NCBI GenBank assembly: GCA_038396605.1
Contig: CP121690.1
Coordinates: 652,500-716,499 of the forward strand
Direction: 5' to 3'
Origin: Eubacteriales bacterium mix99
GTDB lineage: Bacteria > Bacillota > Clostridia > Caldicoprobacterales > DTU083
DNA: 64,000 bases
Shown one piece after another: positions 1-64,000 of this stretch. Each line of letters starts with the position of its first letter. The stretch's first letter is position 1. The notes beneath the pieces are model-generated. The model was not told the DNA's origin, did not search any database, and saw only the letters and a program-made list of their open reading frames with translations. The translations under genes and the position numbers were made by a program.

Positions 1-292
1 CGACAACTGCCAGATTGCATTTGCGCAGAACTTCATAGGTTTTTTCAACGCGAAGAACGCCGAGCCCGCCCGTATCATCCAGTCCCGCCGTATCAATGAG
101 TACCACGGGGCCAACGGGCAGTAATTCCATGGTCTTGCGCACAGGATCCGTCGTCGTTCCCGGCACTTCCGACGCAACGGCAACATTCTGTCCGGTCAGC
201 GCATTGATCAGGGAAGACTTCCCGGAGTTTCGCTTTCCAAACAGCCCGATGGCAAATCGGTTTGCCATGGGTGTTGCATTCATATCTTCCAT
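1..292 (-). CDS. hydF: [FeFe]-hydrogenase maturation GTPase HydF (C-terminus beyond window)
   Basis: The first 97 codons of a TrmE/Era-like GTPase are visible. Residues 19-26 form the P-loop (GKRNSGKS), a TTTDP switch follows, and a DTAG G3 motif is present. HydF is the scaffold on which the 2Fe subcluster of [FeFe]-hydrogenase is assembled before transfer to HydA; the radical-SAM enzymes HydE and HydG supply the ligands. The ATG at 292-290 shares one base with the hydE stop (TAATG), so the two are translationally coupled. An in-frame ATG nine bases downstream is an alternative start. The FeS-cluster domain lies outside the window. Identification rests on the GTPase motifs plus the hydE/hydG neighbours. 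Confidence 0.93.
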   Translation of the reverse strand, partial: MEDMNATPMANRFAIGLFGKRNSGKSSLINALTGQNVAVASEVPGTTTDPVRKTMELLPVGPVVLIDTAGLDDTGGLGVLRVEKTYEVLRKCNLAVV

Positions 293-1371
293 TACACGAC
301 CCCTTTCTTCTGCCTGTCCGCATGATCCCCGCGGGAAAAATCCGGTTCAAATCCTGCCCGGACAATCCGGCGGGAAAGGCAGGACAGACATTCCGCCGCT
401 TCCTCTCCGGTGCAGATTTTATTGTCATACAGAGCATAATCCTTTCGGTGCTCCACAGGGGAAAGATTCGGCATCACCACATTGGCACCGGCCCGGAGGC
501 CTTTTTCCCGTCCCAGGGCATCCACCGTACCCAGAGCCGTTGTGGCGGGAAGCAAAACCTTTGGCAGCAGAATGCGCAGCAGGGACAGCAACACCACAGT
601 CCGATCGGCAGACGGCGTATCATAATCCCGGAAACGGGTATCCTTCTGCGGAACAAACGGGCCGATGCCGATCATATGGGGCTTCAGCTCCCGCAGAAAC
701 AGAAAATCCTCCGCCAGGGTATCATAGCTCTGACCAGGCGACTGCACCATAAATCCGGCCCCTACCTGGTACCCGATTTCCTTCAGATCATACAGGCACC
801 GCTTCCGGTTCTCCAGGCTGAGCTCCGGGGGGTGCAGCTTCCTGTAATGCCCTTCCGCCGCCGTTTCGTGACGGAGCAGATAACGGTCCGCACCGGTTTC
901 AAACAACCGCTGATAAGAATCCCGGCTCCGCTCTCCAATGGAAAGGGTCACCGCACAGTCGGGAAATCTTCCCTTTATCTCCGCTATCAGGGAACACAGC
1001 CTGCCATCCGTAAAGTATCCGTCCTCCCCGCTTTGCAGGACAAAGGTGCGAAAGCCCAGCCGATGGCCTTTCCGGCAGCAGTCCAGGATTTTCTCTTCGG
1101 TCAGGCGGTATCTCCTGGCGTTTTCGTTGTCCCTGCGCAAACCGCAGTAATAACAATTGTTTCTGCAATAGCTGGAAAATTCGATCAGCCCCCGGAAATA
1201 CACTTTCTTTCCATAATACCTTTCCCGCAGCTCATTGGCTGCAAGACAAAGTTTCTCCCTGTCCTCCGGCGCTGCCTGTTCACAAAAAAATCGAATCATC
1301 CCGGCAAGCTCCCGCCTGCCTGCAGCATTCATCCAATCTGAAAAGGTATCGGCATTCCCTGACAAAGTCAT
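292..1371 (-). CDS. hydE: [FeFe]-hydrogenase maturation radical SAM protein HydE
   Basis: A 359-residue radical-SAM enzyme of normal HydE length. The CX3CX2C cluster motif is at Cys69, Cys73 and Cys76 (CRNNCYYC), preceded by the family-typical YFRGLIEFSSYC segment. A Gly/Glu-rich SAM-binding region (LQSGED) follows. HydE acts in the cytosol in synthesis of the dithiomethylamine bridge of the hydrogenase H-cluster. It lies 12 bp after hydG and overlaps the hydF start by one base, so hydG-hydE-hydF should form one transcript. The hydrogenase structural gene is not in the window. Confidence 0.95.
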   Translation of the reverse strand: MTLSGNADTFSDWMNAAGRRELAGMIRFFCEQAAPEDREKLCLAANELRERYYGKKVYFRGLIEFSSYCRNNCYYCGLRRDNENARRYRLTEEKILDCCRKGHRLGFRTFVLQSGEDGYFTDGRLCSLIAEIKGRFPDCAVTLSIGERSRDSYQRLFETGADRYLLRHETAAEGHYRKLHPPELSLENRKRCLYDLKEIGYQVGAGFMVQSPGQSYDTLAEDFLFLRELKPHMIGIGPFVPQKDTRFRDYDTPSADRTVVLLSLLRILLPKVLLPATTALGTVDALGREKGLRAGANVVMPNLSPVEHRKDYALYDNKICTGEEAAECLSCLSRRIVRAGFEPDFSRGDHADRQKKGVV

Positions 1372-1383
1372 AATACGCCACTC

Positions 1384-2835
1384 CTACAGGCGCAGATCCC
1401 GTTCTCCGTTTTCGATTCTCTTCAGATTCTTTTGAATCGTGTCGTAAACGGGTTCGCCCTTGAATTGTTCCACATGATTCCGGAGGGTTTTTTCTCCTTT
1501 GGCCTTTGTTTCCGGTGTTGCGTAGTCCAACAGATATTCCTTCAGTGTAAAGATCGCGTTGGGAATACAGTAGTTATGCACAAACCGGGATTTCGCCACT
1601 TTCATGAACTGTTCGCCTGTACGTCCGGCGCGGTAACATGCCGTACAAAAGGAAGGAATGGCGCCCATATCGCATACCTCCTGTACAACACCGTCCAAAG
1701 AACGGTCGTCGCCGATGGAAAACTGCTCCTGATCCGGCATGGAATTTGCCTTTTTGGAGGCAGCATAGGCGCCTACTCCAATCCGCGTCCCTGCGTCGAT
1801 CTGGGATACCCCGAAGGAAAGCACCTGTTTCCGGACGGCTTCCGGCTCCCGCGCGGTACAGATCATACCCGTATAGGGCACGCTGAGACGCAGAACCGCC
1901 ACCAGCTTCTTGAAGTCTTCGTCATTCACTTTATACTCGGGATGATCGGAATAAGGCGTATCGGTGGCGGGCGTGATCCGCGGGAAAGAAATCGTGTGAG
2001 GCCCCACGCCGTTAAAGGTTTGCTCCAGATGTATGGTGTGATACAAGAGTCCCATCACTTCAAAGCGCCAGTCATACAGTCCGAACAGGACACCGATGCC
2101 GTTGTCGTCCACCTTTGCCTGCTGCGCCCGGTCCATGCTGTAAAGCCTCCAGCGGTAATGTCCCTTGATCGTTCCTTCCGGATGCATTTTGTGATAGGTT
2201 TCCCGATGATACGTCTCCTGAAAAACCTGAAAGGTGCCGATTCCCACTTTTTTAAGCTTTTTCAGTTCCTCCACCGTAAGCGGAGCGCAGTTGATATTGG
2301 CACGCCGGATTTCCCCATGTTCCGTTTTTACACTGTATACCTTCCGTACGGTATCGCACATAAAATCGACATTGGTCTTCGGGGATTCCCCGTACACAAG
2401 CACGGTGCGCTTCTGGCCTTCCCCAATCATAATCCGGACTTCCTTCTCAATCTCGTCCATGCTGAGAGTCCTGCGCTTCATCGCCTTATTGCTGGAGCGA
2501 AAACCGCAATAACGGCAGTTGTTTGCACATTCATCGCTGATATAAAGCGGCGCAAAAAACACGATCCGGTCTCCGTACACTTCTTCCTTCAGCTGATGAG
2601 CCAGTTCATACATCTCCTGTATAGTGCTCTCGTCCTGATTCTGAATCAATATCGCAGTTTCTTCGGGCTCCAGCCGCACGCACTGCTCCGCCTTTTTCAG
2701 CACACGGCGCACATCCGCTTTGGATGGGTTTTCCCACTTGTTCAGCTGTGCCCATATTTTATCTTCATCGATAAAATCATGGTCCAGTTTATCGTACTCC
2801 GCAAACTCCTTTTGATACTTGTCGAGAAAATTCAT
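1384..2835 (-). CDS. hydG: [FeFe]-hydrogenase maturation radical SAM tyrosine lyase HydG
   Basis: A 483-residue protein, full length for HydG. The radical-SAM CX3CX2C motif is at Cys103, Cys107 and Cys110 (CANNCRYC). A second cysteine motif near the C-terminus (CTACYRAGRTG, then a distal Cys in HNYC) binds the auxiliary cluster. HydG cleaves tyrosine to p-cresol, releasing CO and cyanide that are delivered as an Fe(CO)2CN synthon for the H-cluster. The ATG is preceded by GAAAGGAAG at good spacing. It is the first maturase of the operon, 90 bp downstream of the small TM1266-type gene. Confidence 0.96.
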   Translation of the reverse strand: MNFLDKYQKEFAEYDKLDHDFIDEDKIWAQLNKWENPSKADVRRVLKKAEQCVRLEPEETAILIQNQDESTIQEMYELAHQLKEEVYGDRIVFFAPLYISDECANNCRYCGFRSSNKAMKRRTLSMDEIEKEVRIMIGEGQKRTVLVYGESPKTNVDFMCDTVRKVYSVKTEHGEIRRANINCAPLTVEELKKLKKVGIGTFQVFQETYHRETYHKMHPEGTIKGHYRWRLYSMDRAQQAKVDDNGIGVLFGLYDWRFEVMGLLYHTIHLEQTFNGVGPHTISFPRITPATDTPYSDHPEYKVNDEDFKKLVAVLRLSVPYTGMICTAREPEAVRKQVLSFGVSQIDAGTRIGVGAYAASKKANSMPDQEQFSIGDDRSLDGVVQEVCDMGAIPSFCTACYRAGRTGEQFMKVAKSRFVHNYCIPNAIFTLKEYLLDYATPETKAKGEKTLRNHVEQFKGEPVYDTIQKNLKRIENGERDLRL

Positions 2836-2925
2836 AACCTGCGCTTCCTTTCTTTATTCTTTCCCTCATGAACGGACTGCCCGGCTATATAAGGGTGTCC
2901 CCCTGGCGTGTTAAGCAGTTTTCGG

Positions 2926-3177
2926 CTACCGATCGATCCTTGAAATCATGGACTTCACTGTAACAGCAGAAATCCGGCCCAGTTTGCCGGTCATGGCGCT
3001 GATCTCATCATTGGTTCCATCCACAATCAGCGATATCACCGATACTCCCCGTTCCCGATACGGGATGCCCATCCTTCCGACAATCAAATCGGCATGCTCA
3101 TGCAAAACGGCGTTGACGCGATCCGCGGAAGAAAGATTCTGTACCACAATGCCCACAATCCCGATTCTCTTTTCCAT
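2926..3177 (-). CDS. TM1266-type iron-only hydrogenase system putative regulator
   Basis: An 83-residue ACT-like protein. It opens with MEKRIGIVGIVV and carries the conserved segments ERGVSVISLIVDG and GKLGRISAV seen in the TM1266 family, which is commonly encoded beside hydE/F/G. The family is proposed to be regulatory because of its ferredoxin-like (NikR/ACT-like) fold; a ligand or DNA target is not established. It has a strong ribosome site (GGAAAGGAGC) and is the first gene after the leader and attenuator at 3198-3370. It is well placed to control or report on the maturase operon. Confidence 0.85.
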   Translation of the reverse strand: MEKRIGIVGIVVQNLSSADRVNAVLHEHADLIVGRMGIPYRERGVSVISLIVDGTNDEISAMTGKLGRISAVTVKSMISRIDR

Positions 3178-3197
3178 AAGACTTGCTCCTTTCCAAA

Positions 3198-3229
3198 TAA
3201 AAAACTCCCTTTCCAGACAGAAAGAGAGT
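3198..3229 (-). terminator. Attenuator-like intrinsic terminator before the hyd operon
   Basis: Read on the minus strand, a 10-bp stem (one G-U pair) with a 6-nt loop is followed by an uninterrupted U run. The arms are 3220-3229 and 3204-3213. It lies between the promoter and the first gene of the operon, about 20 bp before its start codon, so it would terminate transcription of its own operon unless an alternative fold forms. Confidence 0.72.
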
Positions 3230-3370
3230 CATCCGCAACAAAACCTCCGCACACCGAAGTGCCTTTCCGCTCGGAAAACCTTACGGTCGGGTAAAAACAA
3301 AGCCCTGTATCTCCGGCAAATCAAGCGGGCAGATACATTGCATTTCATTGTTTCTCCATTTTCATGATAC
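3230..3370 (-). promoter_or_regulatory. Structured 5' leader of the hydrogenase-maturation operon
   Basis: About 140 nt between the predicted transcription start and the attenuator hold several possible hairpins on the transcript. They are a 7-bp stem at 3331-3337/3306-3312, an ACC-GUAA-GGU tetraloop hairpin at 3278-3287, and a UUUCC/GGAAA hairpin at 3264-3277. GGGC (3327-3330) and GCCC (3302-3305) are also complementary across the first stem. The GGAAAG of the third hairpin could pair with CUUUC of the terminator arm, giving an antiterminator. I could not match it to the SAM, TPP, FMN, cobalamin, THF or c-di-GMP consensus. The class is unknown. Confidence 0.5.
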
Positions 3371-3376
3371 ATATAA

Positions 3377-3405
3377 ACTTTATCATCCGCTCCGGGGTCT
3401 GTCAA
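3377..3405 (-). promoter_or_regulatory. Sigma-A-type promoter of the hyd operon
   Basis: On the minus strand a perfect TTGACA -35 (3405-3400), a 17-bp spacer and TAAAGT (-10, 3382-3377, 4 of 6) lie about 200 bp upstream of the TM1266-type gene. No coding sequence lies between, which fits a long untranslated leader. Confidence 0.62.
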
Positions 3406-3495
3406 GCAATTCGCCAGCAAAAAAAACACAAAAAAGGGTCACAGATTATCCTTGTTTCACTTTTTCCGACTTCTCTGTATCGCTTCAGGCTTTTA

Positions 3496-4212
3496 TTAAA
3501 ATTCCAATTCACATATAAGCGGCAGATGATCCGACGCCAGAGAGGCCCGTGTATAGGTATCCAAAGTTTTCATATCCCTTGAAGCCAATATATAGTCAAT
3601 CTTTGTACCTGGGTTCTTTGAGTCAAATGTCATTAAATCAGAACCGTCCCCGATATCTTCTGCCGTGTCTTTAAGCACCTCCTTAAGAGGTAATAGTTCT
3701 TCAAAATCTTTCGCATGCACAAGATTAAAATCTCCCAGCAAAACAACGCTGGTACCCATGGTCCGTAACACACCGGAAATATATTCTATGGATAATTGTC
3801 TCTCCGCCTTACTCAATCCGAGATGGGTGGTACAAACCTTTATCAATTTGCCATTCCTATTCACATCACATTCCAGCATCGACCTTAGCTCACTTATCCC
3901 TGAGCTATGAATTGGCAGCCTATGGTTTCTTGATGCGACAATAGGATATTTGCTGAGAAAGGCATTCCCATATTCTCCGCCACTGTGATCGATAGCCTTT
4001 CCAAATGCATAGTGACAATGTAACCTGCCAGCAATATATTTTGCCTGATCCATACCTTTGCTTCTGCGTGTACCATGATCCACTTCATTGAGTCCAACCA
4101 TATCCGCATTTTCTTCCGCTATAATATGAGCAATCCTGTCCAGATTGAAGCCCCCGTCTGCATCTCTGCCGGCATGAATATTATAAGAGATAACCTTTAT
4201 CCTGTTCTTCAC
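3496..4212 (-). CDS. Endonuclease/exonuclease/phosphatase-family hydrolase
   Basis: A 238-residue protein of the DNase-I-like (EEP) fold. Visible signatures are the N-terminal VISYNIHAG, NADMVGLNEVD with the metal-binding Glu, CTTHLGLS, VVLLGDFNL (catalytic Asp-Asn), KIDYIL, and a C-terminal SDHLPL. Members hydrolyse phosphodiesters or phosphomonoesters (nucleases, sphingomyelinases, inositol-phosphate phosphatases), and substrate cannot be told from sequence. I place the start at a GTG (4212) behind AAAGGAG. A longer reading frame exists, but it would run into the upstream LysR gene. No signal peptide, so it is probably cytosolic. Confidence 0.82.
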   Translation of the reverse strand: MKNRIKVISYNIHAGRDADGGFNLDRIAHIIAEENADMVGLNEVDHGTRRSKGMDQAKYIAGRLHCHYAFGKAIDHSGGEYGNAFLSKYPIVASRNHRLPIHSSGISELRSMLECDVNRNGKLIKVCTTHLGLSKAERQLSIEYISGVLRTMGTSVVLLGDFNLVHAKDFEELLPLKEVLKDTAEDIGDGSDLMTFDSKNPGTKIDYILASRDMKTLDTYTRASLASDHLPLICELEF

Positions 4213-4246
4213 TGTATTTTCTCCTTTTCCACATGGATTGAAAGAC

Positions 4247-5146
4247 TTAGTTCTCCGTCTCTTCCCTGAAGCCCTTGCACATTTCCATGAATTCCTTTGA
4301 GGTATTGGTGAGAAACTTGTTTTTATGATAAATGACACGGAACCCCCGGTCAAGATGCAGCTTTTCTACTTTCAATTCCACAATCGTTCCTTTTTTCAGT
4401 TCCTCCTGTACCAGAATATCGGACAGAACCGAAACACCAAGGCCCTCCCGGACTGCATTAATCAGAGCCTCCGTACTGGTACTCTCCCAGGATGGGGTGT
4501 ACGTATATTCCAGAGCTGCCAGGGCATGATCAAACAGTTCCCTTGTGCCGCTTCCCTTTTCCCGCAGCAGCAACGGTCTGGAAAGCATCTGTCCCACAGG
4601 AATCGTACCCTTTCCGCAGAGAGGATCAGACGGACTGCAGATGACAGCCAAATGGTCCTTTTGATAGGTCTCACTGAGGATATGATCGGAATGGACCGCC
4701 CCTTCAATCAGGGCAAAATCCAGTTCACTTTGCAGGATCTTTTTCTCTATCAGTTCGGAGCTTCCGATAAAAACCTCTATTCCTGACTGGGGATGCGTTT
4801 CATAAAAGGCACGGACATACTGCGGCATAAAGTGAGTCCCCACTGTGATGGACGCACCGATTCGAAGCTTTTCGGAACGCTCCCACCGGCGCATATTGCT
4901 TTCCATGTCATCAAACAGTGAAACAATATGGGTCGCATACTCAAGAAAGCTCCTGCCGATATCAGTAAGATAGAGCCGGCGGGAGATGCGGTCAAACAAC
5001 CGGACATGATAATGTTCCTCCAGCTCCTTTACGGCAATGCTCACGGCAGGCTGTGCAATATGAAGCCTTTCCGCAGCTTTGGTAATACTGTTTTCCTCAC
5101 ATACCATCACAAAAATCTTCATGTGGCGTACTGTCAATGGCTTCAC
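4247..5146 (-). CDS. LysR-family transcriptional regulator
   Basis: A 299-residue regulator. The N-terminal winged helix-turn-helix spans about residues 3-62 (ENSITKAAERLHIAQPAVSIAVKELE), followed by a linker helix and a LysR substrate-binding domain. It resembles the CysB/CysL/CbbR branch. The target and effector are unknown. It is 34 bp upstream of the EEP hydrolase on the same strand and may be co-transcribed with it. No divergent gene is present, so the usual divergent-target rule does not help here. Confidence 0.9.
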   Translation of the reverse strand: MKPLTVRHMKIFVMVCEENSITKAAERLHIAQPAVSIAVKELEEHYHVRLFDRISRRLYLTDIGRSFLEYATHIVSLFDDMESNMRRWERSEKLRIGASITVGTHFMPQYVRAFYETHPQSGIEVFIGSSELIEKKILQSELDFALIEGAVHSDHILSETYQKDHLAVICSPSDPLCGKGTIPVGQMLSRPLLLREKGSGTRELFDHALAALEYTYTPSWESTSTEALINAVREGLGVSVLSDILVQEELKKGTIVELKVEKLHLDRGFRVIYHKNKFLTNTSKEFMEMCKGFREETEN

Positions 5147-5351
5147 CCTCCATCGCTATCGTATGCCCTTGTTCCTGATCTATTTTATCACAAAAAAAGC
5201 AGGTTTCCTGAGCTGAACAAAAGTATTTCAAATCTATTTGCTCAACTTAGACCGCCTACTTCTTATAATCAGTCGTGATACCCTGCTCCAGTCCAATCAG
5301 CACTTTTTCCTTACTGTACTACCAAGTTCGGGTTATTTTACTCAGGCTGCT

Positions 5352-5681
5352 TCAATGTAGGCAAGAGAATTCTTCCCGAATGGGGGTGAATACATCCACA
5401 ATAATTGAATCCTTCAATGCGATCAAACCGTGCAATACATTCTTGCCGGCATAAAAGCCATCACCTGGATTAAGAATTTTCTCCTCGCCATCCACAGTTA
5501 CACAAAATTGGCCTTTAACAACATAACTGATTTGCTCATGAATATGATTATGGGAAGTCCCGATACCGCCTTCCTTGAAATGGACCTCCACCATCATAAG
5601 GGAGCCATTGCTGCCAAGTATCTTCCGATAAGATTTGTCATCGATTTCCTGTAAGTTTGCTTCCTCATTCAATATATACAA
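5352..5681 (-). CDS. Small cupin-domain protein
   Basis: A 109-residue single-domain cupin. Motif 1 is recognisable around GTSHNHIHEQISYVVKG (two His and a Glu as metal ligands), and motif 2 around PGDGFYAGKNVLHG. Such proteins bind a divalent metal and act as dioxygenases, isomerases or sugar/auxin-binding proteins; the specific activity is unknown. It stands alone between the lyase-like gene and the LysR regulator on the minus strand. It may be involved in carbohydrate or acid metabolism given the neighbouring lyase, but that is inference. Confidence 0.82.
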   Translation of the reverse strand: MYILNEEANLQEIDDKSYRKILGSNGSLMMVEVHFKEGGIGTSHNHIHEQISYVVKGQFCVTVDGEEKILNPGDGFYAGKNVLHGLIALKDSIIVDVFTPIREEFSCLH

Positions 5682-5767
5682 ATTTCTCAGCTCCTGTTAT
5701 ATTTTATTCTATCTTCATCTTTTTAAAAATCAACATTTGATGCTGCGCGAACCGAACCGTTTTATGC

Positions 5768-8077
5768 CTAATCCACAGTAAACAGGGCCGCCCCTTCATT
5801 TCTCAGAGAGCAATGGAAGTTCCCTCCGGTGCTGCGGGTGTATCTCTTTCCGCTCAATACATCCGTAATCCCGGAAAACTTCTCCGGCATACAAATACAG
5901 AGCTCCCTTGCCTGCTGTGCTTTCTGTACCTGAGATACTGTCGTTTCGGAATTGACATCCCCCATGTCCGCCAGAAGCAGATAAATCCTCTTATCCACCC
6001 CCTGACAGAGTATCCCTTTTATGTCTGTACTCTCTCTTCCCGGATTGCTTACTATGGAAACCACCAGCTGTTTTTGAATCCCTACACTCTCTTCTGCCTC
6101 CACGTGATTTTCTCCTGTTCGAAGCAAAGATCCAACATCAAACAGCAGGTTCCCTTTTCCAACCGGGTGAAGATCTCTGCGGCAGGTGCAACAAATTTCA
6201 TCCGCATACAGGTTTCCCGTGTCAGGAAAACGATCTGTAATTTGAATTTGTCTCGTTCCGGGCCGATAAAGAGATAAAGAAGCATCCCCATAGCATTTCA
6301 ACACAGACAGACAATTATCTATATTCACCCAATCGAAAAGATCTTTCTGTTCTTCTTTGCTGCCGTATCCTTCCACCGTAAGCTTCCCTCTTTCCATATA
6401 ATAAGTCCTTTTATTCCCGTTAAATAGATCATTTGGAATTTGCAGAAGCAAACCCTTGACAGACCGAAAATAATCCCGGTTTAAAGCCCGTGCCTGCTGC
6501 ATAACAAGAACGGTGGCATCATCGGGTAATGCGGCATAAATAATCTTTTCCACAGCGATCTCCCGATCACCCTCCCCTTCGGCAACAAATCTCTCGGAGC
6601 GAGTTCGAAGCTTTCCATAGGTAAGAAAGCCACCATCGAAAGGATGCTCTTCATGAGAGGTGATAATATTCCTATGGAAGCAGCCCATTCCCCGAACTTC
6701 TCCTGCCAGATTCTGATGCCATTCTGCCATGTCACTTTTGTCCGGAGGTAAACAAAGCCCTTGCGGTTTCTCAGAAGCTTCCCATACCCAGGAAGCAATT
6801 CGTCTGTCGCTGCGATGCAGGCTGGCTCCGTGATAATCATCCGTCCAGAAGGAAAGTGGATGCATTTCTGAAGCAACTTTCACCGTCCTTTGTTTCCCGG
6901 TATCTTCCATCGTATCATGCAGCCGATGCTCCTCCTTCATGCGATGCCAATACAGACCCATGGCCAGCGTCGCCGCCTTGTCCGATTCCAGTCTGGAGTA
7001 ATACAGCGGGGAGACGCATGCCAATTTCTCCACCCGCCTGGAAAGAAAGCTGCCATCACGGTTGTACTCCTGCTCCTGCTTCACAATATTCAGCCATGCC
7101 TGCTCAAAGTCCCAGCAGTCCGGATCTTTATACCGGTCCTCCAGCAGCAAAAGGACCGGGATAAGATAATCCTGACAATAACAATAGCGAACTCTGGTAT
7201 CCCCTCCAATCCGCAGCAGCCTTCCATCCGGAAAAATACAAGTCCTGACAAGCTGCCAGAGCTCAGGTACATGATGATACAGTGCTTCCGGAGGCCGGAT
7301 CCCTTTCTCCCGGTAAAAAAAGTGCAGCATAGCCACATTGGAAAGGCAAATCACCATATATCCCACATTCATATAATGATGATGATTCAATGCATAGGAT
7401 GAGAAAAAATTATTTCCTGCATACCTCCCGGAAACCGGTTTCCCGTCCAGAATCTCATCGGATTCCGCATCGGAAGGAACCGAAATGGAATTGACCAGGA
7501 AGCAGCTCCCTTTTTCCCGGTATTCCGCAGCCCGTGGCAAATCCGGGTACATTGCCGCCGTTCGATGCAGAAAGGCACCGTTCCACAAATTGCTTTCCGG
7601 TTTGTTTTGCTTGACCGGACCTGCTTCAACAGGGTAGTGATCCAGCAACCAGTCTGCTTCTGATGTCAAAACCTTTTTCAGCAATATCTTGTCTTCTTCA
7701 GTCAAATGCCTCCATATTGCTCTCACCCCATGCATCATCCTTTCAATGCCCAAAACACTGATCCAGGTATGTCCCCATGAAGTGCCATCAGTACAGCAAA
7801 CGTCTCCTTCCATATGACTGCGCAGGGAAAAACGTAACATTGCCAATGCATATTCCAGCAATTCCTCCCGGGTCATTCCTATCTCTTTTTCGTTAAGATC
7901 CGGATCCTCCGCCAACACCGCGAAAGCAGCCAGTGCCTTCTGATTGGTCTGCACTCCCCAGGTATTCGTTCCGCTTCCGTAAAAAACCAGCTCCCGATGA
8001 TCCGGAAAACGATACAGATATTTTTTGGCCGAATTCACCCATGGCTGTAGCAATTGCAAATACTTATGACGAATCAT
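5768..8077 (-). CDS. Large heparinase/alginate-lyase-like (alpha/alpha-toroid) protein
   Basis: A 769-residue protein starting at an ATG behind AAAGGAGAGGG (8082-8092). The N-terminal ~400 residues are rich in Trp/His/Tyr and look like an alpha/alpha-toroid. They include WNGAFLHRTAAMYPDLPRA, NNFFSSYALNHHHYMNVGYM and GGDTRVRYCYCQDY. The C-terminal half looks like a beta-sandwich. The architecture matches polysaccharide lyases of the heparinase II/III and PL8-like type. The His/Asn-rich segment could be catalytic, but the substrate is unknown. There is no signal peptide, implying intracellular action on imported oligosaccharides. It lies directly downstream of carbohydrate ABC permease genes, consistent with import followed by cleavage. 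Confidence 0.62.
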   Translation of the reverse strand: MIRHKYLQLLQPWVNSAKKYLYRFPDHRELVFYGSGTNTWGVQTNQKALAAFAVLAEDPDLNEKEIGMTREELLEYALAMLRFSLRSHMEGDVCCTDGTSWGHTWISVLGIERMMHGVRAIWRHLTEEDKILLKKVLTSEADWLLDHYPVEAGPVKQNKPESNLWNGAFLHRTAAMYPDLPRAAEYREKGSCFLVNSISVPSDAESDEILDGKPVSGRYAGNNFFSSYALNHHHYMNVGYMVICLSNVAMLHFFYREKGIRPPEALYHHVPELWQLVRTCIFPDGRLLRIGGDTRVRYCYCQDYLIPVLLLLEDRYKDPDCWDFEQAWLNIVKQEQEYNRDGSFLSRRVEKLACVSPLYYSRLESDKAATLAMGLYWHRMKEEHRLHDTMEDTGKQRTVKVASEMHPLSFWTDDYHGASLHRSDRRIASWVWEASEKPQGLCLPPDKSDMAEWHQNLAGEVRGMGCFHRNIITSHEEHPFDGGFLTYGKLRTRSERFVAEGEGDREIAVEKIIYAALPDDATVLVMQQARALNRDYFRSVKGLLLQIPNDLFNGNKRTYYMERGKLTVEGYGSKEEQKDLFDWVNIDNCLSVLKCYGDASLSLYRPGTRQIQITDRFPDTGNLYADEICCTCRRDLHPVGKGNLLFDVGSLLRTGENHVEAEESVGIQKQLVVSIVSNPGRESTDIKGILCQGVDKRIYLLLADMGDVNSETTVSQVQKAQQARELCICMPEKFSGITDVLSGKRYTRSTGGNFHCSLRNEGAALFTVD

Positions 8078-8183
8078 AAAACCCTCTCCTTTATTCACAG
8101 ATATATTTAAGTCATCTCATAGATAGAAAAAGAGCAATCTATTCCAGATCGGTCTAATTGTTACTGGTTTCTATGTTGAGGAT

Positions 8184-9059
8184 TTATTGCTTAATAGCTC
8201 CGATCATTACACCCTTTACAAAATATTTTTGGATAAAAGGATAAATAAACAAAATCGGGATGGTTGCCACCATAATCGTTGCGTATTTTATTGTTTCGGC
8301 GATAGGCTCGCTGTCGTTTGATTCAAGTTCAATTACATCCGTGGAGTTATCGATCAGAATCTCCCGTAAAATCAACTGTAAAGGAAACAAATTACGATCC
8401 TGCAAATAGATCATTGCATTAAACCACGAATTCCAATGCCCTACTCCATAATATAAAGTCATAACCGCAATAACCGGCATAGAGAGCGGAATAATAATTC
8501 GAAATAAGATAACAAAATCATTCGCGCCATCAAGCCTTGCGGATTCTTCAAGGGAAACGGGTATCGCTTTAAACGAAGTCCGCATGATTATCAGGTTTGT
8601 CGTTCCGATCATCCCAGGAAGCAGTAATGCCCATCGACTATTGATCAAACCCAGGTCCTTAATCAATAGGTAGGAAGGTATCAACCCTCCGCCGAAAAAC
8701 ATAGTGAATGTAATTAAGAACATAATACCATTTGACAATAAAACGCCCTTTCTTGAAAGCCCATATGCCGCCAGAGCCGTCATGACAACATTGATCAAGG
8801 TGCCTGCAGCAACGTATATTATGGTATTTTTATAACTGATAAAAATCATTTTATAGTTAAGGATCGCTTTATACGACTCCAGACTGAATCCCTTTGGCCA
8901 TAAAAGAAGTCCCTTGTGGGATATCATCAGAGATGGACTGCTTAAAGAGGCAAAAGCCACAAATGTCAAGGGATAAAGCATAATAAACATCAGGATTGTC
9001 ATGAATAAGGTGTTGAACAACTCAAAAGTCCTTTCCCCAACGGATTGTTTTACAGCCAT
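8184..9059 (-). CDS. Carbohydrate ABC transporter permease (LplC/MalG type)
   Basis: A 291-residue inner-membrane permease with about six hydrophobic segments. The EAA loop is at ESARLDGANDFVILFRIIIPLSMP. The C-terminus (KYFVKGVMIGAIKQ) is typical of LplC-like partners of polysaccharide/oligosaccharide importers. The ATG follows GGGAGATT. It is translated 12 bp after the remnant of the LplB-like partner. Because that partner and the binding protein are broken, this intact subunit probably no longer forms a working transporter unless complemented from elsewhere. Confidence 0.9.
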   Translation of the reverse strand: MAVKQSVGERTFELFNTLFMTILMFIMLYPLTFVAFASLSSPSLMISHKGLLLWPKGFSLESYKAILNYKMIFISYKNTIIYVAAGTLINVVMTALAAYGLSRKGVLLSNGIMFLITFTMFFGGGLIPSYLLIKDLGLINSRWALLLPGMIGTTNLIIMRTSFKAIPVSLEESARLDGANDFVILFRIIIPLSMPVIAVMTLYYGVGHWNSWFNAMIYLQDRNLFPLQLILREILIDNSTDVIELESNDSEPIAETIKYATIMVATIPILFIYPFIQKYFVKGVMIGAIKQ

Positions 9060-9071
9060 AATAATCTCCCT

Positions 9072-9305
9072 TCACCACAGACTGGTTTCTGAAACTGTTT
9101 TACTGATCTTATTAACACAGATGATCAGTATGAAGTTAATAACAGAATTAAAAAGTCCAACAGCGGCGCTGAAGCTGAAGTTGCTTTCCAAAAGTCCTTT
9201 GCGATATACATAGGTGGAAATAATGTCAGCCGTCTCAAATATCGCCGGATTATAAAGCAATATGGTTTTCTCATGTCCAACCGACATAATACGCCCAACA
9301 CGCAA
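9072..9305 (-). pseudogene. 3' fragment of LplB-type sugar ABC permease
   Basis: Only the last ~77 residues of an LplB-like permease remain. They include the family-typical LLYNPAIFETADIISTYVYRKG and the terminal VNKISKTVSETSLW. A normal LplB is about 300 residues, so the N-terminal three quarters, including the EAA loop, are missing. The frame abuts the binding-protein fragment, showing that a deletion joined the two genes. Confidence 0.85.
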
Positions 9306-9307
9306 GA

Positions 9308-9692
9308 TTAGGTTAGAACCGCTTGCTCAAATTGTCTTTGGTCTTTTACATAGGCAGCGGAGAATGAGCCACAAGAGAATTTCGACAAAGCCTGAGCAAA
9401 AGAAAGCCCATCCGGATTTTGCGTCACTACGTCCTTGTATTTCGGATATCCATCAACCCACTCATAGCTTTCTCCTTCTATACCAAAATTTAACAAGTTA
9501 TGGCCTTGTTCTGTATAAGCGAAATTCAACCACTTGATTGCTTCTTCCACATGATCACATGCCGTAGTGATTACAGTACCATTGCTTCCGGTATAATCCC
9601 CCAAAAACCTGTATTGATAGCCATCCTATGCTTTCGGATAAGGAGCTCCCGCCAGTTTTGCATCAGAATTTGTTTTTTTAAAAGCACTTTGA
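9308..9692 (-). pseudogene. Internal fragment of extracellular solute-binding protein (LplA type)
   Basis: The translation has binding-protein character: GSNGTVITTACDHVEEAIKWLNFAYTEQG, then GIEGESYEWVDGYPKY. It carries an in-frame TAG near 9630 between PYPKA and DGYQYRF. It lacks a signal peptide and N-lobe, stops after FEQAV, and is joined on one side to a sensor fragment and on the other to the permease fragment. Lipoprotein-type sugar-binding proteins are normally ~450-550 residues, so about three quarters is gone. Confidence 0.82.
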
Positions 9693-10253
9693 TTAATTTT
9701 TTTGTATCTTTTTTCTGGAGCCAACCGAAACATCCAATAAATGAAAGGAATGGCTTTGATTCAATATCTGATTACAAAATTTCTCATAAGTATAGTCCTT
9801 TATATAATAATTGTACCGAAAAAAACTGTAAGGATCATAAATCCCCTCTTTGAAAATTATGGTGTTACTCTTAGGAAAATATACAAAAATGCCCTCAATA
9901 TCATTGGATAGCAAAGTTGCATTCTTGATATCATATGCGATTTCTCTTAACTCGAAATAGTTGTGTCTATTTGTCTGATCTGAAAGAGTGCTGTAATTCT
10001 TAACTTTGGTATTACTCGTTAGCTGCTCGCAAATGTTGTTAACTATGCTGATATCCTGATCGACAGTCTCTCCTATCTGCTCTATAATCGTATTTTTTAT
10101 CCTTATTGCCTCTTTTTCAATATTATTTTCTATAATAATATATGCTCCACATCCGATCATTATAGGAATCAATATAAGTATTAGATAAGAAGTTAAAAAT
10201 CCTGACATTAATTTTCCCTTGAATTTTTCAAAGAACTTTTGACCACTCTTCAT
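9693..10253 (-). pseudogene. N-terminal fragment of a membrane sensor (histidine kinase or AraC-type regulator)
   Basis: 186 residues with a short basic N-terminus, one strong transmembrane segment (about residues 18-42, LTSYLILILIPIMIGCGAYII) and the start of an extracellular dCache-like domain. No HAMP, kinase or AraC DNA-binding domain follows, because the frame ends at the junction with the binding-protein fragment. Such sensors normally sit beside LplABC-type transporters and control them, so this is the remains of the locus regulator. Start behind AGGAG. Confidence 0.75.
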
Positions 10254-10437
10254 TTACTATCATGCTCCTATCCGATCAAATTACTTTTTGTACAATCTCA
10301 GCATTCTATCTCCTTTTCCATTTTATATAATATGTATCCAGCCGCTTAGTTATTAAAATCAGGATGATGAAGTAGGCCCAGGTGCTGATTCAGAAAAGCA
10401 AACAGGGGCTGAAACATAGATAAAATTACAAGCCTTT

Positions 10438-11217
10438 TTACTTTTGCAGAAGCCGTTGCTGAGGTATCCATTCAAGCGCCTCATTTTCTTTATTTAAAAT
10501 AGAGAACAACCCTTTTAGGATCAGGTCTTTCTCATAGATACATTGGGTTTCCATAATCGGCAGGATGATAGAAGCATTTCCTCCTGTTATCACACTTGTT
10601 CCGGTTGACTCCAATATCGACCAGATATTTGCTATGGCCTTGTCCAGCAACATAGCCGTACCATGCACCGCACCGGACAGCAGACATTCTTTCGTGTCCC
10701 GGCCGATGGTTCCGCCAAAAGATTCCAGCTGAATATGGGGAAGCAACGCAGTGTTGTCTGACAATGCGGATAGCCCCATCTGCACACCCGGCAAGATCAA
10801 GCCGCCAATAAAATGCTTGCTCTCATCAACTACGTTCAGCGTGGTAGCCGTACCCAAATCGACTACAATAAATGGTGGCTCTGCCTGTAGACAGGCAGCC
10901 TCACAGCAAATGGCGCGGTCAATGCCCAATTGTCCCCTGTAATAACTATAATCCAGGGAAAACCCGTTTCCCAATGAAGCGATAATTGGCTCTGTGCGGC
11001 AAAACGAGCACATAACATGATATACCCCGTTGGTCAAATCCGGACGAACCGAAGCCAGGATGCTTCTTTCTGCAGGTTCCTTTAATAAAGCAAATATATT
11101 TGACATCTCACCCGCAATATCTTGTGCATTCCTTCCGATTTCCCACACTTTCCCATTCTGATGATGGACAGCGCCGATACGAATCGTAGTATTCCCTATA
11201 CTGACAGCCAGGTCCAT
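10438..11217 (-). CDS. coaX: Type III pantothenate kinase-like protein (CoaX)
   Basis: 259 residues, the family length. It has the ASKHA phosphate loop IGNTTIRIG, the GIDRAICCEA segment, VVDLGTATTLNVV and GGLILPG, and DTKECLLSGAVHG. CoaX phosphorylates pantothenate in the first step of CoA synthesis. Unusually, residue 6, the conserved Asp of the DxGNT motif and one of three conserved acidic residues in the family, is Ser here (VSIGNT), so activity may be altered. The other two acidic positions appear kept. It follows coaB by one base, in a tetR-coaB-coaX unit. Confidence 0.85.
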   Translation of the reverse strand: MDLAVSIGNTTIRIGAVHHQNGKVWEIGRNAQDIAGEMSNIFALLKEPAERSILASVRPDLTNGVYHVMCSFCRTEPIIASLGNGFSLDYSYYRGQLGIDRAICCEAACLQAEPPFIVVDLGTATTLNVVDESKHFIGGLILPGVQMGLSALSDNTALLPHIQLESFGGTIGRDTKECLLSGAVHGTAMLLDKAIANIWSILESTGTSVITGGNASIILPIMETQCIYEKDLILKGLFSILNKENEALEWIPQQRLLQK

Positions 11218-11218
11218 A

Positions 11219-11983
11219 TTATCGTTGCTCCGTCATTTTGCCGATCACATGAGATGCAATGGATTCAGCAATATCCTGCTTCGTTGCGGGTCTGTCCAGA
11301 ATGCCATCTGACCCGATCAGCATTCCCTGATGATGGTCGCCCTCAATGTTGGAAAGATCGTTTGCCAATACAAAATCGCTGCCGTTTGAACGCATTTGCT
11401 CCTGTGCAGCTTGTATCAATGCTTCCTCAGCCACATGAGACAACAATTTAAACCCGACCAATATCGTATTTGGCTGTATTTGCTTTACACAGGAAATCAC
11501 CTTGGGGGCTCTGTCCATGAACACAGTCAGAGAGTCGAAATCCGAACTGATTTTGCCGGTGGCGCTATACAGGGCATTACTGATGGCTTGTTGAATATTG
11601 GAATATAATTGCTTTTCATCATAAACCGTACCGGAGTCTGATATAGCTTTCAGCAATTCATTTATAAGCGCATCCTCCGTTGCCAGTCCCCGGATGGTAT
11701 AATCACTAACGGCCATGCTATGAACAACACTGTCATATTTTATATTTGACAAAAGCTCTTTCAACGCTTTTTGTAACGACACTACCCCCTGGATTTCCAC
11801 GATCTTGTCCATAGACAGGGCGGGCCGTATGGATCGCTCTCCGCAAAGAAAAGTCACTTCTGCGCCGCGCCGGGCAAATGCGTCCGCAATTAAACTGCCA
11901 AGCCTGCCTGTTGCCATATGCGTTACTTTGCGCACATCATCAATCGGTTCATAGGTATCGCCTGCTGTTACCAGTACTTTCAT
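11219..11983 (-). CDS. coaB: Stand-alone phosphopantothenate-cysteine ligase (CoaB type)
   Basis: About 254 residues of the CoaB (DFP C-terminal) fold. It has the N-terminal LVTAGDTYEPIDDVRKVTHMATGRLGS, the AVSDYT segment, GKISSDFDSL (conserved Lys), FKLL and LAND. It condenses 4'-phosphopantothenate with cysteine. The CoaC decarboxylase half is absent, as in bacteria with split enzymes. The start is the ATG at 11983, preceded by GTGAGGACAG inside the end of the TetR gene; a second ATG 15 bases upstream is less well placed. It pairs with coaX, so two CoA-pathway steps are co-expressed under a TetR regulator. Confidence 0.88.
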   Translation of the reverse strand: MKVLVTAGDTYEPIDDVRKVTHMATGRLGSLIADAFARRGAEVTFLCGERSIRPALSMDKIVEIQGVVSLQKALKELLSNIKYDSVVHSMAVSDYTIRGLATEDALINELLKAISDSGTVYDEKQLYSNIQQAISNALYSATGKISSDFDSLTVFMDRAPKVISCVKQIQPNTILVGFKLLSHVAEEALIQAAQEQMRSNGSDFVLANDLSNIEGDHHQGMLIGSDGILDRPATKQDIAESIASHVIGKMTEQR

Positions 11984-11984
11984 A

Positions 11985-12584
11985 TTATCTGTCCTCACTT
12001 ATCATGTTCTTTAATATTTTGAATTGCCGGTCTATGGTTTCCTCTGTCAATCCCTGAAATAATGCCATTACATTCAAGCCTTCAATCGTATACATATAAT
12101 GCTCCGCAATTTGCTCCACATTCTCCGGGGCAAGCGCTTTCTGCCGAACACCAAGCTGTAACATGGCATTTACGGTGCCTAGTATTTTGTCGCTCTGCTC
12201 ATTGCGAAATTGTATGTCGCTCTTTTCCATATGAGTAAATAAATACTCATAAAACGCACGCAGTAAGCTATCCTCCATATTAAGAAGCCGTTTTTTCTGT
12301 TTTGCAAAATAGCTGTCAATCAAGCCCGTGAAATCCGGATTTTTGTTTATGGAGAGCCGTATTTCATCAAAGTTGCTTTTATTTCGATTACGGACAGTAT
12401 CCCGAAACACTTCGTCGACTGATCTGTAATAAAAATAAAATCCACCGCGGCTCATGCCTGCCGCATTCAGCAAATCCGTCATGGTTACATTTATGAAGCC
12501 TTTTTCACAAAAAACCTTACGCGCAGTTTCCATGATCTTTTCCTTCACTTCTTCACGGTTCTTTTCATCAACAGGACGCGCCAT
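11985..12584 (-). CDS. TetR/AcrR-family transcriptional regulator
   Basis: 199 residues. The helix-turn-helix (FINVTMTDLLNAAGMSRGGFYFYYRSVDEVF) is in residues ~15-60 and is followed by an all-helical ligand domain. The ATG (12584) follows GGGGAGGGGAGAG; an upstream in-frame ATG lacks such a site. It is the first gene of the tetR-coaB-coaX unit and faces the chromate-transporter pair across a 300-bp AT-rich region containing an imperfect palindrome. It probably controls itself and possibly both directions. Confidence 0.9.
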   Translation of the reverse strand: MARPVDEKNREEVKEKIMETARKVFCEKGFINVTMTDLLNAAGMSRGGFYFYYRSVDEVFRDTVRNRNKSNFDEIRLSINKNPDFTGLIDSYFAKQKKRLLNMEDSLLRAFYEYLFTHMEKSDIQFRNEQSDKILGTVNAMLQLGVRQKALAPENVEQIAEHYMYTIEGLNVMALFQGLTEETIDRQFKILKNMISEDR

Positions 12585-12709
12585 TCTCTCCCCTCCCCGA
12601 TTATTAGACAACAGTGTCTGTAAATTGCTTTTCTAATTATACGATGCATGCAACAAATAATCAAGTCCAAATGAAATTGATTTTTCATAAGAAAAACAAT
12701 ATGATTTAT

Positions 12710-12753
12710 ATAAGATAATAATATTATACTTATGCAATGCTCAGGGCTATAAT
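12710..12753 (+). promoter_or_regulatory. Palindrome and promoter between tetR and the chromate-transporter pair
   Basis: ATAAG (12710-12714) and CTTAT (12729-12733) form outer arms, with a TAATA/TATTA inner pair. The imperfect 24-bp palindrome lies directly upstream of a perfect TATAAT (12748-12753). It overlaps the expected -35 region of the plus-strand promoter, as a TetR operator would. The -35 hexamer itself is weak. Confidence 0.5.
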
Positions 12754-12888
12754 AGAGAGGAACAGGAACGGGAAAAGATAGAATAAAGCAGATATCAGAC
12801 AATGGATATCACAGAAAAAGGAAGCCGGGTAACTCGTTCCATTACGAAGAAAGATCGGTTCATAGAAAAAAGACAGGGGGATATTTGT

Positions 12889-13473
12889 TTGAAACAGGAT
12901 AAGAAATTTTACTGGAAGCTCTTTCTGGAAACTTTTCAGTTAAGCGCTTTTACCTTCGGAGGCGGGTATGTCATCATCTCCTTAATGAAAAAGAAGTTTG
13001 TGGATAAACTTCATTGGATTGATGAAAGGGAAATACTTGATTTTACAGCAATCGCGCAGTCCTCGCCGGGTGCAATTGCCGTAAATGCAGCCGTTTTGCT
13101 TGGCTATCGGCTTTCCGGAATTCCCGGTGCGCTAGTTGCAATACTGGGAACCGTATTGCCGCCATTTCTGTTATTGTCCGTTATCTCCGTCGGTTACAGC
13201 GCTTTTATCGGGAACAAGGTTGTGAAAAATGTCCTGCAGGGCATGCAGGCAGGCGTCTGCGCCGTCATTATTGATGTTGTAATTACCATGGGTCGAACCA
13301 TTTTAAAGGAACACCACGGGATCGTCCCGGCAATCCTTATGGCAGGTTCCTTTATTGCAGCCGCTTTGTTCCATGTCAATCCGGTTTACGTTATCTTTTT
13401 CTGCGGGCTGGTCGGTTGCCTGTCCGTCAAAAAAGAAACAGGAAAGGGAGACAGCAGTCATGATTTATCTTAA
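12889..13473 (+). CDS. Chromate transporter (CHR) family protein, half 1
   Basis: A half-size CHR protein of about 194 residues with several membrane segments and the family motif FTFGGGYVI (FGGG), QSSPGAIAVN and LPPFLLLS. Two-gene split CHR transporters are common in Firmicutes; chromate export is documented only for some, and the physiological substrate is often unknown. I choose the TTG at 12889, 8 bases after AGGGGG; upstream in-frame ATG codons have no ribosome site. It overlaps half 2 by 14 bp. Confidence 0.85.
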   Translation: MKQDKKFYWKLFLETFQLSAFTFGGGYVIISLMKKKFVDKLHWIDEREILDFTAIAQSSPGAIAVNAAVLLGYRLSGIPGALVAILGTVLPPFLLLSVISVGYSAFIGNKVVKNVLQGMQAGVCAVIIDVVITMGRTILKEHHGIVPAILMAGSFIAAALFHVNPVYVIFFCGLVGCLSVKKETGKGDSSHDLS

Positions 13474-14023
13474 ATTATTCTGGGTATTCTTTCAGATCGG
13501 GATGTTTAGTTTTGGCGGCGGCTATGCATCATTGCCTTTGATACAAACCCAGGTTGTCAATCGATACAGCTGGCTGAACATGAGGGAGTTTGCCGATATT
13601 GTCACCATATCGCAAATGACACCCGGGCCCATCTCGATTAATTCCGCCACATTTGTCGGTACACGCATCGCGGGAATCCAGGGAGCGACGGCGGCGACTT
13701 TTGGATGTATCCTTCCGTCCACCGTTATCGTTTTGCTGATCTCGGCATTGTACAAAAAATACAGGAATCTGAAATACATGCAGGGGATCCTCAATGGTCT
13801 TCATCCTGCTGTTGTGGGGCTGATCGCATCGGCAGGAATATCCATGATTGTTCAGGCCCTGTGGAACGGAGCCGCCATTTCCTTTCAGGTAAACCGTATC
13901 GACTTCTTTGCAGTTGCCCTGATTGCCCTGTGTGTGGTCATCCTGAGAAAAACAAAAATGGATCCGGTCTTTGTCATGCTGGGAGCCGGAGTCCTGGGCG
14001 GAATAATCTATCATTTCCTGTGA
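13460..14023 (+). CDS. Chromate transporter (CHR) family protein, half 2
   Basis: 187 residues, homologous in layout to its upstream partner. It has MFSFGGGYASLPLI near the N-terminus, the SQMTPGPISINSATFVG loop and a hydrophobic C-terminal half ending GGIIYHFL. The ATG at 13460 overlaps the end of half 1, so expression is coupled. The two halves are expected to form a heterodimeric inner-membrane carrier. The regulator is probably the divergent TetR protein, by inference from position. Confidence 0.85.
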   Translation: MIYLKLFWVFFQIGMFSFGGGYASLPLIQTQVVNRYSWLNMREFADIVTISQMTPGPISINSATFVGTRIAGIQGATAATFGCILPSTVIVLLISALYKKYRNLKYMQGILNGLHPAVVGLIASAGISMIVQALWNGAAISFQVNRIDFFAVALIALCVVILRKTKMDPVFVMLGAGVLGGIIYHFL

Positions 14024-14135
14024 TCCTCCGCTCCCTTTCCCTCTGCGCCCTATGCAATGACTCATGATAATGGGAATGGAATCAATTCCCTGTATCCAAT
14101 GCGAGTCCCGGCATTCATATATTCTGAATATATTT

Positions 14136-14173
14136 ATTATTTTACCATTCAAACATTATTTTACCATTCAAAC
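14136..14173 (+). repeat. Perfect 19-bp tandem duplication upstream of a promoter
   Basis: ATTATTTTACCATTCAAAC occurs twice, head to tail (14136-14154 and 14155-14173). The second copy abuts the -35 box at 14174. It looks like a pair of binding sites for a transcription factor or a recent tandem duplication. Confidence 0.75.
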
Positions 14174-14202
14174 TTGACAATAAAATATTTAAAAGAGATA
14201 AT
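14174..14202 (+). promoter_or_regulatory. Strong sigma-A-type promoter before the HAD gene
   Basis: TTGACA at 14174-14179, a 17-bp spacer and GATAAT at 14197-14202 (5 of 6). It points to the small leader reading frame and HAD phosphatase downstream. Confidence 0.7.
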
Positions 14203-14257
14203 GGGAAGGATTAATTCCGGGATTCACAGCACAATAGCAATCCCATAGGAGGTGAAT

Positions 14258-14314
14258 GTGGCATCTTCGCCTGGCCGGCTCCCAAAAAAGGAACAGGAAT
14301 TTGCCACAAACTAA
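14258..14314 (+). CDS. Short leader reading frame coupled to the HAD gene
   Basis: A GTG at 14258 lies just after a near-perfect Shine-Dalgarno (AGGAGGTGAAT). It opens an 18-codon frame rich in Lys, Pro and Glu. It ends with TAA at 14312-14314, whose last base is the first base of the HAD ATG (TAATG). The HAD start has no good ribosome site of its own, so its translation probably depends on this leader. An inverted GTGGCA/TGCCAC pair spans the frame. The peptide matches nothing I know. Confidence 0.45.
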   Translation: MASSPGRLPKKEQEFATN

Positions 14315-14967
14315 TGGAAAAATACAACAGCATTATCTGGGATCTGGACGGTACCCTGCTGGATACTCTGGATGATTTACGGGACAGCGTCAATGCTGCT
14401 CTTACAAAATTTCATCTGCCAACCAAAACAAAAATGGAAGTACGGCGTTTCCTTGGCAACGGCATGCTGGCACTGGTGGAACGATCCGTACCGGATGGAC
14501 AGCAGCACCCACAGTTTCAGGATATTTATTCCTTTTTTGAGCTTCATTATGCAAAGAACAGCCGTAACAAGACAAGGCCCTATAAAGGACTGGAAAAAGT
14601 CCTGCCGGAACTAAAGGCCCTGGGTTATCACATGGCCATTGTTTCAAATAAAGCCGATTACCTGGTCAAGGAGCTGGCAAAATACTATTTCCGGGACGTC
14701 ATATCCGTCGCCATCGGCGAATCAAAAGGAATCCGGAAGAAGCCCTGTCCGGATACGGCATTGGAAGCAATGCGGCTGCTTCATGCAGAAAAACTTTCTT
14801 CCGTATACATCGGTGATTCCGAGGTGGATATCAAAACCGCTGAGAATGCAGGGATCGACTGTCTTTCCGTTTCCTGGGGATTCCGGGACAACTCCGAACT
14901 GCAGGCTTCCGGAGCAAGCCGGATCGTAAACACACCGAAAGAGCTGCTGGAAATTCTGAAGGGATAA
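14314..14967 (+). CDS. HAD-superfamily phosphatase, phosphoglycolate-phosphatase-like
   Basis: 217 residues. Motif I is WDLDGTLLDT (nucleophile and acid Asp), motif II VSNKAD, the motif III Lys is in KGIRKKPCPD, and motif IV is YIGDSEVDIKTAENAG. A helical cap lies between I and II, as in Gph/PGP phosphatases. It likely removes phosphate from small metabolites; the substrate is not assignable. Start context is discussed under the leader frame. Downstream XRE/DUF2975 genes are convergent. Confidence 0.9.
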   Translation: MEKYNSIIWDLDGTLLDTLDDLRDSVNAALTKFHLPTKTKMEVRRFLGNGMLALVERSVPDGQQHPQFQDIYSFFELHYAKNSRNKTRPYKGLEKVLPELKALGYHMAIVSNKADYLVKELAKYYFRDVISVAIGESKGIRKKPCPDTALEAMRLLHAEKLSSVYIGDSEVDIKTAENAGIDCLSVSWGFRDNSELQASGASRIVNTPKELLEILKG

Positions 14968-14978
14968 CGGGGCTGCCC

Positions 14979-15179
14979 CTATTCCCTCCATTCCAGAACA
15001 TCGCCCGGCTGACAGTTCAGTGCCTTGCAGATTTTATCCAGTGTATCAACCCGGATCGCTTTTGCCTTCCCATTTTTCAGTATGGAAATATTGGACAGGG
15101 TGATACCCACTTTATCCGAAAGTTCAGTGACGCTCATTTTCCTTTTGGCCAGCATCACATCAATATTGATCACAATCAT
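14979..15179 (-). CDS. Small XRE-family HTH regulator (YozG-like)
   Basis: 66 residues, essentially one Cro/C1-type helix-turn-helix (VTELSDKVGITLSNISILKNGKAKAIRVDTLDKICKALNCQPGDVLEW). This compact type is typically encoded beside a DUF2975 membrane protein, as here (9 bp downstream of it). The pair may sense a membrane or environmental signal and control its own expression. The target is unknown. Confidence 0.88.
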   Translation of the reverse strand: MIVINIDVMLAKRKMSVTELSDKVGITLSNISILKNGKAKAIRVDTLDKICKALNCQPGDVLEWRE

Positions 15180-15188
15180 ATTTACACC

Positions 15189-15668
15189 TCAAATGGTTAA
15201 TTCATTCTCTTCCCGCATTTTTGCTGCTTTATAGACAAGATGGGACAGCCCCGCAGACACAATGATAATGGCAGCCCCCACACATAAAACGAAAAATGCC
15301 GCAATCACGATACTGCTGTGAATCATGTTCAGCACACTGAATACAACAATGCCGATAAAGAAATATATGGTATCTGCAACAGCAAGTTGAGAAATCCGTT
15401 TCAGGCTCACTGCATTCTCTCTGGAAAAGGAATTGTCCAGCCCAATTTCCCTTGCTATCTTCCAGCCAAAAACAGCAGCAACATACAAAGGAACAGAAGT
15501 TGTCCAAAGAAAAATCAGCCAGGGCCAATAGCAATAGGCAAACTCCGGATTCGCCGCGACGATATCCTTTCCTATAACGGGAATAATGAGGAAATAAACA
15601 ATGGCAATGCCAATTTCCGCTCCGACCATAATGGCCTTGAGCCACCTGGATAATTTTGCTTGACTCAT
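15189..15668 (-). CDS. DUF2975 membrane protein
   Basis: 159 residues with four predicted membrane segments (about 12-32, 48-68, 95-116, 121-143) and the DUF2975-typical region EIGLDNSFSRENAVSLKRIS between helices 2 and 3. Function unknown. DUF2975 proteins are regularly paired with a small YozG-like XRE regulator, as found immediately downstream. The start is preceded by AAGGAGG. Probably a two-gene operon. Confidence 0.85.
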   Translation of the reverse strand: MSQAKLSRWLKAIMVGAEIGIAIVYFLIIPVIGKDIVAANPEFAYCYWPWLIFLWTTSVPLYVAAVFGWKIAREIGLDNSFSRENAVSLKRISQLAVADTIYFFIGIVVFSVLNMIHSSIVIAAFFVLCVGAAIIIVSAGLSHLVYKAAKMREENELTI

Positions 15669-15820
15669 AAAAAATCCTCCTTGAACTCATCATTTAATGA
15701 AATATCAAATTTCCGGATTTCCGGCTCTTTCTATTATATGCTATTGTTTTATAAAAATCAATAACTATTTATCGCCATACAATAAATATTTTTTGAGATA
15801 TGATAATTTCGTCCCCGGCT

Positions 15821-16558
15821 TCAGCGGCCTGTGTTGATCCCTGCCTTCTGTGCCTGGGAATGCTGTTCCTTCCGGGGAATCTGATAAATCCTGCCGTCCT
15901 TTTCAAATCGGGCTCCGGTCTGCTTGAACGTAAATGGCATTCCGGCCTTCCGGCATTGGACGCAAATATTCTGAACCCAGTCAAACCGGCAAAGACGGGC
16001 ATTGGGACCGGACTCCCCTCCAACGGTCACTTCCTCTATCTCATCGGAAAGATACGGTGATAAATTGATATTTTCCAATATCGGCTCACAGATGATGCTT
16101 TTATGCCGGATCGGTTCGTTCCGAAACAAAGGCAGTCGGAAGTCCGCACGTTCCTGATTTTCAACGGTACAGCATATCGTCACGTTTTCATAACCGTTCC
16201 CCCAGTCCCCGGGCAGGCATTCATGAAAGCGATGTATTCTTTTTGTGACAATGAAAAAATGCAGATCCTGTCTTGCGCGGATCATGTCCCACGCTTCTTT
16301 GCGCCATTCATCGGCATCTTCCAGAAAAAAATCGGAGGAAAAACAGGTATAGACAATCTCCCTGCCGCTCAGCCTGTATTTTCCTGCCCGATCACGCCTG
16401 AGCGGTAAGTCGAAGTCCTTTGTCTTTTTTACAATGGAACTGTCTCTGTCATGCCGGGCGTCAATCCGATAAACATAACAGTTCCGACAGCCGGCGCTGA
16501 TTTTATGACAGCCGTGCCAGGGATTCCATTTTGCCAACCGGCTCTGCTCCTCCTCCAT
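15821..16558 (-). CDS. DUF5131 family protein (phage Gp37/Gp68-like)
   Basis: 245 residues. The N-terminal WNPWHGCHKISAGCRNCYVYRID carries the family cysteine motif. IVYTCFSSDFFLEDADEWR, LHFFIVTKRIHRF, and GGESGPNARLCRFDW are further family landmarks. The cysteines suggest metal or FeS binding, but the biochemical role of DUF5131 is not established. It starts 27 bp after the cupin gene on the same strand. The start codon has only a weak ribosome site. Confidence 0.82.
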   Translation of the reverse strand: MEEEQSRLAKWNPWHGCHKISAGCRNCYVYRIDARHDRDSSIVKKTKDFDLPLRRDRAGKYRLSGREIVYTCFSSDFFLEDADEWRKEAWDMIRARQDLHFFIVTKRIHRFHECLPGDWGNGYENVTICCTVENQERADFRLPLFRNEPIRHKSIICEPILENINLSPYLSDEIEEVTVGGESGPNARLCRFDWVQNICVQCRKAGMPFTFKQTGARFEKDGRIYQIPRKEQHSQAQKAGINTGR

Positions 16559-16585
16559 ACCGTTTTCGCTGGTGGTTTGTTGTTA

Positions 16586-16933
16586 TCAATCCGGCTGAGA
16601 AAACACTACAATCAGAATCATTTTGAACGGATTTTCCGCTGCCACTGCATGTGGAACCTGAGCCGGCATAACAATGGTCTGTCCCTGTGCCAGGGCATGA
16701 TCTTTCCCGCCAACGGTAATCTTCGCATTGCCTTCCAGGACCGTCAGCATGGCATCTCCATCCGAAGTGTGGGTACGGATCTCTTCTCCCTTGTCAAAGG
16801 AAAAAAGGGTGATGCTGACAGCTTCATTTTGAACCAGGGTCCGGCTGACGACCTGTCCCTGCTGGTAATCTACCAGTTTCAGCAGCTCCAGGACCTGCTC
16901 CGATTCAATGTTTTTAAGATACTTGCTGCTCAT
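16586..16933 (-). CDS. Cupin-domain protein
   Basis: 115 residues with a single cupin barrel. It has IRTHTSDGDAMLTVLEGNAKITVGG (motif 1, one His and one Asp/Glu kept) and GQTIVMPAQVPHAVAA (motif 2, terminal His). The start is taken as the second ATG (16933), seven bases behind GGGAGG. It probably binds a metal; substrate unknown. It is upstream of the DUF5131 gene in the same orientation. Confidence 0.83.
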   Translation of the reverse strand: MSSKYLKNIESEQVLELLKLVDYQQGQVVSRTLVQNEAVSITLFSFDKGEEIRTHTSDGDAMLTVLEGNAKITVGGKDHALAQGQTIVMPAQVPHAVAAENPFKMILIVVFSQPD

Positions 16934-17025
16934 TTTCATTCCTCCCTGTTTATCATCATAACAACTGCATTTCCTATTCTGATCTTATCATGTATGTTCC
17001 GATACGTACAGATGGTACACGATTT

Positions 17026-17448
17026 TCAACATGACAATATTGTCTGTGCGATCCCGATGAAATATTCTGATTCCCGGCGAATATGATTCACAACTACCGA
17101 AACGGCGCTATTGTTCTGCGCTGCCGCGCTTTCCGCCAAAATCTGATTGAGCAGCAAAATGAACTGTTGGCTTTGGCAAATGGCAAAGCGCACCAGCTCC
17201 ATCATCTGCTGCTGCATATCCGGGAAGATGTTCCCTTTTGAGCGGATAATGGTCTCTATGTACCGCACAGTCAACCCTTTTGTTTGTTGAAAGGCCAGTT
17301 CAAACTGCTGCAGCCGACAGACAAAAGCCGGTTCCAGATCACTGGCTACTTCCCGAATGACAACCGTGTGTTCGGATTCCTGGTGCTTCCAGAACTCCAT
17401 CTCATCCAGAACCCTGTGCAGGTTTTTCTCCCCATAATAGAAGCGCAT
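17026..17448 (-). CDS. DUF2935-like protein
   Basis: About 140 residues starting at the ATG at 17448 (AAGGGAAGGATAAAG in front). It is predicted all-helical, with FWKHQESEHTVVIREV early on and FIGIAQTILSC at the end. This is like half of a DUF2935 domain (helical-bundle, putative metal-binding, often in spore-forming Firmicutes). Typical DUF2935 proteins have two such bundles, so this is a short version. It is the last intact chromosomal-type gene before the mobile region. Confidence 0.65.
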   Translation of the reverse strand: MRFYYGEKNLHRVLDEMEFWKHQESEHTVVIREVASDLEPAFVCRLQQFELAFQQTKGLTVRYIETIIRSKGNIFPDMQQQMMELVRFAICQSQQFILLLNQILAESAAAQNNSAVSVVVNHIRRESEYFIGIAQTILSC

Positions 17449-17584
17449 CTTTATCCTTCCCTTCCAAATCATATATGCCATTATCTTATTTGAAAAGGGT
17501 CGAAAATGTGAAGAATATAAAAGAGGCATCTGCACTTTTATCAGCACTTGTGGAAGGTACCCTCCTTTTTTCATAACTTGATAC

Positions 17585-17872
17585 TACTGTATCACAGATA
17601 GTACCGATAAAAAGGCACAGCCTGATAAAAACGGGCCGGATGTCAAGGACACTCGGCAGGAATGGGAAAAGCCGCTTGATGAAATCGAGCAGAAGAACAA
17701 ATCCAATTCCCGCAAGAGTAAGACCATTGAAAAAGCGGACAAGAAACCCGCCCAGTCTGCAAAACAGGAGAAAGTGCCGAAAGCTGAAAAACCGTCAAAG
17801 GAAGAACTATCTACACGTGCTCAAAAGGACGCACAAACACGCAAAGAGCGCAAGCAGAATGTGACACCCTGA
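17585..17872 (+). pseudogene. Lys/Glu-rich C-terminal remnant of a conjugative-element protein
   Basis: A stop-bounded 95-codon frame with no start codon. It is strongly biased to Lys/Glu/Gln/Asp (segments such as KADKKPAQSAKQEKVPKAEKPSKEEL). This is typical of disordered C-termini of proteins encoded next to the relaxase in Tn1549-like elements. Its N-terminal part is missing at 17582, which may mark the left edge of the degraded element. Confidence 0.45.
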
Positions 17873-18924
17873 TTGAGAATACAAGGGGCGATGGCAAAGA
17901 AAGCGACCCGTTCTGGACGAAAGCGGAAACCTTGGATCACATATTGACCACCCCCATTGTCATATTTACTACAACTCAACCTCACTGGATTGCACCCGGA
18001 AATTCCGGGATTTTATCGGTTCTGCGCACGCATTTCGCCGCTTGTCTGACCGGTATGGCTTGAACACGGCTTATCCACTATTGCCAATCCGAAGTTGCAT
18101 AGCAAGGGCAAATACAAGCATTATGGGCAATGGCTCGGCGGCAACAAGCCGCCGACATTCCAAAACCGTCTAAAGGCGCAGATTGATATTTGCCTTGCCG
18201 AAAAGCCGCCCGATATGGAAGCCTTTTTACAGGCTATGGCGGCGGCTGGCTATGAGGTAAAGCATGGGCGCGGCGGCGCGATCAGCTTCCAGGTCGAGGG
18301 GCAGGAACGCTTTACCCGGCTCCGGGCCTCCACTCTTGGCAAGGGCTACGGACAGGAGGGAGGACATACAAGCCACGATTGAGGGCCGGGAAAGGCCCCG
18401 CTTACGAGCGGTGGGCAAAAATCTTTAACCTAAAGCAGATGGCGGCAACGCTCCAATACTTGCAAGAAAACAATCTGCTGGAATATGAGCAGTTGGAGCA
18501 AAAAGCCTCAGAGGTTACAGGCCGTTTCCATACTCTTTACGATAGCATAAAATCCACCGAGGCGGCTATGCGTGTCAATGCGGAGTTAAAGGCGGCGGTG
18601 GTTGATTACGCCAAAACCCGGCCTGTGTTTGAGGGAATAAGGCTGCAAGGTACAGCAAGAAATACCTTGCGGAGCATAAGGCCGACATTGCCGCCTATCG
18701 GGCGGCGCAGGACGCATTCCGGCGTTTATTGTCCGGGGCGAAGCTCCCCAACATGGATACGCTCAAAGCCGAAGGCCGGGAGCTTACGGCAAAGAAAAAA
18801 AGCCGCCTATGGTGAGTACCAGGCGGTAAGAAAAGAAATGCAGGAGGTTATTACCGCAAAGGCCAATATTGACCACCTGTTCGGACTGACAGATGAGAGG
18901 AAAAATAAGGAGCAGGAGCGATAG
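17873..18924 (+). pseudogene. Degenerate MobA/VirD2-type relaxase of a Tn1549-like element
   Basis: In shifting frames the relaxase is still readable. First comes the histidine cluster HIDHPHCHIYYNSTSLDCTRKFRDF near 17935-18010. Next is SKGKYKHYGQWLGGNKPPTFQNRLKAQIDIC, then YEVKHGRGGAISFQVEGQERFTRLRASTLG. After a frameshift and deletion near 18365 comes YERWAKIFNLKQMAATLQYLQENN. The tail is KANIDHLFGLTDERKNKEQER. At least four frameshifts or deletions are present, and one segment (about 18640-18790) is shifted out and back. The nicking domain N-terminus is missing. It would have nicked oriT to start conjugal transfer; it is now non-functional. Confidence 0.85.
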
Positions 18925-18943
18925 CGATGGTGACGCAACATAA

Positions 18944-19049
18944 GGCGCAATGCGCCAACTTTGGGCCAAGTTGGCCCGAAGTCCAACCTCGATGCCGTTC
19001 CCCACCGCCTCCATTTCGATTCGCCATCCCCAAAAAATCGAAATGGAGG
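18944..19049 (+). repeat. Three tandem inverted repeats after the relaxase
   Basis: Three hairpins in 106 bp. GGCGCA-a-TGCGCC is at 18944-18956. A 12-bp arm pair with one mismatch is at 18958-18969/18971-18982 (core GGGCCAA-G-TTGGCCC). A perfect 14-bp pair is at 19008-19021/19036-19049 (CCTCCATTTCGATT). No coding sequence lies across them. Position next to the relaxase suggests oriT-type or termination structures. Confidence 0.7.
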
Positions 19050-19067
19050 AATTCAATATGGTGTTTT

Positions 19068-19146
19068 TTGCAAGTAATTTTTGAAGAAAGTTGCAAGTAA
19101 TTTTTCCATAGTATTGCAACTACATTTTCCATAGAGTTGCAAGTTA
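19068..19146 (+). repeat. Iteron-like tandem repeats, 23-bp period
   Basis: Units begin at 19068, 19091, 19114 and 19137 (last one partial), each starting TTGCAA. The first two share TTGCAAGTAATTTTT; the second and third share TTTTCCATAG. The exact 23-bp period, about two helical turns, is typical of protein-binding iterons. A minimal frame with its own GGAGG begins at 19058 but stops after eight codons. Confidence 0.6.
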
Positions 19147-19265
19147 AGAAAAGCAATAATAGGGAATATGTAGTAACACCCATTACAGAACGGCATCCCA
19201 TAATCTGTTAATTTAAGATCAAATCAGTAAACCAGTTTAGCAACTGAATAAAATCATATTCCTAA

Positions 19266-19345
19266 GTCCAGACTGGTATAAGATCTGAGGCTTATTTCTG
19301 TATGGGCTTTTTTACATTTGGTCACTCCCTTTATTTTCACTCCAA
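19266..19345 (+). mobile_element. Detached 3'-end fragment of an IS91-like element
   Basis: About 80 bp starting GTCCAGACTGGTATAAGATC match, with several differences, the non-coding ends at 23794 and 28023 just after the IS91-like transposase stop codons. No transposase coding part is attached here. Confidence 0.65.
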
Positions 19346-19457
19346 TACGAAACCGAATAAAGCCCTCAATGGAAAAACAAACCGGATCGCATGATTGACG
19401 GGCGTGTCTCCATGAGGGAGCGCCATGGACTGCAGGCCTCAGAAGGGGGTGGGAAAG

Positions 19458-19726
19458 ATGTATGATGGCTACTCATGTGGTGATTGTCCCGGAATGTATG
19501 AATTCATAAAGCTGATTAACTGCCTCGTCAAGGATATCCGTCATCTGGAATCAGAGACGGTACATACCAGGTATGAATTAAGCCCCTCATCTGCTCCATC
19601 CCTATGACGAGGATCTTCGCGGTGATATTTTTAAGACCTCGCCGGAAGCTACAGCGTAATCCGGCCTATCATCTCTATATGAAGCTGCTGTACTATAATC
19701 AGGGTCCTATTGAGTCCGACCAATAG
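19458..19726 (+). pseudogene. Frameshifted small conserved-looking protein
   Basis: An ATG behind a purine-rich GGGGGTGGGAAAG opens MYDGYSCGDCPGMYEFIKLINCL. After about 42 codons the frame breaks. Readable continuation occurs in other frames (HPYDEDLRGDIF, then NPAYHLYMKLLYYNQGPIESDQ-stop), implying two frameshifts in a protein of about 90 residues with a CX2C. I do not recognise the family. Confidence 0.35.
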
Positions 19727-19783
19727 ACTAGCCAAATTCACTGCCTGGCTCATGGCCGTAGAGATAATGAAGACTAACAATTA

Positions 19784-19844
19784 GTCACAATAGCTCAGCT
19801 TCCGGAGGACTGGGCTCTTCCTCCGTGAAGCTGAGGCTAAGTGA
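19784..19844. repeat. Long imperfect hairpin
   Basis: Arms at about 19784-19809 and 19819-19844 (TAGC-TCAGCTTC-GGAGGA against its complement, with few bulges) around a 9-nt loop. There is no T-tract, so it is not an obvious terminator. It may be an element end or REP-like structure. The surrounding 19727-19977 has no supportable gene. Confidence 0.5.
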
Positions 19845-19977
19845 CCGAACAAGTGGTGTTTTTGAGATCGAAATATACACAAGTAGCTTAACTTAACTAA
19901 TTTTCTTGTGTAACAATCCATGGTCTAAAATGCATTATAATTTCTATTACACCGTATAATTCCAATTAAAAGAATTT

Positions 19978-20226
19978 CTAAACTATCGGCACAACTTCTA
20001 TAAGCCAAATCGTCCAAAGATATATGCCCTCAGCGTAAAAGATCGCAACCATCACCACAAGAGTCAGAACATTCGCAATAATTGGCCTAGCTTTTAGTTG
20101 CCCAATCTTTAAGACAGTCCTATTTCGCACGGTCAAATAGATAAAACATGCGATGCCCAAAAGAAGTGCAAGTCCGAAAAGTATCGTATTAAAAGTAACC
20201 GTCAAGCCAAGGGTGACAACTTCCAT
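19978..20226 (-). CDS. Small two-helix membrane protein, start supplied by IS66 end
   Basis: 82 residues with two hydrophobic stretches (about 12-32 and 50-74). The first ~11 codons lie inside the right terminus of the IS66 element (20195-20226), so the original 5' end was replaced by the insertion. No Shine-Dalgarno precedes the ATG. It may be an unexpressed remnant of a membrane gene. Family not recognised. Confidence 0.35.
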   Translation of the reverse strand: MEVVTLGLTVTFNTILFGLALLLGIACFIYLTVRNRTVLKIGQLKARPIIANVLTLVVMVAIFYAEGIYLWTIWLIEVVPIV

Positions 20227-21734
20227 GGCATAAGGGTTTTAGGATCGACGCCGTTCGGGGCTTGAGTGAAAACCTTCGTGAGATATTCAAACGGCACAAG
20301 CCCGTTTTCTCTGGCGGAAACGATCAGGCTGTAATAAACCGCGCTGGCTCTCGCGCCGTTAGGGGTATTGGAAAACAGCCAGTTTTTGCGTCCCATCACA
20401 AAGGGACGGATCGAATTTTCAGCGCGGTTGTTGCTGATTTCAAGCCTGCCGTCCAATAAATAAGCTCTGAGATATTTGCGCTGGCTCTGCGCATAATAGA
20501 CCGCCTTGCCCAGCAGAGACTTTGGCAGCGCGCGAAGCGAATCGGCCCATGTGAAAAAAGCCTCCATCATCGGTTTGGAGAGTTGTTCACGCTTTTCCCG
20601 GCGTTCTTCCGGGGACAGCAAAGCAAACTGTTTCTCAAAATGAAACAGCCTGTTACAGTAGGCGATCCCTTTTTGGGCATCGGACGATTCACGTTTTTCT
20701 TTCGGCAGCGTTTGCAGCGCCTCGTCGAACTTTCGGCGCAGATGCGCCCAACAGCCCACAACGGTAATCCGGTCAGGGAGTTTGTGATAGCCGTCATAAC
20801 CGTCCGTATGGAGAAAACCCGAAAAATCTTTCAAAAAGGTCTCCGGGTGAGTATACTTTCGGTCCCTTTGGTAGTCATACAGCACAATTTGGTGTTCCGC
20901 CTCGCCGCTTGTCCGGTAAAGCCACATATAACTCTTGCTCCTGGCGGGCTTGCCGTTCTCATGCAGCACCTGGAGGGTGGTTTCGTCTGCGTGAAGGACC
21001 TGATGCTCGCATAACTGCCGTTTCATCTCTTTGTATATCGGCTCCAGCCAATCTTCACTGGCTTTTACGAGCCAATTCGACATCGTCTGACGGGAAAGCA
21101 GAATGCCGTTTTGTGCCCATTCCCGCTCCTGCCGGTAAAGCGGGCTGCCCATCACAAATTTCTGTACAGCGATGTGGGCGACCGATTCGGGCGATGCGAA
21201 ACCGCCTTTGATGACGGGTTCCGGCATGCTCGCCTTGACGATCGGCACACGGTCGGAAGATTCCTCACAGTGCCGGCAGGCGTAAATATGCCGTACATGG
21301 CGGACAAGCATGGCTTTTGCCGGGATGATTTTCAGTTCCTCGCGCACCTCTTCGCCCATCTTGTGCAGAGGACAGCCGCAGTCAGGACAGACACGTTTTT
21401 CTTCCGGCAGCTCATGCAGGATGACCTCGACGGGCAAATCTTCCGGCAGCTTGTCGGTGGTCAGACGGGTCTTCCGGCGATAATGCGCTTTGACTTTAGT
21501 GATCTCCGGCTCCGGTGCGGTCAAATCGGCGGTTTCCTCCGCTTCGTTGAACAAGCACAACTGTCCGTTGTCCGTCTGCTCACTGGACGTGCCAAATCGT
21601 TTGTGACTGGCAAGTCGAAATTGTTCCGTCAGCCACTCTACCTGCTGTTTCAGCTCGGCAATCTGCTCCGCCTGCTTGAGAAAATTCTCATAAACATGCA
21701 GCGGAATTTCAACTGTTTTCTCTCGCTTTTCCAT
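20202..21734 (-). CDS. tnpC: IS66 transposase TnpC
   Basis: 510 residues. An N-terminal coiled coil (AEQIAELKQQVEWL) and a Cys4 zinc-binding region (VCPDCGCPLHKMG, YACRHCEES) precede the DDE domain: LHADETTLQVL, GYDGYHKLPD and GCWAHLRRKF, and RAENSIRPFVMGRKNWLFSNTPNGARAS. It is full length and without visible lesions. The C-terminus overlaps the inverted repeat. It is the catalytic subunit of IS66. Confidence 0.93.
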   Translation of the reverse strand: MEKREKTVEIPLHVYENFLKQAEQIAELKQQVEWLTEQFRLASHKRFGTSSEQTDNGQLCLFNEAEETADLTAPEPEITKVKAHYRRKTRLTTDKLPEDLPVEVILHELPEEKRVCPDCGCPLHKMGEEVREELKIIPAKAMLVRHVRHIYACRHCEESSDRVPIVKASMPEPVIKGGFASPESVAHIAVQKFVMGSPLYRQEREWAQNGILLSRQTMSNWLVKASEDWLEPIYKEMKRQLCEHQVLHADETTLQVLHENGKPARSKSYMWLYRTSGEAEHQIVLYDYQRDRKYTHPETFLKDFSGFLHTDGYDGYHKLPDRITVVGCWAHLRRKFDEALQTLPKEKRESSDAQKGIAYCNRLFHFEKQFALLSPEERREKREQLSKPMMEAFFTWADSLRALPKSLLGKAVYYAQSQRKYLRAYLLDGRLEISNNRAENSIRPFVMGRKNWLFSNTPNGARASAVYYSLIVSARENGLVPFEYLTKVFTQAPNGVDPKTLMPWKLSPLA

Positions 21735-21798
21735 GCTCTAATTATACCGTAAAAACCGCATGGAATCAAGAAAAATCGGCTTTTTCGCACCCGATATT

Positions 21799-22152
21799 CT
21801 ACGAAATTTTACGTTCGGAAACCTCGCTTCGGCTGAGCTTCTTTGCAAGCCTTGCACTGTCAATCAGACAGGATAATTCTTCGCTGTTCAGCGCCATTGT
21901 CGCTTCTCCGTCCGACGACGGCCAACGGAAATGTCCGCGTTCCAGCCGCTTGAAATACAGCCAGAAGCCGTCGCCGTCCCATTCAAGTATTTTTATGCGG
22001 TCACGGTTTCGGTTGCAGAAAACGAACAGCGCATCGGCGAAAGGGTCCAGAGAAAAGCTCTGCTGCACAAGCGTCATCAGCCCATTGATGGATTTCCTCA
22101 TGTCCGTGCATCCGCAGCACAGATACACGGGCTTTTCGTCGAAGCGCATCAC
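21799..22152 (-). CDS. tnpB: IS66 accessory protein TnpB
   Basis: 117 residues with the IS66 TnpB (Orf2) signature: PVYLCCGCTDMRKSINGLMTLV, LFVFCNRNRDRIKILEWDGDGFWLYFKRLERGHFRWP. Required with TnpA and TnpC for IS66 movement; molecular role unclear. It overlaps the end of tnpA by 4 bp (ATGA). Confidence 0.93.
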   Translation of the reverse strand: MMRFDEKPVYLCCGCTDMRKSINGLMTLVQQSFSLDPFADALFVFCNRNRDRIKILEWDGDGFWLYFKRLERGHFRWPSSDGEATMALNSEELSCLIDSARLAKKLSRSEVSERKIS

Positions 22153-22508
22153 AGCGACCTCAGTACGCGGCAGACCTTCGCCAGCAGTTCCAAATCCGTC
22201 GAAGCAGTTACCTTGATATGACAGCCGCCGATTTCGATGGTCAGCATACTTTCGGCACCGGCGGCAAGTTTAGGCTCCTCAAGCTGCGTCCATCCGTTCG
22301 GCACAAGCCCACCCTCGCCGCCTTGTTTCTCCAACAGCCCCCTACAGGCAGCTTCCCGTACTTTCTTCTGTCTGTAGTAATAGGTGGCTTTGCTGATTCC
22401 CTTTTCTTCGCAGAATGCGTTTACGGTCTGCCCGCTGGCTATCCGTTCTTTTACCTCTTCACCCCAGCCCGACAGCCGGAACCTCGTCACAATTTTTTGT
22501 GTATCCAC
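22149..22508 (-). CDS. tnpA: IS66 accessory protein TnpA
   Basis: 119 residues with an HTH-like region (ASGQTVNAFCEEKGISKATYYYRQKKVREA), as expected for the first IS66 gene. It probably binds the element ends. It overlaps tnpB. Confidence 0.9.
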   Translation of the reverse strand: MDTQKIVTRFRLSGWGEEVKERIASGQTVNAFCEEKGISKATYYYRQKKVREAACRGLLEKQGGEGGLVPNGWTQLEEPKLAAGAESMLTIEIGGCHIKVTASTDLELLAKVCRVLRSL

Positions 22509-22618
22509 TCAATTCACTCCAATTTGCTTCAAAACACTTCTTAGAGCGTTTTGAACTCTTTTGAAGTAAATTGTACCCTTTCTGACGCCTTTCCTGCAAT
22601 GTGACGGCCGGGTTGACG

Positions 22619-22669
22619 GTTACTTTTTAGGAATGAGCAATCACTTGTTATTCATTGCTAAAAAGTAAC
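22619..22669. repeat. Inverted repeat abutting the IS66 end
   Basis: GTTACTTTTTAG (22619-22630) is repeated perfectly inverted at 22658-22669. An inner AATGA/TCATT pair makes a 17-bp stem around a 15-nt loop. The outer arm begins inside the last five bases of IS66, so the hairpin straddles the junction. Confidence 0.6.
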
Positions 22670-22780
22670 ATTAAAAATAGTAATCGAAGGGTGTATGACA
22701 AGCGCACTATAAGTCTGGTCCACGTTGTGCTATGTCGTAAAGGCATTGGCAAAATATAACCTATGATAGGAGGGTGATAT

Positions 22781-23761
22781 ATGTCAAGTACCGAAATAGA
22801 GTTCACCCCTGGAAAGTTGTCTAATGAAGCAATAGTTGCGATTGTAAAATCAGCAGGTATTTCTGATGAAATTATTAAAATCAGCAAGCCCAACGCATGG
22901 ATTATGGAATCGAGAAGAATATACTTTGCAGATGGTAAGGTGTTGCTGTTAAAAATAGGGACTAATGATGAATGGACCGACGAAGCGTCTATTTTGAATC
23001 AGCTACACGCAACTCAAGTGCTACATCATATAGGTATACCTCAGCCTAATCTACTGGCCTATGCGGAAAATAAAACAAGTTACGGGTTTCGTTTTCTATT
23101 GCTTGAAGCCTATAATGGCACTAGATTGTATGATTTGTATTCAACTGCCGACTCTGTGAATCGGATTATGATTTTTGAGTCATTAGCCTATACATACAGT
23201 AAGATACATCGTATTAAAAACAGTTGGAGTGGTGTATGGAATGGTTCTCCTGATAAGAAAAAGTACCCGATACATCCTGCAAGATTTTATAGTAATGCTG
23301 AATTTCACGGTGGCTCAGGGCGCTTCTTATTAGAGAAGGGAATCATAAGCAAAGCCTTATTTGATGATATTTGCAATGCATGGGACAATAATCTTCCCTA
23401 TTTAGAGCAGCGAGAATCTTCTTTGGCTCATATTAGTCCGTTTCCATGGAGTATTTATATGGCACATGATAACGGTAATTATTCTGTTACAGGTTTAGCC
23501 GCTCTTGGCGATTTTATGTGGTGGGATCCGATGTCAGATGTTGCGCACCTTCTATATCCGCCGTATATGGATAAAATATTGAAGCATTTAAATCTATGGG
23601 TACCTGGGAATCATGACCCTCCTCTCTTATCAAATGCTGTGGTTCCCGATATGCCGGCTGCGAATGATGCCCGATCATCCGACAATCATGAGACACTGCC
23701 TCAGATGCCTTTTGAGGACGAGTATTCTCAATTGTCACCCTATGAAGATCACACATTCTGA
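22781..23761 (+). CDS. Aminoglycoside-phosphotransferase-like protein fused to an IS91 transposase tail
   Basis: 326 residues behind AGGAGGGTGATAT. Residues 1-~264 follow the APH/choline-kinase fold, including an N-lobe Lys (VLLLKIG) and the late DFMWWDPMSDVAHLLYPPY. The catalytic loop reads AHISPFPWSIYM. In active APH proteins the Asp and Asn of the Brenner motif (HxDxxxxN) are at positions that are Ser here, so phosphotransfer is doubtful. From codon ~265 (23573) the DNA is identical to the IS91-like transposase end at 27802, in the same frame. This adds ~62 foreign residues and removes the native C-terminus. It is best regarded as a chimera, possibly dead. Confidence 0.75.
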   Translation: MSSTEIEFTPGKLSNEAIVAIVKSAGISDEIIKISKPNAWIMESRRIYFADGKVLLLKIGTNDEWTDEASILNQLHATQVLHHIGIPQPNLLAYAENKTSYGFRFLLLEAYNGTRLYDLYSTADSVNRIMIFESLAYTYSKIHRIKNSWSGVWNGSPDKKKYPIHPARFYSNAEFHGGSGRFLLEKGIISKALFDDICNAWDNNLPYLEQRESSLAHISPFPWSIYMAHDNGNYSVTGLAALGDFMWWDPMSDVAHLLYPPYMDKILKHLNLWVPGNHDPPLLSNAVVPDMPAANDARSSDNHETLPQMPFEDEYSQLSPYEDHTF

Positions 23762-23988
23762 TCAGCGGCATTTGCATGAATACACTGCTTTCAGTCCAGA
23801 CTGGTATAAGATCTGAGGCTTATTCCTGTATGGGCTTTTTTATATATATGGTCCTTCCCTTTATTTTTACTCCGAAGCTGTCCTGTGTTTCATTCAATGT
23901 ACTGGTCATATTCTCTTGTTAATAGCAGTTGATTGCCAATTTTTGTATGATTTCAGGTGGCTTGACAGCCCATTCTACCTGTTATACT
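23573..23988 (+). repeat. IS91-like 3' end, copy A (matches 27802-28219)
   Basis: It starts with AAAATATTGAAGC inside the APH-like gene. It contains the transposase C-terminal coding part and ~225 bp of non-coding end, and stops after ACCTGTTATACT. It matches copy B over its whole length with only a few substitutions and a 2-bp indel. Confidence 0.85.
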
Positions 23989-24126
23989 GAACGTAAGAAA
24001 AGCAAATTCCTATCAAGAAATTCCAAAATCATTAAAATTATAATTTACAATTAATCCTTAATGTGGTATAGTATGAATTGTTAATTACTACTAAAGCTTG
24101 TTACTGAGAGGGGGAGGAGTATTATT

Positions 24127-25269
24127 ATGTCACGAAAGGTCAAAAAAGTTTTGGCCATGCTGCTGATCCTAATTGGAACATTATCAATAGGAAGTATGAA
24201 TGTTATGGCTTCCCAATCACAAAAGGCTGATTTAGGCATAGTCGTAGATATTGAATCTGTAAGTATTGACCGACAACCATCAAATTTACTTGCAGGTATA
24301 GGAACTATGTCAGTTAATAAAAATTTGGTAGTCGGAAATACAAGTGTTCCGCTTTATGCTACCTTTGATTCGCAAGAAGCAGCGTTACAGAACATTTCCA
24401 CAAATCCGGTAGTTCAAGAAATCAAGTTGGAATATGGATATGAAGATATATCGGATGATAATTGGAAAGATTATTATGATGCAATGCATGAATTAATTGA
24501 TTTGCCTTCGTGTCCAGACTGGTATAATGAAGAGGCTGTGAGTTTTAGAACAATGCGTAAATTCTTCGATATTTATGAGAACCATGAGAAAAATGAGGAA
24601 ATAGTATCACTTGTGACAAGAGCTACTGCTGCAACGGATATAACAGAAAATGCAGATCTATTAGAATTATTGCCGTATGACTCATATATTGCACTAAGTC
24701 AACAATCCAATATATCAAATAACGAACGATCACTAGCTTCATTAAATGCTCTTGGCTTTAATATTAATGCTGCTGTTGCATATGCATCAAAATATGCAAA
24801 ATCTCCTAATACGGACGATTATGACAAATTTTCTTCAGATTGCACCAACTTTGTATCACAGATTTTGGAAAATGGCGGTGTGTCTCAGGTGAAATATGAC
24901 GACCAAAAAAAGGGATGGTGGCATACAAAATCAAAAGTGTTATATATAACTGTTCATAAGCATTCTATTTCTTGGATAAGAGCGAATACTTTTGCAAAAT
25001 ACATGGGAGTAGGTTATACCACAACAAATAATTCTTTATTTTCTGCTAATATTAAAAAGGGTGATTTCATTGCTGCAGATTATGAGAAAGATGGAGACTG
25101 GAATCATATGGGGTTTGTAACAAGTAAAAAAACCTCGAAAACTAATGGATATTATGACTATAAAGTAGCACAGCATACAAAAAATTATCATGCTTGGGCA
25201 TCTTCATCTACTAATTCGTGGGAAAAAATCGGAAAGGACGGTGGGAAATATGGTCGTGTCAGAAGATAA
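24127..25269 (+). CDS. Secreted protein with C-terminal amidase (Amidase_6-type) domain
   Basis: 380 residues with a clear signal peptide (basic MSRKVKKV, hydrophobic LAMLLILIGTLSIGSMNVM, cleavage near ASQSQ). The C-terminal ~160 residues match the putative amidase domain: FSSDCTNFVSQILENGG with the nucleophilic Cys near residue 238, and DWNHMGFV with His near 325. Such domains are NlpC/P60-like papain-fold enzymes, probably acting on peptidoglycan or peptides outside the cell. The middle has no recognisable domain. Good Shine-Dalgarno (GGGGGAGGAG). The gene is AT-rich compared with the flanks and sits in mobile DNA, suggesting acquisition. Confidence 0.82.
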   Translation: MSRKVKKVLAMLLILIGTLSIGSMNVMASQSQKADLGIVVDIESVSIDRQPSNLLAGIGTMSVNKNLVVGNTSVPLYATFDSQEAALQNISTNPVVQEIKLEYGYEDISDDNWKDYYDAMHELIDLPSCPDWYNEEAVSFRTMRKFFDIYENHEKNEEIVSLVTRATAATDITENADLLELLPYDSYIALSQQSNISNNERSLASLNALGFNINAAVAYASKYAKSPNTDDYDKFSSDCTNFVSQILENGGVSQVKYDDQKKGWWHTKSKVLYITVHKHSISWIRANTFAKYMGVGYTTTNNSLFSANIKKGDFIAADYEKDGDWNHMGFVTSKKTSKTNGYYDYKVAQHTKNYHAWASSSTNSWEKIGKDGGKYGRVRR

Positions 25270-25693
25270 TCATAAAATCATTTGGGAAAAGGTTATTCCT
25301 ATATGCACTATGATTTTGATGCTTTTTCTGAGATCTCTAAAATTTTATGAGATCAAGGGGCTGGTCGAAATGAATGGCTGGGCTGCACCGGAACACTTTC
25401 CATTACCTTTTTTATTAGCCCTGTGTATGTTTTTTGCAGGAACATTGATAAAATTCAGATACCATGTTATCACACCTTTATTGCAGATCTGCACTCTTAT
25501 CGTTATGCTGTACTTCGAACAGAAATTTAGGGATTTTGCCGAATTCAACTTAAGAAGAACAGCATACGGGTTTTGGATCAATATCATTATGAGTATAGTA
25601 TTAGTGCTTTATTGTCTGTTTATTGACTTTTCTAAACATTCAAAGCATCCAAACTCCGCAGAAGTTGAAAATAACAACTCCAGGGAATTCTGA
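25250..25693 (+). CDS. Small integral membrane protein
   Basis: 147 residues from the ATG at 25250 (GGTGGG in front), overlapping the amidase gene end by 20 bp. It has about four hydrophobic segments (near 14-28, 48-64, 69-87, 108-127) and a polar C-terminal tail. Translational overlap suggests it works with, or gives immunity or anchoring to, the secreted amidase-domain protein; that is inference. Family not recognised. Confidence 0.6.
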   Translation: MVVSEDNHKIIWEKVIPICTMILMLFLRSLKFYEIKGLVEMNGWAAPEHFPLPFLLALCMFFAGTLIKFRYHVITPLLQICTLIVMLYFEQKFRDFAEFNLRRTAYGFWINIIMSIVLVLYCLFIDFSKHSKHPNSAEVENNNSREF

Positions 25694-25737
25694 CGTAACT
25701 CCATGTCCGAATACTTCAATTTTATCCTGCGCAGTAA

Positions 25738-25767
25738 ATAAAAAAATGGCGGCATCATGGATGCCGC
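25738..25767 (-). terminator. Intrinsic terminator, minus strand
   Basis: A perfect 9-bp GC-rich stem (GGCGGCATC / GATGCCGCC, 25747-25755 and 25759-25767) with a 3-nt loop. On the minus strand it is followed by a T run. It could end transcription from the DUF4143 remnant. No other gene is supportable in 25768-25989. Confidence 0.7.
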
Positions 25768-25989
25768 CGGCACTACCTTCTCACTTACCGATATCCGTCA
25801 CCGCGCCGATAAACAGCGGCAGGTTCGTTTCGCAGTCGATGAGCAGACGGAAAGATAGTTGGAAACACCGACCTGTTTTTCAACTTGAATACCGGTATCA
25901 AAAACGGTTCCTTGAGATAAAAAAATTTATTCTTTTCGTCGATGATCCTATCCGCTCTGTTCTCCATGGAGATTTCTATCCCTCATTGC

Positions 25990-26700
25990 TCAAATATAGT
26001 AGAATGGTATGATGCTGTCCTGTTCGGAAAGCGGTACGATCCTATCGTTGGTGCAGACAACCGCCCCCGCACCGCGCTTGTAGGTTTCGTTATTTTCAGT
26101 AAACCGAAACGCCCGGATATCATCCAAATCGGGGTTGCTCTTTTTCTTGACTTCAATCGGATGCAGCTGCCCATTAAAATTGATGATAAAATCAATTTCA
26201 TTGTCGCCCTTATCCCGGTAAAAATACAGATAGGCTTTCGGATCAATTCCGGCATTATAGAAACTTTTCAGGATTTCGCAAAACACAAATGTTTCAAAAA
26301 ACGCGCCGCTCATGGCTCCCGTTTCAATTTGCTCCGGCGTGTGCCACTTGGTCAGAAACGCCATCAGGCCCGTATCCAGGAAAAATATCTTCGGGGTTTT
26401 AATGGCTCGCTTCGTGACATTGCTGTGATACGGGGGCAGAAGATAAATCAGATTGGAAGCACGGAGTACCGAAAGCCAACTCTCACAGACGGGACGGCTT
26501 ACGCCGATATCCTTGGCAATACCCTGCACATTTAAGAGCGAGCCTGACTTTGCCGCAACGGCCTGCATAAACTGATAGAATTTTACCTCGTCGCCGATGT
26601 TCTCGATTCGCTTGACATCGCATTCCAGATAAGTGGCTCCGGGTTATCGTAAAACTCCGGGTACGACCCTTTATGAATCAGATCCCACACTCTGGCGTAG
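25990..26700 (-). pseudogene. Truncated AAA ATPase with DUF4143 domain
   Basis: The C-terminal part is intact for ~190 codons: an HTH-like segment (GIAKDIGVSRPVCESWLSVLRASNLIYLLPPY) and the DUF4143 nuclease-like end (FFLDTGLMAFL, EIDFIINFNGQLHPIEVKKKSNPD). Further upstream, ECDVKRIENIGDEVKFYQFM and, in another frame, ARVWDLIHKGSYPEFYDNPE are readable, so a deletion and frameshift removed the middle. The Walker A/B AAA domain is absent, cut off where the IS91-like sequence begins. Non-functional. Confidence 0.82.
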
Positions 26701-27990
26701 CCGGTCGTTTATTGGCGTCCTCACGTGATTGGATGACATCTATAAATATTTGGACTGCGGAGACCTCCGTCAGGGTTTTGCACGGGTCAAATGCGATGAC
26801 TGCAATCATGAATATTTATTGCCCTTTTCCTGAAAGAGAAGGTATTTCTGCCCATCATGTCATCAGAAACGAGTGATTGAATTTGGAGAATATTTATGCA
26901 AGGATGTACTGCTCCCGGCAGGGCACCGGCAGTGGGTATTCCGTATTCCTAAACGCATACGACCCTATTTTCTATAGGACAGGAGCCTTTTGGGGAAACT
27001 GAGCCGGTGTGCATGGAAGGTATTATCCTGTTACCTGAAAAGCGGTGTTTCCATGGAAGATCCCATACCCGGAGCTGTCATTGCAGTTCAGACCTTTGGC
27101 GATGTTCTGAATTTCAATCCCCATCTGCATATCATCTCTGCAACGGCTGCTTTGACAGGGCAGGTAATTTTATGACTGCTGTTATGCCAAACGCCAATGA
27201 CTTAGAGCCGCTGTTTCGACTGGAAGTACTGAATATGCTGAAGCAGGAAGGGAAAATTACAGAATCCGTCATAGAGAATATGGACACATGGCATCACAGC
27301 GGTTTCCATGTGTATTGCAGCGATGTCATCCTGCCCGGGGATGAGGAGAGCCTGGAGCGTCTGGCCCGCTATGTAATCCGGGCGCCCCTATCACAGGAAA
27401 GAATGGTCTATATGGGCGCATCCGAAGGGACCGGTATGGATCAGGTGATCTATACAGGAAAGAGGAACAGGGTGAAAAAGCGTTTTACCGCCCTTGACTG
27501 GCTGGCACGGCTGGTGACACATATCCCCAGCAAAGGGGAACAGCTTGTACGCTATTAGGGCTATTACAGCAATAAAGCCCGGGGCGTCCGCAAAGAAAAG
27601 AACGCTTCTTCCTCTGCAAAGCAGCTGAAAGCAGATATGCCTGACCCCTCTTTCAAAGAAAACGCTCTTTCCAGAAAAGCTTTCCGCAAAAACTGGGCCC
27701 GCCTTATTCAGAAAGTATACCATTCCGATCCCCTTATCTGCCCGAAATGCAAGGGAGAAACGAAGATCATTGCCTTTATTGAGGAAGAAGCGATCATTCA
27801 AAAAATATTGAAGCATTTAAATCTATGGGTACCTGGGAATCATGACCCTCCTCTCTTATCAAATGCTGTGGTTCCCGATATGCCGGCTGCGAATGATGCC
27901 CGATCATCCGACAATCATGAGACACTGCCTCAGATGCCTTTTGAAGACGAGTATTCTCAATTGTCACCCTATGAAGATCACACATTCTGA
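26690..27990 (+). pseudogene. IS91-family (Y2, rolling-circle) transposase, degenerate
   Basis: The order of motifs is that of IS91/IS801 transposases. AGRLLASSRDWMTS comes first, then YKYLDCGDLRQGFARVKCDDC with the zinc cysteines, FCPSCHQKRVIEFGE, NFNPHLHII (the HUH-type His pair), SGFHVYCSDVI and ARYVIRAPLSQERMVY, SRKAFRKNWARLIQKVYHSDPLICPKCKG, and ILKHLNLW. Lesions: TGA near 26831, TAG near 26975, a frameshift near 27140 and TAG at 27556. The element is inactive, yet its 3' end occurs in two further places in this window. Confidence 0.87.
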
Positions 27991-28219
27991 TCAGCGGCAT
28001 TTGCATGAATACACTGATTTCAGTCCAGACTGGTATAAGATCTGAGGTTTATTCCTGTATGGGCTTTTTTATATATATGGTCCTTCCCTTTATTTTTACT
28101 CCGAAGCTGTCCTGTGTTTCATTCAATGTACTGGTCATATTCTCTTGTTAATAGCAGTTGATTTCCAATTTTTGTATGATTTCAGGTGGCTTAACAGCCT
28201 ATTTTCTACCTGTTATACT
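27802..28219 (+). repeat. IS91-like 3' end, copy B
   Basis: The transposase C-terminus plus downstream non-coding end, near identical to 23573-23988. The last shared bases are ACCTGTTATACT. The non-coding part contains GTCCAGACTGGTATAAG shared with 19266. Nothing else is supportable in 28220-28452. Confidence 0.85.
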
Positions 28220-28452
28220 ATTATACCATGCAGACGGTGGGTTAGTCCAGTACTTTACACTAAAATTTCACAGAACCAAAATTTAAAATATTTTCTGTTA
28301 GAATTTTAATCTGTTAACAGACCTGCCCTGGTCTTGTGTTATTGTTACTCATATCATTAAAAAGAAATCGATATCCGATTCCTTTGCTTTCAACTTTTCG
28401 ATATTTATCCTGCCTTCTTTTGATCGGGCTGTGAATAGTAACAAACCGGAAA

Positions 28453-29687
28453 ATGAATGATATCTCGTTTGAGAATCTGAAGGCTATTTCCCCGGAGCTG
28501 GAAACGCTGCCTCATGGAGATACCCTGGCCCGCTTACTGGAAAAGATGGAGGTCAGACAAATACAGGATTGCATGATAGAACTCCTGAAGGATTTGATCC
28601 GCCGGAAGAAATTCCGGAACTATCTGAACCGCCATCAATTTCTGATTGCCATTGATGGCACACAGAAATTTTACCGGCACTACCAATGGGATCCGTAGGA
28701 GAGCGGGATGGTAAGGAATGCCGGGAAAGACGGCGAAGAGCAGCATTATGTTTATGTGCTGGAATCCGTTATTGTATTGAGCAACGGGATCACCCTTCCG
28801 TTTTATAGTGAGTTCCTGACGGCAGGCGACATGGCGCCTGTGCCCCGGAAATGGCAGACATGGAGGAGCAAACGATTGCCGGGGAGGCCAAAAAACAGGA
28901 TTGCGAAAGAAAGGCGTTTCGAAGGTTAGCGGCGAAGATCAAAGGGAGCTTTCGAAATACACCGATTACCATAGTAGTGGACGGATTGTATGCCTGCGGA
29001 CCCATTCTTCAAATCTGTAACCAATATCATTGGGGATTTATGATCAACCTGAAGCCCAAGGCAATGCCTGCCGTATGGGAAGATGCGCTGGGGCTTATGC
29101 TGCTGAAAAAGGAAAACCACCTGCGGGTACAGTGGGGTGGCTCTGCTAAGGAGGGAGGCCACATACAGGACTATCTCTGGTCCAACGGTATCGAGTACAG
29201 GTATCGGGACAGCCATGCTGTCTTTCGCTTTCTGAAACTCAATGTGGTCATTTGTTACGAAACATGGACGGAAGTACATAGCCGCAGCACGGGAGAAACG
29301 GAACACTGCGAGACGAGATACGCGTGGCTTTTTTCCGCTCCTTTGAAACGGAGCAATGTTTTCTATCGCTGCACGAAAATGGGCAGATACCGCTGGAAAA
29401 TTGAGAATGGTATTCTCAAGGAAAAGCATCAAGGATACCATTACGAACATTCCTACTCCTATACATGGGAGGCCATGGAAGGTTATCACTACCTGATGAA
29501 GATCGCTCATCTTCTGAATACCCTGGCAGCCAACAGCGAATTGCTCCATGATCGGGTGGAAGCACTGGGGATACGGGGATTCTTTCACAAATTATGGATC
29601 ATATGTAATACGACTTTCCTGGATCTTGAACGCGTTCATGAGGCTGCGGCCAGTTTGGGCCAATGGAGATTGGTGCCTGCCGGTTAA
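28453..29687 (+). pseudogene. DDE-type transposase (unclassified IS4-like), disrupted
   Basis: Reads MNDISFENLKAISPELETLPHGDTLARLLEKM, RHQFLIAIDGTQKFYRHYQW (first Asp), then a TAG at 28696. The frame resumes as EEQHYVYVLESVIVLSNGITLPFYSEFL. A frameshift near 28850 leads to PITIVVDGLYACGPILQICNQYHW (second Asp) and MGRYRWKIENGILKEKHQGYHYEH (Glu region). Two lesions make it inactive. The family name is uncertain. The 28220-28452 stretch upstream probably includes its left end. Confidence 0.75.
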
Positions 29688-29872
29688 GTTGTTTTTACAA
29701 AAAAACATGAAATTAAAAATCCTTGATAGGAGGTTTATTTCCCTGTGCCTTTTTTTCGTGGATTTGTTGCTTTCATCTCCTTTATGTATTCTTTTTTGTT
29801 TATCATTTAATTATATGGTTAATATTGGAACGGAGCCATTCTTCTTTGAAATTTTCGTGTTTCAGTTCTGCA

Positions 29873-30307
29873 TTATTCTGATGTCACTTGAATTATCTCT
29901 ACAGCTTGAGTAGAATTATCATTTCCTAATGCCTGAATATAAATGCGATCATGAAATGATCGATCGCCAAATTCCCAAGTGAAAGACCATCCATCGCTCC
30001 CATCTATATCGTAACCAATCAGTTCTCTTTCTGTCCAGGTTTCTGTTCCTGTCGGGGTTGCCCAAAATAAAACAGTATCCGTATTTTTAACTTCTGTAAA
30101 AAAAGTCACTTCTTTTCTCTCTCTTGGTACAACCCACCACCCATCTTTCTCAGATAAATCCGTGTATACTTTAAAAATTTGGGCATGTGTGTCTAATTCT
30201 TTCGATTGATTCGTCGGCGTTCTTTCCTGAGATTTAGAAGCATTGTTACATGCTGCGAAAAACAAAACAATCAGCAAAATGTATATTGCAACTACTTTTA
30301 TTCGCAT
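29873..30307 (-). CDS. Putative lipoprotein
   Basis: 144 residues from the ATG at 30307 (GGAGGTATTT in front). The N-terminal signal MRIKVVAIYILLIVLFFAAC ends in a lipobox (FAAC), so the mature protein should be lipid-anchored at Cys20. A short Ser/Thr/Gln linker precedes a ~100-residue beta-rich domain with several Trp (WWVVPRERKEVTFFTEVKN, DGWSFTWEFGDRSFHDRIYIQALG). Its family is not recognised. It lies in the AT-rich cargo region and may be co-acquired with the SpoIID-domain gene. Confidence 0.7.
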   Translation of the reverse strand: MRIKVVAIYILLIVLFFAACNNASKSQERTPTNQSKELDTHAQIFKVYTDLSEKDGWWVVPRERKEVTFFTEVKNTDTVLFWATPTGTETWTERELIGYDIDGSDGWSFTWEFGDRSFHDRIYIQALGNDNSTQAVEIIQVTSE

Positions 30308-30499
30308 AAATACCTCCATTATTTATATTCAAGAGTACTTTCGGGAACTTCTCATACTCTATCGTCTGGACTTGGATAAAGACCAGCTTGTTCATCTCTA
30401 ATACCGTACATCATACTGCAGATAAAAAATAGCAAGCCAGCATTGCTTAGCTGGATATGATGGCCTACTGTTTTATTTAATTAGAATTATTTTGTCATG

Positions 30500-31834
30500 C
30501 TAATAAGAACCTAGTTGAATATACCCACTACTCTTATCGGAAAAACTGTAGTAATAACTCAAAATTGTATAAACATCATATTCTGGATAATTTGTTGCAA
30601 TATATTGAGTACCCCATTGACTTAACACCCCCCCAAAAGCTGTGCCAATTTGTCCTTGGGTTCCAGCTCTATATTGGGCATCGAATACTCTCCCGCTTGA
30701 ATTCCTCATAAATTTACCAGAAACAGCATTAACAGCTGTATCAGTAGAGGGTTGGTTAGAATTAGCTACATAATGCTGATAGTTAGCAGGATTATCTGTT
30801 AAATGTGCCCCATAATCAGTTGCAGGCCTTCTTGGATAGGTTGCGTTATACCACGCATACGTTTTTATTGTTACTGCTCCAGCTTGTAAAGCTTTTGGCC
30901 TCCAAGAAGCATACCATTCGTTTGGCAATACACATTTAGCATAAGAATCAAACCCAATATTTGTCAAAACTCCAGTGCGTGTTATATATAACTTAAAAGT
31001 GGATGGAGGACTAGTAGCACTTTGTGGCTGGATAAGTTGACTACTTCTTCCCTGCTTTGCCTTCTCTAAATCAATCTGTTCTTGAGTGTTTATATTTTCA
31101 TTTTTAGGGACATTATTGATTTCTGGTTCAGGAAGAATGGCATCATCTTCAATTTCAGTGGGCTGTTGTATACTCTCTCCTTCTACTTTATCCTTTATAT
31201 CAGTACCACCATCATTTGAAGAAATGATATCATTATCGAAATTAACAATGATACCTTTTTCTCTTTGACTGACTACATTCTGAGCTTTTCTCTCTGCATC
31301 CGAATTGAAAGAATATCCAAATTTTTCTAACTTGCTAATGTCATAAACGTTTTCATGTCCGATTATATATTCTGTCTTATCCACACTGCCAATCGCTAAC
31401 AATTCATATTTAACACCGTTATAGAAAAACTCACTTTCTTCATAAACTTTATAATCAAAGCCTACATAAAAGTAACGAATGTCATCATATAATGAATTGT
31501 TTATGTCCAAAAAATAAGGTTCTATTTCCATAATATGCTCTGACGGTATTTCTTTTGCTTCATAGACTCGAATTGAATCTACAGAAAGGATGCCAGTACG
31601 GTTTTCTATTTGATATTGACTTGGGAAACCAACATAATCCTTTTGTCTTTCGGGCGAATATGATTCTACAAAAGAATCCCAATCCTTATTATTAACAGCA
31701 TTTGCATATTTGTTAATTACTTCCGGTATATTAACTATTGCAGTAGAATGAGACTCAGAACTCAAGTTTGACAGTAAAAAAGAGAAAAAGGAGCCGTAAG
31801 CCTTAGGTATGAGCAAGGTTGCGGCTTTTATCAT
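30500..31834 (-). CDS. SpoIID/LytB-domain protein, 5' end replaced by IS sequence (copy 1)
   Basis: 444 residues. The C-terminal domain is SpoIID-like (peptidoglycan-active in sporulation and related secreted proteins): YAKCVLPNEWYASWRPKALQAGAVTIKTYAWYNATYP, FDAQYRAGTQGQIGTAFGGVLSQWGTQYIA. The native C-terminus is kept. Codons 1-25 come from the insertion sequence (31761-31834). They read MIKAATLLIPKAYGSFFSFL, a hydrophobic stretch that could mimic a signal. The middle (30743-31760) is duplicated at 33777-34794. Expression would need a promoter in the IS. Confidence 0.72.
   Translation of the reverse strand: MIKAATLLIPKAYGSFFSFLLSNLSSESHSTAIVNIPEVINKYANAVNNKDWDSFVESYSPERQKDYVGFPSQYQIENRTGILSVDSIRVYEAKEIPSEHIMEIEPYFLDINNSLYDDIRYFYVGFDYKVYEESEFFYNGVKYELLAIGSVDKTEYIIGHENVYDISKLEKFGYSFNSDAERKAQNVVSQREKGIIVNFDNDIISSNDGGTDIKDKVEGESIQQPTEIEDDAILPEPEINNVPKNENINTQEQIDLEKAKQGRSSQLIQPQSATSPPSTFKLYITRTGVLTNIGFDSYAKCVLPNEWYASWRPKALQAGAVTIKTYAWYNATYPRRPATDYGAHLTDNPANYQHYVANSNQPSTDTAVNAVSGKFMRNSSGRVFDAQYRAGTQGQIGTAFGGVLSQWGTQYIATNYPEYDVYTILSYYYSFSDKSSGYIQLGSY
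30743..31760 (-). repeat. 1,018-bp direct repeat, copy 1
   Basis: The middle of the SpoIID-domain gene. I see no difference from 33777-34794 in the parts compared, and the encoded residues are the same. It starts AGTAGAGGG and ends AGACTCAGAA, exactly adjoining the IS1634-like element. Confidence 0.93.
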
Positions 31835-33776
31835 ATGAGAAGAAGTTGTAGTGAAAATTATCTTTTTTTTGCTTGTCCTAAACTTTTTTTAATTTCGGAT
31901 CGGGTAAGTCTCTTCTTTGTAAAATCGAAGCCCATTGCCTTACCGATTGCATCCGTTACATCTGACCTGTAATCAAAAAGATAGATATTTTGGGATTCAG
32001 GTGAGCAGGTAATGTTCTTCAGGGCATTGATGATAGCTTCGGGGGAGTACGCGCCACCAAACGTTTTTGGATCAGTCTGAGGATTACCAGCGATATATAA
32101 CAAATGAGGAAGTGCGCATGAATCCTGTCTTTACGGGAAACGTACACAGGCCGCGTTTCAAGATCACTTTTTGTAACACGGAAATTATCCTCAATTCGCC
32201 AGAGCCCGCGGTACATATCGATGATCCTGTCATCAGAGAATGTGTCGGATCCATCTTCATCGAACAGGTTTGTCACGATGCAGTAATAACCGTCATACTT
32301 TTCATCTTCCCTGAATTTCTCCATGTCGATACATGGCCGGCCTTTGGGAGCTTTTTTGATTTCACCTGTTTTCTTATCCACCTTGATATTCTTAACATAT
32401 CTGAGAGCCCCATAGGACGTGGCCCTTGTGTATGCAGACGGTGTTGAGGCGATACACTGGGCCTTTTTGAGCACAGCTTCCCGTTTCGCTTTGGAGCGGT
32501 CCGCATACTTCTTGTTATAGAAAACGATTTGCCGCTGATCCACAAGTACCTTCTTTTTATATGTTCTTCCGCCTTCCTTTAACATATCGACTTCTATCTC
32601 CCGCCTGATTACCCGGGACTTGCGCTTGTACTGATCACTGAACTGCTTGTAACCGGATTGATTATTAACATAATCCTTGAATTCTTTGCTTCCTCCCCGG
32701 ATCGTCTGGCTGAATACGTAGGAGCATTTGCCGCTTTCCAGGTAATAGATGTTGTTCCCGGTATTTTGGGCCGCATCAGCCACTGCGACAACTCTGCCGG
32801 ATTCATAGGCTCGTACAAGCTCTCCAATCATAGGCCTCAGGTGCAGCTTTTCCGAATTGTTACCAGGGAACAATTCGTAAGAAATCGGAATGCCATCCGC
32901 ATCCATGGCAAGGCCCAGCTGTACAATGGGATCGGGCCGGTGTTCCTTGGAAGGACCTTTTGCCCTCAGTTCGTCTTCCATATCAATCTCAAAGTAGTAA
33001 TTCGTCGCATCATAATATACCAGGCTGGTGTCCCGGCTGTATTGCTCTGTAATCCGCTTATGGATTTGAAGCTGTATGGCAGAATCGATCCCTGCATAAA
33101 AGCTCAGTGACCGGTATATGTCAATAAGGGAGAAATCATCTTTCTTCTCGAAATCAAAATAGGTGCTCCGATGCTCAAAGGTGCGTTTCTTTGATGCAGG
33201 TTCAAGAATCCGCGATATGACAAGCAGTTTCAATATGGTGCTTGTGTTGTAGTCGAAATTCCTGCCTCTCTGCCTGTTGAGAAGGAGCCGGTCCAATCCC
33301 AGCTCATAGTAGATCTTTAGAATGGCAATATATCCAAAATTTTTACGGCCGGCTGTATTTTCAGGGAGAACAGTGTCCTTACGTTCTTTTACGATATATT
33401 CCGCATCGTTTAAAGCCTTTTCTTTGTTCTTCTCCTCTACATAGGCCTTAAAGTGGGCAATGGGATCATCGTAAACTTTTTGAAGATCATCCAGATACCC
33501 GAAGGACTCGACAGTAGTACTGCCTGGATATTTCTTTCCTTTTTTCCGATAGCTTTGCGCCATGCTTAAGTATGTACGTCCAGTTTTTTTGTTTGTTACA
33601 GTTTTTAGATACATGACAAAACCTCTCCAAACGGTGTAATATATATCTATTATACCATATATCTCTACGATTGTCTACTATTATTTATCATAATTTTGGT
33701 TTAAAAAAAGCCCTGTAGCCTATCGGCTGCAAGGGGTTCAGGAATCGTTGTTCTGTTTTCTACTGTCAAAGAAGCG
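31761..33776 (-). mobile_element. IS1634-like insertion sequence flanked by 1-kb direct repeats (2,016 bp)
   Basis: Bounded precisely by the two 1,018-bp repeats. Just inside each end is an inverted TTTGACAGTA followed by A-rich sequence (31767 and, inverted, 33770), the terminal repeats. It carries one transposase gene with a shifted C-terminus. IS1634 relatives are known for long, variable target duplications, and this arrangement fits that behaviour. Confidence 0.85.
31858..33614 (-). CDS. IS1634-family transposase (needs a -1 frameshift)
   Basis: The first reading frame (33614-32019, 531 codons) has the IS1634 features: MYLKTVTNKKTGRTYLSMAQSYRKKGK, SLVYYDATNYYFE (first Asp), GRVVAVADAAQNTGNNIYYLESGKC (second Asp), and YDGYYCIVTNLF, then YRGLWRIEDNFRVTKSDLETRPVYV (Glu). 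The normal C-terminus (GGAYSPEAIINALKNITC ... FDFTKKRLTRSEIKKSLG) is encoded in the -1 frame down to 31858. The overlap contains C_CAA_AAA (32070-32064), a possible slippery site. Either programmed frameshifting or a one-base lesion explains it. Confidence 0.85.
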
Positions 33777-34886
33777 AGTAGAGGGTTGGTTAGAATTAGC
33801 TACATAATGCTGATAGTTAGCAGGATTATCTGTTAAATGTGCCCCATAATCAGTTGCAGGCCTTCTTGGATAGGTTGCGTTATACCACGCATACGTTTTT
33901 ATTGTTACTGCTCCAGCTTGTAAAGCTTTTGGCCTCCAAGAAGCATACCATTCGTTTGGCAATACACATTTAGCATAAGAATCAAACCCAATATTTGTCA
34001 AAACTCCAGTGCGTGTTATATATAACTTAAAAGTGGATGGAGGACTAGTAGCACTTTGTGGCTGGATAAGTTGACTACTTCTTCCCTGCTTTGCCTTCTC
34101 TAAATCAATCTGTTCTTGAGTGTTTATATTTTCATTTTTAGGGACATTATTGATTTCTGGTTCAGGAAGAATGGCATCATCTTCAATTTCAGTGGGCTGT
34201 TGTATACTCTCTCCTTCTACTTTATCCTTTATATCAGTACCACCATCATTTGAAGAAATGATATCATTATCGAAATTAACAATGATACCTTTTTCTCTTT
34301 GACTGACTACATTCTGAGCTTTTCTCTCTGCATCCGAATTGAAAGAATATCCAAATTTTTCTAACTTGCTAATGTCATAAACGTTTTCATGTCCGATTAT
34401 ATATTCTGTCTTATCCACACTGCCAATCGCTAACAATTCATATTTAACACCGTTATAGAAAAACTCACTTTCTTCATAAACTTTATAATCAAAGCCTACA
34501 TAAAAGTAACGAATGTCATCATATAATGAATTGTTTATGTCCAAAAAATAAGGTTCTATTTCCATAATATGCTCTGACGGTATTTCTTTTGCTTCATAGA
34601 CTCGAATTGAATCTACAGAAAGGATGCCAGTACGGTTTTCTATTTGATATTGACTTGGGAAACCAACATAATCCTTTTGTCTTTCGGGCGAATATGATTC
34701 TACAAAAGAATCCCAATCCTTATTATTAACAGCATTTGCATATTTGTTAATTACTTCCGGTATATTAACTATTGCAGTAGAATGAGACTCAGAAGCATAA
34801 ATATGCGACGCAGGAGTAAATATTGCCACCACCGTTATTACAATTACTAAATACTTAACAAACGTTTTTTTGGTAATTGACTTCAT
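33738..34886 (-). CDS. SpoIID-domain protein, 3'-truncated by IS (copy 2)
   Basis: It keeps the native start (ATG 34886 behind AAGGAGTGG). A signal peptide is present (MKSITKKTFVKYLVIVITVVAIFTPASHIYASES). Residues after that equal copy 1 up to NSNQPST, then the frame runs 13 codons into the IS and stops. The last quarter of the SpoIID domain is lost, so activity is unlikely. An IS21 element sits ~40 bp upstream and probably separates it from its original promoter. Confidence 0.8.
   Translation of the reverse strand: MKSITKKTFVKYLVIVITVVAIFTPASHIYASESHSTAIVNIPEVINKYANAVNNKDWDSFVESYSPERQKDYVGFPSQYQIENRTGILSVDSIRVYEAKEIPSEHIMEIEPYFLDINNSLYDDIRYFYVGFDYKVYEESEFFYNGVKYELLAIGSVDKTEYIIGHENVYDISKLEKFGYSFNSDAERKAQNVVSQREKGIIVNFDNDIISSNDGGTDIKDKVEGESIQQPTEIEDDAILPEPEINNVPKNENINTQEQIDLEKAKQGRSSQLIQPQSATSPPSTFKLYITRTGVLTNIGFDSYAKCVLPNEWYASWRPKALQAGAVTIKTYAWYNATYPRRPATDYGAHLTDNPANYQHYVANSNQPSTRFFDSRKQNNDS
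33777..34794 (-). repeat. 1,018-bp direct repeat, copy 2
   Basis: Second copy of the SpoIID gene middle; see 30743-31760. Beyond 34794 the sequence continues into the native 5' end of the gene, so this side is the undisturbed upstream half. Confidence 0.93.
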
Positions 34887-35088
34887 AACAAACCACTCCT
34901 TCATTTAATACCTGGCATTTTCAATTGCTGAGTATTCCGGTTCCGGTGACACCACCTGTCCGGTATTAGGAAACCGTCATTCCGGAATAACGGAAACCAC
35001 GATTCCGGTAGTGGAAACCGTTTATAAATATCCTTTATAATGTATCCATGCACCGTTGGTGTAAATACATTTTAAAGGAAGTCACACC

Positions 35089-36645
35089 ATGACCAAATAC
35101 CGAGAGATTCTTAGATTATCTCATCTGGGGCTCAGCCAGCAGAGCATTGCAGACAGCTGCAGTGTCTCAAAGAAAACGGTCAATCGGGTTCTTAAGCGGG
35201 CAAAGGATATTCAGCTTTCCTGGCCGCTTGAAGCGAACCAGACTGATCAGGTATTGGCAGATATATTGTTTCCGTCTGCCAATAAGCATTCGGCATCTTC
35301 GCAAAAGCGTATGCCGGATTTCAACTACATCCGCAAGGAGTTGCTCCGCAATGGGGTCAATAAAAAGCTCCTGTGGACGGAATACATGGAAGAGTGCCGT
35401 TTAGCAGGCGAGAACCCGCTTATGTATTCCCAGTTTTGCTATTACATCCAGCAGGATGAGCAGAAACGCCGTGCAACAATGCATATCGACCGTAAACCCG
35501 GCGAACAGATCGAAGTAGACTGGGCCGGAGATCCGGCGCACATCATTGATCCGGATACCGGTGAAATCATCGACGCATGGCTGTTTGTTGGTGTTATGAC
35601 CTACAGCATGTATCCTTATGTGGAGGCTTTTATTAACGAGAAGCAAAACGCATGGATTTCTGCCCATGTCCATATGTACGAATACTTTGGCGGTGTCGCT
35701 AAGATTCTTGTACCGGACAACTGCAAAACAGCCGTTATACACAATAAGGACTGGTATAACCAGCAGGTCAACACAGTTTACCATGAAATGGCTGAGCACT
35801 ATGGCACAGCCATCATCCCAGCCCGGGTCAGGGCACCCAAGGACAAGCCGAATGCGGAAGGCAGTGTGAATGTCATTTCCACCTGGATTACCGCCGCATT
35901 ACGCAACGAACAGTTCTTCTCAGTGGTCGAATTAAATCGTGCTATCCATGAAAAACTGGAAGAATTCAGCCATCGCCCTTTTCAAAAGAAAGAGGGCAGC
36001 CGGTTTGAAATCTTCCGCAACGAAGAACTGCCATTGCTGGCTCCCTTACCTGCGTCCCCTTACGAACTGGCGGAATGGAAACAAGCCACCGTTCAGTTCA
36101 ATTATCACATATCTTGCAACGGAATGCTATATTCAGTTCCGTATGAATACATAAAACGCAAGGTTGATGTACGGATAACCGATAAGACTATTGAGATTTT
36201 CTATAACCATAACCGCATTGCCTCCCACCGCCGTCTGTATGGCCGTAAGGGGCAGTATGCCACCATTGTGGAGCACATGCCGGAAGACCATCAGAAATAC
36301 CTGGAATGGAACGGCAATCGATTCCGCAGATGGGCTGAGCGGATTGGTGCCAATACGTACCAGGTCGTGGATGCCATCCTTACCTCCAAATGTGTGGAAC
36401 AGCAATCTTATCGCAGCTGTATGGGGCTACTGAAGCTGGCAGACAAATATTCAGCTGACAGACTTGAAGCCTCCTGCAAAAAGGCCCTTAGTTACACGGC
36501 CTCGCCCAGCTATAAGAGCATAAAGAACATACTCTCTGCCGGGCGGGATAAAACAGCTGATACGTCCGTCGACAAAACGACGGAGTCCGAAACCAGACAG
36601 AACAGATACGCCATCACCAGAGGCGCTGATTATTACAGGAGGTAA
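35089..36645 (+). CDS. istA: IS21 transposase IstA
   Basis: 518 residues. The N-terminal HTH (LSQQSIADSCSVSKKTVNRVLKRA) is followed by the DDE domain (QIEVDWAGDPAHIID, ILVPDNCKTAVIH, RAPKDKPNAEGSVNVISTWI with the Glu) and a basic C-terminal region. Intact. It ends in TAA just before the istB Shine-Dalgarno/ATG. Confidence 0.93.
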   Translation: MTKYREILRLSHLGLSQQSIADSCSVSKKTVNRVLKRAKDIQLSWPLEANQTDQVLADILFPSANKHSASSQKRMPDFNYIRKELLRNGVNKKLLWTEYMEECRLAGENPLMYSQFCYYIQQDEQKRRATMHIDRKPGEQIEVDWAGDPAHIIDPDTGEIIDAWLFVGVMTYSMYPYVEAFINEKQNAWISAHVHMYEYFGGVAKILVPDNCKTAVIHNKDWYNQQVNTVYHEMAEHYGTAIIPARVRAPKDKPNAEGSVNVISTWITAALRNEQFFSVVELNRAIHEKLEEFSHRPFQKKEGSRFEIFRNEELPLLAPLPASPYELAEWKQATVQFNYHISCNGMLYSVPYEYIKRKVDVRITDKTIEIFYNHNRIASHRRLYGRKGQYATIVEHMPEDHQKYLEWNGNRFRRWAERIGANTYQVVDAILTSKCVEQQSYRSCMGLLKLADKYSADRLEASCKKALSYTASPSYKSIKNILSAGRDKTADTSVDKTTESETRQNRYAITRGADYYRR

Positions 36646-36731
36646 ATGACCATGACCAATCAAAGTACGATTGATAAATTAATTGAAATGCGTCTGACAT
36701 CCATGTCAAATGCATTCATCAACCAGCTAAA

Positions 36732-38368
36732 CACAACTTTTTGGTTTTTTAGGTAGCCTGCCTCTCACACCTCGACAGCCATTTTAGTATTAAGCTGATT
36801 GAATAGAGTTTGATGACTTTTTTTGCAATTGCATACGATCCAACAGCCGCGACGTTTATTCGCTTTTACCATTTTTGCATCAAGAATACAGTCCTGAGCC
36901 GACTTCCCCTTAACTCCGGCTACAGCATCCTCAAAGTTTTTATGTATTAGAGCACTGACAAGCATAATGAATGCTAGACCTTGTGTCTTGTAAAAATCGG
37001 CCTGATACAGAGCATTGTAGTCTGCCTTGTTCTTGAAATAGTTGTAATATGTCTCGATAGACCAACGCTTCTTGTAGAGCTCATAAATTTCCTGGGGTGT
37101 CTGTGCTGTCAAACTCGTCTGCAGTACGGTAACTCCCATAAAATCTTTCAGCTTATTGAAGTTTTCATCGGTATACGACTTATCCCCTCGTGCCAGGTGG
37201 CGGAGATAGTTTGCCTGCTCCGTTGAAGCCTCGTTCAGATCCCTGAACGTAAGAACTCTTTGCCCGTCTGTTATCTGTTCCCTATACTCAACCACGGAAG
37301 CTTTGCGTCCTTTTTGGTACATAAATCTTCCTGTCATCTCAAGACTGCTGACGGCCATCTTGCAGGTTGTGAGGTTTTTGGCAAGCGGTATAATGTATGA
37401 GTTGCCATTTGACGTGAACAGATTGAGGTTGTCGGCACTGTAGAATCCACGATCGACAATAAAGAGCAAATCCTTTAACTCAACCTGAACAAGCAAATCC
37501 TTAACGCTGACTTTATCCTGGCTCCCGCCTTCATATATTCTGGAAATAAGGGGCATACCGGTGTTAACGTCATATGCCATGAGAAGATTGATCTGTGGTT
37601 CTCCGATTTTCCAGAATTTATATCCCTTTTCAGCAAGATCGTTTTCCATAGAGCCACAGCCTATTACGTGCCCATCAATTGCGACTTGCCCTGAGCACTC
37701 AGTAACAAGTTTTTCTTCCAGATGGAGTATTTTTCCCTGGCGACGGCCCAGGCTATCATACAGAGAAGATAATGCGGCGTATCCCAGCTTCAGGGAAGGG
37801 TATTTCAGGGATAGATAGCTCATTTCGTAGTACTTATGTATATCTTTCATGTACAAAAAACCATGTATATAATGAATCAGTGCCACCACATATATTCTGA
37901 GGGCATCTACTTGATTGAAGCATTCTTGAAGAAGCAATAGCGTTTTCTGAGAATTTGAAAGGACAACCGCATATTCGCCAAATTCAAGAGTGGTTATTTC
38001 CTCGTCACAATTAAATCCGTTATTTGGGACGAATCCGACGCCATCCAGGATTGTTCCGATTTCTTTTCCCATTTTTGTTCGTCGTTTTCCGTCAGATCCT
38101 TTTACGCTGGAATATTCATAAACATAGTAGCGCCCGGAAATAAGTTTCACCATCGTGCCTTTTGGCTTGAATTTTAGTATGGATTCTGGCACAGAATATT
38201 TACCCACAGCCAACACCTCGTATACCTAAAATATACCTAAATTATACCACAATTTTTTTGTAATGTCAATAAGAAAAAGCGCCGATATTGCTGATGAAAT
38301 GGCGCTTTTCACACATTATTTGAACTATGTTCTATCCCGATACATACCTAAAAATCATTGTTGGTGTG
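36732..38368 (-). mobile_element. IS4-like insertion sequence nested in istB (1,637 bp)
   Basis: Both junctions are readable because istB continues across. A 6-bp duplication GCTAAA (36726-36731 and 38369-38374) flanks ends that begin CACAAC and CACACC and share TTTTTAGGTA a little further in. Very recent relative to the host element. Confidence 0.88.
36765..38216 (-). CDS. IS4-like DDE transposase
   Basis: 483 residues and intact. It has GQVAIDGHVIGC (first Asp), LLFIVDRGFYSADNL (second Asp), and YELYKKRWSIETYYNYFKNKADYN (the Y-(2)-R-(3)-E-(6)-K type motif of IS4/IS1634-like enzymes). The C-terminus is basic and Cys-containing (GCWIVCNCKKSHQ). Family-level naming between IS4 and IS1634 is uncertain. 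Confidence 0.85.
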   Translation of the reverse strand: MLAVGKYSVPESILKFKPKGTMVKLISGRYYVYEYSSVKGSDGKRRTKMGKEIGTILDGVGFVPNNGFNCDEEITTLEFGEYAVVLSNSQKTLLLLQECFNQVDALRIYVVALIHYIHGFLYMKDIHKYYEMSYLSLKYPSLKLGYAALSSLYDSLGRRQGKILHLEEKLVTECSGQVAIDGHVIGCGSMENDLAEKGYKFWKIGEPQINLLMAYDVNTGMPLISRIYEGGSQDKVSVKDLLVQVELKDLLFIVDRGFYSADNLNLFTSNGNSYIIPLAKNLTTCKMAVSSLEMTGRFMYQKGRKASVVEYREQITDGQRVLTFRDLNEASTEQANYLRHLARGDKSYTDENFNKLKDFMGVTVLQTSLTAQTPQEIYELYKKRWSIETYYNYFKNKADYNALYQADFYKTQGLAFIMLVSALIHKNFEDAVAGVKGKSAQDCILDAKMVKANKRRGCWIVCNCKKSHQTLFNQLNTKMAVEV

Positions 38369-39531
38369 GCTAAACGACTCCAGGATGAAGGATATCCCTT
38401 TCGAAGACCGTTTCTCCATGCTGGTAGACATTGAATACAGCAATCGAAAGAACAACCGCTTAAAAAGGTTGATCAAGAATGCTGGATTCGACCAACCGGA
38501 AGCGTACATCGGAGATATCGATTACAAATCCGGCCGCAAGCTGAACCGGTCTCTTATCAGCAGACTGGCGACTTGCGAATATATCATTGAACACCGAAAT
38601 CTTTTTATTACCGGTGCAACAGGCAGCGGTAAGACATACATGGCTTGTGCTTTTGGCATAGAGGCGTGTAAACACTATTTTACGACCAGGTATGTCAGAC
38701 TTCCCGACCTTCTAATAGAACTGGAGATGGCCAGGAATGAAGGCACTTACAAGAAGGTTCAGGCCAAATATGCCAATCCCATTCTTCTCATCATTGATGA
38801 ATGGCTGCTGTTGAAACCGACTGAGACAGAGCAGCACGACATCCTGGAGTTGCTTCACAGGAGGCGGAAAAGATCATCAACCATCTTCTGCTCCCAGTAC
38901 CATGATAATGGTTGGTTTGATCAACTTGGCGGGGAGTCCAGCCCTCTCGCAGAAGCAATCCTTGACCGCATCAAATATGATGCCTATAAAATCAGCATAA
39001 CCAGCACGGATCCGAACAACTACAGATCCATGCGTGAGGTATATGGACTGGACAAGTCCTTAAGCGAGTAAACTCGCATGCGGTTTCCCAGTTCCGGACT
39101 CTCGGTTTCCAATTTTCCGGAACTGCGGTTTCACCGCACCAGAATATTCACAATTGCGACACAAAAAGTTAAAATTCATTTAATTATACATATAATATCC
39201 CCTCATTAACAATATTATAATTTTATTCTAGTGATTTCTATTATATATGCAAAATATAAATAGTCAAATATGATTTAAGACAAGATCTGAAGAGTTGGTA
39301 TAAGAAATGCAAAAAATCTGAGGGACAGCACATGTTTTTATAAAAATAGCATTATTAGAACTATATTTCTTTAAAAGTAAATATATGGGTGTTACTGGGT
39401 TAAATTAAGCCAGAGAACCAACTGTAATCCATCAGGACAGCGACATTTGACTAAAAATGGGTAACACGAATAGACATACACTAGGTATGCCAATTAATTC
39501 CAATTGGTAATCTTATGAAAAGCCGGTCTGT

Positions 39532-41008
39532 TCAGCAATTCCTCTTTATCCGGAATTTCTGCCTGACACCAAGTATATCCAGTACTTCATCTAAATCAAA
39601 GAATGCGTAGTACTTAACGTTGGCGATGATAAGGATTTTACCACCATCCCTTATGGATTCCCGCCTTCTCCATTCCCGCAGGCAGTCCCCGTCAGACTGC
39701 CTGGGAGCTTCCTTTTTACGCCACCCCAGAAAGGCATAGAAAAGCGTATGAGCAAAGATGCATAGAATGATATGCATATATGCCGCGTTTTCTGCGTACT
39801 TGCCCTTCCTTCTGGGTAACCGCTTCAGATATGCCGCCTGTTTCAGTTCCCGGAACCCGCCGTTTTCGATCAGCGACCTCAGCCGATATCTTTTTGGAAT
39901 GCCTGCCGCATCCTCCTCGGCCGGCAGGCTGGTCAGCAGTACAATCTGATCTTCCACAGGCACGGCCTGTCCTTTCCACATTGTGACGACCACAGCATTC
40001 AGAGGAGTGCCGTTTGTTTTGCTATTGTTCTGTACTCCTTTCGGGTTATACTCAAGATACGACTGCAGACCGTCCACCCCGTAACCCTGGCATATGCCCT
40101 TTCCGTAAACCCACTGTGCCAATGGCTTGTTCTGATACTCCTTCCGCAGAGCTATCGCATCTTCACGGATAATCATGCCTGCCTTTGCCGGGATAATAAA
40201 GTCAATCTTCAGTCTGTGTTTCAATTCCCATAATTGAGCGCCGTCCAGAAAGCCCCGGTCCGCAATGACCGTTTCAATGCGGTTTTTCCCACAATTGTGT
40301 ATGCCCTGCCTGATCATAGGCAAGAAATACTTGTGATCATCCTCATTTGCTGGTACAATCTTTACGGCAACAATGATTCGCGACTTTATCTCATACAGCA
40401 CGAATACTTTGAAGCCGTATATGTATTTGTACTCGGGAGGGTCGCTGGGACGGCCTTCCTTTTTTCTTTTCGTCTTCCCACACCCCGGAAAATCCGGCCT
40501 TGTCTCAACGATTGTAGAGTCCAACGCAAATATTCCGCTCCGCAGCAGTCTCCTGAGTCTTCGTACAACGGTATTGTAAACCCCCATTGTGCTTTCGATA
40601 CAGCATTTCTCAATATTGTCTAATACTGTAAACACATTCATGACACAGGGTATTTTTTTTATAGCCTTCTCCGTGCTGATTGGCGTCTCCTCTTTTACAC
40701 AGGCCTTCCTTAACGGTCTCCACATCAAAGCCGATCAGACTCATGGCTCCTTTATCCCCAAGCAACGCCTCACTGCCCCGTGTTGTTGGGATACCCACAA
40801 TAATTTTCAGTAAGTACAACAGCACATAAATATGAATTCCAAGCATCGTTCTGATATGGGTGCCGGTGATCTTCCTGAGATCCCACAGAATCCCCATATT
40901 CCCGAGAAATTTCATGAATGGGCCGATGAACGGCCAATTTGTTTGGATGGCCATGTCAACCTTCCTGTTTTTCAGGGCCTTCTTCGCTTCTCTTTTGTTT
41001 TCTACCAC
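39532..41008 (-). CDS. DDE transposase in two frames (possible programmed frameshift)
   Basis: The 5' frame (41008-40610) starts MVENKREAKKALKNRKVDM and contains GDKGAMSLIGFDVETVKEGL. The 3' frame carries the catalytic part: IFALDSTIVETRPDFPGCG (Asp), TVIADRGFLDGAQLWEL (Asp), and RYRLRSLIENGGFRELKQ (Glu). The frames overlap around an A8 run (40660-40653 on the coding strand), where one slip joins them. Intact ends and a perfect target duplication suggest the element was active recently, so slippage may be normal for it. Confidence 0.75.
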
Positions 41009-41408
41009 GTCTTTCCCCCGCTTTCTTTACGAATTCTGTTACGTCCACTTCATAAAAGGTTTGGATCTGAGCCGCCAATTCATCGATCTCCTGATCCAAT
41101 GCTTTGATTTGCGCCCGGTTTTCTTTAAACGCCTTGTAATTCTCAGAAAATCTTCGGGCATCCTCGACTTTGTCCGCCACACAGGAAGTTGAGATCAGCT
41201 TCTTGCCCTTCAGGTTCTGGTAGATCCAGGGGAAAGGACCGTGCAGTTCACCGGATGCACATTTGCAGTTGGGATTGCCGCACTTGGTCATTCTTTCGTA
41301 AAATGACGCAGCCAGCAGCTGTCCCGGGGTCATAATCTTCTCAAGCAGCTCCCACCTTTTTTGATTCAGTTGATAGATTTTCTGGTGGATTTGTGAAATG
41401 CCTTCCAT
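40956..41408 (-). CDS. DUF6788-type small protein of the IS
   Basis: 150 residues, helical. There is an N-terminal coiled coil (ISQIHQKIYQLNQKRWELLEKIM), then MTKCGNPNCKCASGELHGPFPWIYQN, a CX4CXC zinc-like motif. The C-terminus is highly basic (RRGRKQKRSEE). This small protein is found just upstream of transposases of this kind and overlaps the transposase start by 53 bp. It may bind the ends; role not established. Confidence 0.75.
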   Translation of the reverse strand: MEGISQIHQKIYQLNQKRWELLEKIMTPGQLLAASFYERMTKCGNPNCKCASGELHGPFPWIYQNLKGKKLISTSCVADKVEDARRFSENYKAFKENRAQIKALDQEIDELAAQIQTFYEVDVTEFVKKAGERRGRKQKRSEEGPEKQEG

Positions 41409-41577
41409 TCTTTTCCTCCTTTACGTTGTTATTATATATTATAACGTAATATTATATCATAAAAAGCAGCGGGATGCAATATTTTTCTAAAATATTTTCC
41501 CGCTATCGCTGTAATTGGCTATTTTTATGGCTTTTTTATCGTTGATTTCTTATACCAACTTTTCAGTAAGACAAGAT

Positions 41578-43449
41578 AGCGTCAATTTACTGTAGGGAAA
41601 GAAAGAATAGAGACATCCTGAAATATTCTTACTAGCAACAGTGGTCTTGATTGATTTCATTAATTTTAACAGCAATCAATCTTGTCAGCTACATTTATTC
41701 CACGATCTGCTTGACAACGAGCCTCTGCCGGTGTGGCTTACGGCAGATGTCGGCAGCAGCCATCTCTAACAGCGGGATAGGCTTTGGAGCGGTTGCTGCC
41801 GTACCTCAATGCTACCACACCGACTTCTCGTTATCAAGCAGCTTTTGCGGCATAAACGCTTGATCTATGTCGTCCCGGCTATTAAAAACGCCATAACGAG
41901 CTTTATGAAGGGCCTAATAGCGTATTCCGGCCATACTCCTCATCTCATTAAACAGCCCTGTCTTTTTCCCCATGGTAATTACAGTTGGGCTGCTGCTCCA
42001 TGAACCAGCATATCTGCTTTCTGATGATTTCCTTACTTCCTTGATTAACTCATCCTGCAATTCATGTTTCCTGTTCTCCTTCTCCTTAAGCTTCTGTGCC
42101 ATAACCAGGTCATAGATCCTGCCACCGTTTTTCTTATATACGATAAGTTTGGACATCCTGGCAACACCTTTTTCAGACCATCCCTTAGGCCTGCTGCTTA
42201 GCCTGCTTGAAAACACATGGCTTATATGACCTTCGGCACTGCATCCTATCAGTTCATGGCCCTTATCAGCCTTTATCTCTATTCCATGCCAGTTATTCAA
42301 TATGTACCGTCTGGCATCCTTAACTGCCTTCCTCTTCGTTTTGGAAACCGTTCGTTTGAGGATCTTCTTGAAAACATCCTTGACCATGTCCTTGTCCGGC
42401 CAATCCAATGCATCCTTCAACTCCTGATAGATGTCTCCATCGTTTAAGTGTGCAGTCGCAGTTATCATATATTTCTTAAGATGAAAATTGTCCAGCACAA
42501 ACTTGCTTTTGGGAATCCAGTCAAGCCCGGCCTTAATCCATGATGCCCCATCCCCGGAAAGGTATATGGTTTCAATGAAATCCATGTCGTACTGCTTGTC
42601 TATATATTCTATGACCTCCAGCCACAGATCCTCACTCTCATCATACATGCCGCCAAAATATTTAACGTTTTTAAGCCTGGTCCTTGTTTGGCTGCTTTTT
42701 TCGGGATCTACGCCTTCATGAACATAAACCAGCCTGGGCATAGCTATCTTGCTTTTATCGTCTTCTCCCTGCAGGGAAACATGATCTTCATCTGCTTCAA
42801 CATACAGTATCCTGACATCCCTCTTCTTGTCCACCTTATGCTCATGTTCGCTGATCTCAAGGTTATGTATTTTATCCATAACAGCCTGCTTGCTTATTTC
42901 GTCCATATATCCGGCTCTTTCTCCACCTTTCCTGTAGCTGCTGTCTATGGCCTCTTCCACCACATTGATCACCACATCCGCACTCACTCTGTCATGTGGC
43001 TTAAGACCAACAAGCTCATCAACGAGATATTTCCTTTTGCCACCACTCTTTGGCTTAAAATACGTTCTATTATACTTGATCGTTCCAAAGGTCGTTAAGA
43101 TCCCTGTCTCATCTTTCCTGACAATCTCCCAATTGTTTTTCCTGACCCCGGACTTTCGAAGCTGTTCATCCATCCCCTCAAGAGTCTCCACCAGTATATT
43201 CCGACCAAGTTCAAACAGATCCTCCTGCAGCCCCAGAGTCAGTTCTGCCAGATCCTTACCTTCCCTTAAAAATTCTCTTACCTTATTTTCTGTTTTTCTT
43301 GCAAACTCGTTAAAATCTTGTATACTGTACATGGAAGGTGACAACCTTTCTTAATATTTTTGTGATGATCAATATTTTAGCAGGAAGTCGCCTTCTTTTC
43401 AATCCTTATGGTAATTTATTACTCCTAATCCCTACGGTAACTTTACGCT
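41578..43449 (-). mobile_element. ISLre2-family element, full copy (1,872 bp)
   Basis: Ends AGCGTCAATTTACTGTAGGG (41578) and, inverted, AGCGTAAAGTTACCGTAGGG (ending at 43449). It contains one intact transposase gene plus ~335 bp of non-coding sequence on the 3' side. A second, deleted copy lies inverted at 45837-46881. Confidence 0.87.
41914..43344 (-). CDS. ISLre2-family transposase
   Basis: 476 residues and intact. It has LGRNILVETLEGMDEQLRKSG, GILTTFGTIKYNRTYFKPK, VLYVEADEDHVSLQ-type motif (ILYVEADEDHVSLQGED), YLSGDGASWIKAGLDWIPKSKFVLDNFHLKKY, and GCSAEGHISHVFSSRLSSRPKGWSEKGVARMSKL. These are the UPF0236/ISLre2 hallmarks. The start follows an AAGAAAGG-type site within the IS end. Confidence 0.9.
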   Translation of the reverse strand: MSPSMYSIQDFNEFARKTENKVREFLREGKDLAELTLGLQEDLFELGRNILVETLEGMDEQLRKSGVRKNNWEIVRKDETGILTTFGTIKYNRTYFKPKSGGKRKYLVDELVGLKPHDRVSADVVINVVEEAIDSSYRKGGERAGYMDEISKQAVMDKIHNLEISEHEHKVDKKRDVRILYVEADEDHVSLQGEDDKSKIAMPRLVYVHEGVDPEKSSQTRTRLKNVKYFGGMYDESEDLWLEVIEYIDKQYDMDFIETIYLSGDGASWIKAGLDWIPKSKFVLDNFHLKKYMITATAHLNDGDIYQELKDALDWPDKDMVKDVFKKILKRTVSKTKRKAVKDARRYILNNWHGIEIKADKGHELIGCSAEGHISHVFSSRLSSRPKGWSEKGVARMSKLIVYKKNGGRIYDLVMAQKLKEKENRKHELQDELIKEVRKSSESRYAGSWSSSPTVITMGKKTGLFNEMRSMAGIRY

Positions 43450-43902
43450 AACGTTTACAAGCGGCATATCAATAAAGTTTTAGAGGCTACCGAGGGCAAG
43501 CGTACCTCAATGGTTCCTCCATATAAGGCAGCTATTGTTATGACCATTATAGTCTTACTCATTGGCATATTGATTAGCTATTATGCGGGATATGCTACTG
43601 CCTATAAACATTACGATGAAGATGTATGGGTAATGTCAGCTTCTGATATACAGACATTTTATGCAGAAGTAAAAAAAGTTGACGAGCACTCTATATTGGT
43701 TGAAGGTATTTCCCTCAATGCTGAGGATTATCGAGGGGAGTTTCAATATGATTTATGGGAAGGATTAAACATTTATAGGCAGGAAACTGTTATCCCTCTT
43801 TCTGATTTGTCAGAAGGTGATTTGGTTTCAATCACGCTACTCACCGACCGCACAGGAATCACAAATATTTTCAAAATTCAGCTATTAGCTGATGTGAATT
43901 AA
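43450..43902 (+). CDS. 5'-truncated membrane-anchored protein
   Basis: The frame is open from the ISLre2 junction (NVYKRHINKVLEATEGKRTS) into an ATG at 43510 and on for 130 codons. There is one transmembrane segment near residues 10-30 (TIIVLLIGILISYYAGYATAY), then a ~95-residue soluble domain (EVKKVDEHSILVEGISLNAEDYRGEFQYDL, LSDLSEGDLVSITLL) that may be OB-like. The upstream part was probably cut by the insertion. The ATG lacks a ribosome site. Family unknown. Confidence 0.5.
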   Translation, partial: NVYKRHINKVLEATEGKRTSMVPPYKAAIVMTIIVLLIGILISYYAGYATAYKHYDEDVWVMSASDIQTFYAEVKKVDEHSILVEGISLNAEDYRGEFQYDLWEGLNIYRQETVIPLSDLSEGDLVSITLLTDRTGITNIFKIQLLADVN

Positions 43903-43954
43903 ACTTGCGTTACAAACAATGCCATTGTCATAGGGGTGATGCTATAGAAAAAAA

Positions 43955-44128
43955 TGGTTATTATGCCCTGTCTGTGGCAACAAAACCCGCAACAGGATAC
44001 GCGAAGATACGGTGTTGATTAACTTCCCGTTATATTGTCCGAAATGCAAACAGGAAGTGCTAATCAATGTACAACAACTGAATATGTCAGTTATCAAAGA
44101 GCCAGACGCACAGACGCAGAGCCGATAA
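43955..44128 (+). pseudogene. Cysteine-rich KTR-type small protein without start codon
   Basis: A 57-codon frame reading WLLCPVCGNKTRNRIREDTVL, NFPLYCPKCKQEVLINVQQLNMSVIKEPDAQTQSR, stop. It has two CX2C pairs, the KTR-type zinc-ribbon protein typical of Tn916/Tn1549-like elements. An in-frame TGA lies five codons upstream and no start codon is available between, so a small indel in the A-run at 43948-43954 has probably removed the start. Confidence 0.72.
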
Positions 44129-44447
44129 CACGCAGATATGAAATGCGGTTATTGGCTCTTTTTTTTGACAACGACAACGCTATGCGATTACTGACAAATT
44201 GCAACACGAACACAAAACACCTACGGACTATTTCGGTTATCAATATGAACACACACATCATCATATAATTGCTAATAATTCCCTTATGCCCGGTTGCGCC
44301 ATGCAGCCGGGCTTTTTTGCGTTTTTCTCAAAAGTTTTTTTGGAAAATCCACCGACATTTTCGGCATTTCCAAAATGCCTGGTGTTGAGGGTTTACGAAA
44401 GGGGAAATCATCACCCGTTTTCGCGGTTGCGAAAGGAGGTGAATACC

Positions 44448-44891
44448 ATGAATGAACCTGTTCGTACCCAGTGGCAAATCCGTTGCGCCTTTAACAGCTA
44501 TTGCAAACGGGCGTTGAAGAATGAAGCAGCCAACGCCCACAGGGACACGAAGCGTCAGCAGATACGCGAAGTGACTTTTTCTGACCTGTCCCTACAGGAG
44601 GAAAATCAGCTTTACACCTATGACCGCTATTTTGCAGATGATGAAGCTGAACAATCCTTTTGTGTTGCGGGAAAGGAAATCACCGCGAAGCTGCTTGCCG
44701 AAGCCCTGCACAGCTTACCGGAAGAAAAACGCAACGCTGTCTTACTGTACTACTTCTTTGAAATGAGCGACGTGGAAATCGCAGAGTTATACGCAATTCC
44801 GCGCAGCACCGTACAGTACAGAGGGACAAGCTCTTTTGAGCTTCTAAAACGCTATTTGGAGGAACGCGCCTATGATTCAAATGATTGGTAA
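44448..44891 (+). CDS. Tn916-type sigma-70-like factor (Orf7 family)
   Basis: 147 residues behind a near-ideal AAAGGAGGTGA. The sigma-4-like region is clear: EALHSLPEEKRNAVLLYYFFEMSDVEIAELYAIPRSTVQYR. In Tn916-type elements this protein drives or modulates excision-gene expression. It overlaps the next gene by 20 bp. Intact, though its element is degraded. Confidence 0.87.
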   Translation: MNEPVRTQWQIRCAFNSYCKRALKNEAANAHRDTKRQQIREVTFSDLSLQEENQLYTYDRYFADDEAEQSFCVAGKEITAKLLAEALHSLPEEKRNAVLLYYFFEMSDVEIAELYAIPRSTVQYRGTSSFELLKRYLEERAYDSNDW

Positions 44892-45120
44892 CACCGAAAA
44901 CGACGAACGCGGCTTGTTACCCTACCCGGTAATCATAGCTGCAACAAAGGGCGACCCGGAAGCTATGAAGATTGTCGTACACCAACGAAAGCTACTAGCC
45001 ACTTTGTCTATGCGGAAGCTCCGCGACGAGCGCGGCAATACCTACTACGGCATAGACGAGGACATACGCGACCGCTTGCGGTCAAAGCTCATGCGGGCTG
45101 TCCTTTCATTCAAGGTTTGA
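44872..45120 (+). CDS. Tn916-type small helix-turn-helix protein (Orf8 family)
   Basis: 82 residues with LLPYPVIIAATKGDPEAMKIVVHQRKLLATLSMRKLRDERGNTYYGIDEDIRDRLRSKLMRAVLSF. This is the conserved small regulator that follows the sigma-like factor in Tn916/Tn1549 elements. The overlap with the upstream gene indicates coupled translation. It probably helps regulate transfer/excision genes. Confidence 0.85.
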   Translation: MIQMIGNTENDERGLLPYPVIIAATKGDPEAMKIVVHQRKLLATLSMRKLRDERGNTYYGIDEDIRDRLRSKLMRAVLSFKV

Positions 45121-45553
45121 GTTAAGCAAGCTGCGCCCCCCTTTCCGCAGAGTGTAAAACCTCACCTTGCTTTTGCTCCTTGACAAAGAAAGCGACGGAA
45201 GAAAATGCCGACGCAGCATAGGGCAAATCGGATACGTTCTTTTTGTGCCGAGCCATAGGTTGGGTGCGCCATGACCTCTATTTCAGAGAGAGCGAACAAC
45301 ACCACAATTCAAAGCAAGTGTAGCGGCTTGCGGGCGATGACGTGCAAAAAGGTACAATGATACTCCCTTATAGCCATAGTCCGAGCGTTCAAAGCGTCGC
45401 AGGCATTGGGTAGGGCTGCATGAGAACCATGCAGGAGTGAAATTCTCGTGAGGTTTTGCTAAAACCGTCCGATTAAAGCCTCTTTTTTCGACAACATACC
45501 GTACAAGCGGTTTTGCATATGCTGTATTGAATACCAAAAAGGAGGGGGAACAA
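45121..45553 (+). other. Non-coding 430-bp spacer of the conjugative element
   Basis: No convincing gene on either strand. Contains CTGCATG-agaac-CATGCAG at about 45417-45435, and several short palindromic stretches. A strong AGGAGGGGG precedes the next gene. The order HTH gene - long spacer - small protein suggests a regulatory or RNA-encoding interval. Confidence 0.4.
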
Positions 45554-45814
45554 ATGTTGACAGTAAAACAACTGGACGAAATGAGCCAGTCAGGAATAGA
45601 AAAGATAGATAAATCCGGGCTTGTAGATATTCGTGGAATCAAGATTGACACGAACCAGCCCCCGGAACAGAGAATGATAAATTATTTAGAACAGGTAAAA
45701 AATCCTTATTGCTTTTTGTGCGGTGACAGTGCCGTTCGTGTAAGGTTTGAGCCTACGGGTGACGAGCTAAAAAGTAAGCTGAAAGACTTCTTTATCAGCT
45801 TAAAAAAAGTCTAA
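45554..45814 (+). CDS. Small accessory protein of Tn1549-like elements (DUF6870-like)
   Basis: 86 residues from the ATG at 45554 (AAAGGAGGGGGAAC). Starts MLTVKQLDEMSQSGIEKIDKSGLVDIRGIKID and has one CX2C-like NPYCFLCGDSAVRVRFEP. Proteins of this size and pattern lie next to the recombinase in Tn1549-like elements; function unknown. Its downstream neighbour has been replaced by the inverted ISLre2 remnant. Confidence 0.65.
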   Translation: MLTVKQLDEMSQSGIEKIDKSGLVDIRGIKIDTNQPPEQRMINYLEQVKNPYCFLCGDSAVRVRFEPTGDELKSKLKDFFISLKKV

Positions 45815-45836
45815 ATAATATGAACTCACACATGTT

Positions 45837-46881
45837 AGCGTAAAGTTACCGTAGGGATTAAGAATAATAAATTACCATAAGGATTGAAAAGAAGGTGACA
45901 TCCTGCTAAAATATTGATCATCAACAAAAATATCAAGAAAGGGTGCCACCTTCCATGTACAGTATACAAGATTTTAACGAATTTGCAAGAAAAACAGAAA
46001 ATAAGGTAAGAGAATTTTTAAGGGAAGGATGCATTGGATTGGCCGGACAAGGACATGGTTAAGGATGTTTTCAAGAAGATCCTCAAACGAACGGTTTCCA
46101 AAACGAAGAGGAAGGCAGTTAAGGATGCCAGACGGTACATATGAATAACTGGCATGGAATAGAGATAAAGGCTGATAAGGACCATGAACTGATAGGATGC
46201 AGTGCCGAAGGTCATATAAGCCATGTGTTTTCAAGCAGGCTAAGCAGCAGGCCTAAGGGATGGTCTGAAAAAGGTGTTGCCAGGATGTCCAAACTTATCG
46301 TATATAAGAAAAATGGCGGCAGGATCTATGACCTGGTTATGGCACAGAAGCTTAAGGAGAAGGAGAACAGGAAACATGAATTGCAGGATGAGTTAATCAA
46401 GGAAGTAAGGAAATCATCAGAAAGCAGATATGCTGGTTCATGGAGTAGCAGCCCAACTGTAATTACCATGGGGAAAAAGACAGGGCTGTTTAATGAGATG
46501 AGGAATATGGCCGGAATACGCTATTAGGCCCTCCATAAAGCTCGTTATGGCGTTTTTGTTCTTCGTAAGGAGAAATAATAGCCGGGACGACATAGATCAA
46601 GCGTTTATGCCGCGAAAGCTACTTGATAACGAGAAGTCGGTGTGGTAGCATTGAGGTACGGCAGCAACCGCTCCAAAACCTATCCCGCTGTTAGAGATGG
46701 CTGCTGCCGACATCTGCCGTAAGCCACACCGGCAGAGGCTCGTTGTCAAGCAGATCGTGGAATAAATGCGGCTGACAAGATTGATTGCTGTTAAAATTAA
46801 TTAAATCAATCAAGGCCACTGTTGCTAGAAGAATATTTCAGGATGTCTCTATTCTTTCTTTCCCTACAGTAAATTGACGCT
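45837..46881 (+). mobile_element. ISLre2 remnant, inverted relative to 41578-43449, internally deleted
   Basis: Both ends match the full copy (AGCGTAAAGTTACCGTAGGG at 45837; ...GACGCT at 46881), but about 830 bp of the transposase gene is missing after codon ~25 (near 46027). The C-terminal part is readable from 46141 (NNWHGIEIKADKDHELIGCSAEG ... FNEMRNMAGIRY). It is 1,045 bp. The two copies bracket 43450-45836. Confidence 0.87.
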
Positions 46882-47197
46882 ATCCCGCCCGCGCCGGACT
46901 TGCAAAAATCGAAGGAGAAATAGAAAAACTCCTTGACACGCTCACAGGCGCAAACCCCACTCTGTTGAAGTATGCGAATAGTCGCATCGAGGAATTAGAC
47001 ACACAGAGGCAAGCACAAACAAAGCTGATTGCGGACTTGTCCACTAATTCGGTTTCATCGTCACAAATAGAGCGTATATCTGGATATTTGAGCGATTGGA
47101 CAGTGTGAGCTTCGATGATAGACGCCGGGTAATTGATGCGCTGGTTACTCAAATACAAGCCATAAGTGAGCATGTTTCTATACAATGGAAAATATAA
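46882..47197 (+). pseudogene. C-terminal remnant of a large serine recombinase
   Basis: RAGLAKIEGEIEKLLDTLTGANPTLLKYANSRIEELDTQ (coiled-coil end of a Tn1549/CTn-type serine integrase) runs to a stop at ~47107. The family-typical end FDDRRRVIDALVTQIQAISEHVSIQWKI follows in a shifted frame. The catalytic domain is gone, cut at the ISLre2 junction. It marks the right side of the former conjugative element. Confidence 0.8.
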
Positions 47198-47215
47198 ACC
47201 TTATTCGCTTATCAT

Positions 47216-47262
47216 TGTACCATTGTCAAAAACAGTTATGTTATTATGAACACAATGGTACA
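47216..47262 (+). promoter_or_regulatory. Inverted repeat enclosing the putative Wadjet promoter
   Basis: TGTACCATTGT (47216-47226) and its perfect inverse (47252-47262) are separated by 25 bp. TTGTCA (47223-47228) and TATGAA (47245-47250), 16 bp apart, make a candidate promoter whose boxes touch both arms. A bound repressor could occlude it. It is the only promoter-like signal seen between the recombinase remnant and jetD. Confidence 0.5.
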
Positions 47263-47317
47263 TGAATGCAAGTGAAAACATGATACTCTGTTTATTCTGA
47301 AAGAGCAGGCGAAGCAA

Positions 47318-48379
47318 ATGATAAAGAATAACATCATATCTCAAATCAAACAGCAAAAGGGCACCTTTTTATCCCTTGACCAGCTGAGAGAATGGATCTC
47401 TCCTGCCGACTACAGGGAGCTCCATGCTACCATAACGCAGCTGCAGGAGACCGGTCTGCTGCGCCCGGTTGGTTCTCCCCGCAACAATAATGGCATGGTG
47501 CCGCCTCTTCGGCTGAAGTACCGTATTCTGCGCCCGGCAAGGGATGACTCCAATGTTCTGGAGGAAATCAAGCAGCTTTCCACGGAATTGAATATTTCCG
47601 GGTATCTGAAAAAGCCCGGACTGTATCGAAAACATCGGGACATCCTCCTTCCCCTGAGCCGCTATCTCAAAAGCAGCAAAAACCGTCCGGAGGCGCCCAT
47701 GTCAAAAAACGAGCGGGCGTTTTCCATCTGGAACCGGGAAAAAGTGCTGGACAGCGCCCATTGCCAAAGCGTCCTGCGCTTTAACAGATGGGAAAACCGC
47801 CTCAATTATTATCCGACGCCGGAGCCTTTCTTTGATTATCTCGCCGGAGACGAAATCCACGCCCTGCTGATCCTGGAAAACAAGGACACCTGGTATACGC
47901 TGCGAAGACTGCTGCTGCAGTTTCCTGAAAAGCACAGATTATTTGGAGTACGGCTGGACGGCGTGGTGTTGGGAGAAGGCAGGAAAGCCACGCGTCCCCA
48001 TGCTCTGGAGGAATACGCTTCCCTCCTGCCGAATCAACGCCCGCAGTTTCTGTACTTCGGCGATCTGGATTACGCCGGGATTGACATTTTTCTTTCCGTG
48101 TCAGCCGAAAATCCCTCCCTTTCCGTTTCCCTGTTTCTACCCGCTTATCAGGCAATGCTGAAGCGCAGTCAGAAAGTCGGATACGGAAAATCCCATACCG
48201 GCCAGACCAAGCCGGAACGACTGCCAGACTTTCTCGGGCTGTTTTCTCCGAAAGAGGCCGACGAAATCGAAACCTTGCTGGCCGGCGGACGGTACCTTCC
48301 CCAGGAAATCCTGAACCGTCCGTTCCTGGAGCACCATCTGACGGATACAGTGGATATAACGGAGGATCGTGATGTTTGA
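47318..48379 (+). CDS. jetD: Wadjet nuclease subunit JetD (TOPRIM, DUF2220-type)
   Basis: 353 residues. The N-terminal ~130 residues look like winged helices (DUF3322-like arm). The C-terminal TOPRIM fold has the key Glu in LLILENKDTW (187-189) and the acidic motif YFGDLDYAGIDIF (248-254). JetD is the nuclease that cuts plasmid DNA after the JetABC motor stalls on small circles. Here it is the first gene, rather than last as in the classical jetABCD order. It overlaps jetA by 8 bp. The start ATG has only a weak AGCAGGCGAAG site. Confidence 0.88.
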   Translation: MIKNNIISQIKQQKGTFLSLDQLREWISPADYRELHATITQLQETGLLRPVGSPRNNNGMVPPLRLKYRILRPARDDSNVLEEIKQLSTELNISGYLKKPGLYRKHRDILLPLSRYLKSSKNRPEAPMSKNERAFSIWNREKVLDSAHCQSVLRFNRWENRLNYYPTPEPFFDYLAGDEIHALLILENKDTWYTLRRLLLQFPEKHRLFGVRLDGVVLGEGRKATRPHALEEYASLLPNQRPQFLYFGDLDYAGIDIFLSVSAENPSLSVSLFLPAYQAMLKRSQKVGYGKSHTGQTKPERLPDFLGLFSPKEADEIETLLAGGRYLPQEILNRPFLEHHLTDTVDITEDRDV

Positions 48380-49985
48380 CTTTCTCGACCGATTTGAAAA
48401 ACGGATGGAGTTCGTTGCCGCAGTGGACTCTGTCGTAAACCGGCTGAACCGGAGCAATGATATCGAGCAGCAGTTTGCACCGCATGAGATCGACAATCTG
48501 CTCTTTTCCGTATTGGTATATATTATGGAACGCACCCTTTCCGAAGATCATGATTGTACTCTGGAAAGCATCTCCGGCTTTCTGGGAGACATTCTTCCGT
48601 GCTATGGCAAACATTTTTCCCCGGCAGAAACTGACACCCTGGCCCGGTACCTTGTGAAGGACATCCTTCAGAACAAGGGTGTGAAACGCACCTATAAGGC
48701 GATGGATTATTCCGCCGGCTTTCGGGAATGGACCGTCCGTCTGATTGCCGATTCGGTCAATGACCGCAACCAGATCGTCTTTGAACTGACCAAACAGGGA
48801 TATGACTTTCTCTTCCGCACCAAGGAAGTGGACGACCAGCTGGGCTTTCAGATGGAGGAAATTCGTCTGCAGATGCAGATCGAGAAGCATTATTATAAGG
48901 AAGCAATTGGACAGAGCCAGGAACTTGTGCGGATGCTGATTCAGAAACGCCGGGAGCTGGAACAGTTCGAGCGTCAGATCCGCGGGGATTTATCCTCCAT
49001 TTCGGGTCAGGATTATGATGCACTGATGCACAGCGTGGATGCCATGCTGGCCGGGGAATACGGAACCATGCAGGGCATCGAACAGAAAGTACAGCTTGCG
49101 CAGAACCAGTTTGAAGAAGAGGAAAGACGCCGCGGTTCTCTGGACGACAGCGCCCTGGAAGCCCGACAGGAAGTCCTCGGCATCCTGGACAATGTACGGC
49201 GTGCCCTTTCCCTCCAAAGACAGATGCTCATCCGGTGCGAAGCAATGAAAAAACTGTATTTGAATGTTCTGGCGGATTCCATTCTTTTTCACTCCACCCG
49301 GCGATATAATATGGAGGATCAGATCCTTATCCCCCTTGCATCCTGTACCATTAAGGGACCGAAGGAAATGGACCGCCTCAGCCGCGGTCTTCTGGCTCCA
49401 CTGTTCCAGCCGGAATTTCCCCGGTTCCTGAACCTGGAGCTGATCTATGACCGACAGGCCAAAGTACGGGAATCGGATCAGGAACAATCCCGGGAAGAGG
49501 AATCGATGGAATCCGAAGAGAAGGCAAGGGAACGCCGGAATTGGCGCAACCGCTCCCATGTCCGGGTGGTAAATGAACTGCTCTGCTTTTCTGCAGCCCA
49601 TCCGGAGGGCTTTTCCTTTGCATCGTTTTATACCTCTCTCCAAAAGGAGGAATGGTTCGAGGAACTTTACAGGGAACGTCTTCTGTTCCTTGCCATACTG
49701 CGTCTTTATGAAACCGAAAGCATTGACCTGAGTCTGTGGAAAAAGCAACATGCCGAATGGTCAGAGAACAGCACAGGGGAATTTGACCTGTCCTTTTGCC
49801 TGGGGCAGATCGGCCGTCTGCACCCGGATTTCTACGGGCTGAAGTGCGTCCGGATCAAAAAAGCCGGACGGATGTTTGCCTGCACCCTGCCTCCCTGTGC
49901 AGTGACGGAGGGTATCACGGAAACGCCGAAGATTGAAATGGATGATTTTCTCTTTGAAGTGGAAATGGAAAGGAAGGAAAAATGA
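48372..49985 (+). CDS. jetA: Wadjet kleisin-like subunit JetA (DUF5716-type)
   Basis: 537 residues from the ATG at 48372, six bases after GGAGG. The N-terminus is MFDFLDRFEKRMEFVAAVDSVVNRLN. A long helical/coiled-coil centre (ELVRMLIQKRRELEQFERQIRGD) and an acidic linker (about 375-390) precede a winged-helix-like C-terminus. This belongs to the DUF5716 kind of JetA rather than the DUF3375 type, which points to a non-type-I Wadjet. JetA works like MukF, bridging the JetC heads. Confidence 0.87.
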   Translation: MFDFLDRFEKRMEFVAAVDSVVNRLNRSNDIEQQFAPHEIDNLLFSVLVYIMERTLSEDHDCTLESISGFLGDILPCYGKHFSPAETDTLARYLVKDILQNKGVKRTYKAMDYSAGFREWTVRLIADSVNDRNQIVFELTKQGYDFLFRTKEVDDQLGFQMEEIRLQMQIEKHYYKEAIGQSQELVRMLIQKRRELEQFERQIRGDLSSISGQDYDALMHSVDAMLAGEYGTMQGIEQKVQLAQNQFEEEERRRGSLDDSALEARQEVLGILDNVRRALSLQRQMLIRCEAMKKLYLNVLADSILFHSTRRYNMEDQILIPLASCTIKGPKEMDRLSRGLLAPLFQPEFPRFLNLELIYDRQAKVRESDQEQSREEESMESEEKARERRNWRNRSHVRVVNELLCFSAAHPEGFSFASFYTSLQKEEWFEELYRERLLFLAILRLYETESIDLSLWKKQHAEWSENSTGEFDLSFCLGQIGRLHPDFYGLKCVRIKKAGRMFACTLPPCAVTEGITETPKIEMDDFLFEVEMERKEK

Positions 49986-50677
49986 AGGAAACGCTGCATA
50001 TTTTAAGGATACTGCTGACGGAAGGAGAGCTGAACGATACCGGTGAGCCGGAATTGTTTGCCGATTTCAAGGATCCGCAAGTCCGGTCCGAGCTGGAGGA
50101 TTTTGCCCAGGAGCTGGCATTTCACCTGGTGGAAGTCCCTCACGCAGTATATCTGGTGCCGGAGATGGACAATCCCATTCTCAGCATATCGCTGGGGGAC
50201 ATGCGCAAGGGCATCGGCAGTACCGCCCGTACAGTGGATGCCTTTTTGCAGTGCTATATTATCATGATCATTCTGTACCTGTTCTTCGGCGGGAGAAACG
50301 CGGATCCAAAGCGCACCCCCTTTTTGCAGATCAGAGATATTGTGGCTGAGCTGGACCGGCGTCTTTCCGTCCCCGCCGGGCAGGCTGCCCCGGTCTGGCA
50401 GGAGCAGATGGAAATCAATTTCACCCAGGTGACCCAGGTCTGGAACAATCTGTCCGTCCGGGAGGAGAACCGACGTACTTCCCGGGAAGAAACTGTTTTG
50501 AAAGCCTGCCGCTTGCTGGAAAAGCAAAAGCTGCTGACCTTCTATGATGAGCAGAAGGAAATCCGCACGACCCGGCGGCTGGATGATCTGATGGTGCATT
50601 ACTACCTCAGTGAGGAACGGATTGCCACAATCCAGAATCTATTCGCAAAGGAGGAGGCCGGAAACCAACATGCCTGA
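49982..50677 (+). CDS. jetB: Wadjet KITE-like subunit JetB (DUF4194-type)
   Basis: 231 residues, coupled to jetA by an ATGA overlap. The middle has VYLVPEMDNPILSISLGDMRKGIGS and YIIMIILYLFFGG, then QEQMEINFTQVTQVWNNLSVRE and a winged-helix end. This fits DUF4194, the MukE-like partner that dimerises on the JetA kleisin. Its last 8 bp overlap the jetC start. Confidence 0.85.
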   Translation: MKETLHILRILLTEGELNDTGEPELFADFKDPQVRSELEDFAQELAFHLVEVPHAVYLVPEMDNPILSISLGDMRKGIGSTARTVDAFLQCYIIMIILYLFFGGRNADPKRTPFLQIRDIVAELDRRLSVPAGQAAPVWQEQMEINFTQVTQVWNNLSVREENRRTSREETVLKACRLLEKQKLLTFYDEQKEIRTTRRLDDLMVHYYLSEERIATIQNLFAKEEAGNQHA

Positions 50678-53600
50678 AATCAATCGGATCCGAATTGCCA
50701 ATGTCAGCTGGGAGAGACGTATCATCCTGGATGAAATGTATGACAGCTGCGATGGGGAGAACATGCTTCTCAATCTTGCCAACGGCGGCGGCAAAAGCGT
50801 GCTGGTACAGATGATGCTGCAGCCCATTCTTCCCACCCGCCGCATCCATAAGCGAAAAATCGATTATTATCTTTCCCGGACCAGCGCTCCCACTTATATC
50901 ATGCTGGAATGGAAGCTGGACAATACGGAACAGCCTTTTTATCTGCTGACGGGGATTGCCATGTGCTCCATCGGCCAGTCCGGCGATCAGACATCCCGGA
51001 CCAAATATTTTACCTTTCTCAACTACTATAATGAAGCCAATGCCTACGATATCCGCAATATTCCCCTGATTGAGCACCGGGAAGGCGGCGTAACCTATAT
51101 ACCCTATGAAGCGGCCCGCAATCAGCTCCAGCAGGCCAAAGGCGATTCCTTCCGGCTCCGCTGCTTTGCCTTCGATGAAAGCGAAGCCTACCGGGCGGCT
51201 TTGCGGCAGTATGGCATCCTGCCGGAGGAATGGAAGCTCATTGCCGACGTCAACGACAAGGAAGGCGGTGTGGACGAACTGTTTGCCGCCTGCAAAACCT
51301 CCGACAGCCTGATGGATCGATGGATCCTGAAAACCGTGTCCGAGGAACTCAGCCAGGGCAGCTCGGAGCTCACCGAGCTGTTCCGTACCCTTATGTCTTC
51401 CATTCTGGATAAGGAAGACAAACTGCAGGAAAAAGAATTGCTGGAAGCTTTCTCGCAGGAAACGGACGACTTTCTTCAGAGCATCTCCGATCTGTGCGGC
51501 AAGCTGGAGGAATCCGAAAAAATGGCAGGGGAACTTTCCGGTCTCCATCGATTTCTTTTGCAGCAACAGGAGGAAACGGAGCGGAAAAGAGCGGAATTTG
51601 CCGCGGGGGAAGAAAAACAGGATGCAAATCTGGAGCAGATCCGAAGGGAGGAAGTTTCGGAACAGTTCCTGCTGAAAGAAGAAGCTGCCGGACTGCAGCA
51701 GGAGCTGTTGGCAAAGGCCCACTCCCTGCTGAGCAGTGTAAATCAGGAAAAAATCCAGGCCAGGGAGGAACGGGAATGCATGGAAGCTGCCCAGTATGCC
51801 AAAGCGCGCCGGGAAGCACGGGAAAGACGGCTCTCCCTGATGAATCAGCTGCAAAAGCTGCGTGCCGGCCGATCAGACGAAGATTTCAACCGGATGGTCG
51901 GAACTCTCTGGATGCGATACGGGGAAGTGCTGAAACAAAAGGAGTCAGAGCTTGCTCATCTGGAAGCCAACCGGAAAGAAAGCCTCACGAAGCTTGCCAA
52001 AGCAGATGAATTGGGAAAAGATCGGGAAGCAGAGTGGCAAAGGGATACTCAGGCCATAGGCAGACTGGAGCAGCGGACAGAAACCTTCCGTTTGGAAGAA
52101 GAAAAAATACTGCAGGAGCTTTCCTTTTCCCTTCCCCGGAACCTGTTGGGAGAAGTGCCAAAGCAGGAAATTCAACGGGCTCAGGAAGAACTGCAGAACC
52201 GGGCAGCCTCCCTGGATGAAAAAAGGAAAAAGCTGAAGCGATCTGCAGAAGAAAACCGGATACGGGAAGCCAGCCGAAAAGAAGAACAGGAAACTCTCGA
52301 AGCGGAACACGAAGAAGCCGGCATTGCCCTGGAACGGCAGAAACAGGCACTGGAAGCCTTTGAAACAGCAGAGAGGGAACGAAAGGAAGTGCTGGAGCGG
52401 CAGAAGATGGATCCCGCACTCCTCTATGACAAACACGCCTGCCAAAATATCATGGAGCAGGCCCTGACCGCGGCGCAGAAGGAATGGGAAAGCACCCAAA
52501 GGCGGCTCCTTTCCTCTGCGGAAACCTTCCGGGACTGTGAATCCGGCAACCTGCATACCGCCCGCCGGTTCGGCGAACTTCTGGAAGAAGTAGGAATCGT
52601 ATTCGATACCGGTGAGACCTATCTGCGAAGGCTGGATCAGGAAACACAGGATGCCTGTCTGAAGGCCAATCCCATGCTTCCCTTCTGCTTCCTGGTTTCC
52701 CGGGCGGATCTCAGACATCTCCCCCTTGCGGATGGAGAAGCCCTGAACCGGGCCTGCCCGGTTATGGCATTTGAAGACATTGCTGCAGTCCGACAGGTAA
52801 CGGACCGGATCGTGGAGTTTCCTCCGGAGCTCCGGCTGGCCTGCCTTTACAATGAACAAAGCCTGCGGTCGGAGACCCGGGAGGCATATGCTGAACTGCT
52901 GCAGCAGGAAATCAAACAGCAGACTGCTGTAAAGAAACATCTGGAAGAGGAACACAGTCGGATGGAAGCCGACCTGCGCAGTCTGACAGCCTTTCCCTAT
53001 ACTGCGGAAAGCAGGGAGAAATACTCGGAGGCCAGGGCAAAAGCGGAAGAAACCTACCGGAAAATCACCCTGCGCAGAAGAGAACTGAAAGAGGAAATGG
53101 AGCAGAACCGCAAAGAATCGGACCGGATTGCGGAAGCGCTGCATCAAAACGAAGGGCAAATGGAAAAAGCCTGCCGGGACAGGGATCGATTTCACGATTT
53201 CCTGGATCAGAATACACAATATGTGGCGGACCGGAAACAAAAGCGGGAGCTGAAAGCCGAACTCCGTCTCCTGGAGCAGCAGATTGCAGACAACAGGGAA
53301 CTTTCCCGCAGTCTGGAGAAACATCTGGACGGGATGGAAACGGAGGAAAAGCAGCTTCGCCAGGAGCGGGACGAGTACACCGGAAAGCGTAACAAACTGG
53401 GGGAGCCCCAGGACATTCCCCGGGCTGCAGAACCTTTGACCGATAGTCTTCCCGTATTGGAAGAGCGTTACCAGGATATCCTTTCCCAGCGAAACAGGGA
53501 TGAAAAGCTCCTTCAGGCACGGATCGACGATGAAGCCGAAGCAGAGCAGTCTGCAAGAAAATCCCTCCAACGATACCGGCATCTCTCCCCTTCCAAATAT

Positions 53601-55058
53601 GAAAGCCTGTCCTTTTCCGAAGAGGCGCTTTCCCGTGCCGAAAGGAAGGAGCGGGAACTGGAAAGGAAGGCAGACGACGCGCAGAAAAAAGCAGCAAAAG
53701 TGGAAGCCGACACTGCAGTTGCCCAGGAGCGTATGGAGCAGGTCAAAAAGGCCCTTGCTGCCGCCGGGCTGCAGCAACCCCTGCCAAAAGAGCGGATCTT
53801 CGGGGATTACCCACGGCGCCGGCAGAAAGCAAACGATTTGCTGCGTCAATACAGGAAAAAGCAAGCGGAGTATGACAAACTGCAAAGGAAACTGAACGGA
53901 AAATCCAACAGCATCCAGCGCTATATCGCTCCTGCGGAAGTACCTCCCCTGGCACAGCCCCGCCAGGGGACCTGGGAGGATATCGATATCCTCCGTCTGG
54001 GAAGCGCCTACGACCAGGCAAAAGAGGAAAACGGAACAGCCAGGTATGCTGTTTGGGACCAGCTGGAAGGCCTGCGCCGGAACTACTCGGGCCGGCATCC
54101 CATCCTGTCCCAATACCTGAAGAACATTCCGCTGAAGGAAACTGCCGCAACGTATGATGCCTATTATTTCGTTTACGAGCGTATGGTGGAACAGTCCGCC
54201 CGTCTGCAGGACACCCTTGCCGTCCTGAGATCCGACCTGGCCCATCTGGAAACGGATAAAAGGAACATTGTCCAGCATGCCCTGATTCAGGGACAAAGCC
54301 TCTATGACGGACTGCAAAGACTCTCCAGGGGATCCTATGTGAAGATCTGGCCGGATGCCCCGCCCCGCCAGACCCTGAAAATCGGCGTTCCAGAAGCCCT
54401 GGACGGAAACGGGGCCGAGCGCATGACATCCTATGTGGAGAACTGTATTGCCACACTGCGGGCAGAAAAGTCGGAAGGTACCCTGAGGGAGGAATCCCTG
54501 CGCAAACGAATCAGTAGCCTGTTTTCCGACCGGGAGCTGCTGAGTCAGGTAACCGACACGGCCCATATTCCCGTTTGGCTGTATAAGGTGGACCGCATTC
54601 CGGCAAACAGCAAGCTTCGCACCTGGGAAGAAGTGCTGGTGGAAAACTCCGGAGGCGAGCTGTTCGTTTCGTGCTTTGTGTTGATTTCTGCCCTGATGAG
54701 CTACCGCCGGGACAGCATTATGGGAAAAAGCGGTGTGAAAAACACGACGAGGGCTTTCCTGATCGACAATCCCTTTGGCAAGACTTCCTCCAGGCATCTG
54801 CTGGAAGCCATGCTGCGCATCGCCGGGAGGTTCCATACCCAGATGATCTGTCTTTCCGACTTGAGCCAAAGCTCCATTACCAACCGGTTTGCCCTGATTT
54901 ATCAGATTTCCGTCCGACAGGCCCTGTACAGCCGGAATTCCTACCTAAAAACCGATGAAGTCCGGCACAACGGCAGTGTACGTCCCAACGAACGTCTGGA
55001 ACACGCCGTGCTGCGCACCCCTTCGGAGCAAATGAGTCTGTTTCAGGAGCAGCTCTGA
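50670..55058 (+). CDS. jetC: Wadjet SMC-like ATPase JetC
   Basis: 1,462 residues from the ATG at 50670 (GGAGGAGG 10-20 bp upstream). Walker A is LLNLANGGGKSVLVQ (Gly/Lys at ~38-43). Very long charged coiled coils follow from about 260 to 1,200 with a hinge-like break in the middle. The ABC signature is LVENSGGELF near 1,325 and Walker B is RAFLIDNPFGKTSS near 1,365. This is the MukB-like DNA-extruding motor that recognises closed circular plasmids by loop extrusion. It is full length with no lesion. Confidence 0.92.
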   Translation: MPEINRIRIANVSWERRIILDEMYDSCDGENMLLNLANGGGKSVLVQMMLQPILPTRRIHKRKIDYYLSRTSAPTYIMLEWKLDNTEQPFYLLTGIAMCSIGQSGDQTSRTKYFTFLNYYNEANAYDIRNIPLIEHREGGVTYIPYEAARNQLQQAKGDSFRLRCFAFDESEAYRAALRQYGILPEEWKLIADVNDKEGGVDELFAACKTSDSLMDRWILKTVSEELSQGSSELTELFRTLMSSILDKEDKLQEKELLEAFSQETDDFLQSISDLCGKLEESEKMAGELSGLHRFLLQQQEETERKRAEFAAGEEKQDANLEQIRREEVSEQFLLKEEAAGLQQELLAKAHSLLSSVNQEKIQAREERECMEAAQYAKARREARERRLSLMNQLQKLRAGRSDEDFNRMVGTLWMRYGEVLKQKESELAHLEANRKESLTKLAKADELGKDREAEWQRDTQAIGRLEQRTETFRLEEEKILQELSFSLPRNLLGEVPKQEIQRAQEELQNRAASLDEKRKKLKRSAEENRIREASRKEEQETLEAEHEEAGIALERQKQALEAFETAERERKEVLERQKMDPALLYDKHACQNIMEQALTAAQKEWESTQRRLLSSAETFRDCESGNLHTARRFGELLEEVGIVFDTGETYLRRLDQETQDACLKANPMLPFCFLVSRADLRHLPLADGEALNRACPVMAFEDIAAVRQVTDRIVEFPPELRLACLYNEQSLRSETREAYAELLQQEIKQQTAVKKHLEEEHSRMEADLRSLTAFPYTAESREKYSEARAKAEETYRKITLRRRELKEEMEQNRKESDRIAEALHQNEGQMEKACRDRDRFHDFLDQNTQYVADRKQKRELKAELRLLEQQIADNRELSRSLEKHLDGMETEEKQLRQERDEYTGKRNKLGEPQDIPRAAEPLTDSLPVLEERYQDILSQRNRDEKLLQARIDDEAEAEQSARKSLQRYRHLSPSKYESLSFSEEALSRAERKERELERKADDAQKKAAKVEADTAVAQERMEQVKKALAAAGLQQPLPKERIFGDYPRRRQKANDLLRQYRKKQAEYDKLQRKLNGKSNSIQRYIAPAEVPPLAQPRQGTWEDIDILRLGSAYDQAKEENGTARYAVWDQLEGLRRNYSGRHPILSQYLKNIPLKETAATYDAYYFVYERMVEQSARLQDTLAVLRSDLAHLETDKRNIVQHALIQGQSLYDGLQRLSRGSYVKIWPDAPPRQTLKIGVPEALDGNGAERMTSYVENCIATLRAEKSEGTLREESLRKRISSLFSDRELLSQVTDTAHIPVWLYKVDRIPANSKLRTWEEVLVENSGGELFVSCFVLISALMSYRRDSIMGKSGVKNTTRAFLIDNPFGKTSSRHLLEAMLRIAGRFHTQMICLSDLSQSSITNRFALIYQISVRQALYSRNSYLKTDEVRHNGSVRPNERLEHAVLRTPSEQMSLFQEQL

Positions 55059-55077
55059 GAAAGGAAGTTCATTGTTG

Positions 55078-56475
55078 ATGCACGTTCTGACCCGAGACCG
55101 TTCCTATTACAAAAGCCTGATCACCCTGGCCCTGCCGGTGGCAGCCCAGGGCCTGATTGCCTTCCTCTCCTCCTTTGCGGACAACCTGATGGTCAGCTCC
55201 CTGGGGGATGAAGCGGTATCCGGTGTTTACTTTGCCAGCCAGATCAACACCTTTGTACAGATGTTCACCAGCGGCATCAGCGGAGTCATCCTGATTCTCT
55301 CCGCCCAATACTGGGGGAAGAAAGATGTCGCCAACATCAAAAGCATTATCGCCATCGGAGTACGCCTCTCCCTTATCGTCGGCGCAGTCGTATCTCTGGT
55401 CTGTCTGCTGTTCCCCGGCACGGTGATCGCTATTTTTACCTCCGAGCCGGGAGTCGCCCGGGAAGGCATCGTATACCTGCGGACCGTTGCCCTGTCCTAT
55501 CTTTTCTTCTGTGTTACCCAGGCGCTGCTCAGCGCCATGCGTTCAGTGGAAACCACCTCCATCGGCATGACGATTTCCCTCCTCTCCCTGACAGTGGATG
55601 TTTCCCTGAACGGCGTGTTTATCTACGGCCTTGGATGGGGCGTATTCGGCGCAGCACTGTCCACGTTGATCGGGCGTGTCATCGAAGCGGCTGGGATTAT
55701 TGTCTATGTTTTTGTATTTGATAAAAAGCTCAAACTTCAGCTTTCTGATATGCGACGGTTTGACCGGACGCTTCTGCATGACTTTTTCCATTACGGACTG
55801 CCCCTCATCGCAGGCGAACTGGTATGGAGCGTAAATCTGATGGGAAATTCCATTATCTTCGGACATTTCTTTGACGCTTCCATTGCCACGGCGGTATCCG
55901 TCGCCAATACCATGGGCACACTGGCTCACATCACCATCTCCGGTTTGTCTTCCGCGGTCGGCATCCTTACCGGCAAAACGGTGGGAGCCGGAGAATACGA
56001 TCGCATGAAGGAATATGCCCGGACCACCCAGGTGATTTTCCTGTTTGTCGGCCTGCTCTCGGGAGCGTTGGTGGCAGGGCTCAGCAAACCTTTTATCCAT
56101 CTTTATTCCGGTGTATTCGGCGGCGGCATCAGCACGGCAGCTGCGCGGGAAGCCGCTCTTCTGATCCGTGTTTTGGCTGTTACCACCATTGGCGGAGCCT
56201 ATCAGGGTCCCTGCCTCTTTGGCCTGGTAAAATGCGGCGGAGACATTTCCTTTGTCTTTAAAAATGATACCATCTTCGTATTTGGCGTGGTGCTGCCCTC
56301 GGCGCTGATTGCTGCATCCCTTGGCGCCCCGGCCTGGGTGGTCTTTGCCTGTCTGAAATCCGATCAGATTTTAAAATGCTTTGTTGCCGTGGTCAAGGTC
56401 AACCGGTTCAACTGGATGAAAAACCTGACACACCCTGGTACAGGAGAGCCAGCCGAACAGCCCGGCATTGAATGA
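55078..56475 (+). CDS. MATE-family multidrug/Na+ exporter
   Basis: 465 residues with ~12 predicted membrane helices. It begins RSYYKSLITLALPVAAQGLIAFLSSFADNLMVSSLGDEAVSGVYFASQ, the typical MATE opening. The second half-repeat starts near DFFHYGLPLIAGELVWSVNLMGNSIIFG. Inner membrane; exports cationic compounds with Na+ or H+ exchange. I choose ATG 55078 (AAAGGAAG at 55060-55067) over TTG codons just upstream. It lies 19 bp after jetC, possibly in the same transcript, an unusual companion for Wadjet. Confidence 0.9.
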   Translation: MHVLTRDRSYYKSLITLALPVAAQGLIAFLSSFADNLMVSSLGDEAVSGVYFASQINTFVQMFTSGISGVILILSAQYWGKKDVANIKSIIAIGVRLSLIVGAVVSLVCLLFPGTVIAIFTSEPGVAREGIVYLRTVALSYLFFCVTQALLSAMRSVETTSIGMTISLLSLTVDVSLNGVFIYGLGWGVFGAALSTLIGRVIEAAGIIVYVFVFDKKLKLQLSDMRRFDRTLLHDFFHYGLPLIAGELVWSVNLMGNSIIFGHFFDASIATAVSVANTMGTLAHITISGLSSAVGILTGKTVGAGEYDRMKEYARTTQVIFLFVGLLSGALVAGLSKPFIHLYSGVFGGGISTAAAREAALLIRVLAVTTIGGAYQGPCLFGLVKCGGDISFVFKNDTIFVFGVVLPSALIAASLGAPAWVVFACLKSDQILKCFVAVVKVNRFNWMKNLTHPGTGEPAEQPGIE

Positions 56476-56587
56476 TCCAGTACAGAGCCAAGGGCCGACC
56501 TGGTTATGATATATATTGACCTCATACGGAAAGAGTGACGCAGGGAGTCCACATGGTAAACATGAGCCTGCAGAAAGGAGAAAAAGT

Positions 56588-57277
56588 ATGGTTTCCCGGC
56601 TGAAAAAAGGTGCCCTGTTTGCCGGCATGTCCGGTGCAGAAATACAGGGGTGCATGAAGTGCAGCAAATCCATCTGTACTGCCTATGAAAAAGGAGAATT
56701 CATCTTCCGGCAGGGAGAAATTCCAGAAAAGCTGTTTGTCCTTCTGGAGGGAACTGTTCTGGTAGGCAATGACTCCAGCGACGGGCAGCGCAGTGTTGTG
56801 GCAACATTTGATCAGCCGGGGGAGCTTTTTGGGGAAGTCTATCTGTTTCGGCACCAACAGGGCCCAAAGCAGACGGGATACGATCATTATGCCCGGGCAG
56901 CCACGGCCGCAACCGTTCTGCATCTGCCCGGAGACTTTTTGTATCATACCTGCGGGGAAAACTGCCGTTATCACAGCAAGCTGATTTCCAATATGCTTTC
57001 CATACTGGCACAAAAGGCCTACTACCTGAATCAAAGACTGCAGATACTGTCCTGCACCACCCTGCGCCGGAAAATTGCAAAAACCCTGCTTCTGTATTCT
57101 TCTTCCGACGGCAACGTGACTCTGCCCATGAACCGGGAAGAACTAGCGGATTTCCTGAACGCCGCCCGCCCATCCGTATCCCGGGAGCTTATGAAAATGC
57201 AGGCAGACGGACTCATTGCCATCCATCGAAACGATATCTTCATTCCGGATATGGGAAAGCTGCAGCATATTTTATAG
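56588..57277 (+). CDS. Crp/Fnr-family regulator (HcpR-like by context)
   Basis: 229 residues from the ATG at 56588 (AGAAAGGAG). The cyclic-nucleotide-like sensor barrel covers ~20-120, the dimer helix ~130-150, and the winged HTH ~165-215 (MNREELADFLNAARPSVSRELMKMQADGLI). An N-terminal CMKCSKSIC and a later CGENC give five cysteines that could bind a cluster or heme-related ligand. Directly upstream of hcp, with an 18-bp perfect palindrome between them, so it probably controls hcp in response to NO or nitrite, as HcpR proteins do. Confidence 0.88.
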   Translation: MVSRLKKGALFAGMSGAEIQGCMKCSKSICTAYEKGEFIFRQGEIPEKLFVLLEGTVLVGNDSSDGQRSVVATFDQPGELFGEVYLFRHQQGPKQTGYDHYARAATAATVLHLPGDFLYHTCGENCRYHSKLISNMLSILAQKAYYLNQRLQILSCTTLRRKIAKTLLLYSSSDGNVTLPMNREELADFLNAARPSVSRELMKMQADGLIAIHRNDIFIPDMGKLQHIL

Positions 57278-57333
57278 CAATGATCACAAAAAGTCCTTCC
57301 GGAGGCCGCAGAGTTGTTATAAGAGCATTCATC

Positions 57334-57351
57334 CCGTAACATATGTTACGG
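57334..57351 (+). promoter_or_regulatory. 18-bp perfect palindrome, candidate Crp/Fnr operator for hcp
   Basis: CCGTAACATATGTTACGG, i.e. GTAAC-N4-GTTAC arms as expected for a Crp/Fnr-class (HcpR-like) site, ~100 bp before the hcp start. A further stem (TTGTTCC-5 nt-GGAACAA, 57382-57400) lies in the probable leader. Confidence 0.68.
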
Positions 57352-57447
57352 AACCTTTTTGCTGCGCATGATAGTCTTAAGTTGTTCCAATAAGGAACAA
57401 ACAGAAGAAAGAAAAAGACAATCATGAATCCAGAAAGGAGATATTTC

Positions 57448-59097
57448 ATGCAAAATAAAATGTTTTGCTTTCAATGTCAGGAAACTGCCGGTTGTACCGG
57501 ATGCACACAGGCCGGAGTTTGCGGAAAGAAACCGGAAGTTGCCGCCATGCAGGATCTGCTGATGTATGTGACCAAAGGCCTTTCCGCCGTGACCACACAG
57601 CTGCGTGCAGAAGCAAAGGAAATTCCTACCGAAGTCAACCATATGATCACCCGGAATCTTTTTACCACCATAACAAACGTGAATTTTGACAAGGATGCCA
57701 TTACTGCCCGTATCCAGGAAACACTGGACAAAAAGCAGGAGCTGCAGGCGCAAGTGCAGAATAAAAAAGCACTGCCCGATGCCGCACTCTGGTCATCCGA
57801 TGATCCGGCAGAGTTTCAGGTGAAAGCGGTTGAAGTTGGTGTGCTCTCCACCAAAGACGAAGACATCCGCAGCCTGCGGGAATTGATCATATATGGCCTG
57901 AAGGGCCTTTCCGCCTATACGAGCCATGCAAATGTTCTGCTGCAGGATGACGAAAAAGTGGATGCCTTCCTTCAGCGCACACTGGCTGCGACACTGGACG
58001 ATTCCCGGAACGCAGACGACCTGGTCGCCCTGGCACTGGAAACCGGGGAATACGGTCTGAAGGGCATGGCACTGCTGGACAAGGCCAACACCACTGCCTA
58101 TGGCAATCCGGAAATGACAAAAGTCAATATCGGTGTGGATACCCGCCCCGGCATTCTGATTTCCGGTCATGACCTGCGGGATCTGGAGATGCTGCTGGAG
58201 CAAACCCAGGGCACAGGCGTAGATGTTTACACCCATTCCGAAATGCTGCCGGCCAATTCCTATCCGGCTTTCAAAAAATACCCCAATTTCATCGGCAATT
58301 ACGGCAATGCATGGTGGAAACAGAAAGAGGAATTCGAACGGTTCCACGGTCCGATCCTGATGACCACCAACTGTCTCGTGCCTCCAAAGGGCAGCTACAG
58401 GGACCGTCTTTATACCACAGGCGAAGTCAGGCATCCCGGCTGCAAGCATATCCCCGGCGACATCGGTGAGAAAAAGGACTTTTCTGAACTCATCGAACAG
58501 GCAAAACACTGTGCTCCCCCGGAAGAAATCGAACACGGAGAAATCATCGGCGGTTTTGCCCACAACCAGGTATTGGCCCTGGCAGATGACATTGTGGGTG
58601 CCGTGAAATCCGGAGCCATAAAAAAGTTCGTGGTCATGGCCGGCTGTGATGGCCGTGCAAAGGCCAGAGATTACTATACGGAGTTTGCCAAAAAGCTGCC
58701 AGGGGACACCGTTATCCTGACAGCAGGCTGTGCCAAATACCGTTACAACAAACTGAACCTGGGAGATATCGGCGGAATTCCCCGCGTGCTGGATGCCGGT
58801 CAGTGCAACGACTCGTACTCCCTGGCAGTGATTGCGCTGAAACTCCAGGAAGCTTTCGGGCTGGACGACATCAATGACCTGCCCATCGTTTACAATATCG
58901 CCTGGTATGAGCAGAAAGCAGTTCTGGTCCTGCTGGCACTATTGTCCCTGGGGATCAAAAACATTCACCTTGGCCCCACGCTTCCGGCCTTTCTTTCCCC
59001 CAATGTGGCAAAGGTTCTTGTTCAAAACTTCGGGATCTCCGGAATCGGTACCGTGGAAGACGATGCGGGCATCTTTATGTTTTCCAGAGAAACGTGA
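57448..59097 (+). CDS. hcp: Hybrid cluster protein / hydroxylamine reductase
   Basis: 549 residues from the ATG at 57448 (AAAGGAG). The N-terminal [19 protein letters not shown] has the CX2CX8CX5C 4Fe-4S pattern plus an extra Cys. Hybrid-cluster ligands are seen in [38 protein letters not shown], and [10 protein letters not shown]. Cytosolic enzyme that reduces NO to N2O or hydroxylamine to ammonia, protecting anaerobes from nitrosative stress. The class with this spacing is usual in strict anaerobes. The 3' end overlaps the convergent DUF4127 gene by 76 bp. Confidence 0.95.
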
Positions 59098-60617
59098 AGA
59101 TTGATAAAGTTTGCACCGTCCCAGTCAAAGGACAAGTGATCCAGAACGATATCGGCGCCCTTATACTTTCCTCCAAATTTCAGATGAATCAGCCCATCCA
59201 GATGTTCCCTGAAATAGCTGCAGGTTGCCTCCCGGTTCTCTCCCAATGCAAATGGATCGAGCTTCCCTTTTGTCTCTTTCAAAAAGGACCGGAGAACGTT
59301 GGACTGGTAAAGCCAGTCACAGACAATGCTGCGCAGCTTGAATTCCTCTGACAGGCGGAATTGTCTTAAGCTCTTTTGGAAGCGGTGATAATAGCTTGCC
59401 AGAACCGTCTGGGCCAGAACCACGCCGATGGTATTCTGCGAAGTATTCCAGCCGCCGACTGCCTGTACCTGGTCCAATACCCCGGAGATTGCAGCATAAT
59501 CCATAAATTCATTCTCGCAGCCGTTGCTTACCGAAACCTCCGCAAGGCCAACGGCTTTTCGGTAATTGTCCACATAGTACCCGATATATCGCAGGAATTC
59601 ATGCATGTTGATATGGCTGGAGAATGTCAGGTCCTTGGTCCCCTGATTGGAAGATTCAATCATGTATTTCCCCGGAGAATTAATCGCCAGCATACAGTCG
59701 GAACGGTCCGGATTATCTTCCAGTATGCCACCGACGGAAGTGATCTGCGATTTTATGCTTTCATTCAGGGGACGATCTTCATAAAGCGGCACAATCGCCG
59801 GCCCCAGCGTGGAAGAATAATGAACATAGACACGGGGCATATAGTGATGAATCAGGTTCAGAACCCGGGCAAAAATCACACAGCCGACCTCATCAGCACC
59901 CGGATAAACGAATACCCGGTTCATCAGCCTTTCTTCCCGAACTTTTTTGGCAATGGCGGACTGATCCATGGCTGCATACCCATATTCCGCCGTATCATCC
60001 TTGGGTATGGTGAGAAGATCGAAGATCCCTTCCCCTACAAGATCAACACAATAAAGGTTGACAAAACGGTCCACTTTCCGGCGCGCCAGAAAGTCCTCCA
60101 GATATTCTGACGGGATCCGGGCAGTCTGCTTTGGCAGCCCGGCCTTTTCTTCATCGCTGGCATGACCGCGATCGATTTTGTCCTTCAGGTAGGCATAACG
60201 CCAGATCAGTTTGCCGTAATTCTCCCAATAATCCGGATCTTCGTGGGAATCATTGGAGGCCGCCACCCTGGCCACAAGGTTAAATGCATGGATCCGAAGG
60301 GCTGGATTCTGTTTCTTCAGCTTTCTGAAGTTGTCCAGCGTCTTTTCACATTCCTCACGGCTGCGGTGATGAATCCGTGAATTGATAATGTTGCCATAAA
60401 CCAGAGTATCCACGGAAAGTATGGCATACTCACAATCCGGCGCATTTTGAAAGATCCATTGCCAGATCCGCTTATAGTCCGCCGGAATTTTCATCTCCCC
60501 CATATATTCACGCGGCGGGACCAGCAGCTCCACCCCATCGGCCATCCGGGCAAAACTTTGCGGGAAGATATAGTTGCATGCCCTTTCATCCAGGGGGACA
60601 TAAATTATCTTTGCCAT
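59022..60617 (-). CDS. DUF4127 family protein
   Basis: 531 residues from the ATG at 60617 (AAAGGAATTG in front). Family landmarks: [50 protein letters not shown], and [13 protein letters not shown], plus [10 protein letters not shown]. The enzyme activity is unknown; some DUF4127 genes occur in carbohydrate clusters. No signal peptide. Its C-terminal ~25 codons are antisense to hcp, which may limit simultaneous expression. Confidence 0.88.
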
Positions 60618-60990
60618 TAGTATCAATTCCTTTCCTGAAATTTCAATGCTCCTCGAAAATAGTATACCATGGATGAACGATTTGAAAAGTCATTTATTCC
60701 AATTGAACTTATCCACACCAAAATCCTTGTATCAAAATAGGACAGAATGGCAATTCTGCAATCTGTGTTCTCAAAACACAAAACCAACTTATATATCAGG
60801 AAGAACAAAGAACTGATTACCATGATCGCGGATTTATACAACGGCGCAATATCGGAATCAACATCAGCAATAATTCATATAATCAAGTAAAGCGCCCTAC
60901 GTCTTAATTATGCAGAGCGCTTTGCCATATTTTTTCCTTTGTTTTTTGCATCTGCCACCCGGTGCCGCAGTCCATCGATCGGTACTTTAT

Positions 60991-62688
60991 TTATTTAAAG
61001 TTATACTCTGTAACGATCTTTTTCCTTTCCGTAACCTGGTCCATATAATATTCATAGCAGCAAATTCCCAGGAACGAGCCGGAAATGTTCACGACATTGT
61101 CATATCCCATGTTTTGCAGTGCCATAACCGCATTGTAGCTTCTCTGGCTGGAACGGCAGTGCAGATAAACCGTCCGGTCCTTTGGAATTTCATCCACCCG
61201 GTCTCTCAGTTCACTCAGCGGTATATTCACTGCATTCACCAGATGCCCCTGATTGAATTCATTCTTCTCCCGGACATCCACGATAAATGCACCGCTTTCC
61301 ACCAGATCCCGGACCTTGCTGACCGGAACCTGACGGAATCTTCCATACAAAAGATTGAGTGACACCAGTGCCGCATGATTTACAGCGTCCCTGGCTGTGC
61401 CAAACATAGGCGAATAGCAGAGTTCCAGTTCCTTCAGATCCTCCAGTGTTCCACCCATTGAGATCAAAGTGGCAATGACATCAATCCTTTTATCGGCATC
61501 CCCTTTCCCGATTGCCTGTGCGCCGAGAATCTTTCCTGTCGGATACCCATACAGAAGCTTAAAGTGCAATGGACTGCTGTCAGGCATCAGGCCAACCTTA
61601 TCCGGCGGAATGGTATAGGAAAAGTCATAGGGAATACCTGCGGCTTTCGCACTCTTCTCATTCAGGCCCGTCGCTGCGGCATTCAAATCAAACAGCCTGA
61701 CGACGGAAGATCCGATTACACCCTTGTGATTATGTGGAATACCATACATGTGGTCGGCTGCTGCCCGTGCCTGTCTCTGCGCAGGGCCTGCAAGGGGAAG
61801 ACGGGCAGGCTGCCGGGTCAATTGATTGTAAACCTCTATGGCATCTCCCACAGCATAAATATCCGGATCGCTGGTCAGATAATTATGATTCACCCGGATG
61901 CCTCCGGCTGACCCGATCTCAAGCCCGGCATCCCTGGCCAGTCCGATCTCCGGACGAACACCGATTGCCAGCACCACAGCCTGCGCGGTGACTTCGCGGC
62001 CGGACTGCAATTCTATGGCATCTTCCCTGATTTTACGGACTCCATCCCCCAGGATCAGGTTGACCCCATGATCCAGCATTTCCTTGTGAAGTATCTGGGC
62101 CATATCGTAATCAAAGGGCGTCAGAATCTGATCGAGAGCCTCCACAAGACTGACCTGTTTTCCGGAAAGAATCAGATTTTCCGTCACTTCCACACCGATA
62201 AAGCCGCCACCGACAACTGCCACGTTGTTAACATCATTGGCGGTAAGATAATCGTCCAGCTTCCGGATATCCACAACATTCCGGATGGTAAAAACATTCG
62301 GACCTTCAGCGCCTTCCATACTTTTCGGACGGATGGGGGCTGCACCCGGCGAAAGGACAAGCTTATCATAGGATTCCTTATATTCCTCATTCGTTTCCAG
62401 GTTTCGGACCACGATTGTCTTGTCCTTCCGGATAATCCTGGTCACCTCACAGTTTACTCTCGCTTCAATGCGATACTGCTTCCGGAACTGGTCCGGGCTC
62501 ATCAGGACAAGTGCGCTGCTTACCTGTACCGTTCTGCTTAAATAATAGGGCAGTGCACAATTGGAGAAGGAAACGTGAGGCCCTTTTTCAAACATAATGA
62601 TTTCAGCCTGTTCATCCAGTCTGCGCGCTCTTGCGGCAACGGAAGCCCCTCCGGCCACCCCGCCTACAATCAATATTCTTTTACCCAT
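60991..62688 (-). CDS. FAD-dependent CoA-disulfide reductase with C-terminal rhodanese domain
   Basis: 565 residues. The FAD-binding GGVAGGASVAARARRL opens the protein; the active Cys is in VSFSNCALPYY (Cys43 region). The NAD(P)H motif is VAVVGGGFIGVEVTENL. A dimer domain follows, and then a rhodanese domain with VYLHCRSSQRSYNA (persulfide-carrying Cys). Such fusions reduce CoA-disulfide, CoA-persulfide or sulfane sulfur in the cytosol. The YeeE/YedE gene 43 bp upstream on the same strand suggests that imported thiosulfate or sulfane sulfur is its feed. Confidence 0.93.
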   Translation of the reverse strand: MGKRILIVGGVAGGASVAARARRLDEQAEIIMFEKGPHVSFSNCALPYYLSRTVQVSSALVLMSPDQFRKQYRIEARVNCEVTRIIRKDKTIVVRNLETNEEYKESYDKLVLSPGAAPIRPKSMEGAEGPNVFTIRNVVDIRKLDDYLTANDVNNVAVVGGGFIGVEVTENLILSGKQVSLVEALDQILTPFDYDMAQILHKEMLDHGVNLILGDGVRKIREDAIELQSGREVTAQAVVLAIGVRPEIGLARDAGLEIGSAGGIRVNHNYLTSDPDIYAVGDAIEVYNQLTRQPARLPLAGPAQRQARAAADHMYGIPHNHKGVIGSSVVRLFDLNAAATGLNEKSAKAAGIPYDFSYTIPPDKVGLMPDSSPLHFKLLYGYPTGKILGAQAIGKGDADKRIDVIATLISMGGTLEDLKELELCYSPMFGTARDAVNHAALVSLNLLYGRFRQVPVSKVRDLVESGAFIVDVREKNEFNQGHLVNAVNIPLSELRDRVDEIPKDRTVYLHCRSSQRSYNAVMALQNMGYDNVVNISGSFLGICCYEYYMDQVTERKKIVTEYNFK

Positions 62689-62731
62689 ATATTACAGCTC
62701 CTCTTTTCATATCTTCTATCAGGAAATCTGC

Positions 62732-63997
62732 CTAATCCCCTGAAACTTTTTTGGCAAACACGTTGCCTGCAATTCCGCCCAGGACCAGGAAAATAAGAAA
62801 TATCCAGCCCGAGAGGGAAAAGTTCGCAATCGGGGTATAGAGAGCACCCACGTTGCAGCCATTCGAAAACCGTGTGCCGACGCCCATGGCAAGTCCTCCC
62901 AGGGCATAGACCAATACTTCTCGGAACGAAAGATGCAATCCCTCACGGAACGATTTTGTAAAGCTGCCTGCTGTCAGCAGGTAAATGGCAGTGCCAAGAA
63001 TAATGCCAAAATTCTGCACGGAACCCCCGTGCTGGAAAAAAGGCTGGAGATAAGCACCCGGTTCCATTTTAGCAAAGTCTGCCACGGACTGCGGTGAAAC
63101 CCCAAAAGCCATCAACAATTTTCCGAACCAGATCCCGTATGGCGTGGAGGCCCCCCAGCCGGCCTTTGTGATTCCCATCAGAATGGCAAACAAAACGCTG
63201 AGGGCAATGGCTCCTTCCTTCAACGTCCAGGGCTTCACAAAAAGGCGCTGATAGGTCTGCTCACTGAACAGTTTGTAGTCTTTACTGTCGGATTCCTCCG
63301 GCTTATCCTGCATGATTTCCGTATCACAGCCGGTAAAGGTGTGATTTGCCTTACGCTTTTTTTCATAAAGATAAGAAACTGCAATCACGATCCCGCAAAG
63401 CAGGGCGGTCAGGAGTATCGCACCCAAATATCCATTCAGACCGTCCCATGAAAACAAATCCGGGAAGAAGACGCCGCCTTTTTTCAATTTTTCTCCGACC
63501 GGTGTGGATACCCAGGAATCTTTTACCCAGGATGCGGTATTTTGAACCGGAAATCCCAGATAAACTCCCATGCCAAAGAACAACAGTGTTATAAGCGCCC
63601 GCGGAAATCCCGTCACCAGGTCCGTGAGTACACCAGAAGCACAGCAGGAGGAAAGTGCCATCCCAAAGCCGAACAGTACCCCACCGAGCATCAGTCCAAA
63701 ATTGACCGGATTAACCCACAGATCATACGCAGTGGGATCCGAATTCATTAGAAATGCAGCACTCAACACGCTGCTGACAAGAAACATAAACATCATCGTT
63801 CTCATCAGTTTGGTCGATCCGGTACGGTACGCGCGGTTGACACTTCCCGCAAATCCTGTGTAAGCCCTTGTCAGCGCGTATCCAAGTCCCATGCCAACCA
63901 CCAGCCGGAACAGGATACCGGACTTTAAAAAATTCTTTCCAAGTGCCAGAGCTGCCACAAAAACAGCAACTCCAAAAATTCGTTCTTTCTTTTCCAT
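62732..63997 (-). CDS. YeeE/YedE family sulfur (thiosulfate-type) transporter
   Basis: 421 residues, at least nine membrane helices. Conserved Cys-containing motifs are in GFGMALSSCCASGVLTDLVTG and MGVGTRFSNGCNVGALYTPIAN, which line the thiosulfate path in YeeE proteins. A cytoplasmic loop (~210-250) is polar. The start ATG is three bases from the window edge, so an upstream extension cannot be excluded. Probably co-transcribed with the CoA-disulfide reductase/rhodanese gene. Confidence 0.9.
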   Translation of the reverse strand: MEKKERIFGVAVFVAALALGKNFLKSGILFRLVVGMGLGYALTRAYTGFAGSVNRAYRTGSTKLMRTMMFMFLVSSVLSAAFLMNSDPTAYDLWVNPVNFGLMLGGVLFGFGMALSSCCASGVLTDLVTGFPRALITLLFFGMGVYLGFPVQNTASWVKDSWVSTPVGEKLKKGGVFFPDLFSWDGLNGYLGAILLTALLCGIVIAVSYLYEKKRKANHTFTGCDTEIMQDKPEESDSKDYKLFSEQTYQRLFVKPWTLKEGAIALSVLFAILMGITKAGWGASTPYGIWFGKLLMAFGVSPQSVADFAKMEPGAYLQPFFQHGGSVQNFGIILGTAIYLLTAGSFTKSFREGLHLSFREVLVYALGGLAMGVGTRFSNGCNVGALYTPIANFSLSGWIFLIFLVLGGIAGNVFAKKVSGD

Positions 63998-64000
63998 TTT

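Follow-up and report, generated by a model that had tools for sequence, protein, structure and literature searches.

A 1,018-bp target duplication by an IS1634-family insertion sequence, and the promoter-associated junctions of its relatives

The window element and its copies in the genome

The window analyzed here, a 64,000-nucleotide stretch of the genome of Eubacteriales bacterium mix99 (contig CP121690.1, positions 652,500 to 716,499), contains a SpoIID/LytB-domain gene that is split by a complete insertion sequence (IS) (Table 1). In profile searches, the gene matches both TIGR02669 and TIGR02870, in each case below the curated cut-off. The IS is bounded on either side by a copy of a 1,018-bp direct repeat. 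Base-by-base comparison of the two copies reveals 0 mismatches, the repeat cannot be extended on either side, and both repeat/IS junctions are flush, so that the identical repeats lie exactly at the IS ends, with the very coordinates given in an earlier sequence-only reading of this DNA. When the IS and one repeat are removed in silico, a single 456-aa ORF with a SpoIID/LytB-like region is restored, as expected if the gene was single before the insertion; the interruption of a SpoIID-domain gene, claimed in the same reading, is thereby borne out.

Table 1. Coordinates of the IS, its repeats and the interrupted gene in the window
Feature	Position	Strand	Description	Basis or note
Complete IS1634-family IS	31761..33776		2,016 bp; transposase on minus strand	Ends from identity with 4 other full genome copies; NF033559
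Direct repeat, copy 1	30743..31760	-	1,018 bp; adjoins IS end at transposase 3' terminus	Site x = 31760/31761
Direct repeat, copy 2	33777..34794	-	1,018 bp; adjoins IS end at transposase start	Site y = 33776/33777
Transposase ORF, window copy	32019..33614	-	531 aa; D202, D280, E475 from ATG	Frameshift-shortened
Leftover transposase C-terminal part	31858..32103	-	Different frame	Comparison with 603-aa ORF of sibling L002
Terminal inverted repeat, transposase-3' end	31761..31792	.	CTCAAG-TTTGACAGTA...	
Terminal inverted repeat, transposase-start end	33745..33776	.	CGCTTC-TTTGACAGTA... (minus strand)	
Interrupted SpoIID/LytB-domain gene, 3' portion	30500..31760	-	Includes repeat copy 1	
Interrupted SpoIID/LytB-domain gene, 5' portion	33777..34904	-	Includes repeat copy 2	

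The transposase belongs to the IS1634 family (347.7 bits against NF033559, with a cut-off of 100), in agreement with the earlier designation of the element as IS1634-like. The DDE residues, D222, D300 and E495 in the 551-residue frame (equivalent to the ATG-based positions in Table 1), are conserved in the aligned transposases, with a long spacer preceding the E. The conserved ends of the family are C-----YT (PMC2266710), and the ends of the window IS, CTCAAGTT and CGCTTCTT, fit this pattern. The length of 2,016 bp is at the upper edge of the typical family size (1,500-2,000 bp).

The same 2,016 bp are present at four further sites in the 3.13-Mb genome, in addition to truncated copies, and the ends of the IS are thus fixed independently. 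All five full copies are flanked by exact and flush direct repeats, of 61, 105, 148, 853 and 1,018 bp, and each copy has its own, different repeat, which indicates target duplication as opposed to an old tandem repeat; a chance origin of the flush repeats is excluded. On the strength of these alignments, the 1,018-bp repeats of the window are confirmed as a target duplication generated by an IS1634-family DDE element, and the proposal of a very long duplication made from the window alone holds. The window copy differs from its four siblings, and is the only one to do so, by single-base indels at two places (IS positions 103 and 300), because of which the last part of its transposase is out of frame (531 aa compared to 603 aa in the intact form). 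This copy may be inactive, or the indels may be sequencing errors and not decay.

The region around the element is an IS-dense stretch. Several transposase-like ORFs and fragments adjoin it on the left (27007-29687). To the right (35089-39071), there is an IS21-type pair, consisting of a transposase ORF (35089-36645) and an ORF for a putative IstB-like ATPase (38358-39071), that appears to be split by a distant IS1634/IS4-like transposase gene (36765-38216) represented by four copies in the genome.

Long direct repeats among relatives

Relatives of the transposase were sought in the phylum to which the window belongs, and about 110 copies were fetched with their flanks. The ends of the elements were set by the shared inverted repeat of the form C-N5-core, and copies for which the ends could not be set were left out; the first set and a later replicate set of 21 copies together comprise 102 copies. 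Exact or near-exact direct repeats are found at 88 of the 102, including 74 independent copies in the first set, and range from 14 to 1,253 bp, with a median of 130 bp. The longest, of about 1,253 bp with 99.7% identity, is in genome G416. The sequence-only reading considered a duplication of about 1 kb extreme, which is correct relative to the published range of 8-514 bp (PMC2266710), but such a length is not unique, given this repeat and the 853-bp one in the genome of the window. Neither of the observations that the same reading named as evidence against itself was made: other copies are not confined to short duplications (61-853 bp in the sister copies, in addition to the survey median), and there is no sign of a tandem duplication predating the insertion, although a search of 13 genomes of its family for a counterpart of the window gene free of the IS came up empty.

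Nearly all repeats (86 of 88) are at least 30 bp long, that is, approximately the span from -35 to -10. The dearth of shorter ones (2 of 88) may reflect either shielding by the polymerase or selection for retention of the promoter. There is no measurable repeat at 14 of the 102 copies, seven in each set. In one of these, at position 2908042 of G483 (first set), a 161-bp repeat is seen on the far side of what appears to be an insertion; decay or rearrangement could account for the rest, or they could be true exceptions. Long, variable repeats are the usual outcome in both major clades sampled in the transposase tree, which makes the trait old within these clades. A scan of genome contigs yielded only three distant relatives, and a scan of viral contigs yielded none.

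Some loci show a more complex organization. In G534 (L127, C1:3595080-3599036), two IS copies flank a 230-bp segment identical to the repeat of another copy in that genome, and the IS-230 bp-IS pair as a whole has its own outer repeat of 209 bp; the IS-repeat-IS unit seems to have moved as one element, again making a long duplication. At four other loci (L125, L146, L172 and L183), one copy of the repeat is interrupted by an insertion of 1.6-2 kb with an overlap of approximately 6-19 bp, possibly the short target duplications of other elements.

Asymmetric junctions and promoters

The two junctions of the surveyed elements are different. At site x, the flank at the transposase-3' end, the promoter strand read toward the IS spells TATAAT, with an exact match in 21 of 74 copies against 0.06 expected. 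At site y, no such box is seen in the first set, and there is a preference for a pyrimidine at -2 (63 of 74) and C at +1 (31 of 60), so that y is a weakly specified YN/C site (the slash marks the junction), usually located 30 to a few hundred bp, and at most about 1,250 bp, upstream of the promoter. In clade A (inverted-repeat core TTTGACA), at least four of the six TATAAT bases are present in 42 of 45 copies. Clade B and other lineages show a tendency for the junction to lie one base inside the box (TATAA/T), together with a looser match (22 of 50 by a class-aware -10 score). In both clades, the frequency of TTGACA upstream of the -10 boxes peaks at a 17-bp spacer. The end of a complete promoter, defined as at least 9 of 12 consensus bases with a spacer of 16-18, coincides with the junction in 19 of 45 clade A copies and lies one base past it in 10 of 45 clade B copies, compared to at most a few at other offsets. 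Furthermore, a -35 box with at least four of six matching bases accompanies 16 of the 21 used exact TATAAT sites versus 105 of the 437 unused intergenic TATAAT sites in the same flanks (p = 1.5e-6). In 63 of 73 cases, site x does not fall within an ORF of 100 aa or more. The closest gene downstream of it has a direction of transcription leading away from the IS in 58 of 72, with the start codon at a median distance of about 117 bp.

Taken as read from the genome sequences, these junctions show that, in the surveyed clades, the x end is attached to the target at the downstream edge of a sigma-A-type -10 box or no more than about one base from it, and that the DNA between x and y, with y upstream at a variable distance, is duplicated with fixed polarity. 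The position of the x junction implies that promoters guide the element to its site and set its orientation, and promoter targeting is well supported by the aligned flanks. Because promoter DNA is present on both sides of the IS, the host gene retains, in nearly all cases, an entire promoter within the repeat copy attached to it, which suggests why the element is tolerated. The pattern may also owe some of its sharpness to selection for insertions that survive by sparing the promoter.

Predictions for the replicate set (n = 21) were fixed before it was read. As predicted, there are long repeats (14 of 21), -10 matches (11 of 21, p = 5.5e-8) and genes oriented away from the IS (9 of 12). The predicted presence of a -35 box at more than 35% of the -10 matches was not observed (3 of 11). 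In a post hoc reading, two further copies have TTGACA in register with a one-base-shifted box, and the shift typical of clade B offers a partial, post hoc explanation for this shortfall. The contrast between x and y is less clean than in the first set, with 5 of 21 y flanks reaching four of the six TATAAT bases on one strand.

In the lineage of the window copy itself (n = 5), evidence of promoter targeting is weak. Site x of the window copy, TCAGAA, is intragenic and not promoter-like, and clear promoters are lacking at most of the four sister copies, one or two of which are near promoter-like sites: in one copy of the lineage, a perfect TTGACA is combined with a good -10 box whose end is 3 bp away from the junction, and another has a weaker promoter that is 8 bp off. 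Thus, the window demonstrates the long duplication, whereas the promoter rule comes from relatives. The G639 lineage (L162 and L163; inverted-repeat core TTTGTCA) has repeats of 267 and 305 bp at x sites that are not AT-rich, indicating that long duplication and choice of promoter are separable; here, a different target rule is combined with the same long duplication.

Two plasmid-borne relatives illustrate how control regions are preserved. In the Ligilactobacillus salivarius plasmid pBNS11 (L198), ATTATAGCACAAG flanks the element on both sides within the ermC promoter. In another strain of this species, plasmid p2 (NZ_CP137610.1) has the same region with no IS and a single copy of this sequence, and the pBNS11 flanks overlap by exactly its 13 bp; hence, the repeat was made by the insertion. 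On the promoter strand, the site reads TGCTATAAT, an extended -10 box, and the 13-bp repeat leaves such a box adjoining ermC. The copy on a Carnobacterium maltaromaticum plasmid has TTGACA-N17-TATATT at the junction and sits between a PTS gene and a deoR-type gene that are read in opposite directions. Both neighboring genes stay intact, because the control region they share lies within the repeat, which is about 320 bp long as judged by eye and carries an additional insertion in one of its copies.

Candidate mechanism, alternatives and known systems

We consider it fairly probable that the two IS ends join the target at two unequal, widely separated places, namely x at a promoter and y upstream of it, with the promoter duplicated as a result. 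The actual target would be the RNA polymerase holoenzyme on the promoter, probably in the open complex, and the IS strand would be attached to the template strand at the -7/-6 bond. This part of the template strand lies inside the bubble opened by RNA polymerase; the promoter bound by the polymerase is a likely substrate because the attacked bond would be in melted DNA. The second strand transfer would occur on the opposite strand, upstream and with no geometric coupling to the first, and the intervening segment might be copied, before or after the second joining, by strand-displacement synthesis that starts at the 3' end of the first target nick. Subsequent recombination between the repeats could remove the IS precisely. 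Both the role of RNA polymerase and the strand-displacement synthesis are what we infer from the junction sequences. The binding of the beta clamp by an IS1634-family transposase (PMC4549789) would fit the involvement of a polymerase. Widely staggered cuts or replication-based insertion, the options raised in the sequence-only reading, fairly describe the second (y) step but miss the asymmetry, which took a survey to see, given that in the surveyed clades x is joined at the -10 box. This asymmetry, with one end promoter-specific and the other not, makes the question of mechanism directly testable, provides positional markers of sigma-A promoters in unstudied genomes, and points to a route of insertion in which the length of the duplication is independent of transposase geometry.

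Alternatively, the transposase itself could recognize an AT-rich, TATAAT-like hexamer without any contribution of RNA polymerase, the surviving insertions being mostly intergenic because the others are harmful. The targets of the family have indeed been described as AT-rich tracts of 5-6 bp (PMC2266710), the x sites of clade B are loosely AT-rich, and the x sites are mostly intergenic, where harm is least. A hexamer alone, however, accounts neither for the much greater frequency of -35 boxes at used compared to unused TATAAT sites nor for the TTGACA peak at exactly 17 bp, and we regard this explanation as rather unlikely. A pre-existing tandem duplication, or an assembly artefact, with the IS inserted at its junction, is extremely improbable and was rejected: although the lack of an IS-free version of the window gene among the 13 genomes of the family leaves it some room, this scenario is at odds with the different flush repeats at every full genome copy and at most surveyed copies, with the single-copy, IS-free plasmid site, and with the intact ORF obtained by collapsing the window site.

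Insertion could also be coupled to the replication fork: one end would be joined to the duplex near the fork and the other to the lagging-strand template left exposed behind the fork, which would set the orientation as well as the repeat length. Targeting of this kind appeared strong at first, with the transposase opposing replication in 47 of 59 placed copies (47:12, p = 5e-6), and beta-clamp binding in the family is compatible with it. However, the direction of most promoters matches that of replication, and the gene next to the IS remains oriented away from it in about half of the 12 exceptions; promoter orientation thus explains most of the bias, and fork targeting was rejected as its main source. 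Nor does the fork predict a match to the -10 and -35 boxes at one-base precision. As an account of the whole process, fork coupling is decidedly improbable, although it could apply to the second joining step. Joining at the promoter, with an independent upstream step, remains the preferred reading.

Long, variable duplications by IS1549 and IS1634 were reportedly described in 1998-1999 and thus have been known for more than 25 years. IS1634 of Mycoplasma mycoides and IS1549 of Mycobacterium smegmatis have a transposase of the same family as the window IS and, as here, long repeats that vary in length between copies. In these two elements, the repeats are 8-514 bp long, compared to 5-6 bp in the rest of the family, and a 2008 family study noted the lack of any proposed mechanistic model for the long duplications (PMC2266710). 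The repeats described here are longer, up to 1,018 bp in the window and more in G416. The 5-6 bp repeats of most members are not seen in the genome of the window (61-1,018 bp), but this feature does not define the family, given that IS1634 and IS1549 differ in the same way. ISGka5, ISPfe2 and Acidiphilium IS1634-1 also share the DDE transposase family but, unlike the window IS, make 6-bp duplications (PMC8024623; PMC3281130; PMC4549789). In the related elements surveyed here, the proposed promoter-directed insertion is supported by one junction at the -10 box with a -35 box at a spacer of 16-18, the replicate set agreeing as to the -10 but not the -35 box. The open-licence literature searched, which lacks both original reports on IS1634 and IS1549, contains no mention of the junction asymmetry or promoter targeting; the window IS is a member of a known family with a behavior that is new as far as this literature shows.

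We see about an even chance that guidance by the RNA polymerase holoenzyme applies to much of the IS1634 family, with attack at -7/-6, a second joining upstream, and a promoter that is both duplicated and kept. If so, the long variable repeats reported in 1998-1999 would be supplied with the missing mechanism. Targeting through the transcription machinery would then also have a bacterial counterpart, one in which the damaged promoter is spared as part of the process. The yeast retrotransposon Ty3 likewise takes the transcription machinery as its landmark and integrates beside transcription starts, accurate to the base; it differs in relying on RNA polymerase III and a retroviral-type integrase, and in making a short, fixed duplication that does not include the promoter.
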